Source: an uncultured Clostridia bacterium
GTDB taxonomy: Bacteria > Bacillota > Clostridia > Christensenellales > UBA1242
NCBI GenBank assembly: GCA_944332185.1
Contig: CALVJJ010000008.1
Location: forward strand, 1-46,999
Reading direction: 5' to 3'
DNA: 46,999 bases
The notes beneath the pieces were generated by a model that was given only the letters and a program-made list of their open reading frames with translations, was not told where the DNA came from and did not search any database. Shown here one piece after another: positions 1 through 46,999 of the stretch (the stretch's first letter is position 1; each line of letters starts with the position of its first letter). Made by a program: the position numbers and the translations under genes.

Positions 1-56
1 TTTCAGCGCCGAAGATACTTGCTTAGCAGTGAGTTGGGAAAATAGGACGTTGCCAG
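1..56 (+). rRNA. rrf: 5S ribosomal RNA, 3' part (truncated by window start)
   Basis: The first 56 bases match the 3' half of Firmicutes 5S rRNA: the AGCGCCGAAGATACTTG stretch, then GGGAAAATAGGACG and the closing TTGCCAG. The 5' half lies outside the window. A terminator follows 12 bases later, so this looks like the end of an rRNA operon. Confidence 0.85.
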
Positions 57-67
57 TTTTCCAAAAA

Positions 68-98
68 GACTTATGGAATATCCATAAGTCCTTTTTTT
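68..98 (+). terminator. Intrinsic terminator of the rRNA operon
   Basis: A perfect 10-bp stem (GACTTATGGA / TCCATAAGTC) with a 3-base loop is followed by seven T. It directly follows the 5S rRNA end. Confidence 0.9.
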
Positions 99-309
99 GT
101 TTATATGATACATACATTTTGTGTATTTGTTGTAAATGGATAGCCAATATTAGAAAAAATAGATAAGTAGTACGCATGATAGTAATGGTATTTGCTTACT
201 AGTCTTATGATCTAGGATAGTCTACTTACCAATCTCATACGTGATACCAATAGGATAAGGAAAGTCTTAAAATACATAAACTATATAAAAGTAGGGTATA
301 GATCTAAAA
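99..309. other. Intergenic stretch with no recognised gene
   Basis: This AT-rich stretch between the rRNA terminator and the first gene has no open frame with a ribosome binding site and no tRNA cloverleaf that I can see. Several short dispersed complementary pieces occur (for example TAAGTAG and CTACTTA), but no compact hairpin. Confidence 0.5.
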
Positions 310-342
310 AATACCATCTTGACAGCATGGGGAAATGGTATT
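310..342. promoter_or_regulatory. Inverted repeat over the -35 region, possible operator
   Basis: AATACCAT (310-317) and ATGGTATT (335-342) are perfect 8-bp arms. They bracket the -35 box and touch the first base of the -10 box, which is where a dimeric repressor would block polymerase. No regulator is known for it. Confidence 0.3.
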
Positions 343-347
343 ATACT
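319..347 (+). promoter_or_regulatory. SigA-type promoter for the two-gene operon
   Basis: TTGACA (319-324), a 17-base spacer and TATACT (342-347) make a near-consensus housekeeping promoter. The expected start near 354 gives a very short leader before the ATG at 369. Confidence 0.8.
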
Positions 348-368
348 TATTAAAATATGAGGTAGTAT

Positions 369-1370
369 ATGAAAAAACATCCAATGAGCATGAGTATGCA
401 AAATGAACCAAATAACCATGTACAAAATACAGAACATGGTCAAGATATGATGACAAAACTAATTGAAAAATTAGAAGCATTGTCCATTCTAGAACAAATG
501 GGGAAACAATCCATAGATTTTGCCACTGAAAAATGTAAAAATAGAACAAAAACTATTGAAGAATTATTGCAAAAATCTTTAGAAGATCAATGTTTTGATA
601 TTATGAGAATATATCATGGACTATATCAAGAATGGAATTCTGCAGATGTGACAGCAGATTCGTATGGGGACTTATCGAATGATGTCTATGATTTTGTACT
701 TGAGCTACTAGAAAAAGAATATCATATTATCCATTTTTTAAATTTAACAAGCAAAGCCATAGAACATATGGTGACCAAAAGTGAAGTTGTCTTAAGTCAC
801 TCCAAATCAGAAAAAATATACCAATTCTTGCAGACACTTTGTCAAGATTATTTATTCATGGTACAAGATATAGAGATTGCTATGGATCAAGTAGTATTAG
901 AAAAAGAAATCAAACAACCTTTGACAGATATGCAGTTGATTTGGTATCTAAAAGAATACATGATGCAATATCTGGATCCGGTTGATCCAAATCCTGAAGC
1001 TATGACAGAAGTGTTTATGATCCTTAAAAACCATGAATATTTCTTGGATCATGTAGAATATGTGGTTCATCAATATTATCAATATAATACGAACGTAGAA
1101 AAAATTGTCCATATATATAAAAACATGATGGATCATACCATTTTTCAATATCAAGAGATGATAGATTATCAAGAAAATAAGCATATTTTTGAAATCATAT
1201 CTACATTAGTCACTGCGCTTAAGCAAGAACAAAAGAATCATCAAAAATTGACAAAAGAAATGGTCACCGAATATGTAAAAGAAATTGTGCATGATAGCTA
1301 TCAATTAGAAGATCATGCTTCGTCAAAACTAGACTATGATATGCAACAAGATGCTAACACAATTGCATAA
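369..1370 (+). CDS. Hypothetical protein, predicted helical and cytoplasmic
   Basis: I do not recognise this 333-residue protein. It has no signal peptide, no membrane segment and no catalytic motif that I can name. It is rich in Glu, Lys, Gln, His, Tyr and Met, with a heptad-like spacing of Ile and Leu that suggests a nearly all-helical fold. The N-terminal 25 residues are polar and Asn/His/Gln-rich and probably disordered. ATG at 369 is preceded by GAGG at 359-362. The gene is first in an operon: the next start lies 11 bases after its stop, behind AAGGAGCG. The partner gene has a similar composition, so the two may act together. The operon sits directly downstream of an rRNA operon and has its own strong promoter. 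Confidence 0.75.
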   Translation: MKKHPMSMSMQNEPNNHVQNTEHGQDMMTKLIEKLEALSILEQMGKQSIDFATEKCKNRTKTIEELLQKSLEDQCFDIMRIYHGLYQEWNSADVTADSYGDLSNDVYDFVLELLEKEYHIIHFLNLTSKAIEHMVTKSEVVLSHSKSEKIYQFLQTLCQDYLFMVQDIEIAMDQVVLEKEIKQPLTDMQLIWYLKEYMMQYLDPVDPNPEAMTEVFMILKNHEYFLDHVEYVVHQYYQYNTNVEKIVHIYKNMMDHTIFQYQEMIDYQENKHIFEIISTLVTALKQEQKNHQKLTKEMVTEYVKEIVHDSYQLEDHASSKLDYDMQQDANTIA

Positions 1371-1381
1371 AAGGAGCGAAT

Positions 1382-2650
1382 ATGTATAGCCAAAAAGATT
1401 TAGAAATTTTGCAAAAGAAATGGAATATAGCAACGAATGAAAAATTATCAACCATTAAAGAAATATATGATCCTTATTTGGTTAATGAATTAGAAGATAA
1501 GATTCTAAAAATCTATGATCAATACACTAAAAATCCAGATCTTATTGTCTACAATTTTACGAGTATTGAAAAGAAATACAAAATACAAGATGAGACCAAA
1601 AACAATCAATCCCAACAGTCTAGTCAAAAACTCCCATATATGGGTTTTGTCAACAAATTATTAGATGAATCTGTTGATACACGTATGGCAAAACTATATG
1701 AATTATATTTGTTTGTGTATCATATTGAACAAGATTATACTACTTATAATAATGATACGGTCTATATGTATAAAAGAGAATTTTACCATATTTTAACTTC
1801 ACTACTGGCAAGTAACTGGAGTTATTATGATGATATGAATATACTAGCAAAAAGTATATCTTCTATTGCATCAAAATTGGATCAAACAGTTCACAATGAG
1901 CATACACAAAGGGTGTATGATTCTTTGCATATGCATAATATGTTAAAATCCATGATTGTATTGTTTAATAATTTTGATTATGTATTGGATTTTTATTTGG
2001 ATTATACACAATATGAGATAGGGAACAATTCTCTAATTTCTATAAAATCATTTGAAAGTGATTTTTACACCTATTTGGAAGAAGCGTATCAACAAAGAAT
2101 GCATGAGCATCAAACAAATATAGGAAATGCCAATAGCAAAGATTTGTTTTTACAATATTTATTATTTCCAAATAAAGAAAGAAAACAAATGTTTTATTTA
2201 GTCAAAGATGAATATGAATATTTAAAAAACGTATTAGATGTTTTGCAATGTTACAAACATGAGTATCATTTTTTACAACATGAACTGGATAGGCAAGAAA
2301 TACCTGTACTAGATCCATCTTTTCAAACAGAAGAAAATAGAGTAAAAAAAGAAACTTTTATCTTTATAGAGTCTGTTTATACTTCTATGCTTAACTGTGA
2401 AGAATATAGAGAGCAAGCTTTACAAAAGAAAAAATATACCATGCAAAAGAAAAGATTGACAAAAGAAGATGCTTTAAAAGTGATTTTTGATCATCATCTA
2501 ACAAGTCTCGAATGTTATCCTTATTATGACCAATACATTAAAACTGGGAAAAATAGCATCTATAGAATAGAAGGTGATGGCATAGAAGAAGAGGACATAG
2601 AAAGAGACGAGTTGGACATAGAAGAAGATAGTAGTGTAATCGTATCATAA
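1382..2650 (+). CDS. Hypothetical protein with acidic C-terminal tail
   Basis: I do not recognise this 422-residue protein. It is Tyr-rich (YYDD, DFYLDYTQYE, CYPYYDQY) and looks helical throughout, with no membrane segment or signal peptide. A polar Gln/Ser-rich linker lies near residues 70-85. The last 25 residues are strongly acidic (GIEEEDIERDELDIEEDSS), which could be a binding tail. The start at 1382 is fixed by AAGGAGCG ending 3 bases upstream, and the gene lies 11 bases after the previous hypothetical gene, so the two are very likely co-transcribed. No clear terminator follows; only a weak GCATAGGT/ACCT...ATGC fold is seen near 2678-2694. Confidence 0.75.
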   Translation: MYSQKDLEILQKKWNIATNEKLSTIKEIYDPYLVNELEDKILKIYDQYTKNPDLIVYNFTSIEKKYKIQDETKNNQSQQSSQKLPYMGFVNKLLDESVDTRMAKLYELYLFVYHIEQDYTTYNNDTVYMYKREFYHILTSLLASNWSYYDDMNILAKSISSIASKLDQTVHNEHTQRVYDSLHMHNMLKSMIVLFNNFDYVLDFYLDYTQYEIGNNSLISIKSFESDFYTYLEEAYQQRMHEHQTNIGNANSKDLFLQYLLFPNKERKQMFYLVKDEYEYLKNVLDVLQCYKHEYHFLQHELDRQEIPVLDPSFQTEENRVKKETFIFIESVYTSMLNCEEYREQALQKKKYTMQKKRLTKEDALKVIFDHHLTSLECYPYYDQYIKTGKNSIYRIEGDGIEEEDIERDELDIEEDSSVIVS

Positions 2651-2713
2651 GACAACTAGTAGGGAAAAGCATAGGTCAAAACCTAAAAAATGCCCATTTT
2701 TACAAATACAGTA

Positions 2714-2742
2714 TTGACTTTTTTTACATTTTTGAGTATACT
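2714..2742 (+). promoter_or_regulatory. SigA-type promoter for the GLUG-repeat surface protein
   Basis: TTGACT (2714-2719), 17-base spacer, TATACT (2737-2742). Transcription would start near 2749, giving a leader of about 98 bases. Confidence 0.7.
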
Positions 2743-2791
2743 ATTTATAATAAAAAGTATGCAAAGTGAGTGATTGCAACAAAATAGATAC

Positions 2792-2825
2792 TTTATGACA
2801 ATAATACATAAGTAATTGTCATAAA
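2792..2825 (+). promoter_or_regulatory. 11-bp inverted repeat in the leader, just before the ribosome binding site
   Basis: TTTATGACAAT (2792-2802) and ATTGTCATAAA (2815-2825) are perfect complements with a 12-base loop. The hairpin ends 11 bases before the GGAG at 2837-2840. It could be an mRNA structure affecting stability or initiation, or a DNA operator. There is no T-run, so it is not a terminator. Confidence 0.45.
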
Positions 2826-2846
2826 AATAAAAATATGGAGTAAGAT

Positions 2847-5800
2847 ATGAAAAAATTTTTAATATACTTAGTTTCTATATTGATCGTAGTAGCAATTGGA
2901 TTTACGGTTTTTTTTGTGGTACGAGATGAAGAAAGAATCTTTATTTCTGCTAACACTTTATATGTAGACGTCAATGATACTTTTACGATTGATGTGACTT
3001 TTGAAAATAAGAAGTCCTATACTACGGTAGAAATATCAAGTGAAGTACCTAGTGTTGTTAGTTACAATAAGGAAACAAATACTTTTACAGCTGTTGGTGG
3101 AGGACTTGCAAGAATCCGTTTTAAAACCAACAATGTAAAATTCCGTAATTTGTATTGTGATGTATATGTAGGCGATGGATCAAAGACAGCACCTTTCTAT
3201 ATTCAATCTGCAAAAAAACTAGCAAGTATTGGATATGAACAAGTTGCAGTAGAAAATGCTGATGGTAGTGTGGACATGGTAGCAAAATATCCACTTGATG
3301 CCAATTATAAATTAGCCAACAATATTGATTTATCTACCTATAATGGTGGATATTGGCAACCAATCGGCAGTATTAGTGTACAAAATTCCAATGCATTCAC
3401 TGGAACTTTTGATGGGAATGGTTATACCATATCTGGTATGCGTATTGACATGCAAAAGATGAATGAAGAAATGGACACTGCTCAAACAGCAGAAGAAGTA
3501 GGCTTATTTGCAAAATTAGGTGTGAATGCTACTGTTTCCAATATCAAATTTTCTAATGTCAATATTGATGGAAGTTATACTTATGGTGGTATTGTAGCAG
3601 GAACAAGTCTTGGTGCAACCATTGAAAGAATTGAAGCAAAGAATGTTTATATCAACAACAACAATTTGAATACCCCTTATAATGGTGGTATCGTAGGATA
3701 CCAAAATGATCAATACGATGAAGAATATGCTTATACGTATGTTGCAAAAGTAGATCGTTGCAGTATTACCAATTTAAAGATGGGAAAACGTTTGAGCCCT
3801 GATGGTGTTACCTATGAAGATGGTAGTTTAGTAGGATATATTGGTGGGCTTGTTGGATACAATCAAGGTGGTATTGTGATATTTAGTTATATCAGTGATG
3901 CAGACATCAAAGCAAGTAATGGCAATGTACTTGCAGCTGGTGGACTTGTAGGGTACAATACACATTTTGATAACAATGGAAAAATTACCAATTCTAATGA
4001 TTGGGTTGGTGGACACGTAAAAGATAGTTATGCTAGTGTCAACTGTGAAGGCGTAGCCAATTCTTATGGTATGCTGATTGGGTATTATGATCTAAAGACC
4101 GTAGTTTTGGATAACACCTTAACAACACAAGATGGAAAAACTGTGGAAAAAACCATTAGCAAAGTTTATGGACTGATTTATGACAACAGCAAGTCTTATG
4201 TGATGAATGACGTGACTCCAAATAATATTGCTATTGGTAACTATCCTGATCAACCAGTAAGCCTTGATGCAAAATATGTTGCTTATGGTCTTACACCAGA
4301 TGAAATGCAAAATTCTGCAAATTATATTTCTTACAAAAAAGAAATTGGAGAAGAAACCTATACTTATAAATGGCCAATCAATGATGTTTGGTATTTCAAA
4401 GGATCTTCTGTCAATCATGGATATCCAGTATTAGATTATGCTGCTAAAGTCGTAAGTTACGGTATCAGTGATATTGGGGACGCGAATATTATTAGTAATG
4501 TCACAGATTTTAAAAACATGAATCCTAATAAAGATTATGTTTTGACAGCTGATATTGTTATTGATAACACAGAAGAAGAATGGACAGGAATAGATAATTT
4601 CTCTGGTAAATTCTATGTGGCAAAAAATAATGATGGCACATATCCAACCATATCTTTCAAGAAAACTTCTTCTGCTCCAATCTTTAATACGATTACCCAA
4701 GAGGGTGAAGTTCATAATTTACACGTAGTCAATAGCACTTTTGAAAATTTGGTTAATGAATACTTTGGTATCATTGCTGGAGAAAACTATGGATTGATCG
4801 AAAGCGCAGTGATTACAGATTGTAGTATTACGGGAGCAAAAATTGTAGGTGCTGTTGCAGGATATAATGCAGGTGGTATTACAGGAAAACTTGCAACAGA
4901 AGAAGGACAAAGTGATGAGTACTGCATGGTATCTAATACCAGTGTACTGATTAAAGCAGGCAACAATACTATGATGATTGGTGGAATTGCTGGCTTTAAT
5001 GAAGGTGGTAGTATTCGATATGTACGTGTAGAAAATTCCAATGTAGAAGTACAAGCACAAGTTGATGATACTACACAATCAGTTACCTTTGGTGACACAC
5101 AAGCAGGTGGTATTGTAGGGAATAACTATGCAGGATTAGTGGAAGATGCAATTTACTTTAATCCTACAATTAGTGGTGTAAAAGTAGCCAATGCGATTAG
5201 TAATGTGATGGTTGGTGGTATTGCTGGAGAAACATCAGGCAGAATGATGGATTCTTATGTATATGCGAACATTAGTGGTAAAAACACTTATGAAAATGTA
5301 GATAGTTCTTTGGTAAAATCTTATGCCGGTGGTCTTGCTGGTAAAGTATCTGGTGATCCTACCAAGATTGATGATACCTATGCAACACATATTGAAGATT
5401 GTGGTGTGATTGGTGGATCTGTTTCTGGATATTATGCAGGTGGATTAGTTGGATATATGAGTATTGGCAACAATCCTACTAGAATTTTGACACAAGATAT
5501 TTTTGAATATTTCAAAGGATCTGGTTACAATGCTGTAACAACCAATGAAGCGCCAATAGATCTAGCTTCTTCTTATACCAATGCATCTGTTTCTGGATAT
5601 TATGTTGGAGGATTGGTGTCTTATATTTCTAATGGTAGAGTACAAAATTGTTATGCTAATTCTTCCTTAAAAGGAGCAAGCGACGGAGCTCAAAAAGCAG
5701 GTCTTGTTGCTCTTGCAAAATTCTCTTATATTCAACAAAATTCTAGTTGTGCAGGCGCTGTGATTGAATATTGTTATTCTAACTGTGAATTTGATACAAC

Positions 5801-6275
5801 TGGAGAAAATTATGCTTTAGCAACTGGTAATTTTAGAAAATCATCTTTCCGTGATTTTATCAATTTAGGACCAGGAAGACAAGATGGTTTCTTCTTAAAA
5901 TGTTTGTATAATGTAGACCGTTTGAATGCAGGGGAAGCAAAATTACCTTCAAGCGATGATGTAGCAAACTTTGTGTTGGGTTCTTGGGTCATCAATATCA
6001 ATACACAAGACTGGATGTCAGGTTTGCAAAATTTCTGGAACAAATTATGGGGTACGAATGTAGAATTCAATCCTGTATTAGTTGGAGATTATAACAACAT
6101 TGTTTGCCGTGAAGCAGATATGAAAGGAGAAAATCCATACGCATTTATCGATAAGAATGGATACAACAAAGTAAACTGGATATATCAAAATAACCAAATG
6201 CCAACGCTTACAAATTGTGACTACTATGTTGTAGAACAATTAGAAGATGGTTCAAGAGTGTTGGTAAAACAATAA
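2847..6275 (+). CDS. Large membrane-anchored extracellular protein with GLUG repeats
   Basis: The 1142-residue protein starts MKKF and has one hydrophobic segment at about residues 4-26 followed by RDEER. This is a signal anchor, or a signal peptide without an obvious cleavage site. Residues about 32-105 resemble a bacterial Ig-like (Big) domain. From about 150 on there are roughly eleven copies of the GLUG motif (GGIVGYQN, GGLVGYNQ, GGLVGYNT, GGIAGFNE, GGIVGNNY, GGLAGKVS, GGLVGYMS and others). This Pfam family is known from surface adhesins and IgA-protease-like proteins and is expected to form a beta-helix. There is no LPxTG or other sorting signal at the C-terminus, so the N-terminal helix is the likely anchor. 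SD GGAG lies 6 bases before ATG. The gene has its own promoter and terminator. The adhesin role is inferred from the repeats; the ligand is unknown. Confidence 0.8.
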   Translation: MKKFLIYLVSILIVVAIGFTVFFVVRDEERIFISANTLYVDVNDTFTIDVTFENKKSYTTVEISSEVPSVVSYNKETNTFTAVGGGLARIRFKTNNVKFRNLYCDVYVGDGSKTAPFYIQSAKKLASIGYEQVAVENADGSVDMVAKYPLDANYKLANNIDLSTYNGGYWQPIGSISVQNSNAFTGTFDGNGYTISGMRIDMQKMNEEMDTAQTAEEVGLFAKLGVNATVSNIKFSNVNIDGSYTYGGIVAGTSLGATIERIEAKNVYINNNNLNTPYNGGIVGYQNDQYDEEYAYTYVAKVDRCSITNLKMGKRLSPDGVTYEDGSLVGYIGGLVGYNQGGIVIFSYISDADIKASNGNVLAAGGLVGYNTHFDNNGKITNSNDWVGGHVKDSYASVNCEGVANSYGMLIGYYDLKTVVLDNTLTTQDGKTVEKTISKVYGLIYDNSKSYVMNDVTPNNIAIGNYPDQPVSLDAKYVAYGLTPDEMQNSANYISYKKEIGEETYTYKWPINDVWYFKGSSVNHGYPVLDYAAKVVSYGISDIGDANIISNVTDFKNMNPNKDYVLTADIVIDNTEEEWTGIDNFSGKFYVAKNNDGTYPTISFKKTSSAPIFNTITQEGEVHNLHVVNSTFENLVNEYFGIIAGENYGLIESAVITDCSITGAKIVGAVAGYNAGGITGKLATEEGQSDEYCMVSNTSVLIKAGNNTMMIGGIAGFNEGGSIRYVRVENSNVEVQAQVDDTTQSVTFGDTQAGGIVGNNYAGLVEDAIYFNPTISGVKVANAISNVMVGGIAGETSGRMMDSYVYANISGKNTYENVDSSLVKSYAGGLAGKVSGDPTKIDDTYATHIEDCGVIGGSVSGYYAGGLVGYMSIGNNPTRILTQDIFEYFKGSGYNAVTTNEAPIDLASSYTNASVSGYYVGGLVSYISNGRVQNCYANSSLKGASDGAQKAGLVALAKFSYIQQNSSCAGAVIEYCYSNCEFDTTGENYALATGNFRKSSFRDFINLGPGRQDGFFLKCLYNVDRLNAGEAKLPSSDDVANFVLGSWVININTQDWMSGLQNFWNKLWGTNVEFNPVLVGDYNNIVCREADMKGENPYAFIDKNGYNKVNWIYQNNQMPTLTNCDYYVVEQLEDGSRVLVKQ

Positions 6276-6303
6276 AAAAATGGAAGGCAACTTCCATTTT
6301 TTT
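6274..6303 (+). terminator. Intrinsic terminator after the GLUG-repeat gene
   Basis: ATGGAAG / CTTCCAT stem with GCAA loop (a GNRA tetraloop), flanked by A-run and T-run. It overlaps the stop codon. Confidence 0.9.
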
Positions 6304-6511
6304 ATTTATTATTTAGTCATATGGTAATCATCATGATAGCATCATATTGTATTGTTTTCTAATGGTATATTTTTTATATTTTAAATTTTTAAAATATGTG
6401 TAGTATATTACGTCTTGATTGTTGTCGGTGAAAATCCTATCATTACATATTAGTTGCTATCGTAAAGAGAATGAAAATGATCTATCAAAGATACGATTTT
6501 TCATAAAAAAG
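6304..6511. other. Intergenic stretch with no recognised gene
   Basis: Between two terminators. It contains an AT-only 9-bp inverted repeat (ATATTTTAA at 6376-6384, TTAAAATAT at 6389-6397). I see no gene and no promoter facing an ORF here. Confidence 0.5.
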
Positions 6512-6540
6512 AAAAACACAACAAATTGTTGTGTTTTTTT
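6512..6540 (-). terminator. Intrinsic terminator downstream of spoVG, bidirectional in form
   Basis: AAAAACACAAC / GTTGTGTTTTT stem with an AAATT loop, flanked by A-run and T-run on both strands. It lies 36 bases past the spoVG stop on the reverse strand. Confidence 0.85.
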
Positions 6541-6576
6541 ATGCTTATATTTGGGCACACCAAAACATAAGATATA

Positions 6577-6840
6577 TTATTTTCCTAATTCCTTATGAAA
6601 AGCATCAAGAACAAGTTTTGTAACCATTTCACGAGTAGCTGTGTCTAATGGGTGTGCAATATCTTTGTATTGTCCGTCTGGTGTTTTTCTTCTTGGCATA
6701 TTGACAAAATATCCTTGTGCACCTTCGATGACTTTAATGTCATGAACGACAAAGACTCCATCAATGGTGATAGAAGCAAATGCTTTTAATTTGCTGTCTT
6801 CTTTTTGCAATAGTCTCACTCTTACATCTGTAATATTCAT
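6577..6840 (-). CDS. spoVG: SpoVG family RNA/DNA-binding regulator
   Basis: An 87-residue protein beginning MNITDVRVRL with the full SpoVG fold: ITIDGVFVVHDIKVIEG and the signature FVNMPRRKTPDGQYKDIAHP at about residues 45-64. SpoVG is a small nucleic-acid-binding global regulator in Firmicutes, first known from sporulation and septation but also present in non-spore-formers. The family length (about 85-100) fits. An upstream extension of 21 codons is open, but the start at 6840 is chosen because AAGGAAGG lies 8 bases before it and the family begins at this Met. It is monocistronic and divergent from murC across 123 bases. A weak TTGTAT/TAAAAT pair is visible upstream. Confidence 0.95.
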   Translation of the reverse strand: MNITDVRVRLLQKEDSKLKAFASITIDGVFVVHDIKVIEGAQGYFVNMPRRKTPDGQYKDIAHPLDTATREMVTKLVLDAFHKELGK

Positions 6841-6963
6841 TTTGTTTACCTTCCTTTTTTGTTTTAAAGCATCTTGCTTTATACCATATTTTACCATATA
6901 CAAAAATAAAAATACAACTTTTTTCTATATATTTCATATATAATTTTGAGGTATTTTTATAAA

Positions 6964-8301
6964 ATGATACAAAAACATATACATTTTATTGGAATTGGTG
7001 GAATTAGTATGAGTGCCCTTGCCAAACTATGTTTACATCAAGGATATGAAGTATCTGGAAGTGATATGCATGATAGTATAGAAATACAAAAATTAAAAGA
7101 ATTGGGTGCAACTATATACATAGGGCATGATGCTACGCATCTAAAGAATGTCGATATGGTTGTATATTCTGGAGCAATTCCTACGAATAACTGTGAAAGA
7201 CAATATGCTCAAAGTCATCATATTCCTTGTTATGAAAGGGCAGAATTTTTAGGACATATTTGTGCTTTGTACAAACATACTATTGCCATTGCAGGAACAC
7301 ATGGCAAAACCACCACGACAAGTATGATTGGTTGGATTTTTCAAGAAGCAAACTATCAACCAACTGTTCACATTGGGGGAGAAAGTGTCAATATGGAAAC
7401 CAATATGGTATTGGGAGAAGACACTTATTGTATTACAGAAGCGTGTGAATATCGCAATTCCATGCAATATATTCTGCCAGAAACAGCTGTCATTACTTCG
7501 ATAGAAGAAGACCACATGGATTGCTATCATGATTTGCAAGATTTAAAAAATGCTTTTCATAACTTTTATGCTAAAGCAAAGGTTGTTGTGAGTCCACTTT
7601 CTCTACCTATTGGGAAAGGACAACATTTTGTCTTTTGTGGGTGGGAAGAAGAGGACACTACGGTATATGCTGAACATACATTTTTAATTTGTGGGGCAAA
7701 AGAAACAAAAGATGGGTGCTGGTTTGAAGTCAAAAAAGATGGGTATTACTATGGACATTTCTACCTTACTATGCATGGCAGATATAACGTTATGAATGCC
7801 CTTTTAGCCGTGGCTGTTGCTGATTATTATGATATACCTTACACAAGAATTTATACGGCTTTAAGAGCCTTTCAGGGCGTAAAAAGAAGATGTGAAACGT
7901 TAGGATATGTTGCAGGGAAAAAAGTCATTGCTGATTATGCCCATCACCCTACAGAAATTCATGCTTTCTTATCTTCTTTACAACCATATTACCCTAAAAC
8001 TTTGTGTGTCTTTCAACCTCACACTTATTCTAGGACAAAATCACTATTGTATTCTTTTCAAAAAGTGCTACAAGAGTGTACCTATCTGTGTCTGTTGCCT
8101 ACCTATCCGGCAAGAGAAGAATATGATGCAAAAGGAGATAGTGGAACACTTTTTCAAAAGATTAGGAAAAAGAATAAAAAATATATCAGTCATTTGCAAG
8201 ATATTCCAGCTCAATGGATAGAAAGGTGTTCTGTCATTGTGCTTGTGGGAGCAGGAGATATCTATGAGAAAGGAAAACTTTGGCTGGAAAATCAAAAATA
8301 A
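6964..8301 (+). CDS. murC: UDP-N-acetylmuramate--L-alanine ligase
   Basis: Adds L-Ala to UDP-MurNAc, the first amino acid of the peptidoglycan stem, using ATP in the cytoplasm. The 445-residue protein shows the N-terminal UDP-binding loop GIGGISMSALA (10-20), the ATP P-loop GTHGKTTTT (111-119), the Mur-ligase EACEYRNS and DHMDCYHD motifs, GRYNVMNALLA in the central domain, and ADYAHHPTEI plus FQPHTYSRTK in the C-terminal domain. The HxxTR variant HTYSRT is typical of MurC. ATG at 6964 is preferred over an in-frame TTG at 6946 because GAGG (6948-6951) serves it and the family starts just before the GIGG loop. It stands alone, with spoVG divergent upstream and rpmE with its own promoter downstream. 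Confidence 0.95.
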   Translation: MIQKHIHFIGIGGISMSALAKLCLHQGYEVSGSDMHDSIEIQKLKELGATIYIGHDATHLKNVDMVVYSGAIPTNNCERQYAQSHHIPCYERAEFLGHICALYKHTIAIAGTHGKTTTTSMIGWIFQEANYQPTVHIGGESVNMETNMVLGEDTYCITEACEYRNSMQYILPETAVITSIEEDHMDCYHDLQDLKNAFHNFYAKAKVVVSPLSLPIGKGQHFVFCGWEEEDTTVYAEHTFLICGAKETKDGCWFEVKKDGYYYGHFYLTMHGRYNVMNALLAVAVADYYDIPYTRIYTALRAFQGVKRRCETLGYVAGKKVIADYAHHPTEIHAFLSSLQPYYPKTLCVFQPHTYSRTKSLLYSFQKVLQECTYLCLLPTYPAREEYDAKGDSGTLFQKIRKKNKKYISHLQDIPAQWIERCSVIVLVGAGDIYEKGKLWLENQK

Positions 8302-8323
8302 TCTAAAAAAATAAAAAATAATG

Positions 8324-8352
8324 TTGACTAATACGTAAAAATCTATTATAAT
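8324..8352 (+). promoter_or_regulatory. SigA-type promoter for rpmE
   Basis: TTGACT (8324-8329), 17-base spacer, consensus TATAAT (8347-8352). Confidence 0.85.
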
Positions 8353-8393
8353 AGTAAAGCAAAATCGAGAGAAAAAATGATAGAGGTGATAAT

Positions 8394-8600
8394 ATGAAAA
8401 AAGGTATACATCCAGATTATCATGAAGTAGAAGTAGTTTGTGCATGTGGCGCTAGTTTCAAAACTAGATCCACTCATGCTGGTAACGTAGTAAAAGTTGA
8501 CGTTTGTAGCAAATGTCATCCATTCTATAGTGGAAAACAAAAACTAGTTGATACTGAAGGTAGAGTTGATAAGTTCAAAAGAAAATACAATTTGGACTAA
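8394..8600 (+). CDS. rpmE: 50S ribosomal protein L31, zinc-binding form
   Basis: A 68-residue protein starting [14 protein letters not shown], the standard start of L31. Cys16, Cys18, Cys38 and Cys41 form the zinc site of the C+ (RpmE1) form, with [16 protein letters not shown] as the family C-terminus. L31 sits at the 30S-50S bridge near the central protuberance. The C+ form is the one replaced by a zinc-free paralogue under zinc limitation in some bacteria. SD GAGGTG lies just upstream. It has its own consensus promoter and terminator. Confidence 0.97.
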
Positions 8601-8607
8601 AAATAAA

Positions 8608-8655
8608 AACCTATTAAAGAGTGGATATATCTATTCTTTAATAGGTTATTTTTTA
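8608..8655 (+). terminator. Intrinsic terminator after rpmE
   Basis: Perfect 13-bp stem (AACCTATTAAAGA / TCTTTAATAGGTT) followed by ATTTTTT. prmC begins 11 bases later, so prmC-prfA-trpS would need read-through here or an unseen promoter. Confidence 0.9.
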
Positions 8656-8666
8656 TATGGTGAGTG

Positions 8667-9479
8667 ATGAGTTTTTTAGAATTAAAACAGCAATTAGTAT
8701 CTTTATTAGGGTGGGAAGAATATCAAGTTCATAATTTTTTAGTAGATTATTTTGAATGTGCAGACCGATATTCTTATCCACAAAATATAGAGCAACAAGA
8801 TGTGGATAAGATAAGGGACATGATACCACAGTTACAAGCTGGTATACCAAAAGAGTATGTACTACATAAAGCATTTTTTTGGCAATATTATTTTTATGTA
8901 GATCAGCGTGTTTTGATCCCAAGATTTGATACAGAGATTAGTATAGAACAATCACTTCCTTATGCTGAAAATGCTTATATTTTAGACCTTTGTACTGGTA
9001 GTGGTATGATAGGCATTACTTTATTAAAAAATACCAATCATAGCCATATTATGCTTGCTGATATTAGTCAAGAGGCATTAGATGTCGCAACTTATAATGT
9101 GCAACATTTGTGTACAAGTAGCGAACAAGAAAGAGTGAAACTAGTAAAAAGTGATCTATTCCAAAATATAACAGGCACTTTTGATTTGATTGTGAGTAAT
9201 CCTCCCTACATTCCTACCAAAGATGTGCAGTCTTTAGATACAAGTGTGCAGTACGAACCACATTTGGCATTAGATGGAGGAGTAGATGGCCTAGATTGCT
9301 ACCGAGCTATCATTGAAAAAGCTCCTTACTATCTTCATAAAGGTGGAGTGTTGGTATTAGAAGTAGGTATAGGCCAGGCAAAAGATGTAACAAAATATTT
9401 GGAAAAAGATTTTAAATATATTACAATAATAAAAGATAATCATGGAATAGAACGCACCATTCGTGCTGTCAAAAAATAA
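8667..9479 (+). CDS. prmC: Peptide chain release factor N5-glutamine methyltransferase
   Basis: Methylates the Gln of the GGQ motif in release factors, using SAM. The 270-residue protein has an N-terminal helical domain, the SAM-binding loop LDLCTGSG (106-113) and the catalytic NPPY at 178-181, followed by VPTKD-like and EPHLALDGG motifs of the HemK/PrmC family. It is directly followed by its substrate gene prfA, the common arrangement. A GTG at 8664 is in frame, but ATG at 8667 is chosen because GGTGAG at 8659-8664 is the only SD. Length matches the family (about 280). Confidence 0.95.
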   Translation: MSFLELKQQLVSLLGWEEYQVHNFLVDYFECADRYSYPQNIEQQDVDKIRDMIPQLQAGIPKEYVLHKAFFWQYYFYVDQRVLIPRFDTEISIEQSLPYAENAYILDLCTGSGMIGITLLKNTNHSHIMLADISQEALDVATYNVQHLCTSSEQERVKLVKSDLFQNITGTFDLIVSNPPYIPTKDVQSLDTSVQYEPHLALDGGVDGLDCYRAIIEKAPYYLHKGGVLVLEVGIGQAKDVTKYLEKDFKYITIIKDNHGIERTIRAVKK

Positions 9480-9519
9480 AAACAAAAGTAGATCAAAAAA
9501 GTGATCAAAAGGAAAAGAA

Positions 9520-10581
9520 ATGATAGAAAAATTAAAGACATTACGAGATAAATATCATGAACTAAGTAAGACCATTATAGATCCAGCAATCATTGCTGAT
9601 AACAAGCAATATGCAAAGCTTATGAAAGAATATGCAAGTCTTGAACCATATAGTGTCAAATATGATGAATATGTAAAAATCGAGCAAGATTTGGAAAGTG
9701 CTGAGGCAATGATCCATGATAGTGATCCAGAAATTGTAGAGATGGCACATGCAGAAATTGCACAATGCAAGGAAAAATTGCAACAGTTAGATGAAGAAAT
9801 CAAAATCATGCTTTTACCAAAAGATGAAAATGATGAAAAAGACGTCATTTTAGAAATTCGTGGTGGAGCAGGTGGAGAAGAATCTTGTCTGTTTGGGGCA
9901 GTACTTCTTAGAATGTATCGTATGTATGCCGAACGCAATCATTGGAAATTTGAAATTACTGATCTTAATGAAACAGAACTTGGTGGAGTCAAAGAAGCTA
10001 GTGTTGTGATTCGTGGACACAACGTGTATTCCAAAATGAAGTTTGAAGGGGGAGTACATCGTGTACAACGTGTACCAGAAACAGAAAGTGGTGGCAGAAT
10101 TCATACCAGTACAGCAACAGTGGCTGTGTTACCAGAACAACAAGATGTAGAGATCGAAATCGATGAAAAAGATATTCGACTAGACACCTATCGAGCAAGT
10201 GGTGCAGGTGGACAACATATCAATAAAACAGATAGTGCCATTCGTATCACCCACTTCCCAACAGGCATAGTTGTTACTTGTCAAGATGGACGAAGTCAAA
10301 TTCAAAACAAAGAACGTGCTTTTGAAATTCTAAAGAGCAAACTATATGATTTGTACAAAATGCAATCAGATGAAGAATATGCCAAAAATCGTAGAGGTAT
10401 GGTAGGGACAGGGGATAGAAGTGAAAGAATTCGTACCTACAATTATCCACAAGGCAGAGTCACAGATCATAGAATTAACTACACAAGTTATAATTTGGAA
10501 GGATTCCTAAATGGTGATCTAGATGATATGATTGATAATTTGCAAATGGCAGAACAAAAAGCAAAACTAGAAAATGCTTAA
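9520..10581 (+). CDS. prfA: Peptide chain release factor 1
   Basis: Recognises UAA and UAG and triggers peptide release on the ribosome. The 353-residue protein carries the codon-recognition P-x-T motif (PET, 186-188) within RVPETESGGRIHTS, and the catalytic GGQ at 230-232 inside SGAGGQHINKTDSAIR. The PxT motif separates RF1 from RF2 (SPF). SD AGGAAAAG lies 6 bases before ATG at 9520. It lies 40 bases after prmC and 14 bases before trpS, so all three are probably co-transcribed. Confidence 0.97.
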   Translation: MIEKLKTLRDKYHELSKTIIDPAIIADNKQYAKLMKEYASLEPYSVKYDEYVKIEQDLESAEAMIHDSDPEIVEMAHAEIAQCKEKLQQLDEEIKIMLLPKDENDEKDVILEIRGGAGGEESCLFGAVLLRMYRMYAERNHWKFEITDLNETELGGVKEASVVIRGHNVYSKMKFEGGVHRVQRVPETESGGRIHTSTATVAVLPEQQDVEIEIDEKDIRLDTYRASGAGGQHINKTDSAIRITHFPTGIVVTCQDGRSQIQNKERAFEILKSKLYDLYKMQSDEEYAKNRRGMVGTGDRSERIRTYNYPQGRVTDHRINYTSYNLEGFLNGDLDDMIDNLQMAEQKAKLENA

Positions 10582-10595
10582 AAAAGGGGAAAACT

Positions 10596-11603
10596 ATGGA
10601 TAAAAAAATATTATATACTGCAATAAAACCAACAGGTAGAATGACACTTGGCAACTATATTGGTGCTGTCATGAATCTAAAAAAATATACACAAGAGTAT
10701 TGTAGTATTATTTGTGTAGCTGATTTGCACGCATTAACGATTAACTTGGATCCTAAGGAACTCAAAGATAATTCTTATGCAATCATTGCATTTTATTTGG
10801 CTTGTGGACTGGATCCTGACAAAATCATACTTTATGCACAAAGTCATGTTAAAGAACATGCAGAACTAGGTTGGGTATTATCGAACTTTACCATGTTTGG
10901 AGAAGCAAATCGTATGACACAGTTTAAAGATTATGTAGCCAAAGGAGAAAAAATCATCAACTGTGGACTCTTTAATTATCCAATTTTAATGGCTGCAGAT
11001 ATTCTATTATATGATACAAATGTGGTGCCAGTAGGAATTGATCAAAAGCAACATGTCGAATTAGCAAGGAATATCGCAATTCGCTTTAATCACAAAATAG
11101 GAGACACTTTTGTCATACCAGAGCCACTTGTTGACAAAACAGGTGCAAAAATTGGCGGATTGAATGAACCTACGAAAAAAATGAGTAAAAGCACAAGAGG
11201 AGATACAGGTACAATCTTCTTAGAAGATAGTGATGATGTCATTCGTAAAAAAATACGAAAAGCAGTTACTGATAGTGAAGGTGTTGTGAAATACGATATG
11301 GAACATAAACCTGGTGTTAGTAACTTGTTGCTCATATATTCCAAAATGAAAAATATAACCATTGCTGAAGCTGAAGAACATTTTAAAGATGCCAACTATG
11401 GTACATTAAAAAATGAAGTTGCAGATAGTGTGATCGAAGTCATTGCGCCAATTAGAGAAAAATTCAATACCTTACTTGCTGACAAAGACTATTTGGATAC
11501 CATTCTAGAAAAAGGTGCACAAAAAGCAGAAGCTATTGCTAAGAAAAAATTAAAAGAAGTCTATGACAAAATTGGTCTTATGCCAAGAAAAAGTTTGCAA
11601 TAA
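10596..11603 (+). CDS. trpS: Tryptophan--tRNA ligase
   Basis: Charges tRNA-Trp. The 335-residue class Ic synthetase has the HIGH-equivalent TLGN at 17-20 (in PTGRMTLGNYIGA), the GxDQxxH motif GIDQKQHVELAR (148-159), and KMSKS at 195-199. The length matches bacterial TrpS. SD GGGG precedes the ATG. It is last in prmC-prfA-trpS, and a terminator follows at once. Confidence 0.97.
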   Translation: MDKKILYTAIKPTGRMTLGNYIGAVMNLKKYTQEYCSIICVADLHALTINLDPKELKDNSYAIIAFYLACGLDPDKIILYAQSHVKEHAELGWVLSNFTMFGEANRMTQFKDYVAKGEKIINCGLFNYPILMAADILLYDTNVVPVGIDQKQHVELARNIAIRFNHKIGDTFVIPEPLVDKTGAKIGGLNEPTKKMSKSTRGDTGTIFLEDSDDVIRKKIRKAVTDSEGVVKYDMEHKPGVSNLLLIYSKMKNITIAEAEEHFKDANYGTLKNEVADSVIEVIAPIREKFNTLLADKDYLDTILEKGAQKAEAIAKKKLKEVYDKIGLMPRKSLQ

Positions 11604-11606
11604 AAG

Positions 11607-11637
11607 AAAAACACTTTACACTAGTAAAGTGTTTTTT
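11607..11637 (+). terminator. Intrinsic terminator after trpS
   Basis: ACACTTTAC / GTAAAGTGT stem with ACTA loop, flanked by A-run and T-run. Confidence 0.92.
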
Positions 11638-11734
11638 ATACTATAAAAAGAAAAATGCAAAGATAAAATAGTAAAAATATCAATAACAGATAAAAAATGA
11701 TAAACAGAAGAAAAACGAACAGATTATTTTTAGC

Positions 11735-11767
11735 AAAAAAAGACAACTTAAAAAAGTTGTCTTTTTT
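11735..11767 (-). terminator. Intrinsic terminator of the small reverse-strand gene
   Basis: AAAAAGACAACTT / AAGTTGTCTTTTT stem with AAAA loop. On the reverse strand it begins within the stop codon of the 57-residue ORF and ends in a run of T. This placement supports the small ORF being a real gene. Confidence 0.85.
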
Positions 11768-11939
11768 ATCGATTATTACTACAAGAGCAAGGACAACTAC
11801 TAGAACTGCGATTGTTGTCAATAGATAATATCAGTAGTAGTAATAATAAAAAGTTGGTATTATTATTGAGATCAGTATTGGTCGAAGATGTAAAAATTGA
11901 TAATAATAATATAAGAAGCACATCATCGCTAAAATCCAT
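11766..11939 (-). CDS. Small hydrophobic membrane protein with cysteine tail (57 residues)
   Basis: I do not recognise this protein. Reading the reverse strand from ATG at 11939 gives MDFSDD, a hydrophobic stretch VLLILLLSIF (7-16), a polar Asn/Thr-rich link, a second stretch FLLLLLLILSI (30-40), and a tail ending SSSSCPCSCSNNR. The three Cys (49, 51, 53) alternate with Pro and Ser and look like a soft-metal ligand. Support for a gene: a full SD GGAGGGG 4 bases before ATG, a stop codon immediately followed by a strong terminator, and no overlap with another gene. It is divergent from an ArsR-family regulator 107 bases away, so regulation by that protein is likely by position. TATAAT lies right against the SD, so a transcript from it would begin inside the SD; the true promoter is unclear. 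Function unknown; a metal-related role is inference. Confidence 0.6.
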   Translation of the reverse strand: MDFSDDVLLILLLSIFTSSTNTDLNNNTNFLLLLLLILSIDNNRSSSSCPCSCSNNR

Positions 11940-11999
11940 TTTTCCCCTCCATTATACAAGAATTACTCATATTATTTTAGTATGCGACAAAATAATTTA

Positions 12000-12028
12000 T
12001 TGTGCATCATGATGAAATTTTATATGAT
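12000..12028 (+). promoter_or_regulatory. Probable arsR promoter with internal palindrome
   Basis: TTGTGC (12000-12005), 17-base spacer, TATGAT (12023-12028). The spacer holds a perfect 10-bp palindrome CATCATGATG at 12005-12014. This is where an autoregulating ArsR dimer would be expected to bind. Confidence 0.45.
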
Positions 12029-12046
12029 AGAAAAAAGAGGTGGAAC

Positions 12047-12385
12047 ATGGAAAGTATGATTATGTTGTCGGAAGAGCAAGCAGAAAGTCTAAAAAAGAAT
12101 ATGCCAGATAAAAGTGTACTAAGAAAATTAGCCGATTTTTTTAGTATTTTTGCAGATCCTACTAGAATTAAAATTATTACAGCACTATGTCTGTATGAAA
12201 TGTGTGTGAGTGACATTGCAATACTTTTAAATATCAATCAAACAACAGTCAGTCATCAACTGAAATATTTAAAACAAAGTGGAGCAGTCCGTTCTAATCG
12301 GGTAGGAAAACTGATCTACTACAAAATCAATTCGTATGTGATAGAAGATATCATGATGGGAGGAGTAGATTATTTGTTAGAATAA
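12047..12385 (+). CDS. ArsR/SmtB family transcriptional regulator
   Basis: A 112-residue winged-helix repressor. Residues 33-41 (SIFADPTRI) and the helix-turn-helix around NINQTTVSHQLKYLKQSGAV (62-81) with the wing GKLIYYKI are diagnostic. The helix that carries ELCVCDL in arsenic sensors reads EMCVSDIA here; Cys48 and Cys53 are the only cysteines, so a two-Cys site is possible but not the classical CxC. The inducer cannot be assigned. ATG at 12047 is chosen because AGAGGTGG precedes it; an upstream in-frame GTG at 12002 has no SD. It is divergent from the small Cys-tail membrane protein, which suggests that the regulator and its target lie side by side. Confidence 0.9.
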   Translation: MESMIMLSEEQAESLKKNMPDKSVLRKLADFFSIFADPTRIKIITALCLYEMCVSDIAILLNINQTTVSHQLKYLKQSGAVRSNRVGKLIYYKINSYVIEDIMMGGVDYLLE

Positions 12386-12407
12386 ACTTTTAATTTTTTA
12401 GATTTTG

Positions 12408-12416
12408 TGTTACAAT
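12408..12416 (+). promoter_or_regulatory. Extended -10 promoter element immediately before uvrC
   Basis: TGT followed by TACAAT (12411-12416) forms an extended -10 element ending 6 bases before the uvrC ATG. Only a weak TTTTAA is at the -35 distance. Start of transcription would be at or next to the ATG. Confidence 0.45.
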
Positions 12417-12422
12417 ATACGT

Positions 12423-14267
12423 ATGGAAGATAGATGGAAGAGAATTAAAGAAAAGGTAGCAAAATTACCTTCAAATCCCGGAGTATACCAAATGCTTGAT
12501 GCAAGTGGTAATATTATATACATCGGGAAAGCAAAGAATTTAAAACACAGAGTGAGTTCTTACTTTGTCAATAACTCTAATCATACTGAAAAAGTAAGAC
12601 AGATGGTGTCACATGTAGATACTTTTGAATATATTATTACCAATACCGAACTAGAAGCACTGAACCTAGAAAGTAATCTTATTAAAGCCCATCAACCATT
12701 TTATAATATCTTATTAAAAGATGGCAAAGCCCACCCTTATTTTCGTTTGCAACTAAAGGAAGATTTTCCAAGATTGGAAATTACAAGAAAAATCAAAAAA
12801 GATGGTGCAAAATATTTTGGTCCTTATTTTGGAAGTATTCAAATACGTGATGTAGCAAAAGTCATTGAAGATACCTTTTGTCTTAGAACTTGCAAACACA
12901 AATTAAGTGTGACAAAGGGATTAAAAAGAGAGTGTCTAAATTATCATATTGGTAGGTGTCTTGCTCCTTGTACTTTTCGTGTGACAAAAGCTGAATACAG
13001 AAAAGAAGTGCAAAAAGTAATTGATTTTCTAAACGGAGATCAAAGTATAGCAAGAGAGGTTTTAACGAAGAAAATGTATCTTGCTTCTTCTATGGAACAA
13101 TATGAAAAGGCAATGGAATATCGAGATCATATCAAAATGCTAGATTACTTAAATTCCAAGATGATTACCGAACTTACCGTTGATGTAGATCTAGATGTCT
13201 TTGGATTTTCGACCAATGGACAGTTGTCTTGTGTAAGTGTACTTGTGGTACGTAATGGAAAACTATTAGGTGCCAATCAATTCACTGTGCTAGATGCAAG
13301 TATTCAAGAAAAAGATACGATACAAAACTTTATTACACAATACTACCACAATAATAACATTATCCCTAAAGAAATTGTCATAAAATATGAAGATGATGAC
13401 AATATTATACAAAATTGGCTCATAGAACAAGCACAGCATAAAGTAACTGTCACCACTCCACAAAGAGGGATCAAAAGACAGTTGTTAAAACTAGCAGATG
13501 AGAATGCCAAAGATTATCTAGAAAGAAATATAGAAAAAGAAAAGCTATATGAATTAAAAACGATGGGTGCTATGACAAGATTGCAACAAGTCTTATCTTT
13601 ACCAAAATTGCCAAGACGTATTGAAGGTTTTGATATTTCTAATATTCAAGGAAGTCATATCGTATCGAGTATGGTGGTCTTTGTCAATGGGGAAAAAGCA
13701 TCAAAAATGTATCGTAAGTTTAAAATCAAAACGGTGGAAGATTTGCCAAATGATTTTGCAAGTATGAAGGAAACACTATCTAGAAGGTTACAAGAATTGA
13801 AGGGTAATGATATTAGTTTTTCTACACCTCCAGATTTGATCCTAATTGATGGAGGGAAAGGACAACTCAAATATGCTTATCAAGTGATGCAAGATTTAGG
13901 ATATAATTTTCCAATGATTAGTTTAGCAAAACAAGATGAAGAAATTTATCTTCCTCATCAAAGTGAACCAATTCGACTATCCAAAGATGATTATGCTTTA
14001 AAATTATTACAACATGTACGTGATGAATCTCACCATTTTGCTATTACTTTCCATCGTAGTTTGCGAGATAAAAATATGATTCATAGTGAACTGACAGATA
14101 TTCCACTTATTGGAAAGAAAAAGGCAAAAGAATTATTACAATATTTTCAGACGATCGGAGCTATCAAGAACGCCACAAAAGAAGAGTTGGCATTCGTGCC
14201 AAGTATCAGTACAAAACTAGCAGAAAATATATTTAATTATTTTCATAAGACAGAACAAAAAAAATGA
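12423..14267 (+). CDS. uvrC: Excinuclease ABC subunit C
   Basis: Makes both incisions in nucleotide excision repair with UvrAB. The 614-residue protein has the N-terminal GIY-YIG nuclease (PSNPGVYQML to IIYIGKAKNLKHRV, about 16-43), a cysteine motif near CLRTCKHK and CLAPC, a UVR domain (YEKAMEYRDHIKML), the RNase H-like C-terminal nuclease (IEGFDISNIQGSH, LILIDGGKGQL) and two helix-hairpin-helix motifs at the end (IPLIGKKKAKELL, VPSISTKLAENI). An in-frame TTG at 12405 exists, but the family starts near the ATG at 12423. There is no SD before this ATG; instead a -10-like TACAAT sits 6 bases upstream, which suggests a leaderless message. No terminator separates it from murB. Confidence 0.95.
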   Translation: MEDRWKRIKEKVAKLPSNPGVYQMLDASGNIIYIGKAKNLKHRVSSYFVNNSNHTEKVRQMVSHVDTFEYIITNTELEALNLESNLIKAHQPFYNILLKDGKAHPYFRLQLKEDFPRLEITRKIKKDGAKYFGPYFGSIQIRDVAKVIEDTFCLRTCKHKLSVTKGLKRECLNYHIGRCLAPCTFRVTKAEYRKEVQKVIDFLNGDQSIAREVLTKKMYLASSMEQYEKAMEYRDHIKMLDYLNSKMITELTVDVDLDVFGFSTNGQLSCVSVLVVRNGKLLGANQFTVLDASIQEKDTIQNFITQYYHNNNIIPKEIVIKYEDDDNIIQNWLIEQAQHKVTVTTPQRGIKRQLLKLADENAKDYLERNIEKEKLYELKTMGAMTRLQQVLSLPKLPRRIEGFDISNIQGSHIVSSMVVFVNGEKASKMYRKFKIKTVEDLPNDFASMKETLSRRLQELKGNDISFSTPPDLILIDGGKGQLKYAYQVMQDLGYNFPMISLAKQDEEIYLPHQSEPIRLSKDDYALKLLQHVRDESHHFAITFHRSLRDKNMIHSELTDIPLIGKKKAKELLQYFQTIGAIKNATKEELAFVPSISTKLAENIFNYFHKTEQKK

Positions 14268-14298
14268 ACCATTCATATAACACCATATAGAGGTGTTT

Positions 14299-15195
14299 AT
14301 GAAAAAAGTCAAATTATCTAAAATCATCAAATATGGTAAGATAGAGAAAAAGGTAGATTTAAAAACTTTAACCAGTTTACAAATTGGTGGGGTGGCTGAT
14401 TATGTTGTCCAACCAAGTGATTTAGAAGAATGTTTTAAACTGTTGCAGTACGTACAAAAAAATAAAATACCATATATGATTTTGGGTAATGGTACCAATG
14501 TTTTGTGTTCTGATGATGCCTACCATGGTGTCGTGATCAAGATGGGAAAATTATTTGCTTCTATGCAACACGATCAAGAGTGGTTTCAAGTAGAAAGTGG
14601 GTGTGCTTTGTCCCAGTTTATTCGCTATGCAATACAAAATGGATATGGTGGACTAGAAGGTCTTATGGGGATACCGGGTTCTTTAGGGGGCGCAGTTCGT
14701 ATGAATGCAGGGGCATTCGGGTATACCATTAGTGATTACCTACAGGGAGTTATGTATTTGGACGGCGATACCATTTACTACAAAAAAAAAGAAGAATGTG
14801 ATTTTGGGTATCGACATAGTGTTTTTTGTGATCATAAAGAATGGTTGATCTTACGAATAGATTTTTCTCTCCCACAAAAGACAGAAAATAGCGACCAAAT
14901 CTTAAAAGAGTGTATGGAAAAACGCCTAAAATCGCAAGAATTAGCCTATCCTAGTGCTGGATCGGTGTTCAAACGTAATGATTTGTTGCCAGCACCAGTC
15001 AGCAAAATCATAGATGATATGGGACTAAAAGGGTATAGAATTGGTGGTGCTATGATCAGTCAAAAGCATGCTGGATTTTTTATAAATTTTGCTTCTGCTA
15101 GTAGTCAAAACATGAAAGATTTGATACAATATGTACAAGACTTAGTGTGGGAAAAATATCAAGTACGTTTGGAAACAGAAATTGAAATGCTGTAA
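14299..15195 (+). CDS. murB: UDP-N-acetylenolpyruvoylglucosamine reductase
   Basis: FAD enzyme that reduces UDP-GlcNAc-enolpyruvate to UDP-MurNAc with NADPH. The 298-residue protein contains the FAD-binding blocks ILGNGTNVL, GLEGLMGIPGSLGGAV and RMNAGAFG, the catalytic-serine segment SAGSVFKR, and the C-terminal GGAMISQKHAGFFIN. YRHSVF is the type IIa-like Tyr loop. GAGG at 14290-14293 places the start at ATG 14299, not at the in-frame GTG at 14293. It lies 31 bases after uvrC and 9 before the PHP gene. Its product is a precursor of the MurC substrate made by the gene at 6964. Confidence 0.96.
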   Translation: MKKVKLSKIIKYGKIEKKVDLKTLTSLQIGGVADYVVQPSDLEECFKLLQYVQKNKIPYMILGNGTNVLCSDDAYHGVVIKMGKLFASMQHDQEWFQVESGCALSQFIRYAIQNGYGGLEGLMGIPGSLGGAVRMNAGAFGYTISDYLQGVMYLDGDTIYYKKKEECDFGYRHSVFCDHKEWLILRIDFSLPQKTENSDQILKECMEKRLKSQELAYPSAGSVFKRNDLLPAPVSKIIDDMGLKGYRIGGAMISQKHAGFFINFASASSQNMKDLIQYVQDLVWEKYQVRLETEIEML

Positions 15196-15204
15196 GGAGG
15201 ATTT

Positions 15205-15948
15205 ATGAAACTATACGGAGATTATCATACACATACCATTTTTACACACGGACATGGAACCATTGAAGATAATGTAAAAATGGCTGTGCAAAAAGGAATG
15301 AAACAAATTGCTATTACCGAACATAGCTTTAAACATTTGGCACACCCTTTAAAAAAGAAAAATTGGGCAGTCATGAAAGCCGAGGTGGAAAGACTCAAAA
15401 AAATATATGATATTGATATTCTACTGGGCCTAGAAGCAAACTTGTTAAGTGAAGATGGGGATATTGATGTACCAGAAGAAATTTTAAAGGAAGTAGATAT
15501 ATTAGTTCTTGGTTATCATAAATTGTTTTGGACAACCCCAAAAGCCTTTTTTAATTTTCTAGTACCTAATACCTTTCGTGTAGGAAAGGCAAGTAAAAAA
15601 AGAATAGAAAAAAACACACTGGCTTATATTCGTGCTATGGAAAAATATCCAATTAACATTCTTGCACATTTAAAGTACGCTAATTGTGAAGTGGATTGTG
15701 TAAAATTAGCAAAATTTGCAAAACAGCACAATGTAAAAATTGAACTCAATGGAAAGCGTATCAATTTTACCCAACAAGAAATGCAGGATATGGTAAAAAC
15801 AGGGGTGGACTTTATTATCGATAGTGATGCACACGATAGTGAAAAAGTAGGGCGTAATGATCATGCTATATCACTTGTCATACGAGGGATCATTCCTGCT
15901 AGTATGGTGTGCAATCTTGATCAAAAACCAGATTTTACAAGGAGATAA
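15205..15948 (+). CDS. PHP-domain metal-dependent phosphoesterase
   Basis: A 247-residue protein with all PHP motifs: HTHT (8-11), HGHG, TEHSF, GLEANLL, HLKYANCEVD and the late DSDAHDSE. PHP enzymes hydrolyse phosphoesters using up to three metal ions; related YcdX/histidinol-phosphatase-like proteins vary in substrate, so I do not assign one. Histidine biosynthesis is not supported by the neighbours. SD AAGGAGG lies 6 bases before ATG. It sits between murB and whiA, with 2 bases between its stop and the whiA start, so it is translationally linked to whiA. Confidence 0.9.
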   Translation: MKLYGDYHTHTIFTHGHGTIEDNVKMAVQKGMKQIAITEHSFKHLAHPLKKKNWAVMKAEVERLKKIYDIDILLGLEANLLSEDGDIDVPEEILKEVDILVLGYHKLFWTTPKAFFNFLVPNTFRVGKASKKRIEKNTLAYIRAMEKYPINILAHLKYANCEVDCVKLAKFAKQHNVKIELNGKRINFTQQEMQDMVKTGVDFIIDSDAHDSEKVGRNDHAISLVIRGIIPASMVCNLDQKPDFTRR

Positions 15949-15950
15949 AT

Positions 15951-16931
15951 ATGTCTTTTGCTACAGATGCTAAAATTGAAGTATTATCCCAAAACATAGA
16001 CAACACTTGTTGTGCTATGGCTTTTTTGAGTGGACTCATAAAATCAGCAGGACAGTTGGGAATGTCAAGCAATGGCATGGTAGTAGAAATTTATACTGAT
16101 CTAGAACAATTATATGATAAAGTGGCTGCCATTACAACTCAGATATATGGGATTACACCTGAAAAAGAGTATGTAGAAGCTGGTATGGGGAAACCACAAA
16201 GAATCAAAATTGTGTTTCCTACCAATATTGCTCAAGAGTTGTTGTTGGATCTTGGAGTACTAACCATTGAAGATGGGTGCCATGTGATTCAAGATGGTAT
16301 TGAGTGGTCACTTGTCGAAGAGGATTGTTGCAAAAATAGTTATATCAAGGGAGCTTTTGTCGGGTGTGCCACTAGCAATATTGTCATCAAAAGTTATGAC
16401 AATATGAAAAAGAACACAAGTGGATATCATCTGGAATTTGTATTTGCGTATGAGAATTTGGCAAAAGATTTTATACAATTATTACAGCAAAAAAACATTC
16501 CAGCCAAAATGACTATGAGAAAATCTAGTCCTATTGTGTACATCAAAGAATATCAAGTGATTTGTGATATTTTAGCATTGGTGGGGGCAAGTAAAGCTGT
16601 TTTGCAATTACAAAATGAGGCAGCCATTCGGGAACTAAGGAATACTGTGAATAGACAGAATAATTGTTTTAGTGCCAATTTGTCCAAAACCGTCACAGCT
16701 AGTGTAAAACAATTAGAAGCAATAGAACTGATCAAAAACACGATTGGAATTGATGCTTTAAGTCAACCTCTTAGTGAATTATGTCTAATTCGACTTGCAA
16801 ATCCTGACCAACCACTAGACAAACTCAAAGATTTGTACTATGAGCCTGTCACAAAGAGTGGGATCAATCATCGATTTCAAAAGATATTAAAAATTGCAGA
16901 GAGTATCAAAAACGGGACATATAAAGGCTAA
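15951..16931 (+). CDS. whiA: Sporulation/cell-division regulator WhiA
   Basis: A 326-residue DNA-binding protein with an N-terminal degenerate LAGLIDADG homing-endonuclease-like domain (AMAFLSGLIKSAGQL near 22-36; SYIKGAFVGCATSNI; YHLEFVFAYENLAKDF) and a C-terminal helix-turn-helix ending in NHRFQKILKIAES. Known as a sporulation regulator in actinomycetes and a division/chromosome factor in Bacillus. In most Firmicutes it follows rapZ and yvcK; here it follows a PHP gene directly. SD AAGGAG lies within the end of the PHP gene. It ends the uvrC-murB-PHP-whiA run. Confidence 0.95.
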   Translation: MSFATDAKIEVLSQNIDNTCCAMAFLSGLIKSAGQLGMSSNGMVVEIYTDLEQLYDKVAAITTQIYGITPEKEYVEAGMGKPQRIKIVFPTNIAQELLLDLGVLTIEDGCHVIQDGIEWSLVEEDCCKNSYIKGAFVGCATSNIVIKSYDNMKKNTSGYHLEFVFAYENLAKDFIQLLQQKNIPAKMTMRKSSPIVYIKEYQVICDILALVGASKAVLQLQNEAAIRELRNTVNRQNNCFSANLSKTVTASVKQLEAIELIKNTIGIDALSQPLSELCLIRLANPDQPLDKLKDLYYEPVTKSGINHRFQKILKIAESIKNGTYKG

Positions 16932-16936
16932 TAGGG

Positions 16937-16968
16937 AAAAATAGTCAAAGGCAATTTGGCTATTTTTT
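16937..16968 (+). terminator. Intrinsic terminator after whiA
   Basis: AAAAATAGTCAAA / TTTGGCTATTTTT stem (one T-G pair) with a GGCAA loop and T-run. Confidence 0.88.
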
Positions 16969-17078
16969 ATGAAAGTATAAAAAATTTGTGCAATACCACT
17001 AAAAGAAAAAAAGAAAATAGAAACACTTGACATTTTAGATACAATAGTGGCATCTTAAAAATACTAAGGAGAAGGGAA

Positions 17079-20000
17079 ATGAAAGATTTTGTGCATCTAC
17101 ATGTTCATACAGAGTTTAGTTTGCTAGATGGTGCAGCAAGAATAAGTAAACTTGTTAAAGTAGCCAAAGAATATGGTATGAAAGCCTTAGCCATTACCGA
17201 TCATGGGAATATGTATGGGGCAGTCACATTCTTTGATGAATGTAAAAAAGTAGGGATCAAACCTATTTTTGGCTGCGAATGTTATCTAGTTGAAGATCAT
17301 TTGCTAAAATCTGCAGGGATAAAAAACAATCACTTAATTTTGCTTGCCAAGAATGAACAAGGGTACTTGAATCTTGCAAAACTCAATGCTATTGCCTTTA
17401 AAGAAGGTATGTACTATGGAAAGGCTAGAATTGATTATGAGATGCTGGAAAAATATCATGATGGACTAATTTGTTTAAGTGCTTGTCTTGCTGGCCCGAT
17501 TCCTCGAGCAATTTTGCAAAATGATTTTGAAAAAGCAGAAAAATTGGTACAGTATTTTAAGGATTTGTTTGGTGATGATTTTTATCTAGAATTACAAAAT
17601 CATCATATGGAAGAACAAATGCTTGTCAATAGGTATTTACGAGAATATTCCAAAAAATATGATATAAAAACCGTTGCCACCAACGATGTACATTACATCT
17701 ATAAAGAAGATAGTGATATTCAAGATGTTTTACTTTGTATCCAAACAGGGAAAACGGTAGATGATCCAGATAGAATGAGAATGCCAGAGGGAGAGTGGTA
17801 TTTTAAGACTTATGACCAGATGGCAGAAGTATTGCCAAATGATCTAGATGCACTGGATAGAACAGTAGAAATTGCTGATAAATGTAACTATGAATTTGAA
17901 TATGGACATTATCATTTCCCTAGATACATACCAGAAAATGGTGATGATCCAGAAACCTATATGAAAAAACTCATTGAAGAAGGGGTGCAAAAAAAATACG
18001 GTGGCTATACCGATCAAATTCGTAATAGAATTGATTATGAATTTAGTATTTTGCACAAGATGAGTTTCGTAGAATATTATCTAATTGTTTGGGATTATAT
18101 CAATGCCGCAAGAAAAATGGGTATTTCTGTTGGACCAGGACGTGGGAGTGGTGCAGGTTCGATTATAGCATATCTTATTGGTATTACCAACATAGATCCC
18201 CTAAAATATGGACTCTTCTTTGAAAGATTCTTGAATCCAGAGCGTGTCAGTGCGCCAGACTTTGATGTGGACTTTGAAGATAGTAGAAGGCAAGAAGTTA
18301 TTGACTACGTTCGTAGAAAATATGGAGATGATCGAGTTGTCAAAATCATCACGTTTGGTACTATGGCAGCAAAGAACGCTATTAAAGATGTGGGACGGGC
18401 TATGCGTGTACCATATAGTGAAACAGATAAAGTCACCAAAGCCATTCCTAGTTCTATTACTAGACCAAATATTATTCAAAAAGCTTTTGGTATCAATCGA
18501 AAACCAGAAGAACCAGATCAATCAGTACCAGAACTTGTAGAAATGTATCAAAATAATCCTGATATTAAAAAGGTTATTGATGTTGCATACAAACTAGAAG
18601 ATATGCCAAGACAAACAGGTATTCATGCTTGTGGTGTCATTATTGGAGCCGGTGTTCTAGAAAATATGATTCCATTATCTCGTAATGGCGAAGATATGAC
18701 AACCCAGTTTACAGGACCACAAATGGAGCATTTGGGACATCTAAAGATGGACTTTTTGGGTCTTAGAAACTTGTCTGATATCAAGATGGCTATTGAATAT
18801 GTAAAACAAAATCATGGCGTAGATATAGATTTTGATAAAATGTCTTATGATGATCCTAATGTGTTTAAGCTAATTTCGACAGGGAATACCAAAGCCATAT
18901 TCCAACTAGAATCTGCTGGATTTCAAAAATTCATGAAGGAACTAAGACCAACCTGTATTGAAGATATTATAGCAGGGGTGAGTTTGTATCGACCAGGGCC
19001 AATGGATTTTATTCCAAGATATGTGCACAACAAACACAATCCAGAAGATGTTACGTATGCACACCCTATTTTGGAAGCAACATTAAAAGAAACCTATGGT
19101 GTAATTGTCTATCAAGAACAAGTGATGCGTGTCGTACAAGATATGGCTGGATACACTTTAGGACAAGCAGATAATGTGCGTCGTATCATGGGTAAAAAAC
19201 AAAAAGACAAAATGCCTGCAGAAAAGGAAAAATTCTTAAAAGGGGCTAGTGAGCGAGGGGTAGATACAGCGATTGCTGAACAAGTTTGGGCAGAAATGGC
19301 AAACTTCGCTTCTTATGCCTTCAACAAATCTCATGCGGCAGCATATAGTTATGTGACTTATCAAACGGCGTATTTGAAATGCTATTATGAACCAGAATTT
19401 TTGACGTCAGTCTTAAATAACCGTATTACCAATATGGACGAAATCAAAAATTATGTTGCATATTGTAGAGAAGAAGGAATAGAGATTTTGCCACCAAATA
19501 TCAATAAAAGCCAAACATATTTTTCTGTGAGTAAAGATGGAAAAATACGTTTTGGATTAGGAGCTTTAAAGAATGTTGGTATTGCGTTAGTAGACGATAT
19601 TATTCAAGAACGAAACGAACATGGTGAGTATAAAGATATTCAAGATTTTATCAATCGTATGGGAGATACAGCTATTAACAAACGTTGTATTGAAAGTATG
19701 ATTTTAAGTGGGGCTTTTGATTGTTTTGGAAAACATAGAAGTCAACTCATGCGTGTGTATCCAGATATTATCAATCAAATGACAAGTGATAAGAAAAATC
19801 GTGCTACAGGACAATTTTCCTTATTTGATACCTTACTAAAAGAAGATGTTGTCAATAAAGTAGAATATCCTGCTATTGCAGAATTTGATGACGAGACCAA
19901 ATTAAAAATGGAAAAGGAAGTGGTTGGTATTTATTTAAGTGGACACCCACTAGATAAATATTCTTATAAATTTAAGACATACAACTTAACAGCTGATATG

Positions 20001-20579
20001 ATGCAACCTGTCGAGCAAGAAATAGAAAGTGTAGATGATGACCAAACAGAGCAAGAGTTTGATCGCATTGAAGATGGTATGGAAGTAACTTGTGGGGGAA
20101 TGATCACAGAGGTTAAAAAACTGATGACAAAAGTTGGCAATAAGGAAATGGCTTTTGGAAAACTAGAAGATCTCTATGGTACGATTGAACTTACCTTTTT
20201 CCCGAATGTTTTTGCGAAAGTAAAATCGATGGTGGCAGTAGAAAAACTAGTCACCATTATAGGAAAAGTCAATATTCGTACAGGAGAGATCCCAACAGTA
20301 CTTGTGGATCAAGTCATTCCTTGGGACACAGAAGATAAGGTACAACCTACCGTACAGGAAAAACCTAAAAAATTGTATCTAAAATATGATACAACCAATT
20401 TGGGACTACATGAACAAATCATGGATACCTTAAAAAGTTATCCGGGTAGTACAGATGTGATTGTCAAATGCAGTGTCACCAATCATGCCTATCAACTAGG
20501 TGTTAAGATCAATCCCGATAGTTTTGTGATCAATGAATTACACGCATATATTCCAGATCAATATATCAAATTATGTTAA
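17079..20579 (+). CDS. dnaE: DNA polymerase III subunit alpha, DnaE type
   Basis: Replicative DNA polymerase catalytic subunit, 1166 residues. The N-terminal PHP domain starts FVHLHVHTEFSLLDG and keeps metal-site motifs (TDHGNMYG, NDVHY). The polymerase core shows GPGRGSGAGSIIAY, the catalytic Asp pair in PDFDVDFED, GTMAAKNAIKDVGR, RQTGIHACGVI, QLESAGFQ and SLYRPGPM. Helix-hairpin-helix and OB-fold regions follow (EVTCGGMITEVKKL near 1000). There is no exonuclease insertion, so it is DnaE and not PolC. SD AAGGAGAAGGG precedes ATG. A TTGACA lies at about 17028, but no -10 box lies at proper distance, so I do not call a promoter. A terminator follows. Confidence 0.97.
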   Translation: MKDFVHLHVHTEFSLLDGAARISKLVKVAKEYGMKALAITDHGNMYGAVTFFDECKKVGIKPIFGCECYLVEDHLLKSAGIKNNHLILLAKNEQGYLNLAKLNAIAFKEGMYYGKARIDYEMLEKYHDGLICLSACLAGPIPRAILQNDFEKAEKLVQYFKDLFGDDFYLELQNHHMEEQMLVNRYLREYSKKYDIKTVATNDVHYIYKEDSDIQDVLLCIQTGKTVDDPDRMRMPEGEWYFKTYDQMAEVLPNDLDALDRTVEIADKCNYEFEYGHYHFPRYIPENGDDPETYMKKLIEEGVQKKYGGYTDQIRNRIDYEFSILHKMSFVEYYLIVWDYINAARKMGISVGPGRGSGAGSIIAYLIGITNIDPLKYGLFFERFLNPERVSAPDFDVDFEDSRRQEVIDYVRRKYGDDRVVKIITFGTMAAKNAIKDVGRAMRVPYSETDKVTKAIPSSITRPNIIQKAFGINRKPEEPDQSVPELVEMYQNNPDIKKVIDVAYKLEDMPRQTGIHACGVIIGAGVLENMIPLSRNGEDMTTQFTGPQMEHLGHLKMDFLGLRNLSDIKMAIEYVKQNHGVDIDFDKMSYDDPNVFKLISTGNTKAIFQLESAGFQKFMKELRPTCIEDIIAGVSLYRPGPMDFIPRYVHNKHNPEDVTYAHPILEATLKETYGVIVYQEQVMRVVQDMAGYTLGQADNVRRIMGKKQKDKMPAEKEKFLKGASERGVDTAIAEQVWAEMANFASYAFNKSHAAAYSYVTYQTAYLKCYYEPEFLTSVLNNRITNMDEIKNYVAYCREEGIEILPPNINKSQTYFSVSKDGKIRFGLGALKNVGIALVDDIIQERNEHGEYKDIQDFINRMGDTAINKRCIESMILSGAFDCFGKHRSQLMRVYPDIINQMTSDKKNRATGQFSLFDTLLKEDVVNKVEYPAIAEFDDETKLKMEKEVVGIYLSGHPLDKYSYKFKTYNLTADMMQPVEQEIESVDDDQTEQEFDRIEDGMEVTCGGMITEVKKLMTKVGNKEMAFGKLEDLYGTIELTFFPNVFAKVKSMVAVEKLVTIIGKVNIRTGEIPTVLVDQVIPWDTEDKVQPTVQEKPKKLYLKYDTTNLGLHEQIMDTLKSYPGSTDVIVKCSVTNHAYQLGVKINPDSFVINELHAYIPDQYIKLC

Positions 20580-20609
20580 AAATACTCTTTTCAAAAGAGT
20601 ATTTTTTTT
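20578..20609 (+). terminator. Intrinsic terminator after dnaE
   Basis: AAAAATACTCTTTT / AAAAGAGTATTTTT around a central C, followed by more T. It overlaps the stop codon. Confidence 0.9.
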
Positions 20610-20615
20610 ATTTGG

Positions 20616-20645
20616 TTGGCATAATCCAAAAAAATAGTGTATACT
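20616..20645 (+). promoter_or_regulatory. SigA-type promoter for pfkA
   Basis: TTGGCA (20616-20621), 18-base spacer, TATACT (20640-20645). Confidence 0.7.
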
Positions 20646-20666
20646 ACTTGTAATATGGAGATCGAT

Positions 20667-21632
20667 ATGAAAAAATTAGGAATTTTATGTAGTGGTGGAG
20701 ATAGTCAGGGTATGAATGCTTGCATCAAGACCATTGTGAATTGTTGTCATCATGCAGGGATTACACCTGTTGGTATTTATTATGGGTATGAAGGATTGCT
20801 ATCAAGTAGTTTTAAAGAGATAAGCAATGAAGAAGTGGCTAGTATTGGACTATTGGGGGGCACATATTTAAAAACGTCAAGATGCCCAGAATTTTTTGAT
20901 ATCAAAAATGTGGAAATAGGGGCGAACAATTTAAAAAAAGCAAGGATTGATGCTTTGGTTGTGATTGGAGGCAATGGCTCTTATAAAGGAGCATACGATT
21001 TGCAAAAATTTGGAGTGTCATTGATTTGTATTCCAGGAACGATTGATAATGATCTGTTTTATACAGATATGTCTTTAGGTTTTGATACAGCTGTATCCAA
21101 TGCTGTATGGGCTGTGGATAATATCAAACAATCTATGTTTTCCAATAACAGAGTGTTGGTTGTCAAAGTTATGGGAAGAAAATGTGGACATATTGCTTTA
21201 CACGTTGCGACTGTTTGTAATGCTAGCAGTCTTGTTGTGCTAGAATGTCCAAAACAACTAACAGATATTATAAAAGATGTCAAAAATGCCTTAGAGTTAG
21301 GGGTGGTAAGTCCTGTAGTTGTGATGAATGAAAGTGTGCCTTTTTCTTTAGATGAAGTAAAAGATGCTATTGAAAAAGCCTTAGATATCGAAGTTCGTTG
21401 TAGTGAGCTAGGCTATATCCAACGAGGAGGAACACCAAGTGTAAAAGATAGACAACTAGCTATTATGTGGGGTGTGAGTGCAGTAGAATGTTTTAAAAAA
21501 GGTGAGTTTGGGATTGCATTAGGCTATACCAATCATCAAGTACGTAGAGTCCCATTAGAAGAAGCTATTCATTCTGAAGATGTGTTTGATCAAGAATTGT
21601 ATCAACATTTCTTGGCACTGCATCAAAAATAA
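20667..21632 (+). CDS. pfkA: 6-phosphofructokinase, divergent
   Basis: Phosphorylates fructose 6-phosphate in glycolysis. The 321-residue protein aligns with E. coli PfkA without gaps over the first 180 residues. It keeps Gly11, Arg72, PGTIDND with catalytic Asp127 and Asp129, Arg162, MGR at 169-171 and the late GYIQRGGTPSVKDR. Gly104 points to ATP rather than pyrophosphate as donor. Odd points: the ATP/Mg motif reads GGNGS (101-105), so Asp103 is Asn, and the effector-site residues Arg21, Arg25, Arg54 and Arg154 are Lys, Asn, Asn and Lys. GGDSQGMNA replaces GGDAPGMNA. The start at 20667 follows GGAG (20657-20660) by 6 bases. No pyruvate kinase gene follows, unlike in many Firmicutes. Confidence 0.88.
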   Translation: MKKLGILCSGGDSQGMNACIKTIVNCCHHAGITPVGIYYGYEGLLSSSFKEISNEEVASIGLLGGTYLKTSRCPEFFDIKNVEIGANNLKKARIDALVVIGGNGSYKGAYDLQKFGVSLICIPGTIDNDLFYTDMSLGFDTAVSNAVWAVDNIKQSMFSNNRVLVVKVMGRKCGHIALHVATVCNASSLVVLECPKQLTDIIKDVKNALELGVVSPVVVMNESVPFSLDEVKDAIEKALDIEVRCSELGYIQRGGTPSVKDRQLAIMWGVSAVECFKKGEFGIALGYTNHQVRRVPLEEAIHSEDVFDQELYQHFLALHQK

Positions 21633-21734
21633 TTGCATAAAAGTATTGCATAGAATACAATCATAAAGTACAAAACATAAAATAAAAAGACAAAAACAAT
21701 CTAAAAAAATCCTATATCAATTTTGACAAAACAC

Positions 21735-21763
21735 TTGACAAGAGTGGATAAGTTCGGTATAAT
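21735..21763 (+). promoter_or_regulatory. Consensus promoter for rplJ-rplL
   Basis: TTGACA (21735-21740), 17-base spacer, TATAAT (21758-21763). This is the only full-consensus promoter seen in the window and it drives highly expressed genes. Confidence 0.92.
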
Positions 21764-21780
21764 AGGCACAGTTGAATAAG

Positions 21781-21890
21781 TAAAACGAAACCATAGACAG
21801 TACGTACTGTATAAGTTTAAATATCGTACCGAGGTTAGTGAGAGAGATTTTTTACCTTGCACTAACGATGGTGTAAGGTTTTATTTTTTC
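21781..21890 (+). promoter_or_regulatory. Ribosomal protein L10 leader with attenuator
   Basis: The leader before rplJ has the expected Firmicutes L10-leader layout: an upstream structured part including GTACCGAGGTTAGTGAGAGAG, then a terminator stem CCTTGCAC (21855-21862) / GTGTAAGG (21871-21878) followed by TTTTATTTTTT. TTAGTG (21835-21840) can pair with CACTAA (21860-21865), which would break the terminator; this is the antiterminator. In the known family, the L10-L7/L12 complex binds the leader and favours termination. Confidence 0.8.
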
Positions 21891-21918
21891 AAAGGAACAT
21901 TTATAAAGGAGGCTAATC

Positions 21919-22407
21919 ATGAGTGCGAATTTTGAAGCAAAGAAAGTATTGGTGGAAGAAATCAAAGAAAATTTGAAAAATTCAAAATCTGCTGTGATTC
22001 TTGATTATCGTGGACTAAATGCAGAAGAAGATACCAAACTTCGTAAGAATGCTAGAGCTAAAAACGTTATTTATAAAGTTTATAAAAATCGTTTGATGGT
22101 AAAAGCTTTGAATGAATTAGGTATTACTGGCTACAATCCTCAAGATTTTGAAGGAACAACAAGTATTGCTTTTGCACAAGACGAAGTGTCTGCTGCTAAA
22201 ATTATTAGCGATGCAAAGAAAGAATTTAACAAAATAGAAATCAAATTTGGTATTCTTGATCAAGCAGTTATTTCTAAAGAAGAAGTGGAAAAATTATCAA
22301 AGATACCTTCCAAAGAAGTACTTATTGCTATGTTGCTTGGTGGACTCAATGCACCTATGGCTGCATTATGCCGTGCATTAGATGCTATTAGCAAAAAAGA
22401 AGCATAA
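21919..22407 (+). CDS. rplJ: 50S ribosomal protein L10
   Basis: A 162-residue protein with the L10 N-terminal domain (SAVILDYRGLNAEED, VYKNRLMVKALNELG) and the C-terminal helix that binds L7/L12 dimers (IAMLLGGLNAPMAALCRALDAI). It anchors the L7/L12 stalk at the GTPase centre and is the autoregulator of this operon by family knowledge. SD AAAGGAGG lies 7 bases before ATG. Genes rplK and rplA are not upstream and rpoB is not downstream, so this unit is detached from its usual neighbours. Confidence 0.97.
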   Translation: MSANFEAKKVLVEEIKENLKNSKSAVILDYRGLNAEEDTKLRKNARAKNVIYKVYKNRLMVKALNELGITGYNPQDFEGTTSIAFAQDEVSAAKIISDAKKEFNKIEIKFGILDQAVISKEEVEKLSKIPSKEVLIAMLLGGLNAPMAALCRALDAISKKEA

Positions 22408-22442
22408 ATAACAAAATAAATTTTTAAAAAAGGAGAAAAACA

Positions 22443-22814
22443 ATGGAATTAAAAGATTTTGTAGAAGAAATTAAAAAACTTTCTGTTATGGAAGTAAGTG
22501 AATTAGTAAAAATGTTAGAAGAAGAATTTGGTGTAAGCGCTGCTGCTCCAGTTGCTATGATGGCTGGTGGTGCTGCTGATAATGCTGGTGCTGCACAAGA
22601 AAAGAGCGAATTCAATGTTGTTCTTAAAGAAGTTGGCGCTAACAAAATTGCAGTTATCAAAGTTGTTAGAGAAATCACAGGTCTTGGTTTGGGTGAAGCA
22701 AAAGCTCTTGTTGACAAAGCTCCATCTACAATCAAAGAAAATGTTCCAACAGAAGAAGCAAAAGCTATGGAAGAAAAATTCAAAGCTGCTGGCGCTACTG
22801 TTGAACTTAAATAG
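22443..22814 (+). CDS. rplL: 50S ribosomal protein L7/L12
   Basis: A 123-residue protein: an N-terminal dimerisation domain ([29 protein letters not shown]), an Ala/Gly hinge ([19 protein letters not shown]) and the C-terminal factor-binding domain ([35 protein letters not shown]). It recruits translation GTPases. SD AAAAAGGAG precedes ATG. A strong terminator follows, so rpoBC are not in this operon. Confidence 0.98.
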
Positions 22815-22833
22815 TCTTACTATAAATGTTCAT

Positions 22834-22862
22834 AATACGAGAGATACACTCTCGTATTTTTT
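22834..22862 (+). terminator. Intrinsic terminator after rplL
   Basis: Perfect 10-bp stem AATACGAGAG / CTCTCGTATT with a 5-base loop and T-run. Confidence 0.93.
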
Positions 22863-22873
22863 ATGACATTCGC

Positions 22874-22897
22874 CTATAGACAATGACTATAGACAAT
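22874..22897. repeat. Short tandem repeat, two units of 13 bases
   Basis: CTATAGACAAT occurs at 22874-22884 and 22887-22897 with a period of 13. It is non-coding, between the rplL and rplI terminators. Confidence 0.6.
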
Positions 22898-22959
22898 ATA
22901 TTTTTTATGATAAATGACAACATTTTTTCATACAAAGATACATAGGTAGATTGAGTGTC

Positions 22960-23001
22960 AAAAAAAATAAGATATAGGACAAACCATATATCTTGTTTTT
23001 T
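22960..23001 (-). terminator. Intrinsic terminator downstream of rplI
   Basis: AAGATATA (22969-22976) / TATATCTT (22987-22994) stem with A-run on one side and T-run on the other, so it can act on both strands. It lies 45 bases past the rplI stop. Confidence 0.7.
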
Positions 23002-23003
23002 AT

Positions 23004-23043
23004 TTATGTATTCTTTATTTATATTATGTATTCTTTATTTACA
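23004..23043. repeat. 20-bp tandem duplication spanning the rplI stop codon
   Basis: Two adjacent 20-base copies (23004-23023 and 23024-23043) differ at one position. The rplI stop codon lies in the second copy and an extra copy of the same stop context lies in the first. Confidence 0.85.
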
Positions 23044-23479
23044 TAGATTGAACATCTACTTTGATTTGGACTGTTACCGTTGGGTGTAATTTGATCTTTG
23101 CGACATATAATCCAATATTTTTGATAAGATCTAATTCAATTTTCTTTTTGTCAATGACAAATCCTAGTTTTTCTAATTGTGTAGCAACTTCTTTATTGGT
23201 TACGCTTCCAAATATCTTCCCATTATCTCCGGTTTTTACTTGTAATGTGACAGTTACATCTTGTAATTTGTTGCCTAACTCTACTGCGGCAAGACGTTCT
23301 TGTTCTTTGTGATAAGCTTGTGAAGATTTTGCTTGATTGGCTTCACTGATGGCTTTTTCACTGCCAGCGATTGCAAGTTTGTTAGGAATCAAATAATTAC
23401 TAGCATATCCATCGCTAACAGATACAACATCACCTTTTTTACCAATATTTTTGACATCTTTTAGTAATACTATTTTCAT
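23039..23479 (-). CDS. rplI: 50S ribosomal protein L9
   Basis: A 146-residue protein beginning MKIVLLKDVKNIGKKGDVVSV, the N-terminal rRNA-binding domain of L9 with GYASNYLIPNKLA. A long connecting helix (about 40-75) leads to the C-terminal domain (TGDNGKIFGSVTNKEVA). L9 binds near the base of the L1 stalk. SD AAAGGAGC precedes ATG at 23479. It stands alone with its own promoter, whereas in many Firmicutes it neighbours a GdpP-type DHH phosphodiesterase gene and dnaB. A 20-base tandem duplication covers its 3' end. Confidence 0.97.
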   Translation of the reverse strand: MKIVLLKDVKNIGKKGDVVSVSDGYASNYLIPNKLAIAGSEKAISEANQAKSSQAYHKEQERLAAVELGNKLQDVTVTLQVKTGDNGKIFGSVTNKEVATQLEKLGFVIDKKKIELDLIKNIGLYVAKIKLHPTVTVQIKVDVQSM

Positions 23480-23503
23480 AAAAGCTCCTTTTTTTCTGTC
23501 TAT

Positions 23504-23532
23504 AGTGTAGCAATCTTATCCAAAAAAGTCAA
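23504..23532 (-). promoter_or_regulatory. SigA-type promoter for rplI
   Basis: On the reverse strand: TTGACT (23532-23527), 17-base spacer, TACACT (23509-23504). Confidence 0.75.
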
Positions 23533-23598
23533 ACTACCTAATGCATTTTGTATAATTTTTCTTTTTTTGCAAATGCTAGTAAAAAAAGGATATACTTT

Positions 23599-23919
23599 AT
23601 GGATTTAAAATGTAAAAAACTAAATTGTGTATACAATAAAAAATATAGTTGTAAAAGAAAAAATATAGTGATTTCTTCTAAAGATGAATGTCATAGTTAT
23701 CAAGAATGTAAAGAATATCGAAAAGGGCAAGATCAAGATAGTAGTCTAACGATGTTTGAGGCAGCACCTAGTTTTGAACCATTTCGACATAGTAAAACAG
23801 TAGATATACAATGCCATGACAAAGATTGTTTGTTTAATTGTCATAAAGTCTGCCAAGCAAATGGAATTACGATTTCTCATGGAAAGCACGCTATTTGCCT
23901 AACAGAAGTAAAAAAATAG
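23599..23919 (+). CDS. Protein with two DUF1540 cysteine domains
   Basis: A 106-residue protein. Two copies of a small Cys pattern are visible: LKCKKLNCVYNKKYSCKR at residues 3-20 with a later ECHSYQEC, and IQCHDKDCLFNCHKVCQ at about 74-90 followed by NGITISHG. The C-x4-C-x-x-N-x3-C spacing matches DUF1540, a putative metal-binding domain found in Clostridia and Bacilli, function unknown. ATG at 23599 is chosen because AAGGA lies 8 bases upstream and the first domain begins at once. It is divergent from rplI and converges with the zinc peptidase genes. A TATAAT at 23551-23556 lacks a good -35. Confidence 0.75.
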   Translation: MDLKCKKLNCVYNKKYSCKRKNIVISSKDECHSYQECKEYRKGQDQDSSLTMFEAAPSFEPFRHSKTVDIQCHDKDCLFNCHKVCQANGITISHGKHAICLTEVKK

Positions 23920-23921
23920 AT

Positions 23922-23951
23922 AAAAAAAGCATCTTGATAGATGCTTTTTTT
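23922..23951. terminator. Bidirectional intrinsic terminator
   Basis: AAAAAAGCATC / GATGCTTTTTT with TTGATA loop. It serves the forward DUF1540 gene and also overlaps the stop codon of the converging reverse-strand peptidase gene. Confidence 0.9.
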
Positions 23952-24666
23952 AATTATCATTCCTTGTGATCATTAGTAAATAAATAAGTATTCTTAAGAA
24001 TTCTACTGCATTATATAAGAAACTTGCAATGTAGGTAAGGGCTGCAGCACTCAGTACTTTTTTCGCACCATTGAGTTCTTGAGGGGTTAATTCTTGGCTA
24101 TCTTTTAGGTAGCGCAATGCTCTTTGACTAGCATTAAATTCTACAGGTAAAGTAATTAAACTGATAAGCATAGATAGAGCATAGATTGCTGTAAAAATCA
24201 TGACTAAATACACACCCACATTCCCAGAAGTAGGAATAAAGATGGCAAGTAAAATACTAAGTATCAGTAAAGGGAAAAATGACTTTGATACAATATTAGA
24301 TACATGAATGACCAAATGTCTAAGACGTAAAGGTATATAATTTTGATGATCTTGCAAAGCATGTCCAGCTTCATGGGCAGCAACACCAATAGCAGCAATG
24401 GACGTGGATTCATAATTTGATTCTGATAGCGCAAGTACCTTATGTTTACTATCATAATAATCGGTTAGTGTGCCCGGAACTTTTTTAATGGTCACATTCT
24501 TAAGTCCAGCTGTATCTAAAATGGTTCGTGCCACCTCTAAGGCTGTGCGATTTTTGGTAGTGTTGACTTGAGAAAATGTTTTATACACTGTGTGGACTTT
24601 TGTTTGGGCATATCCTGCGAGAATAATGACAGGAATCAACACCAAACATAACAATAAATATAACAT
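23950..24666 (-). CDS. YugP-type neutral zinc metallopeptidase (copy A)
   Basis: A 238-residue membrane protease of the Zn_peptidase_2 (YugP) family. It has an N-terminal membrane segment (residues 1-20), the zinc-binding HEAGHALQDH in the middle, and hydrophobic segments at about 127-170 and near the C-terminus. LPVEFNASQRAL is the conserved family motif after the membrane segments, and AAALTYIASFL matches the family C-terminus. The substrate is unknown. SD AGGAG lies inside the end of the upstream paralogue, so the two are translationally coupled. It ends in a shared terminator. Confidence 0.9.
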   Translation of the reverse strand: MLYLLLCLVLIPVIILAGYAQTKVHTVYKTFSQVNTTKNRTALEVARTILDTAGLKNVTIKKVPGTLTDYYDSKHKVLALSESNYESTSIAAIGVAAHEAGHALQDHQNYIPLRLRHLVIHVSNIVSKSFFPLLILSILLAIFIPTSGNVGVYLVMIFTAIYALSMLISLITLPVEFNASQRALRYLKDSQELTPQELNGAKKVLSAAALTYIASFLYNAVEFLRILIYLLMITRNDN

Positions 24667-24674
24667 AACTACTC

Positions 24675-25376
24675 CTATAATTGTAATAAATTTCGAATGG
24701 TAGAGGTAAAGATAAAAATACCATCAAACAATCCAGCAATATATGTTTGTGCTGCTGTATTTAATAATTTTTTTGCATTTTTATATTCTTTAGGGGATAA
24801 GATTTGATATTCGGTCAGTAGTGCCAAACCTCTTTTACTAGCATCATATTCTACCGGAATATTTGATATTTTTAAGGTAATATTACATAAGAATAAAGCT
24901 AAAGCAATGTATAAACAAATTAGTCCTCCAAGAGTGTGCCAATTCGTAGCATATAGCAACAGACCTAAAAAGAATAATGGTAAAATAAAACAATTCGTAA
25001 AACGGGTGATCTTTAACAAAATATAATTACAATTAAATTTTGTTTGATTGGTTTTATGTTGCAAAGCATGTCCAAATTCATGAGCAACAATGGTTAAACT
25101 TGCTAAACTTTTTTCATCTGCGACAGCATTAGACAGTACCAATACTTTTTGCTTGATGTAGTAGGCATCTGCTAGTTTGTGGTCTGTACGAGCAAATTGC
25201 AGATCTTCTAATCCTAATTCATGACGCAAATAAAAAGCTAATGTTTTTCCATCAATGCCTTTTGTGTTAGGGATACGTATGTATTTTTGATATGTTTTGA
25301 TCATACGATCTCTTGCTGTTAAGGTAAAAAGTAGAACAATAACGAATATGACAATGAATGCAATAATAATATACAT
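24675..25376 (-). CDS. YugP-type neutral zinc metallopeptidase (copy B)
   Basis: A 233-residue paralogue of the next gene, with the same order: N-terminal membrane segment (MYIIIAFIVIFVIVLLF), zinc motif HEFGHALQHK, two to three hydrophobic segments, then IPVEYDASKRGL and AAQTYIAGLFD. The start at 25376 is chosen because AGGAG lies 6 bases upstream; a longer in-frame start at 25439 lies inside the -35 box of the promoter. The two copies differ widely outside the motifs, so the duplication is not recent. Confidence 0.9.
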   Translation of the reverse strand: MYIIIAFIVIFVIVLLFTLTARDRMIKTYQKYIRIPNTKGIDGKTLAFYLRHELGLEDLQFARTDHKLADAYYIKQKVLVLSNAVADEKSLASLTIVAHEFGHALQHKTNQTKFNCNYILLKITRFTNCFILPLFFLGLLLYATNWHTLGGLICLYIALALFLCNITLKISNIPVEYDASKRGLALLTEYQILSPKEYKNAKKLLNTAAQTYIAGLFDGIFIFTSTIRNLLQL

Positions 25377-25409
25377 ACTATCTCCTATATCTTGTACAAT
25401 ACTATTTGT

Positions 25410-25439
25410 ATTATACAAAAAGAAACCCTTTCCTGTCAA
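25410..25439 (-). promoter_or_regulatory. SigA-type promoter for the tandem zinc peptidases
   Basis: On the reverse strand: TTGACA (25439-25434), 18-base spacer, TATAAT (25415-25410). Confidence 0.85.
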
Positions 25440-25562
25440 TGAATGTCATCTTGTAATTGGAAAATGTACGATAAAACCTTATGAGTATGATTAGACATGA
25501 AAGGGAACTATAAAGTTAGGAAAAGTAGACAACAGTAAAATGAAATATCTAAGTATTTAGTA

Positions 25563-26489
25563 TTACGATTGGCTTATATTAAAGATGCGATTGTTTTTCA
25601 TAAAAAATTTGTATTTTTTAAATATCTGGTCATTTTGTAAAGTATAACAAATAGCATCATCTTGTTTGCCAGCATAAAAAATATGTGTAAAAGATCCAAA
25701 ATATTGTTGCAGATGTTCAGGGGTAGTTTGTAGATCTTGGCTGAGTAGCAAAGTGGCTTTTTCATAATCTTGACAAAAAAGACATTCTAAAAATACTTTT
25801 GGAACTAAGGTGTCTTCTAAATATTCATCAATTCGATTACTTGTATATACATAGTACTCTTGCTTTCCATTGGTAGAAAATTTTGTAACTTTTGCATGAT
25901 GATAATAATCAAAAACAGGGTGCAAGAGGGTAATTGTATCGTTAGTGAATTGATACTCTGAGACTTGATCTTGATATATTATTTTTTTTGTATTTAGATC
26001 TATCACAATAATAAAAGTATACTTAGGTTTAGAACAAATTAAATAGTAGTAATGATCAATACAATTACAATTAAACTCATCACATGGATCAAAATAGCTA
26101 TACCCACATGGAATAGAATGATCATAGTAACAACATTCATACTGTGTATCTGCTGTGACTACAATAGAGGTGTCTTGATCTTGGTGTTGAAAAACAACCT
26201 CTTTTTTACCTGTAGATGGAGAGGTAAAATGCAGATAAACATCATAATCAAATGTATTTCTTTTGATAATGGTATACTCTGGGGTACATTGACCATCTGT
26301 TTGAATGGTTTCTACTGTAATATGTTTTGTAAGATTATGTTGTTGTGCTTGTATGGTAATAGTTGGTGAAGATGATGAAATCGTGGCAAAAAATATATGA
26401 TTATTGTCAATTTTATAAACACTATTGTCATCGATAATAATACTACAAGGTGTTGATGAAAAGATACTAAAAGAAAAATATTGTTCCAT
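25563..26489 (-). CDS. Hypothetical protein with central cysteine cluster
   Basis: I do not recognise this 308-residue protein. It has no signal peptide and no membrane segment. The first two thirds alternate short hydrophobic and polar stretches as in a beta-rich protein. A central cluster contains CCYYDHSIPCGYSYFDPC followed by EFNCNC (about residues 125-150), seven Cys in roughly 30 residues, which could bind metal. The last 90 residues look helical (LVPKVFLECLFCQDYEKATLLL). GGAG lies 8 bases before ATG 26489; an earlier ATG at 26504 has no SD. It is divergent from a small coiled-coil gene. No convincing terminator follows. Confidence 0.7.
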   Translation of the reverse strand: MEQYFSFSIFSSTPCSIIIDDNSVYKIDNNHIFFATISSSSPTITIQAQQHNLTKHITVETIQTDGQCTPEYTIIKRNTFDYDVYLHFTSPSTGKKEVVFQHQDQDTSIVVTADTQYECCYYDHSIPCGYSYFDPCDEFNCNCIDHYYYLICSKPKYTFIIVIDLNTKKIIYQDQVSEYQFTNDTITLLHPVFDYYHHAKVTKFSTNGKQEYYVYTSNRIDEYLEDTLVPKVFLECLFCQDYEKATLLLSQDLQTTPEHLQQYFGSFTHIFYAGKQDDAICYTLQNDQIFKKYKFFMKNNRIFNISQS

Positions 26490-26576
26490 TTTATCTACTC
26501 CCATGATTTGTTAATGTATATATATGTGGGAACTAGTCAAAAATTGCCTAAGAAACAAAAATTTGTGGAGGGGACA

Positions 26577-26849
26577 GTGAACAAAAATATTACCAGTCAA
26601 AAAACTACTTTTCAAGATATCGAATTATTATTTGGTGGTTTTTTAAAACTTATTAAAAAAAATCTAGAGATGGAAGTGAAAAAAGAACAGATGAAAGAGA
26701 TGGTATCTTTAAAACAACAACTTACATCACTAACCATTCAAAACGTAAAATTAAAACAGCAACTAGCAAAACAAGATATCAAAATAAAACAAGCAGAAAC
26801 CTATTTAGGCTATTCTTTAGATACTTTTGAGGAAGGTAAAAATGCCTAA
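26577..26849 (+). CDS. Small coiled-coil protein with GTG start
   Basis: A 90-residue protein, not recognised. Residues 25-70 are Lys/Gln/Leu-rich with heptad spacing (LKQQLTSLTIQNVKLKQQL), a clear coiled coil. The N-terminal FQDIELLFGGFLKLIKK looks like an amphipathic helix. GTG at 26577 is chosen because GGAGGGG (26567-26573) precedes it; the open frame extends upstream to 26481 but has no SD and would overlap the divergent gene. addB follows with its own promoter. Confidence 0.6.
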   Translation: MNKNITSQKTTFQDIELLFGGFLKLIKKNLEMEVKKEQMKEMVSLKQQLTSLTIQNVKLKQQLAKQDIKIKQAETYLGYSLDTFEEGKNA

Positions 26850-26858
26850 AATTTTTAA

Positions 26859-26887
26859 TTGTCAATCCTGCATTTGTTTGGTATAAT
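26859..26887 (+). promoter_or_regulatory. SigA-type promoter for addB-addA
   Basis: TTGTCA (26859-26864), 17-base spacer, TATAAT (26882-26887). Confidence 0.8.
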
Positions 26888-26928
26888 AAGGGTGACAATT
26901 TGTTTTACGAAATTACAAAGGAGAAAAG

Positions 26929-29900
26929 ATGTTAACATTTTATGTTGGTCCTACATTGTCTGTTGCGAATCAAAAGATGCTAGAATGGGCAAAAAAAAGA
27001 AGAAGTGATGGTAGAAAACTGCTGATATTAACACCTGACCGTATGAATTTTTACATACAGTCTTCTATTTTTGATGTTTTAGAAGAAAAGTCACTATTTG
27101 ATGTCGAAGTCAACACCTTAACAAGAGTGGTACAAAAATATTTAAGGAATCATGCGACCGATCAAATGATTTTGAGCAAGCAAGCAGGCATCGGCATTAT
27201 GAAACACATTCTATTACAACATAAAGAAGATTTTGTAAGTTTTAGAAAAGCCTGTGAATATGATGGATTTGCTAGTGTAGTGTATGAAATGATTTGTATG
27301 TTCAAATCTTGTAATTTAAAACCACAAGACATTGCTGAATCCACACATCATGGACTATTGACACAAAAATTAAAAGAATTAGCTTTTATCTATCAAGAAT
27401 ATGAAAACTTTTTATCCAATCAGATCACCGATAGTTTTAATAGGCTTGATTTGTATTGTCAAATGATCAAAAAAGATGATTTTGTAGATACCGATATTTT
27501 ATGGTTAGGGTTTGAAGATGTGACACCTAAAATGATGAATATTGTGCTAAAAATGTCACAGCTTACACAAGTTGCTTTTTCTGTTAGTTATCAAAAAAAG
27601 CAAGAGACAAGTAATTGGCTATTATATCGAAGTGCACCCTATTTGACAATGGTAGATTATGCGATGAGTAAAGGAATTGCCACTCATCAAGTATGGTGTC
27701 AATACGAAGATAAAGACAAACAATTTTTATCGAAACATTTGTTAGGAGTATCTTCTAACAAGTATGAACTTCAAAATATGAAATATACAATACTAAAAGC
27801 CAATTCTAGAAAAGAAGAAATAGAGTATGCTTTAAAAGTGATAGGATTGCAAGTCGTAAAAGGACAAGCAAGTTATGATGATTTTTCTCTTATCCTTTCG
27901 CAATTTGATCATGATGAAAAAGAAGTGGAAAATATAGCAAAAAGCTGTCAAATTCCTTTGTATATAGATAAAAGTATATCTTTTATAGAACATGGATATG
28001 TACGCATGGTATTTGGATTACTAGAACTGCTATCTTCTACCATGGAGTTAGCAAAATATTTTGCTATCATAAAATATCCAATATTTTCTGTTTCTAGAGA
28101 AAATATAGAAAAAGTAGAACAATGGGCTTCCTATAATGGATACCAATATATGAGTTCTGCTGTGGAAAAGTACATAGAAAGTGAAGGAATGGAATCATCG
28201 ATGATCTCTTACTTTCAACTTTTTAAAAACACAAAAGAAAAGTTGGATCATTCTTCTACATTTCAAGAAAAGACAGATATTATCAAAACCCTTTTAAATA
28301 CAGTAGGGTATGTGTCTTTTTTGCAACAAAGACAGCAATGGCATCAAAATCAAAAAGAATATGAATTAGCAAGAACGACTGGACAACTATATCAAAAATG
28401 GGAAACTTTATTTCAAGAACTAGAAAAAGTACTTGCTACGACTCCTTGTACCACAATAGAATATGTACGAATTCTTAAGTCTGTAGCCACAGATATGACC
28501 ATTAGTTTACCACCTGTTACACATCATAGTGTAAAAGTTTACAATCTAGACAAAAGTGAAATCACACCTACAAAATATATGTATTTTATAGGTGTGAATG
28601 CAGGGTGTTTTCCTACTTTATCCCAAGATAACGGGATTGTGACTGATGTGGAAATGTCGCAATTAAGCTATGCAAAACAATTATCTCCTACCATTGCTCA
28701 ATTAAATGAAAGAAGCAAAAGAAAATTATTGAATATCTTGTTGACATCAAACCATGTTGTTTTATCTTATGCATCATCTGATGAGCAAGGGAATGAATTG
28801 TTGCCTGCAACAGTTATTGATCAATTACATAGTATGTGTAATATTGCTATACAACCTATATCTTCCAAAATGGATATTGGTGCTATTATTCATTTAGAAG
28901 ATAAAGAACTGCTAGCTTTTCATAGTTTTTCTCATACGTTGGCACGTAATGTCCTTGCAAAATTAGTAACTAGCCAAACAGGGCAAAAATCAGAATTGGT
29001 ATGTTTATCTGTACTCAATCAACTTTGTCATCAGCAACAATATCTACAACAATATTATGACCCGTACAAAAGACAACCAATTCACAATGCATTTTCTTTA
29101 TTTTATCCAAATCATACATCAAGTGTTAGCCAATTTGAAAAATATTTTTCTTGTCCATATCAACATTTTGTGCAGTATGGACTAAGATTGCAAGAGAATC
29201 TGGATAGTTCTATTACGAGTAGAGAATTTGGGGATATTCTGCATTTGTTTTGTATGAAATTCTTATTGTGTATGCAAAAAGAAAAAGATCAAAATTGGGA
29301 TATATCTCAAAAAGCAATTCGTATTTTAGATGAAATTTTAAAAGAGGAAAAATATCAAAGATTTTTACGTGATGAACGAAATTTTTATGCAACGAATAGT
29401 TTGTATAAAGAAGTAGTACGTATTGCACAATACATGGTGCAAGAGCGTCAACATAGTCAATTTGTTCCAGTTGTTTTAGAAGGTAATTTTGAAAAAGATG
29501 CCTTAAAAATCATAGATCAAAATTATGAAATATCTTTAAAAGGGAAAATGGATAGAGTAGATAGAAAAGATGGTGTATTTCGAATTGTGGACTACAAAAC
29601 AGGATCTGACACCTTTTCTTACACTGATGTGGCAAGTGGCAAAAAGATTCAATTACTTATCTATGTGTTGGCTTATCAAAAACAATCTCAAGCAATGCCA
29701 GTCAGTGCTGTATATCTACCAATACGCAATACCTTTGTCAAAGAAGAACAAGGATCATATAAATTTGATGGATTGATACCAGACACAAAAGAAATGTTGA
29801 TTGACATGGACAATAGACTTTCTGCCAATAACTATGCAAGTACTATCATAAATGCGAGCACTGATAAAAATGGGCAACTAACAAAAATACATGACTTTAT

Positions 29901-30150
29901 GATCTCGGGGAAAGAATTAGAACAGCTATGTGATATTGCTTATCAAAAAATCAAGCAGGCTTTTCATGAGATTTGTCAAGGGAATATTACACCAAACCCT
30001 TTAAATACTGCAGGTAAATGTGTGTGTGATTATTGTCAGTATTTGCCTATGTGTAAATTTTCAAAATATAAAGGAGATCAAGAAAGAGTCGTTCAAAAAC
30101 AAAATTTGCAAGATTTGTTGCCAAAGGAGGATCAAGATGAAACCAACTAA
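26929..30150 (+). CDS. addB: ATP-dependent helicase/nuclease subunit B, Walker A lost
   Basis: Partner of AddA in the double-strand-break resection complex that feeds recombination. The 1073-residue protein has the AddB order: degenerate helicase N-terminus (LLILTPDRMNF, VEVNTLTRVVQKYL), helicase-like middle (VYNLDKSEITPTKYMYFIGVNAG) and a C-terminal RecB-type nuclease (GKMDRVDRKDGVFRIVDYKTG, KIQLLIYVLAYQKQ). Cysteines for the 4Fe-4S cluster are present: one in FEKYFSCPYQHF and CDYCQYLPMC near the C-terminus. The position that holds GRxGSGKT in many AddB proteins reads VGPTLSVANQ (6-15), so ATP binding is not expected. SD AAAGGAG. Overlaps addA by 14 bases. Confidence 0.92.
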   Translation: MLTFYVGPTLSVANQKMLEWAKKRRSDGRKLLILTPDRMNFYIQSSIFDVLEEKSLFDVEVNTLTRVVQKYLRNHATDQMILSKQAGIGIMKHILLQHKEDFVSFRKACEYDGFASVVYEMICMFKSCNLKPQDIAESTHHGLLTQKLKELAFIYQEYENFLSNQITDSFNRLDLYCQMIKKDDFVDTDILWLGFEDVTPKMMNIVLKMSQLTQVAFSVSYQKKQETSNWLLYRSAPYLTMVDYAMSKGIATHQVWCQYEDKDKQFLSKHLLGVSSNKYELQNMKYTILKANSRKEEIEYALKVIGLQVVKGQASYDDFSLILSQFDHDEKEVENIAKSCQIPLYIDKSISFIEHGYVRMVFGLLELLSSTMELAKYFAIIKYPIFSVSRENIEKVEQWASYNGYQYMSSAVEKYIESEGMESSMISYFQLFKNTKEKLDHSSTFQEKTDIIKTLLNTVGYVSFLQQRQQWHQNQKEYELARTTGQLYQKWETLFQELEKVLATTPCTTIEYVRILKSVATDMTISLPPVTHHSVKVYNLDKSEITPTKYMYFIGVNAGCFPTLSQDNGIVTDVEMSQLSYAKQLSPTIAQLNERSKRKLLNILLTSNHVVLSYASSDEQGNELLPATVIDQLHSMCNIAIQPISSKMDIGAIIHLEDKELLAFHSFSHTLARNVLAKLVTSQTGQKSELVCLSVLNQLCHQQQYLQQYYDPYKRQPIHNAFSLFYPNHTSSVSQFEKYFSCPYQHFVQYGLRLQENLDSSITSREFGDILHLFCMKFLLCMQKEKDQNWDISQKAIRILDEILKEEKYQRFLRDERNFYATNSLYKEVVRIAQYMVQERQHSQFVPVVLEGNFEKDALKIIDQNYEISLKGKMDRVDRKDGVFRIVDYKTGSDTFSYTDVASGKKIQLLIYVLAYQKQSQAMPVSAVYLPIRNTFVKEEQGSYKFDGLIPDTKEMLIDMDNRLSANNYASTIINASTDKNGQLTKIHDFMISGKELEQLCDIAYQKIKQAFHEICQGNITPNPLNTAGKCVCDYCQYLPMCKFSKYKGDQERVVQKQNLQDLLPKEDQDETN

Positions 30151-33100
30151 AAATCAACAACAATTTTTAGATCAACATCAAAGCAATGTGTTAGTTTCTG
30201 CGAGTGCTGGTTGTGGAAAAACAACAACTATGATTCAAAAATTGATACAACTCATCTTGCAAGAAGGTATTAAAGTAAAAGAATTACTGGTAGTAACCTT
30301 TACCAATGCTGCTGGGGCAGAAATGAAGCAAAAACTGTATAAAGCTTTGTACCAAACAATTTTGCAAGAGGATCTAACTGAAGATGAAAAAAATGCATTG
30401 ATTGATCAGTTGGAAGATATAGGACAAGCAGATATTGGAACATTACATAGCATCTGTAAAAAAATTATCGAAAAATATTTTTATACGATTGATATGGATC
30501 CACAGTTTGTCATCATTGAAGGCAACGAACAACAATATTTATTGACAAAAGCTGTTCAAAATGTATTATCGTCTATGGATCACCATGATACAGTTTTTGA
30601 AAACTTGTATGAATATTTTAATAAAAAAAGAAAAAATGAATTGTTCATGAATACTCTTATACAATTATATGGGTTTTTATCTTCAAAAACAGATCAAAAA
30701 GAATGGGAGACTTATATTCTGGATCATGTATATGTAGAAGATATGGAACATAGTGTTGTGATACAGTATTTGTTAGAATATTTTTTAGAAAAATTCGAGG
30801 CACTACTTTTAAATGCACAAAAACTTTATGAAGAAAGTGTGATATTGGGTTTAGAAAAATATCAAAATTCACTTTTAGATGTTATACATTTTCTAAAAGA
30901 TATTCAAGGTGTGACCTCCATCAAAGTATTAGATCAAAAAATACAGGCATTAGATACGAAGTCTATTCGAGTAAGAACTCCTAAAAATTTGGATCCAGAC
31001 TATATAGATTTTGTGACAACTTATCAAGAATTCATTGGAGAAACTAAAAAAGTAAACTGGGATAGTGTACGTGGAACACTAGCAGGTTACAAAAAATATG
31101 TACAACTAGAAAAAGATAAAATTGATTTTGATGTAATGCAAGAGCAAACCAAACAAGTAAAAGTATTAGTGCAAAAACTATTTGAGCTAGAAGATAAAGT
31201 AAGTCAAGAATATCAGCGATTGAAAAAAGATAGAAATGGTTTAGATTTTAATGATCTGGAACAAAAAACCTTAGAAATTCTATCTTATCCGGAAGCTCAA
31301 AAAGAAATTATGCAATCGTACAAAGCCATCTTTGTAGATGAATATCAAGATATCAATGAAGTGCAAGAAAGTATTATCACTAGACTTAAAACAAATGTGA
31401 ATTTGTACATGATTGGTGATGTCAAACAAAGTATTTATGGGTTTAGGCATTGTACACCTACTATCTTTTTACAGAAAGCAGAACTTTTTCAATTAGATGG
31501 TAAGAAAAACGTTTTATTAGGTCTAAACGATAATTTTAGAAGTCATAATAATATTTTGGAATTTGTGAATGCTGTTTGTAAAAAGCTCATGACCAAGAAA
31601 ACGATTGGGATTGACTATGAAAAAGAGAGTATGTTACAAAGTGGGAATAATGCACAAAAAACACCACAAGACCAGAATGTGATTTTACATATCATAGAAA
31701 AAGATGATCTCGAAAAAGATGATGTGATTCGTTCACAAGCTAAAGCTGTTATGAAATATATTGTGTCAAACATTGGGAAACCATATTTTAATATTGCTAC
31801 CCAACAATATGAAACATTAGATTATAAACATTTTGCAGTGCTTACTAGAAATAAAACTGAACTTGTGGAAGAAATATATAATTTGTTGACAGAAAACAAT
31901 ATTCCTGTGTCAGCAAGTTTTAATTCCTCTTTGTTTCATACAGAAGAAATAGGGACACTGGTTGCATTTTTAAAAGTGTTACAGAATAGTCGAGATGAAA
32001 TATCTTTGGTATCTATATTGACAAGTCCTATGATTCAATGTACCGAAGATGAGTTAGTTATGATCAAACAAGATCCTAAAAAATCATATTATGACAATAT
32101 GAGAACGTATCAAGGGGAAGATCAAGTGACTAAAAAATTACAGCAACTATGGTCTTTGCTAGAGACTTATCGTGAAAAATTACAGCACAAAACAGTGGTA
32201 GAAACACTACAAGATCTAATACGACAATATGATTTGGAAAATTATTATGGGACTTTACCAGATGGTATCAGTCGAGTGAATCGTATTAGATTATTTTTAA
32301 ATATTATCAGCAACGATAGTACCAAGTATGCACTGGAAAAAGTGGTGGAATATATTGAGTTGTTGTCTAGTCAAGAAAAATTTGAGATTTCGGTGGCAAC
32401 ACAGGAAAATGCAGTACAAATGATGACAATGCACAAATCCAAGGGATTAGAGTTCCCTTGTGTCATTCTAGCAGGATTGTCCACGAATTTTAATGAAGAT
32501 AGTGCCAGAAAGGAATTGGTGGTATCTAATAGATTTGGTATTGGACTTCGATGTCGAGATATGAATAAAAGAACAGAAAGTAATCATATTATTCGTAGTG
32601 CTTGTTTGTTGCATACGATTGAAGAAGAAAGAAAAGAAGAAATTCGACTTCTTTATGTAGCTATGACGCGAGCAAAAAACACTCTTATTATGATAGGGTG
32701 TAAAAAAGCAAATCAAACTATTATCAAACAACCTTTACAGTGTAGAAGCCATTTGGAAATGATTCTCTCTACGATTTCAGTAGCAGTACAAGAGAATTTT
32801 TCTCATCAAAAGCAGATCACTATTACACTGGATCAAAGTACACTTACCATTCAAAATGAGAAAAAAGAAGAAGACGAAGAGTTTTTGCAAAAACAACAAA
32901 AACCAATTCTACCAAATTATGATCATGACCTTTATGAAAAATTACATACCTTGTGTGTACAAAATGATGAACTGGTAGAAGAAGATCCGATTGCTTTAAA
33001 AAATACTGTGAGTCAAATGCTTATGGACGAACAAGAGGATTATACACAGGTGATAGAAACACCTACATCTTTTGCTATTTCGGAAAGTAGTATGGCAACA

Positions 33101-33601
33101 GTTGATGGTAGTCAACTTGGTACAGCATATCATAAAGTCATGGAAAAGATGGATTTTGATTTTGGTCAAAATGCACAAAAAATTGTAGAGCAATTATATG
33201 CCTCTGGACAAATAAATTTGCCAATAAAAAATCAAATAAATATACAAAAAATAGAAAGAGCAGTTGTGCAAATTAGCCAGTTAATTACACCAGATAGTCA
33301 AGTATATAAAGAAGCACAATTCATGTATAAAGACAAACATTGCAACTTGGTCAAAAATAGTACAAGAACTGATGCGATTTTAATACAAGGTATGGTGGAT
33401 TTGTTTATAAAACAAGGGAATATAGGCATTTTAGTTGATTATAAAACCAATAAAAATATTTCTCCAGATGACCTAAAAAAGAAGTATGCCAAGCAACTAG
33501 AACTGTATGCTCTAGCAATTAAAGAGGCATATCATTTGGAAAAAGTGGAACAATATATTTACTCTTTTGAATATGAAAAATTGTTAAAAGTATCCTCGTA
33601 A
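30137..33601 (+). CDS. addA: ATP-dependent helicase/nuclease subunit A
   Basis: UvrD-like 3'-5' helicase with a C-terminal nuclease, acting with AddB. The 1154-residue protein shows Walker A ASAGCGKT (22-29), motif Ia VTFTNAAGAEMK, Walker B FVDEYQDIN, motif III GDVKQSIYGFRHC, motif V MTMHKSKGLEFP, motif VI RLLYVAMTRAKN, and the nuclease motif GILVDYKTNK near the C-terminus. The Walker A Cys replaces the usual Ser (AGSGKT), a mild change. SD AAAGGAGG lies inside addB, and the start ATG at 30137 overlaps the last codons of addB, a coupled pair. A much longer upstream start would lie deep in addB and is rejected. Confidence 0.96.
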   Translation: MKPTKNQQQFLDQHQSNVLVSASAGCGKTTTMIQKLIQLILQEGIKVKELLVVTFTNAAGAEMKQKLYKALYQTILQEDLTEDEKNALIDQLEDIGQADIGTLHSICKKIIEKYFYTIDMDPQFVIIEGNEQQYLLTKAVQNVLSSMDHHDTVFENLYEYFNKKRKNELFMNTLIQLYGFLSSKTDQKEWETYILDHVYVEDMEHSVVIQYLLEYFLEKFEALLLNAQKLYEESVILGLEKYQNSLLDVIHFLKDIQGVTSIKVLDQKIQALDTKSIRVRTPKNLDPDYIDFVTTYQEFIGETKKVNWDSVRGTLAGYKKYVQLEKDKIDFDVMQEQTKQVKVLVQKLFELEDKVSQEYQRLKKDRNGLDFNDLEQKTLEILSYPEAQKEIMQSYKAIFVDEYQDINEVQESIITRLKTNVNLYMIGDVKQSIYGFRHCTPTIFLQKAELFQLDGKKNVLLGLNDNFRSHNNILEFVNAVCKKLMTKKTIGIDYEKESMLQSGNNAQKTPQDQNVILHIIEKDDLEKDDVIRSQAKAVMKYIVSNIGKPYFNIATQQYETLDYKHFAVLTRNKTELVEEIYNLLTENNIPVSASFNSSLFHTEEIGTLVAFLKVLQNSRDEISLVSILTSPMIQCTEDELVMIKQDPKKSYYDNMRTYQGEDQVTKKLQQLWSLLETYREKLQHKTVVETLQDLIRQYDLENYYGTLPDGISRVNRIRLFLNIISNDSTKYALEKVVEYIELLSSQEKFEISVATQENAVQMMTMHKSKGLEFPCVILAGLSTNFNEDSARKELVVSNRFGIGLRCRDMNKRTESNHIIRSACLLHTIEEERKEEIRLLYVAMTRAKNTLIMIGCKKANQTIIKQPLQCRSHLEMILSTISVAVQENFSHQKQITITLDQSTLTIQNEKKEEDEEFLQKQQKPILPNYDHDLYEKLHTLCVQNDELVEEDPIALKNTVSQMLMDEQEDYTQVIETPTSFAISESSMATVDGSQLGTAYHKVMEKMDFDFGQNAQKIVEQLYASGQINLPIKNQINIQKIERAVVQISQLITPDSQVYKEAQFMYKDKHCNLVKNSTRTDAILIQGMVDLFIKQGNIGILVDYKTNKNISPDDLKKKYAKQLELYALAIKEAYHLEKVEQYIYSFEYEKLLKVSS

Positions 33602-33619
33602 AATAAGAGGATATTTTTT
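33591..33619 (+). terminator. Intrinsic terminator after addA
   Basis: TATCCTC / GAGGATA stem followed by TTTTTT. The 5' arm lies in the last codons of addA. Confidence 0.85.
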
Positions 33620-33648
33620 ATAATTTTTTGAAAAATATTGTAAAAAGT

Positions 33649-33677
33649 TTGGTAATTATAATAGATTGTGTTATACT
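33649..33677 (+). promoter_or_regulatory. SigA-type promoter for the membrane coiled-coil gene and tdk
   Basis: TTGGTA (33649-33654), 17-base spacer, TATACT (33672-33677). Confidence 0.7.
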
Positions 33678-33695
33678 ACTACAAAGATAAGCGTT

Positions 33696-33716
33696 TTTTG
33701 GTTAATTTGACCAAAA
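33696..33716 (+). promoter_or_regulatory. 7-bp inverted repeat just after the expected transcription start
   Basis: TTTTGGT (33696-33702) and ACCAAAA (33710-33716) with a 7-base loop. It may be an operator or a 5' hairpin. A start-stop dinucleotide ORF (ATGTAA, 33733-33738) lies between the SD AAGGAG and the true ATG. Confidence 0.35.
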
Positions 33717-33739
33717 GATAAAACAAGGAGAAATGTAAA

Positions 33740-35950
33740 ATGGAAAATTTTATGCTGGGAGCTTCTGATGTTCATGTATTCCAATTAGTTGCCGAATTTT
33801 TAGGTAGATTGATGAATATCATTACCATGGAGTATTTGCTATATGGAGCAGTGGGATTATTAGTTTTGTTATGGCTCATATCCATAATTAGAACAAGACA
33901 TTCTTATGAGCTTCGTATGGTAAAATCCTTAACAAAGATCAATAAATATCTTCAAAAAAATCCATATATTAAAGAAGACAACTTGATCGAATTCAATAAT
34001 AAAATGAAATCTGTACCACAGACATTACGTTATTGTTGGCAAGAGTATATGTTAAACCGTGACAAATTACCAAGTGAGTATATGAATGTCAGTAATTGTA
34101 TAGATCAACCAAGTAAGACAAGTAGTTATACTGGAACAGTAAGAAGTTGTAAATTATTTACCATTATTCTTGCTGTGGTAAGTTTCTTATTAGGAATAGC
34201 ATCAGTAGGGATCGAATCCCCAATTCCTAATTCCAATATTTTTTCCGGCAGTATTTCTTCTGTCATTGTCAATATCTTTGTGAGTGCAATTATTCCGGTA
34301 TTGATTTTGACTTTTGGGTATTTGTTCGTAGTCTTTTTGAATGCAAGACAATCAGCATTGGTTGCTGATTTATACTATACATTCCATGAATTCCAACGCA
34401 GTATTGACAAAGCAAGTGCAAGTTTACCGGATTTTATTGATTATGAACTTTTGTTTACCAAAAAGGAAATCAAAAATGGAATTCCAGTCTTACAAGAATA
34501 TTTGGAAAAAGTTGCTTTACAAGAACAAAAGCAAAAAGAAGAAGAATCTTTGGCTCCTGTGCAATATGAAGATTATGAATTTGAAAAATTGGGCGTAGAT
34601 AATTCTTTGCTTTTAGATAGAGCTATGAAGGAAAGTGAAAAATATCTTACCATTCGTAATAATTTGAATGATCGTATTAAAGATGTTGAGAAAAAACAAT
34701 ACACACTAAAGAAAGCATACGATGAACAAACAAAAGATTATGAAAGAAGGATTCAAGCAAGTAATGAAAGCATTGCACAACTTAATGAACAAATGCAAAA
34801 TACAACGAGCAAAATTGAATCCAACTATATAAGAAAACGTATCAATGATGAACAACAAAGATTGCAACAAGTGTTATCTGATCAAGACAATGCCAATCAA
34901 AGATTCCAAAAAGACCAAGGCATGATGCAAGATGAGATTGACAAATACAAAGAAGACATTGAAAAGAGAAAGACACTTGCACAAGATGCAATGATTGCTG
35001 AATGTAAAACCTATGTCAATAAAGTATATGAAAAAGTAAGTCGTGTAGCATTAGAAAAAATAGAACCATATACACAACAATTAGAAAAGCAACAAGTAGA
35101 ACTCCAACAACACATTACGGATTTGGACAACCAAGCACTTGAAAAAATGGAAGTAATGAAAGCTATGGAAGAAAAGTTGGCTGATCTAGAACATGAGTTC
35201 AATGTAAAAACAGCAGAAATTGAAGCTATAAAATCTGTTAAAGAATATTTTACTTCAGATGAATTTTTCAAACGTGTTGCTTTGCAAAAGAAAGAATTGA
35301 AAAATTATGTCAAATCAGGAAAAGGGGAAAGGCCACTTCTTGCTGAAAAAGAATATGATGGCGCTTTAGCTACTGAAGACCTTGATCAAGTATATGCAAA
35401 TAATACGGAAGTAGAGAATACTTCTTTAGATCAAGCAGAAAGTACAGTATCTACTGACTATGAAAAAGTCATTGCAGATCTAAAGACTCAAAACGAAACT
35501 TTGCAAAAAGAAAAGGAAGAACTAGAAGCTGAAAAACAAAAAGTTAGTGACCAAAACGCACAATTACTAGAAGAAAAAACACAACTAGTAGATGAAAAAG
35601 AAAAAGTAGAAAAACAAAACCAAGAAGTGCTTGCACAAAATGAAAAATTGGAAAATGCAAATGCGACATTAACCAAAGAACAAGAAAAATTAAAAAAGAC
35701 CATTGATGAAACGTTGACAACGATTTCGCAACAAGAAAAAGAAAAGGTGCAAGACAAACGTGTACAAGATCTTAAAAATATTAAGTTAAGTCATATCCCA
35801 TACACAGGGAAATACACAGTAACTACTTCTTCTAGAAAAACTAAAAAATCCAATACACTAAAAACCAGTCTTAACAAATTATTACAAACTGTAGAAAGAC
35901 TCAATGATACAAAAACAGTAACAAAGAATGCAAAGGTAAATAAAAAATAA
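33740..35950 (+). CDS. Three-helix membrane protein with long coiled-coil tail, ExbB/TolQ-like topology
   Basis: A 736-residue protein, not recognised by a diagnostic motif. Predicted membrane helices lie at about 32-51, 138-158 and 175-200, with about 87 residues between the first two and a short loop between the last two. This is the topology of ExbB/TolQ/MotA proton-channel proteins, and TM3 followed by FLNARQSALVADLYYTF recalls the ExbB segment after TM3. From about 295 to 660 it is an almost continuous coiled coil (KEKEELEAEKQKV, NEKLENANATLTKEQEKL), and the end is basic. A channel unit plus a long cytoplasmic rod is the design of ZorA of Zorya defence, of similar length, but no ZorB/ExbD-like partner is nearby. 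Its stop overlaps the tdk start (TAATG), so the two are coupled. Alternative: a structural membrane/coiled-coil protein with no channel role. Confidence 0.75.
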   Translation: MENFMLGASDVHVFQLVAEFLGRLMNIITMEYLLYGAVGLLVLLWLISIIRTRHSYELRMVKSLTKINKYLQKNPYIKEDNLIEFNNKMKSVPQTLRYCWQEYMLNRDKLPSEYMNVSNCIDQPSKTSSYTGTVRSCKLFTIILAVVSFLLGIASVGIESPIPNSNIFSGSISSVIVNIFVSAIIPVLILTFGYLFVVFLNARQSALVADLYYTFHEFQRSIDKASASLPDFIDYELLFTKKEIKNGIPVLQEYLEKVALQEQKQKEEESLAPVQYEDYEFEKLGVDNSLLLDRAMKESEKYLTIRNNLNDRIKDVEKKQYTLKKAYDEQTKDYERRIQASNESIAQLNEQMQNTTSKIESNYIRKRINDEQQRLQQVLSDQDNANQRFQKDQGMMQDEIDKYKEDIEKRKTLAQDAMIAECKTYVNKVYEKVSRVALEKIEPYTQQLEKQQVELQQHITDLDNQALEKMEVMKAMEEKLADLEHEFNVKTAEIEAIKSVKEYFTSDEFFKRVALQKKELKNYVKSGKGERPLLAEKEYDGALATEDLDQVYANNTEVENTSLDQAESTVSTDYEKVIADLKTQNETLQKEKEELEAEKQKVSDQNAQLLEEKTQLVDEKEKVEKQNQEVLAQNEKLENANATLTKEQEKLKKTIDETLTTISQQEKEKVQDKRVQDLKNIKLSHIPYTGKYTVTTSSRKTKKSNTLKTSLNKLLQTVERLNDTKTVTKNAKVNKK

Positions 35951-36543
35951 TGCCAAAATTATATTTTAAATATGGTGCAATGGGTAGTTCTAAGACAGCT
36001 CAAGCACTTATGTGTCGATTCAATTATCTACAAAAAGGGTATAGAGTATGTTTGGTAAAACCTTCGATTGATACAAGGTTTGCAGATGGAGCAACACAAG
36101 TCATTAGTCGAATTGGAATCAGTGCTCCTTGCGTGACATTTTCTGCTACCCAAGATCTATATGCATGGTATTTAAAACAACAGAAACATAACCCATTTGA
36201 TGTGTTGATTGTAGATGAATGTCAATTTTGTACCAAGGGTCAGATCAATGATTTGAAGCAAATTAGTAAAGATATTCCTGTACTTTGCTATGGATTGTTG
36301 ACTAATTTTAAGACAGAATTATTCGAAGGTAGTAAAAGATTGGTAGAAATAGCCGATAGCCTTATGGAAATCAAATCTGTCTGTCGATGTGGAGCAAAAG
36401 CAACGGTCAATGCTCGATTGGTCAATGGCCATGTGGTAAATCAAGGCAATGAAATTGAAATCGGTGCTGAAGAAAAGTACGAAGGTATGTGCTATTGGTG
36501 TTATCAAAACAAATTGAAACAAGAAAAAGACTCTCATCAGTAA
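35950..36543 (+). CDS. tdk: Thymidine kinase
   Basis: Phosphorylates thymidine in the salvage route to dTMP. The 197-residue type II enzyme has the P-loop GAMGSSKT (9-16), the DECQF motif with the catalytic Glu at 90, the lasso region with MEIKSVCRCGAKAT, and the second zinc pair CYWC near the C-terminus. The Gly usually found just before the P-loop Lys is Ser here. The start codon shares bases with the upstream stop (TAATG); the nearest purine-rich site is AAAGG about 13 bases upstream, so translation is probably coupled. A terminator follows. Confidence 0.95.
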   Translation: MPKLYFKYGAMGSSKTAQALMCRFNYLQKGYRVCLVKPSIDTRFADGATQVISRIGISAPCVTFSATQDLYAWYLKQQKHNPFDVLIVDECQFCTKGQINDLKQISKDIPVLCYGLLTNFKTELFEGSKRLVEIADSLMEIKSVCRCGAKATVNARLVNGHVVNQGNEIEIGAEEKYEGMCYWCYQNKLKQEKDSHQ

Positions 36544-36554
36544 GAGTCTTTTTT
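36524..36554. terminator. Bidirectional intrinsic terminator between tdk and the PRC-barrel gene
   Basis: AAGACTCT / AGAGTCTT stem with A-run before and T-run after. The 5' arm is in the last codons of tdk. It can also stop the converging reverse-strand gene. Confidence 0.88.
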
Positions 36555-36617
36555 AATACATATTGTTATGTGTACTAAAATAATGTGAAAAAAATACACG
36601 AAGTGAAAGACAAAATA

Positions 36618-37376
36618 CTATGGTAAAGATGGTGTGCTAAACTCCATCAGTTCTTTTAATTTGCCAAACATTCTGGCTTTGTCAATTACAATAGAACTAA
36701 TACGACTATTTTCTTTTATTAAGACATCACCGTTGCTAGCAAGAATATTTTTCTTTACAATTCTATTGATTAAAAAATTGTAATTTGCAATGGTCTTATT
36801 TGGTAAAATAGTTGTATGATTACTAATAGTTTGTGTTGCTGGTTGTGTTACTTCTTGAATGGTGACTTTTTGTTCGGGTACATATTCAAAATCAATATGT
36901 TTTCTTGGACGGAATTGTGATCTATGTAAAGTGGTCTCTTTTTCTTTGTAGAGTATGGTTTGGTGGGTAAAACATACAATATTGTCTAGTGGTAGTATTT
37001 CGTTTTTGTCATTGATAAAATTAACAATTTTGTATCCTTTTGATAAAAGAACATCTTTAATATACCCATAGTTATTGCCATAAACATCTATAATTGTGTC
37101 AAAAATAGGATTATAATAGCCACTAATTTCAAGATCCAAATTTTCATAAGGTTGCATACAAGAAGTGTTTTTGATCGTGACGACATCATGACCTAATTGA
37201 TAAATATGTTTCATAGGAATCACAAAACGATGAAAATTTTCTTCTTCATTCACGACAATCATGTATGTTGCTTTTTTTGTTTTGTTACTAAATAATATAT
37301 TGTTAATGACACCTACCTGTTTCATGTCATACAGACTGAATATTTTTTTACCAATTTCATTGCTAATATAGTACAT
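36618..37376 (-). CDS. PRC-barrel domain protein
   Basis: A 252-residue protein. Residues 1-80 (MYYISNEIGKKIFSLYDMKQVGVINNI, then KATYMIVVN) match a PRC-barrel domain, a small beta-barrel found in photosynthetic reaction centre H subunits, RimM and YlmC-type proteins. A second barrel-like unit follows (IFDTIIDVYGNNYGYIKDVLL, DKNEILPLDNIVCF; about 95-150). A polar Thr/Gln-rich linker (about 175-200) leads to a helical C-terminus. The start at 37376 is chosen from GGAGG 6 bases upstream; an in-frame start at 37421 has no SD. The binding partner is unknown. A TATACT at 37404-37399 (reverse) has no good -35. It is divergent from the SPFH gene. Confidence 0.75.
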   Translation of the reverse strand: MYYISNEIGKKIFSLYDMKQVGVINNILFSNKTKKATYMIVVNEEENFHRFVIPMKHIYQLGHDVVTIKNTSCMQPYENLDLEISGYYNPIFDTIIDVYGNNYGYIKDVLLSKGYKIVNFINDKNEILPLDNIVCFTHQTILYKEKETTLHRSQFRPRKHIDFEYVPEQKVTIQEVTQPATQTISNHTTILPNKTIANYNFLINRIVKKNILASNGDVLIKENSRISSIVIDKARMFGKLKELMEFSTPSLP

Positions 37377-37488
37377 ACTTGCCTCCAACGTTAGTAAAAG
37401 TATATTCAATCTCAAAATCAATTAGAACGACGCTAGAAAGGTTTTGTCAGTCTTTTATGGGAATTTTATGTTTTACGATGTAAAAAAT

Positions 37489-37517
37489 TTGATATTTTTG
37501 GGGATTATTGATATAAT
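37489..37517 (+). promoter_or_regulatory. SigA-type promoter for the SPFH/zinc-ribbon gene
   Basis: TTGATA (37489-37494), 17-base spacer, TATAAT (37512-37517). Confidence 0.8.
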
Positions 37518-37534
37518 AGGTGCGAGGTAATGCT

Positions 37535-39004
37535 ATGGGTATATTTTCAAAAATTTGGGAATTCTTTGTAAGTCCTGTAGTTTTGAAGAAAGAAAAACCG
37601 GAAGAATTACTTGTTCCAGTTCGTTTCAAATCTTCCAGAGTAAAACTCAATAAAACCATTATTGTGCCAGAAAATTGGTGGCTTGTTTTTGCTGTCAAAG
37701 ATAAACCTTGTGATATTTTACAATCCGGTCACTATAAAGCCAATGAAAATGATTTGCCTATTACGACAAGAACGAGTGGGGCTATGAAAAGAACAAAAAA
37801 AGGAAATGTTTTTCCTTGGATCAAATGTTCTGCTTATTATATTCGTCAAAATGCTGTAGTTGGACATCGTTTTCGAGCTGGTATGCCTTTTATTGTCAAG
37901 ACAGAGACATTTGGAAGAATTAAAGGTAAAATAGAAGGGGTGTGTAATGTTCGTGTTACCAATCCAGAATTGTTTTTAAAATGTTTATTCGTAGAATATT
38001 TTCGTATGAATCGAAAAAGTGGTCTTAATTTTGTGCGAGATCTAGTAGTAGATGAAATCAATGCTCTTTTAGAACACGAAGAAGATCATTTTGAAAAAAT
38101 GTTGTTAGATGCAGAGTATAGAAAAGAAATTGTCAATCATATTATAACTGCAAGATTACAAAAAATAGGTGTTTTAGTCGAGGATATTACCATTGAAAGT
38201 ATGATACTATCGAAAAAAACACAAAAAATAGTGAGTGCTTATCTTGCAGAGAACCAGATGCGTTCTGCACAAGTAGAAAAAGTCGTAGCAGCAGATGGAA
38301 CTATTGTAAATACTTTAAATGAACAAGCAGTAGACGACTTGATTGAAGAAGCAAAAGAAAGTAAGACAGCGTCTGCAACAGAAGTGAATCCAACAACTTC
38401 TTTAGAGGGAAGTAGTAGACCTCAACTATATGATCAAACACAACAAAATGATTGGTGGGTGCAAGCACAGCCTATAGAAACAAAAGACAACGGTGTACCA
38501 GAAAATATTGTAAGAAGAAGTAGTATAAGTGAGGAACAGTTGTCTAATCCTGCTACTTTTGATGCTTTACCAAATCGAGATAGAAAGATTGTGGATTTTA
38601 CGGTGTCTAATACAGAGGAAAATGGAAATCCAAGATCACAAGATAATGACATGGATACCTTACTTACTCAAAATCGAAGAGGGGACAGATTACAGAATTT
38701 TTCAGTGGATACAACACCCTCTTTAGAACAATCTCAATGGCAATCTTTAGATAGAGGAAGAAGACAATCGTTTGATTTTACACAAGGGAATGAGAGGGAT
38801 AGTCTAGATAGGTTAAGAAGAGATAGAAGTCAAAATTTTGATTTTACCCTTTCTGGAAGAGCAAACCAGAATGATACAACACAAAGTAAGACAAAAGATA
38901 TTTTTGCTGGAACTACAGATAAAAAACAATGTAAATATTGTGATAAACTCATTGGAATTGAATATCAATATTGCCCATTTTGTGGCTTTAAACAAGATAA
39001 ATAA
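37535..39004 (+). CDS. SPFH/band-7-like protein with C-terminal zinc ribbon
   Basis: A 489-residue protein. The N-terminal half (about 30-250) reads as an SPFH/virion-core-protein-like domain: IIVPENWWLVFAVKDKPCDIL, GHYKANENDLP, GMPFIVKTETFGRIKGKIEG and RVTNPELFLKCLF, then a helix-rich stretch with ILSKKTQKIVSAYLAENQ. Residues about 270-450 are polar, disordered-looking and hold four degenerate F-D-F-T repeats. The end is a zinc ribbon, CKYCDKLIGIEYQYCPFCG. B. subtilis YdjI-like proteins have this plan. There is no membrane segment, so it probably associates with a membrane or partner through the SPFH part. GAGG at 37524-37527 places the start at ATG 37535, not at the upstream GTG. DUF1858 follows 12 bases later. 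Confidence 0.8.
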   Translation: MGIFSKIWEFFVSPVVLKKEKPEELLVPVRFKSSRVKLNKTIIVPENWWLVFAVKDKPCDILQSGHYKANENDLPITTRTSGAMKRTKKGNVFPWIKCSAYYIRQNAVVGHRFRAGMPFIVKTETFGRIKGKIEGVCNVRVTNPELFLKCLFVEYFRMNRKSGLNFVRDLVVDEINALLEHEEDHFEKMLLDAEYRKEIVNHIITARLQKIGVLVEDITIESMILSKKTQKIVSAYLAENQMRSAQVEKVVAADGTIVNTLNEQAVDDLIEEAKESKTASATEVNPTTSLEGSSRPQLYDQTQQNDWWVQAQPIETKDNGVPENIVRRSSISEEQLSNPATFDALPNRDRKIVDFTVSNTEENGNPRSQDNDMDTLLTQNRRGDRLQNFSVDTTPSLEQSQWQSLDRGRRQSFDFTQGNERDSLDRLRRDRSQNFDFTLSGRANQNDTTQSKTKDIFAGTTDKKQCKYCDKLIGIEYQYCPFCGFKQDK

Positions 39005-39016
39005 AAGGAGAAAGAT

Positions 39017-39256
39017 ATGAAAAAAGTAAAATTAACTAAAGATTATACGAAAAAAGGAAAATCATTCAAAAAATCTATGACAATCGGGGAAGCATTGCAA
39101 CTAGATAGCAGAGCAGCTACCGTTTTTATGGGTTTTGGTATGCATTGTTTTAGTTGTCCTGTAAGCCAAATGGAAACATTGGAAGAAGCAGCTATGGTGC
39201 ATGGTGTTGATGTGGATTTTGTACTAGAAAAATTAAATGAATTATTAGAAAAATAA
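39017..39256 (+). CDS. DUF1858 domain protein
   Basis: A 79-residue protein. From residue 21 on it matches DUF1858, the small domain also found with ScdA/hybrid-cluster-protein-associated disulfide proteins: MTIGEALQLDSRAATVFMGF, then GMHCFSCP with the CxxC, and TLEEAAMVHGVDVDFVLEKLNELL. The first 20 residues are basic and extra. A thiol-redox or metal role is suspected for the family; nothing is proven. SD AAAAGGAG lies 7 bases before ATG. It is second gene after the SPFH gene and probably co-transcribed. A terminator overlaps its stop. Confidence 0.88.
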   Translation: MKKVKLTKDYTKKGKSFKKSMTIGEALQLDSRAATVFMGFGMHCFSCPVSQMETLEEAAMVHGVDVDFVLEKLNELLEK

Positions 39257-39284
39257 AGAATGAATGCCTCATTCTTTATTTTTT
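39251..39284 (+). terminator. Intrinsic terminator after the DUF1858 gene
   Basis: Perfect 13-bp stem AAATAAAGAATGA / TCATTCTTTATTT with ATGCC loop and T-run. Confidence 0.92.
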
Positions 39285-39478
39285 ATGATTCAATATTTTT
39301 TATGATGAAATATGAACAAAAGGACAGATATATTGTTTTACGATAGAATAGATCTATGATCAAACAAACAATTTTCCAAAATATAGTACAGCAAATATAG
39401 TAACACAAATAAACCAGTGTATACAATTTTGTGTGCAATGTGTAATTAGTCCCATTTATAAACCTATTTATTTATATA

Positions 39479-39510
39479 ATATATATACATATACGCGTAT
39501 GCGTGTGCGC
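39479..39510. repeat. 32-base perfect alternating purine-pyrimidine tract
   Basis: Every step from 39479 to 39510 alternates purine and pyrimidine, with a GC-rich core (ACGCGTATGCGTGTGCGC) in an AT-rich surround. Such tracts favour Z-DNA under negative supercoiling. Confidence 0.8.
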
Positions 39511-39843
39511 TCGTACCTATATAAATGTACATTTTTTTGCTTGCATGATTGTTTATAATTTGTTAAGGTAGCCAAACATGGATAATGTTGGACTTTGATT
39601 GGTGTGATACAAAATACTAAACAATATAAACATAAAAATTATAATTTTGTTGTGGATCACAAAAGACATGACAAGGGTACGATGATCTAAAAGGGGAGAG
39701 TAGGTGTATTTTTGAAGCAAAAGAAAAGTTATAGAAAAAAATTTTATTTTAAAAAAAACACGATATAGATCTTATAAAAATAGGTATCAATTTGCTATAC
39801 ATATATGAGGGTATAAGAAAAAATAGGGTGTAAAAATGACTTT

Positions 39844-39860
39844 ACCATCACGCTGATGGT
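39844..39860. promoter_or_regulatory. Perfect 7-bp inverted repeat 35 bases upstream of the S10 -35 box
   Basis: ACCATCA-CGC-TGATGGT. No T-run follows on either strand, so it is not a typical terminator. It could be a protein-binding site or a small stem-loop. Confidence 0.4.
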
Positions 39861-39895
39861 GGGCTAAAAAAAGAAGAAAAATTATGAAAAATGTG

Positions 39896-39924
39896 TTGAC
39901 ATTTGACTAAAAATATTGTAAACT
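39896..39924 (+). promoter_or_regulatory. SigA-type promoter of the S10 operon
   Basis: TTGACA (39896-39901), 17-base spacer, TAAACT (39919-39924). Start expected near 39931, giving a leader of about 219 bases. Confidence 0.8.
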
Positions 39925-39930
39925 AACAGT

Positions 39931-40149
39931 GCTGTAATATGGGGTGAAGTGCGAAGTTACTCTAAATGTGCCGAAATTTAGGGATAATTTGCATGGACAA
40001 GAGTGACCGACTTTGATTGGTTACGACCAAGATATTTGCATATTTTTTTTGAGTTACAGTGTGAAACACACGGTTACGTGTTTTATATATTAGTAATATG
40101 CATGATAATTTCTTGGGTAAATTAGTTTTTAAGTAAAAAGGAGAAATTA
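39931..40149 (+). promoter_or_regulatory. Structured leader of the S10 operon
   Basis: Several stems are visible by eye: GTTACTCT (39956-39963) with AGAGTGAC (40000-40007, one T-G); CTAAAT (39962-39967) with ATTTAG (39976-39981), sharing two bases with the first; TTGGT-TACG-ACCAA (40017-40030) with a UNCG-type loop; a T8 run (40043-40050); and GTGTG-AAA-CACAC (40059-40071), which competes with AAACAC (40064-40069) / GTGTTT (40078-40083). Overlapping alternatives suggest a switch. I do not recognise a known riboswitch or T-box. Confidence 0.5.
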
Positions 40150-40458
40150 ATGGCAACACAAAAAATTAGAGTTAAGTTAATGGGTTATGACCATGTGCTA
40201 ATCGATCAAGCATGTAAAAGAATTGTAGACACTGCTTTGAAGTTTGGCGCAAAAATTAGTGGACCAATTCCACTTCCTACCGATAAAGAGGTAGTAACAA
40301 TTTTAAGAGCTGTTCACAAAGATAAAGACAGTCGTGAACAATTCGAAAAAAGAACACATAAAAGATTGATTGATATTTACAGTCCTTCTGCAAAAGCAGT
40401 TGATGCCTTGATGAAGATGGAACTTCCTGCTGGCGTGGACATTAATATTAAACTATAA
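40150..40458 (+). CDS. rpsJ: 30S ribosomal protein S10
   Basis: A 102-residue protein with the S10 signature: [43 protein letters not shown], and the [12 protein letters not shown] loop. It lies in the 30S head and, by family knowledge, also partners NusB in antitermination. First gene of the S10-spc run, SD AAAAAGGAG. A long leader precedes it. Confidence 0.98.
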
Positions 40459-40487
40459 AGAAATGGACAGGTTAAAGGAGAAAAACA

Positions 40488-41120
40488 ATGAAAAAGGCAA
40501 TATTAGGTAAAAAACTTGGTATGACTCAAATTTTCACCAACGAAGGTATTGTTGTTCCTGTAACTGTTGTGGAAGCTGGTCCTTGTTATGTTACACAAGT
40601 GAAAACCCTTCAAAAAGATGGTTACGAAGCAGTACAAGTTGCTTTCGATGAAAAGAGAGAAAATTTGGTTAACAAACCAGAATTAGGACAATTCAAAAAA
40701 GCAGGTATTACACCAAAAAGATATGTCAAAGAATTCCGTTTTGACAATGCAAACGAATATAATCTTGGAGACAAAATTGAATGTACAGTTTTTGCTGAAG
40801 GCGATGTTGTAGATGTAACCGGAACAACAAAAGGTCATGGTACAAGCGGTACAATCAAACGTTGGAACTTCCGTCGTCATAGAATGAGTCACGGTAATGG
40901 TCCAAACCACAGACACCCAGGATCTATTGGTGCTGGTACTTTCCCTGCTAAAGTTTTCAAAGGCAAGAAAATGTATGGCAGATATGGTAATGAACAAGTT
41001 ACTATTTTGAATTTAAAAATTGTTAAAGTTGATGCTGACAGAAATGTTCTTTTAATTAAAGGTGCAATTCCTGGTAACAACGGTTCACTCGTTTCTGTAA
41101 GAGAAGCAGTAAAGAAATAA
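40488..41120 (+). CDS. rplC: 50S ribosomal protein L3
   Basis: A 210-residue protein starting KKAILGKKLGMTQIF, with the W-loop region GTSGTIKRWNFRRHRMSHGNG and HRHPGSIGAGTFPAKVFKGKKM that reaches toward the peptidyl transferase centre. It is an early assembly protein. SD AAAGGAG. Length matches the family. Confidence 0.98.
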   Translation: MKKAILGKKLGMTQIFTNEGIVVPVTVVEAGPCYVTQVKTLQKDGYEAVQVAFDEKRENLVNKPELGQFKKAGITPKRYVKEFRFDNANEYNLGDKIECTVFAEGDVVDVTGTTKGHGTSGTIKRWNFRRHRMSHGNGPNHRHPGSIGAGTFPAKVFKGKKMYGRYGNEQVTILNLKIVKVDADRNVLLIKGAIPGNNGSLVSVREAVKK

Positions 41121-41136
41121 GTAAAGGAGTACATAT

Positions 41137-41763
41137 ATGGCAACTGTAAAAGTTTATAACTTATTAGGCGAAGCTACTGGTAGCCTAAAATTAAGCGATG
41201 AAGTATTTGGTCAAGAATACAACGAAGCATTGATTCATCAAGTTATCGTTGCTCAACTTGCAAATGCTAGACAAGGTACAAAAAGCGCTCTTACACGTAG
41301 TGAAGTGAGAGGTCATGCTAAAAAACCTTGGAGACAAAAACATACTGGACGTGCTAGACATGGTTCTACAAAAGGTCCACAATGGAGAGGTGGTGGTATT
41401 GTATTTGCACCAAAACCAAGAGATTTCTCTCAAAAAGTGAACAAGGAAGCAAAACGTGTTGCTTTCCGTAGTGCAATCAGTACAAAACTTGCTGATAAAG
41501 AAATTATTGTTGTTGAGAATTTGAACATTGCTCAACCAAAGACAAAAGAAATGGTTAACGTTGCAAAAGCATTGAATCTTAGCAAATCTGTTTTGCTTGT
41601 AACTGAAAACTTAAATGACACAGTGATTCGTGCAACAAGCAATATTGAAAAATTTGAAGTAACAACTGCTGAATTACTTAATGTATATGAAGTTGTTGCA
41701 TTCGGTACTTTGGTAATCACAAAAGATGCCATCAAGAAAATTGAGGAGGCTTATAAAGGATAA
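41137..41763 (+). CDS. rplD: 50S ribosomal protein L4
   Basis: A 208-residue protein with the tunnel-lining loop [31 protein letters not shown] and [16 protein letters not shown]. In E. coli L4 autoregulates the S10 operon; no such link is shown here, but the leader of this operon is structured. SD AAAGGAG. Its stop overlaps the rplW start (TAATG). Confidence 0.98.
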
Positions 41764-42053
41764 TGAAACAATTCGATGTTATTATTAAACCTCTACTAAC
41801 AGAAAAAAGTTATGCAGATATTGCAAACAAAAAATATACTTTTGTTGTTAGAAAAGATGCGAACAAAATTGAAATCAAACAAGCCGTTGAGTCTATCTTC
41901 GGTGTGAAAGTAAAATCTGTCAATACCACTAATGTTCGTGGTAAATTAAAAAGACAAGGAAAAACACAAGGCTTCACTTCTGACTATAAGAAAGCTATCG
42001 TGCAATTAACCAGTGATAGCAAAGCCATTGAATTTTTCGAGAGTCTTCAATAG
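41763..42053 (+). CDS. rplW: 50S ribosomal protein L23
   Basis: A 96-residue protein: [43 protein letters not shown] and KRQGKTQG are L23 motifs. It sits at the tunnel exit and docks trigger factor and SRP. Its ATG overlaps the rplD stop; GAGG in the end of rplD is the SD. Confidence 0.98.
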
Positions 42054-42071
42054 GATACGGAGGAATAGATT

Positions 42072-42899
42072 ATGGCTATTAAAACATACAAACCTACATC
42101 TGCTGGACGTCGTTTTTATACAACTATTCAATCTGATGAAATCACTAAGACAACTCCTGAAAAGAGTTTGCTTGCTACTAAAAAGAAAAGTGCTGGTAGA
42201 AACAACCAAGGTAAGATTACCGTTCGTCACATCGGTGGAGGTAACAGAGTAAAATACAGAATCATTGACTTTAAAAGAGATAAAGATGGTATCCCTGCTA
42301 AAGTTGTTGGTATTGAATACGATCCAAACCGTTCTGCAAACATTGCACTTTTGGTGTATGCTGACGGTGAAAAAAGATATATTCTTGCACCACTTGGACT
42401 TAACGTTGGTGACACCGTTATGAGTGGTCAAAATGTAGAAATCAAAGCAGGTAACTGCTTACAATTAAAAGATATCCCAGTCGGTGTTGTGATTCACAAT
42501 ATTGAATTACAACCTGGTAAAGGTGGTCAAATTGTACGTTCTGCTGGTAACGAAGCAAGACTTATGGCTAAAGAAGGCAAATATGCTACTGTCAAATTAC
42601 CTAGTGGAGAAATGCGTATGGTTTTACTTACTTGCCGTGCAACCATTGGTCAAGTAGGAAACATCGAACACGAAATCATGTCTTTAGGTAAAGCTGGTCG
42701 TGTTAGACACATGGGTATTAGACCTACCGTTCGTGGTTCTGTTATGAACCCAGTAGATCACCCACATGGTGGTGGTGAAGGTAAGAGCCCAGTTGGTAGA
42801 AAATCACCTCTTACTCCTTGGGGTAAACCTGCTCTTGGTAAGAAAACAAGAAACCACAAAAAACATAGTAATAAGCTTATTATTAAGCGTGCTAAATAG
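42072..42899 (+). CDS. rplB: 50S ribosomal protein L2
   Basis: A 275-residue protein with the RNA-binding domain ([37 protein letters not shown]) and the C-terminal [17 protein letters not shown] segment that carries the conserved His near the peptidyl transferase centre. SD GGAGG. Confidence 0.98.
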
Positions 42900-42910
42900 G
42901 AGTTATGTAT

Positions 42911-43183
42911 ATGAGTAGATCATTGAAGAAAAAACCTTTCGTAGAAGAAAGATTGTTAAGTAGAATCAAAGCAATGAATGAAAGTGGCAAAAAACAAGTA
43001 ATTAAAACTTGGTCACGTTCATCTACAATTTATCCTGAATTTGTGGGACATACCATTGCTGTACACAACGGTCAAAAACATATTCCTGTTTATTGTACAG
43101 TTGATATGATTGGTCACAAATTAGGTGAATTTGCACCAACAAGAACATTCCGTGGACACGGTGGCGGAAAGACAACGAAGTAG
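42911..43183 (+). CDS. rpsS: 30S ribosomal protein S19
   Basis: A 90-residue protein, [16 protein letters not shown], with [32 protein letters not shown]. The family usually reads SLKKGPF; here Lys replaces Gly. ATG at 42911 is chosen over ATG 42905 because AGGAG (42898-42902) lies 8 bases before it and the family starts MSRS. It binds the 30S head near S13. Confidence 0.97.
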
Positions 43184-43196
43184 GAGGAGATAAGAC

Positions 43197-43586
43197 ATGG
43201 CTAAAAGAATGAGAGAAAAAGCAAAATTAAGAGAAGAAAACAAAGACACTCGTCCTACTGCTACTGCAAAATATGTTAGAATGGGTGCAAGCAAAGCAAA
43301 AAGAATTTTGGATACCATTCGTGGTAAAAACTACAACGAAGCTGTAGCTATCTTAAAATTCGGTCCTAGTGCAAACAGTGACGTTGTTCTAAAAGTTTTG
43401 AACTCTGCTGCTGCAAATGCAGAACACAATATGGGTTTAAATAAAGAAGACCTTTACGTTGCTGAATGCTACGCAAACCAAGGACCTTCCTTCAAACGTG
43501 TTATGTTTAGAGGAAGAGGTGGCGTAGACACCATTATTAAAAGAACTTGCCACATCACAGTTATTCTTGATGTTGTAAAGAAGTAA
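43197..43586 (+). CDS. rplV: 50S ribosomal protein L22
   Basis: A 129-residue protein with the L22 core: TAKYVRMGASKAKRILDTIRG, SAAANAEHNMG and the tail KRVMFRGRGGVDTIIKRTCHITVIL. Its hairpin lines the exit tunnel. The N-terminal 22 residues are strongly basic. SD AGGAGG. Confidence 0.97.
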   Translation: MAKRMREKAKLREENKDTRPTATAKYVRMGASKAKRILDTIRGKNYNEAVAILKFGPSANSDVVLKVLNSAAANAEHNMGLNKEDLYVAECYANQGPSFKRVMFRGRGGVDTIIKRTCHITVILDVVKK

Positions 43587-43599
43587 AAGGAGTGAAGAT

Positions 43600-44280
43600 A
43601 TGGGTCAAAAAGTAAGTCCTCATGGTTTTAGACTTGGTGTCAATAAAGATTGGAATTCTACTTGGGTTTGTCCAAAAGACAAAATCGCAGAATACATTCT
43701 TGAAGACCACAAAATCAGAGAATTCATCAATAAAAAATACAACGTTTGCGGTATTGCAAAAGTTGAAATTGAAAGAACTGCAAATCAACTAATTGTTAAT
43801 ATCTTTACTTCTCGTCCAGGAGTACTTATTGGTACAAAGGGCGCTGGTGTTGAAGAAATTAAGAAAGAGTTGAAAGCTATCAGTTCTATGAAAAACGTAA
43901 ACATCAACATTAAAGAAGTTAAAAGACCAGATCTTGATGCAAGTCTAGTTGCTCAAAGTATTGCTAGTCAACTTGAAAAACGTATGTCTTACAGACGTGC
44001 AATGAAACAAGCTTTACAAAGAGTGATGAAAGCTGGTGCGCAAGGTTGTAAAGTCATGGTTGGTGGTCGTTTAGACGGAGCAGAAATTGCTCGTACCGAA
44101 TACTACCATGAAGGTAGACTTCCACTACATACATTAAGAGCAGATATTGATTATGCTACTTGCGAAGCGCATACAACATTTGGTGTTCTTGGTGTGAAAG
44201 TGTGGATTTGTAAAGGTGAGATTTTAGGCAAAAACAATGCTAACAAAGTCGCACAACCTGTAGAAGGAGGTAACGCTTAA
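43600..44280 (+). CDS. rpsC: 30S ribosomal protein S3
   Basis: A 226-residue protein starting [18 protein letters not shown], with a KH domain ([20 protein letters not shown]) and the C-terminal domain ([41 protein letters not shown]). It forms part of the mRNA entry and helicase site. SD AAAGGAG. Confidence 0.98.
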
Positions 44281-44281
44281 T

Positions 44282-44722
44282 ATGTTAATGCCAAAACGTA
44301 CAAAAAGAAGAAAACAATTCCGTGGCAGAATGACTGGTCGTGCTATGAAAGGGAACAAAATCGCTTATGGTGATTATGGCCTTGTTGCAACTGAATGTTG
44401 CTGGATGACTGGTAACCAAATTGAAGCTGCCAGAATTGCTATTTCTAGATATACAAAACGTGGTGGAAAACTTTGGATCAACGTTTTCCCACACAAACCA
44501 GTTTCTCAAAAACCAATCGGTACTCGTATGGGTAAAGGTAAAGGTGCTACAGAATACTGGGTAGCTGTTGTGAAACCAGGTAGAGTTCTATTCGAAATCA
44601 ATGGTGTCACTGAAGATATTGCTAGAGAAGCTATGCGTCTTGCTAGTCACAAACTTCCTTGCAAAACAAAATTCGTGAAAAAAGAACAGCTAGAAGAAAA
44701 AGTTCAAGGTGGTAACGAATAA
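44282..44722 (+). CDS. rplP: 50S ribosomal protein L16
   Basis: A 146-residue protein starting [19 protein letters not shown], with [26 protein letters not shown]. It helps place the tRNA acceptor arm. SD GGAGG lies in the end of rpsC. Its stop overlaps the rpmC start (TAATG). Confidence 0.98.
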
Positions 44723-44928
44723 TGAAAGTTAAAGAATTAAGAGACATGACAAATGAAGAACTTAATGCAAAACTTGTTAGTTTAAAACAAGAATTATTTA
44801 ATCTTCGTTTTTCAAATGCTACAGGACAACTAGCAAACACTGCACAACTTAGTGCTTGCAAAAAAGATATCGCTCGTGTAAAAACCATTCTTACAGAGCG
44901 TGAATTAAAAAACAAAGGTAACGCATAA
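44722..44928 (+). CDS. rpmC: 50S ribosomal protein L29
   Basis: A 68-residue helical-hairpin protein: [29 protein letters not shown] and [15 protein letters not shown]. Located near the tunnel exit beside L23. Start overlaps the rplP stop. Confidence 0.97.
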
Positions 44929-44939
44929 GGGAGGGAAAC

Positions 44940-45203
44940 ATGGAAGAAGTAAAACGTAACGACAGACGTACAAAGATCGGTGTTGTTGTGAGTGATAAAA
45001 TGGACAAAACTATTGTTGTCGAAATTACTGAAAATAAAAGACACCCTCTTTATGGTAAAGTTTACCAACAAACTAAAAAATTCAAAACTCATGACGAACA
45101 AAATGAAGCAAAATTAGGTGATACTGTTGAAATTATGGAAACAAGACACCTAAGCAAAGACAAATATTTCCGTCTAGTTCGTATAATTGAGAGAGCAAAA
45201 TAA
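44940..45203 (+). CDS. rpsQ: 30S ribosomal protein S17
   Basis: An 87-residue OB-fold protein: [28 protein letters not shown] and [20 protein letters not shown]. An early 16S rRNA-binding assembly protein. SD GGGAGG. Confidence 0.98.
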
Positions 45204-45214
45204 GGAGTGAAGTT

Positions 45215-45583
45215 ATGATACAACCACAAACAATACTTAAAGTTGCTGATAACAGCGGTGCTAAGACCATTATGTGTATCCGTTTACTTGGAGGTTCTTT
45301 TAGAAAGAGTTGTAACGTAGGTGACATTATTGTTGCTTCTGTCAAAACTGCTACTCCTGGTGGAACTGTGAAAAAAGGGGACGTTGTCAAAGCAGTTATC
45401 GTTAGATCTGTTAGAGGCGTAAGTCGTCCAGATGGTTCTTATGTTCGTTTTGACGACAATGCAGCCGTCATCATCGACAATCAAAAACAACCTAAAGGTA
45501 CTCGTATCTTTGGACCTATTGCAAGAGAACTACGTGATAAAGGATTTATGAAAATAATTTCTCTTGCTCCAGAAGTATTATAA
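45215..45583 (+). CDS. rplN: 50S ribosomal protein L14
   Basis: A 122-residue protein: [80 protein letters not shown]. It lies at the subunit interface and forms bridges with 16S rRNA; RsfS binds it in known systems. SD AAGGAG. Confidence 0.98.
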
Positions 45584-45594
45584 GGAGGATAGTT

Positions 45595-46110
45595 ATGGCT
45601 AATAAGTTACATGTGAAAAAAGGTGACAACGTAGTTGTCCTTGCCGGGAAAGACAAAGGCAAAACTGGTAAAATACTGACTGCTATTCCTTCTGATAATG
45701 CAGTAATCGTAAAAGGTGTCAATATTATTACCAAACACCAAAAACCAAAATCTCAACAAGATAAAGGTGGTTTACTTAAAAAAGAAGGCAAAATTGATGC
45801 AAGCAATGTGCAAATCATTTGTCCAGTTTGCGGAAAAGCAACTAGAGTTGCTCATGAAGTGATAGATGGTAAAAAACACAGAGTTTGTAAAAAATGCCAT
45901 GCTAGTCTTGATAGCGTGAAAAAACCTGTTAAGAAAACAACGAAAAAAGTAGAAAAAGAAGTAGCAAAAGAAGCTGAACCAAAAACAGTGAAGAAAACAG
46001 CTACCAAATCTACAACAAAGAAAACTTCTGCTACAGCAGAAAAGAAAACAGTTGCTAAAAAAGCAACAACACAGAAAAAAGTAGTGAAAAACAACGGAGG
46101 AGATAGATAA
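45595..46110 (+). CDS. rplX: 50S ribosomal protein L24 with zinc knuckle and basic tail
   Basis: L24 starts 50S assembly and lies at the tunnel exit. Residues 1-107 are a standard L24: KOW motif [31 protein letters not shown], then a zinc-type segment with Cys76, Cys79, Cys98 and Cys101. The protein is 171 residues long, while most L24 are about 100-110. The extra 64 residues (108-171) are low-complexity Lys, Thr, Ala and Val with KKT/KKA repeats, like histone-H1-type tails. The frame stays open and the last codons supply the GGAGGAG SD of rplE, whose ATG overlaps the stop (TAATG), so this is not an assembly error at the end. SD AAGGAGG. Confidence 0.96.
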
Positions 46111-46661
46111 TGGCTAAAAAAGATAATAGATTATATCAACATTATGTCAATGACGTTGTTCCAGCAATGATGAAACAATTTGGGTACAAAAACAAACTTC
46201 AAGTTCCACACATTGAAAAAATTGTCATCAACCGTGGTCTTGGTGATTGTAAAGACAATTCCCAATCTTTCAACAAAGCTGTTGAAGAATTAGCTTTGAT
46301 TACTGGTCAAAAACCATTAGTAACAACTTCTAAAAAATCAATAGCTAACTTCAAATTGCGTGATGGTATGAAAATTGGTGCAAAAGTTACACTTCGTAAC
46401 GAAACAATGTATGAATTTTTGGATAAATTGATTTCCATCGCTTTACCTCGTACTCGTGACTTCCAAGGAATTTCTCCTAAGTCATTCGATGGTCGTGGCA
46501 ACTATACTTTGGGTCTTAAAGAACAACTTATGTTCCCAGAAATTAGTTATGAAAAAATTGAAAAAGTTAGAGGTATGGATGTTTGCATCGTTACTTCTGC
46601 AAAATCTGATGAGGAAGCTAGAGCTATGCTAGATTTGCTAGGTCTACCTTTCAAAAAGTAA
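46110..46661 (+). CDS. rplE: 50S ribosomal protein L5
   Basis: A 183-residue protein: [86 protein letters not shown]. It binds 5S rRNA and contacts the P-site tRNA. SD GGAGGAG lies in the rplX tail. Confidence 0.98.
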
Positions 46662-46671
46662 GGAGTTTATT

Positions 46672-46857
46672 ATGGCACGCGCAGCATTAAAAAATAAACA
46701 ACAAAAAACACAAAAATTTTCTACACGTGAATACACTCGTTGCAGTCTTTGTGGCAGACCACATTCTGTTTTGAAAAAATACGGAATCTGCAGAATCTGC
46801 TTTAGAGAACTTGCATACAAGGGTGAACTTCCTGGTGTAAAGAAGTCAAGTTGGTAA
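46672..46857 (+). CDS. rpsN: 30S ribosomal protein S14, type Z (zinc form)
   Basis: A 61-residue protein of the short zinc form (RpsN1/type Z): Cys24, Cys27, Cys40 and Cys43 in [11 protein letters not shown] and [10 protein letters not shown], ending [11 protein letters not shown]. It binds the 30S head beside S3 and S10. SD AAGGAG. Confidence 0.97.
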
Positions 46858-46872
46858 GGAGGAATAAAGAAT

Positions 46873-46999
46873 ATGATAGTTACAGATCCAATTGCAGATA
46901 TGCTTACAAGAATGCGTAATGCACTTACTGCGAAACATAAATCCGTTACCATACCTGCTTCAAAAATGAAACTTGCTATTGCTGAATTACTTCTTAATG
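46873..46999 (+). CDS. rpsH: 30S ribosomal protein S8, N-terminal part (cut by window end)
   Basis: The 42 visible codons begin [22 protein letters not shown], followed by [16 protein letters not shown], matching S8. SD AAGGAGG. The gene continues past the window. The order rplE-rpsN-rpsH is the normal spc order. Confidence 0.95.

Follow-up and report, generated by a model that had tools for sequence, protein, structure and literature searches.

ZorA of the type I Zorya system (PDB 8qyd, 8vvn) consists of a three-helix membrane domain that continues into a long C-terminal cytoplasmic rod. In the published ion path of this system, an Asp of ZorB faces a ring of Ser/Thr in ZorA (PMC11890865). 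The window analysed here, a stretch of 46,999 nucleotides from an uncultured Clostridia bacterium, encodes a 736-residue protein that shares both of these parts with ZorA, its best PDB match by sequence profile as well as by fold, and that shares topology, helix spacing and fold with ExbB/TolQ. Unlike ZorA, the family to which it belongs has no ZorB that could be found and does not keep the GT and TM3 Ser positions, while many of its orthologues carry tails with AT-hooks and the gene keeps its position behind addBA and is not part of a Zorya operon. Compared with ExbB/TolQ, the window protein comes without ExbD/TolR and without a match to Pfam MotA_ExbB (PF01618), has gained a rod, and is found in a Clostridia host. 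It is a divergent homologue of the ZorA/ExbB/TolQ/MotA ring subunits, and what is new is a partnerless variant of this known fold, with addAB as an unexpected neighbour and AT-hook tails as an unexpected feature of its relatives.

The open reading frame is preceded by an AAGGAG site and is present as a single copy in its own 962-kb genome. Kyte-Doolittle analysis places hydrophobic segments at residues 32-50, 140-158 and 172-190, close to the helices at 32-51, 138-158 and 175-200 for which a preliminary description of this DNA had claimed ExbB/TolQ spacing. Three such segments, with a TM1-TM2 spacing of approximately 75-105 residues, were found in nearly all of 36 orthologues, and the pattern is thus not due to chance. 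An outside N-terminus (assigned by inspection of the charged flanks), three helices and a long cytoplasmic TM1-TM2 loop, the arrangement of an A-subunit, were seen across 37 proteins. TM1 residue 41 (33860-33862) is Asp or Glu in 16 of 73 homologues, and P186 is conserved within the TM3 helix of the family. The AlphaFold model of the C-terminal part contains helices at 289-354, 358-505, 550-677 and 699-723. The helical rod of the preliminary description is hence borne out, while the basic end attributed to it is mild: the last 40 residues have a net charge of +10, with a z-score of only 1.4 against the expectation from the protein's own composition. The full-length protein matches no Pfam, NCBIfam or PADLOC family. 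An SMC- or MukB-like identity was dismissed, as the matches to TIGR02168 (E 0.72) and JetC (E 0.026) reflect coiled coil only.

Table 1. Features of the gene and its surroundings (nucleotide positions in the window).
Feature	Position	Strand	Basis or remark
addB, conserved upstream neighbour	26929..30150	+	ADDB_N 2.1e-25, synteny
addA (helicase-nuclease), conserved upstream neighbour	30020..33601	+	Pfam, synteny
Terminator-like hairpin downstream of addA, with T-rich sequence behind it	33586..33618	+	fold -13.2 kcal/mol, z -4.7
Promoter-like TTGGTA-17-TATACT, TG before second hexamer	33649..33677	+	motif match (weak evidence)
Whole gene: ZorA/ExbB-fold membrane domain and long cytoplasmic rod, 736 residues	33740..35950	+	ORF, orthologues
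TM1, residues 32-51, N-terminus predicted outside	33833..33892	+	hydropathy, AlphaFold; cytoplasmic flank carries positive residues RTRHSYELRMVK
Cytoplasmic loop motif, residues 93-128: P93, R97, W100, R107, P111 S112, C120, P124	34016..34123	+	near-invariant columns
TM2, residues 139-158, without the ZorA GT(F)xGL ion-path motif	34154..34213	+	hydropathy, alignment
TM3 and cytoplasmic continuation as one predicted helix, residues 172-228	34253..34423	+	AlphaFold
Post-membrane motif E-LFTKKEI..IPVLQEYLEK, residues 236-257	34445..34510	+	invariant columns
First rod section, residues 289-505: two helices, conserved break at 355-358	34604..35254	+	AlphaFold, conserved residues
Second rod section, residues 550-677	35387..35770	+	AlphaFold
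Mildly basic C-terminal end containing the short helix 699-723 (KTSLNKLLQTVERL)	35828..35947	+	orthologues have AT-hooks or other basic tails in the same region
tdk thymidine kinase, outside the conserved unit	35950..36543	+	PF00265 1.8e-34

The AlphaFold model of the N-terminal domain (pLDDT 81.5, pTM 0.71) was compared with the PDB. The top four Foldseek matches are ZorA (2.0e-4 to 7.4e-4), followed by ExbB/TolQ, and the upper list consists almost entirely of MotA, TolQ, ExbB and ZorA. Superposition on ZorA by VIA gave a Z-score of 11.7 (rmsd 4.1 over 202 residues), with ExbB, TolQ and MotA also scoring high; since by the program's own caveat a Z-score below ~13 for helical bundles may reflect a common arrangement only, weight was placed on agreement with the sequence searches. 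In these, ZorA was again the top match of a PDB profile search, with E-values that are individually weak (0.016 with A2, 0.018 with A3). It was also the most frequent PADLOC match, with 7 of 73 members matching one ZorA1 model and 3 another (best 8e-4). When A3 was compared directly by hhalign to three true ZorA sequences, the result was weak (probability 4.7%, E 0.0085). The corresponding 95.5% for A4/A7, a comparison that includes L203/L204, is not independent because these were found with A4.

A class-wide profile search returned two strong matches outside the order, L203 (1.3e-14) and L204 (2.2e-9), from another Clostridia family. Both are ZorA-like proteins of 506 residues with three helices and a coil, and in these strongest sequence relatives outside the order the GT motif is absent too. 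In contrast to the window family, the L203 gene is followed by one matching the ZorB model at 4.1e-66 and carrying an OmpA domain, with type IV pilus-type genes (T2SSE and T2SSF families) downstream of the pair (L203:2744-10902); the L204 locus (L204:1-9356) has the same arrangement of ORF sizes as this pilus-adjoining locus. The membrane helix of the L203 ZorB-like protein lacks an Asp. Among the remaining class-wide matches (E 1e-5 to 1e-3), which for the most part are partial or belong to unrelated membrane proteins, L211 is the exception, a true MotA_ExbB protein (PF01618 3e-7). The next gene in that locus (L211:7356-11421) encodes a SpaA-domain protein to which a ZorB-like membrane helix (residues 3-52, E 4e-4) is fused, and a Wzz/ParA-type ATPase comes further downstream. 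The ExbB/TolQ/ZorA fold proposed in the preliminary description is thus supported by structure prediction, in which the three-helix core is matched best by ZorA, by remote ZorA profile matches that are weak but consistent, and by the transitive link through L203/L204.

The absence of a ZorB/ExbD/MotB partner from the window, noted from the outset, extends to the whole genome, where ExbD, MotB_plug and ZorB gave nothing over cut-off or at a significant E-value. Among 89 relatives, ExbD was over cut-off in none and MotB_plug in two, neither of them an f1 genome; across 35 f1 genomes the ZorB model returned nothing better than E 0.009. No B-subunit with a membrane Asp, as expected of a 5:2 motor, was found in the genomes searched, and a small, very divergent one-helix partner could escape such searches. 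Two further families of the order do have canonical ZorA/ZorB pairs (L215:176-2699 and L217:116-2109), with the motifs GILGTF or GLFGTF and SYSDM/SYTDM.

Equivalents of the ZorA ion-path residues were read off the HMM alignment and counted by hand. ZorA T147 corresponds to A145 of the window protein, a position with Ser/Thr in 22% of 73 rows and 30% of 28 diverse rows, and ZorA S184 corresponds to approximately L190/T191, where the respective figures are 1-4% and 0-7%. The Ser/Thr ring that surrounds the Asp in TM2/TM3 of 5:2 motors is thus not found, TM2 being partly polar one helical turn away, with semi-conserved Ser/Thr at positions 141 and 148 (58-59% of 73 rows). Lacking both a B-subunit partner and the conserved Ser/Thr positions, the window protein is probably non-conducting and its family, judged by sequence, probably not a motor; the Ser/Thr frequency at 141 and 148 makes the loss of conduction likely rather than proven. 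The channel reading of the preliminary description is hence not supported. Membership of Zorya was likewise rejected for want of partner and ion path, and neither ZorB nor the effectors ZorC/ZorD or ZorE lie beside the gene, whose neighbours are addB-addA, PRC, SPFH and other genes.

In the first 36 orthologues and in most of 80 named loci, the family gene comes immediately after addB-addA and has the same orientation, with a median gap to addA of ~100 bases (100 loci); it has moved away from addBA in a handful of loci (e.g. L104, L108, L109, L125 and L131). A terminator-like hairpin is present in 17 of 100 addA gaps against an expected 3.4, and the gap of the window is one of the 17. Promoter-like sites are no more numerous in the window's region than in shuffles. 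The TAATG overlap of one base with tdk is real, although the functional coupling to thymidine kinase read into it in the preliminary description is not upheld, as the conserved neighbour is addAB: not one of the 80 named loci has tdk next to the family gene, and in the compared f1 genomes that have both genes the two are found on different contigs. A partnership with tdk was rejected because no other locus has tdk adjacent, the arrangement being private to the window genome. A survey of homologues for neighbouring tdk or ExbD/MotB-like genes found neither conserved, and addB-addA instead. Genes for a PRC-barrel protein (36618-37421, reverse strand), an SPFH/zinc-ribbon protein (37520-39004, forward strand) and a small conserved 79-residue protein (39017-39256, forward strand) recur beside the cluster in many f1 genomes. 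At L045, L048, L116, L117 and L120, addA is split into two ORFs of ~910-934 and 245-249 residues.

The N-terminal part was matched in 79 of 148 related genomes, with family members among uncultured Clostridia including Christensenella sp. UBA1242 and Candidatus Caccopulliclostridium. A three-helix protein also follows addA in some other families of the order (e.g. L223, L224, L229, L237 and L251), while further families of the order, and the f1 genera g7 and g15, have no such gene after addA.

The tails are very variable. Tails with GRP repeats of the AT-hook type were counted in 29 of the 72 complete long-type orthologues and also seen in several short-type ones; 198 GRP triplets were found, compared to 2.7 in shuffles. 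Eight orthologues were scanned with the Pfam AT_hook model and six exceeded its cut-off (best 4.7e-19), and the orthologues share the RGRP-core repeats of AT-hook DNA-binding proteins (PF02178). Only nine of 846 other ORFs carry the motif, of which eight were judged members of the same family and one lies outside it. Placed on the tree, the AT-hook label requires three changes, which may be gains or losses. Other clades have RGR-rich or Lys-rich tails. In contrast to AT-hook DNA-binding proteins, the window protein itself has no AT-hook by the Pfam model, nor does any member of its 22-member clade; with its tail only mildly basic, we infer any DNA binding by the window protein from the family. 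To our knowledge, no protein is known that combines AT-hooks with an ExbB-fold membrane domain, and no description of an AT-hook ExbB protein or of an AddAB-linked ZorA-like protein was found in the open-licence literature.

Taking the computed fold, homology and synteny together with the orthologue AT-hooks and the lack of a detectable partner, we infer a ring, loss of conduction, DNA tethering and a link to the work of AddAB. In this model, the three-helix membrane domain would assemble into a ring, by its fold most likely a pentamer, which without B-subunit and Ser/Thr positions probably does not conduct ions. The cytoplasmic helices would form a rod, and since this ends in AT-hook arrays or Arg/Lys-rich tails in many orthologues, it most likely holds DNA at the membrane. 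Several rods held by one ring would bring their tails into contact with DNA next to AddAB, and DNA held in this way would probably benefit the helicase-nuclease encoded just upstream. There is about an even chance that this describes the protein: a ZorA-like former motor subunit without a partner, which probably forms rings and has a rod that anchors DNA to the membrane next to AddAB. The hairpin between addA and the gene, the absence of AT-hooks from the window tail and its clade, the weakness of the direct ZorA matches, the missing MotA_ExbB match, the semi-conserved Ser/Thr of TM2 and the families and f1 genera without the gene after addA count against this reading.

The same hairpin, the short helix in a mildly basic window tail and the variability of tails in the family would also fit a scaffold in the membrane that has a structural role and a coiled-coil rod, and whose basic tails touch not DNA but membrane, RNA or acidic proteins. 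We regard this as unlikely, though worth serious consideration, given that AT-hook arrays with highly significant Pfam scores are found in many orthologues and are almost absent from neighbouring ORFs, and that the position after addBA has lasted. A working ZorA-type ion-driven motor, with an unrecognised B-subunit and a rod that signals to AddAB as ZorA is thought to signal to nuclease effectors, appears improbable: no partner was found in the f1 genomes, the polar ring position of TM3 is lost, and the wide f1 presence at one locus has the look of housekeeping rather than of a mobile defence island. This holds even though the closest relative is ZorA, positions 141 and 148 retain semi-conserved Ser/Thr, and the conserved neighbour is a helicase-nuclease, as are some Zorya effectors. 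That the three-helix match represents a common helical arrangement, with no true homology to ZorA/ExbB, is very improbable. The VIA caveat and the weak single-match E-values would allow for it, but sequence and structure searches both lead to ZorA, nearly all of the upper Foldseek list belongs to the motor-ring family, and the strong L203 match is to a protein encoded beside a ZorB-like gene.

The DNA-tether reading can tentatively be taken further, to a motor ring subunit that has shed axle and ion path and possibly become a membrane-bound, probably five-armed tether, which would present DNA ends or the nucleoid to AddAB lineage-wide in these small-genome Clostridia. A 2022 review of 5:2 motors named ExbB-family proteins without ExbD in Gram-positives as an untested question (PMC9389320). 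The family described here provides a large, defined set of such ExbD-less ExbB-fold proteins, with the concrete prediction that the tail binds DNA. If true, a motor-ring fold would have been kept for its shape after loss of the motor, and would physically connect the AddAB recombination machinery to the membrane.
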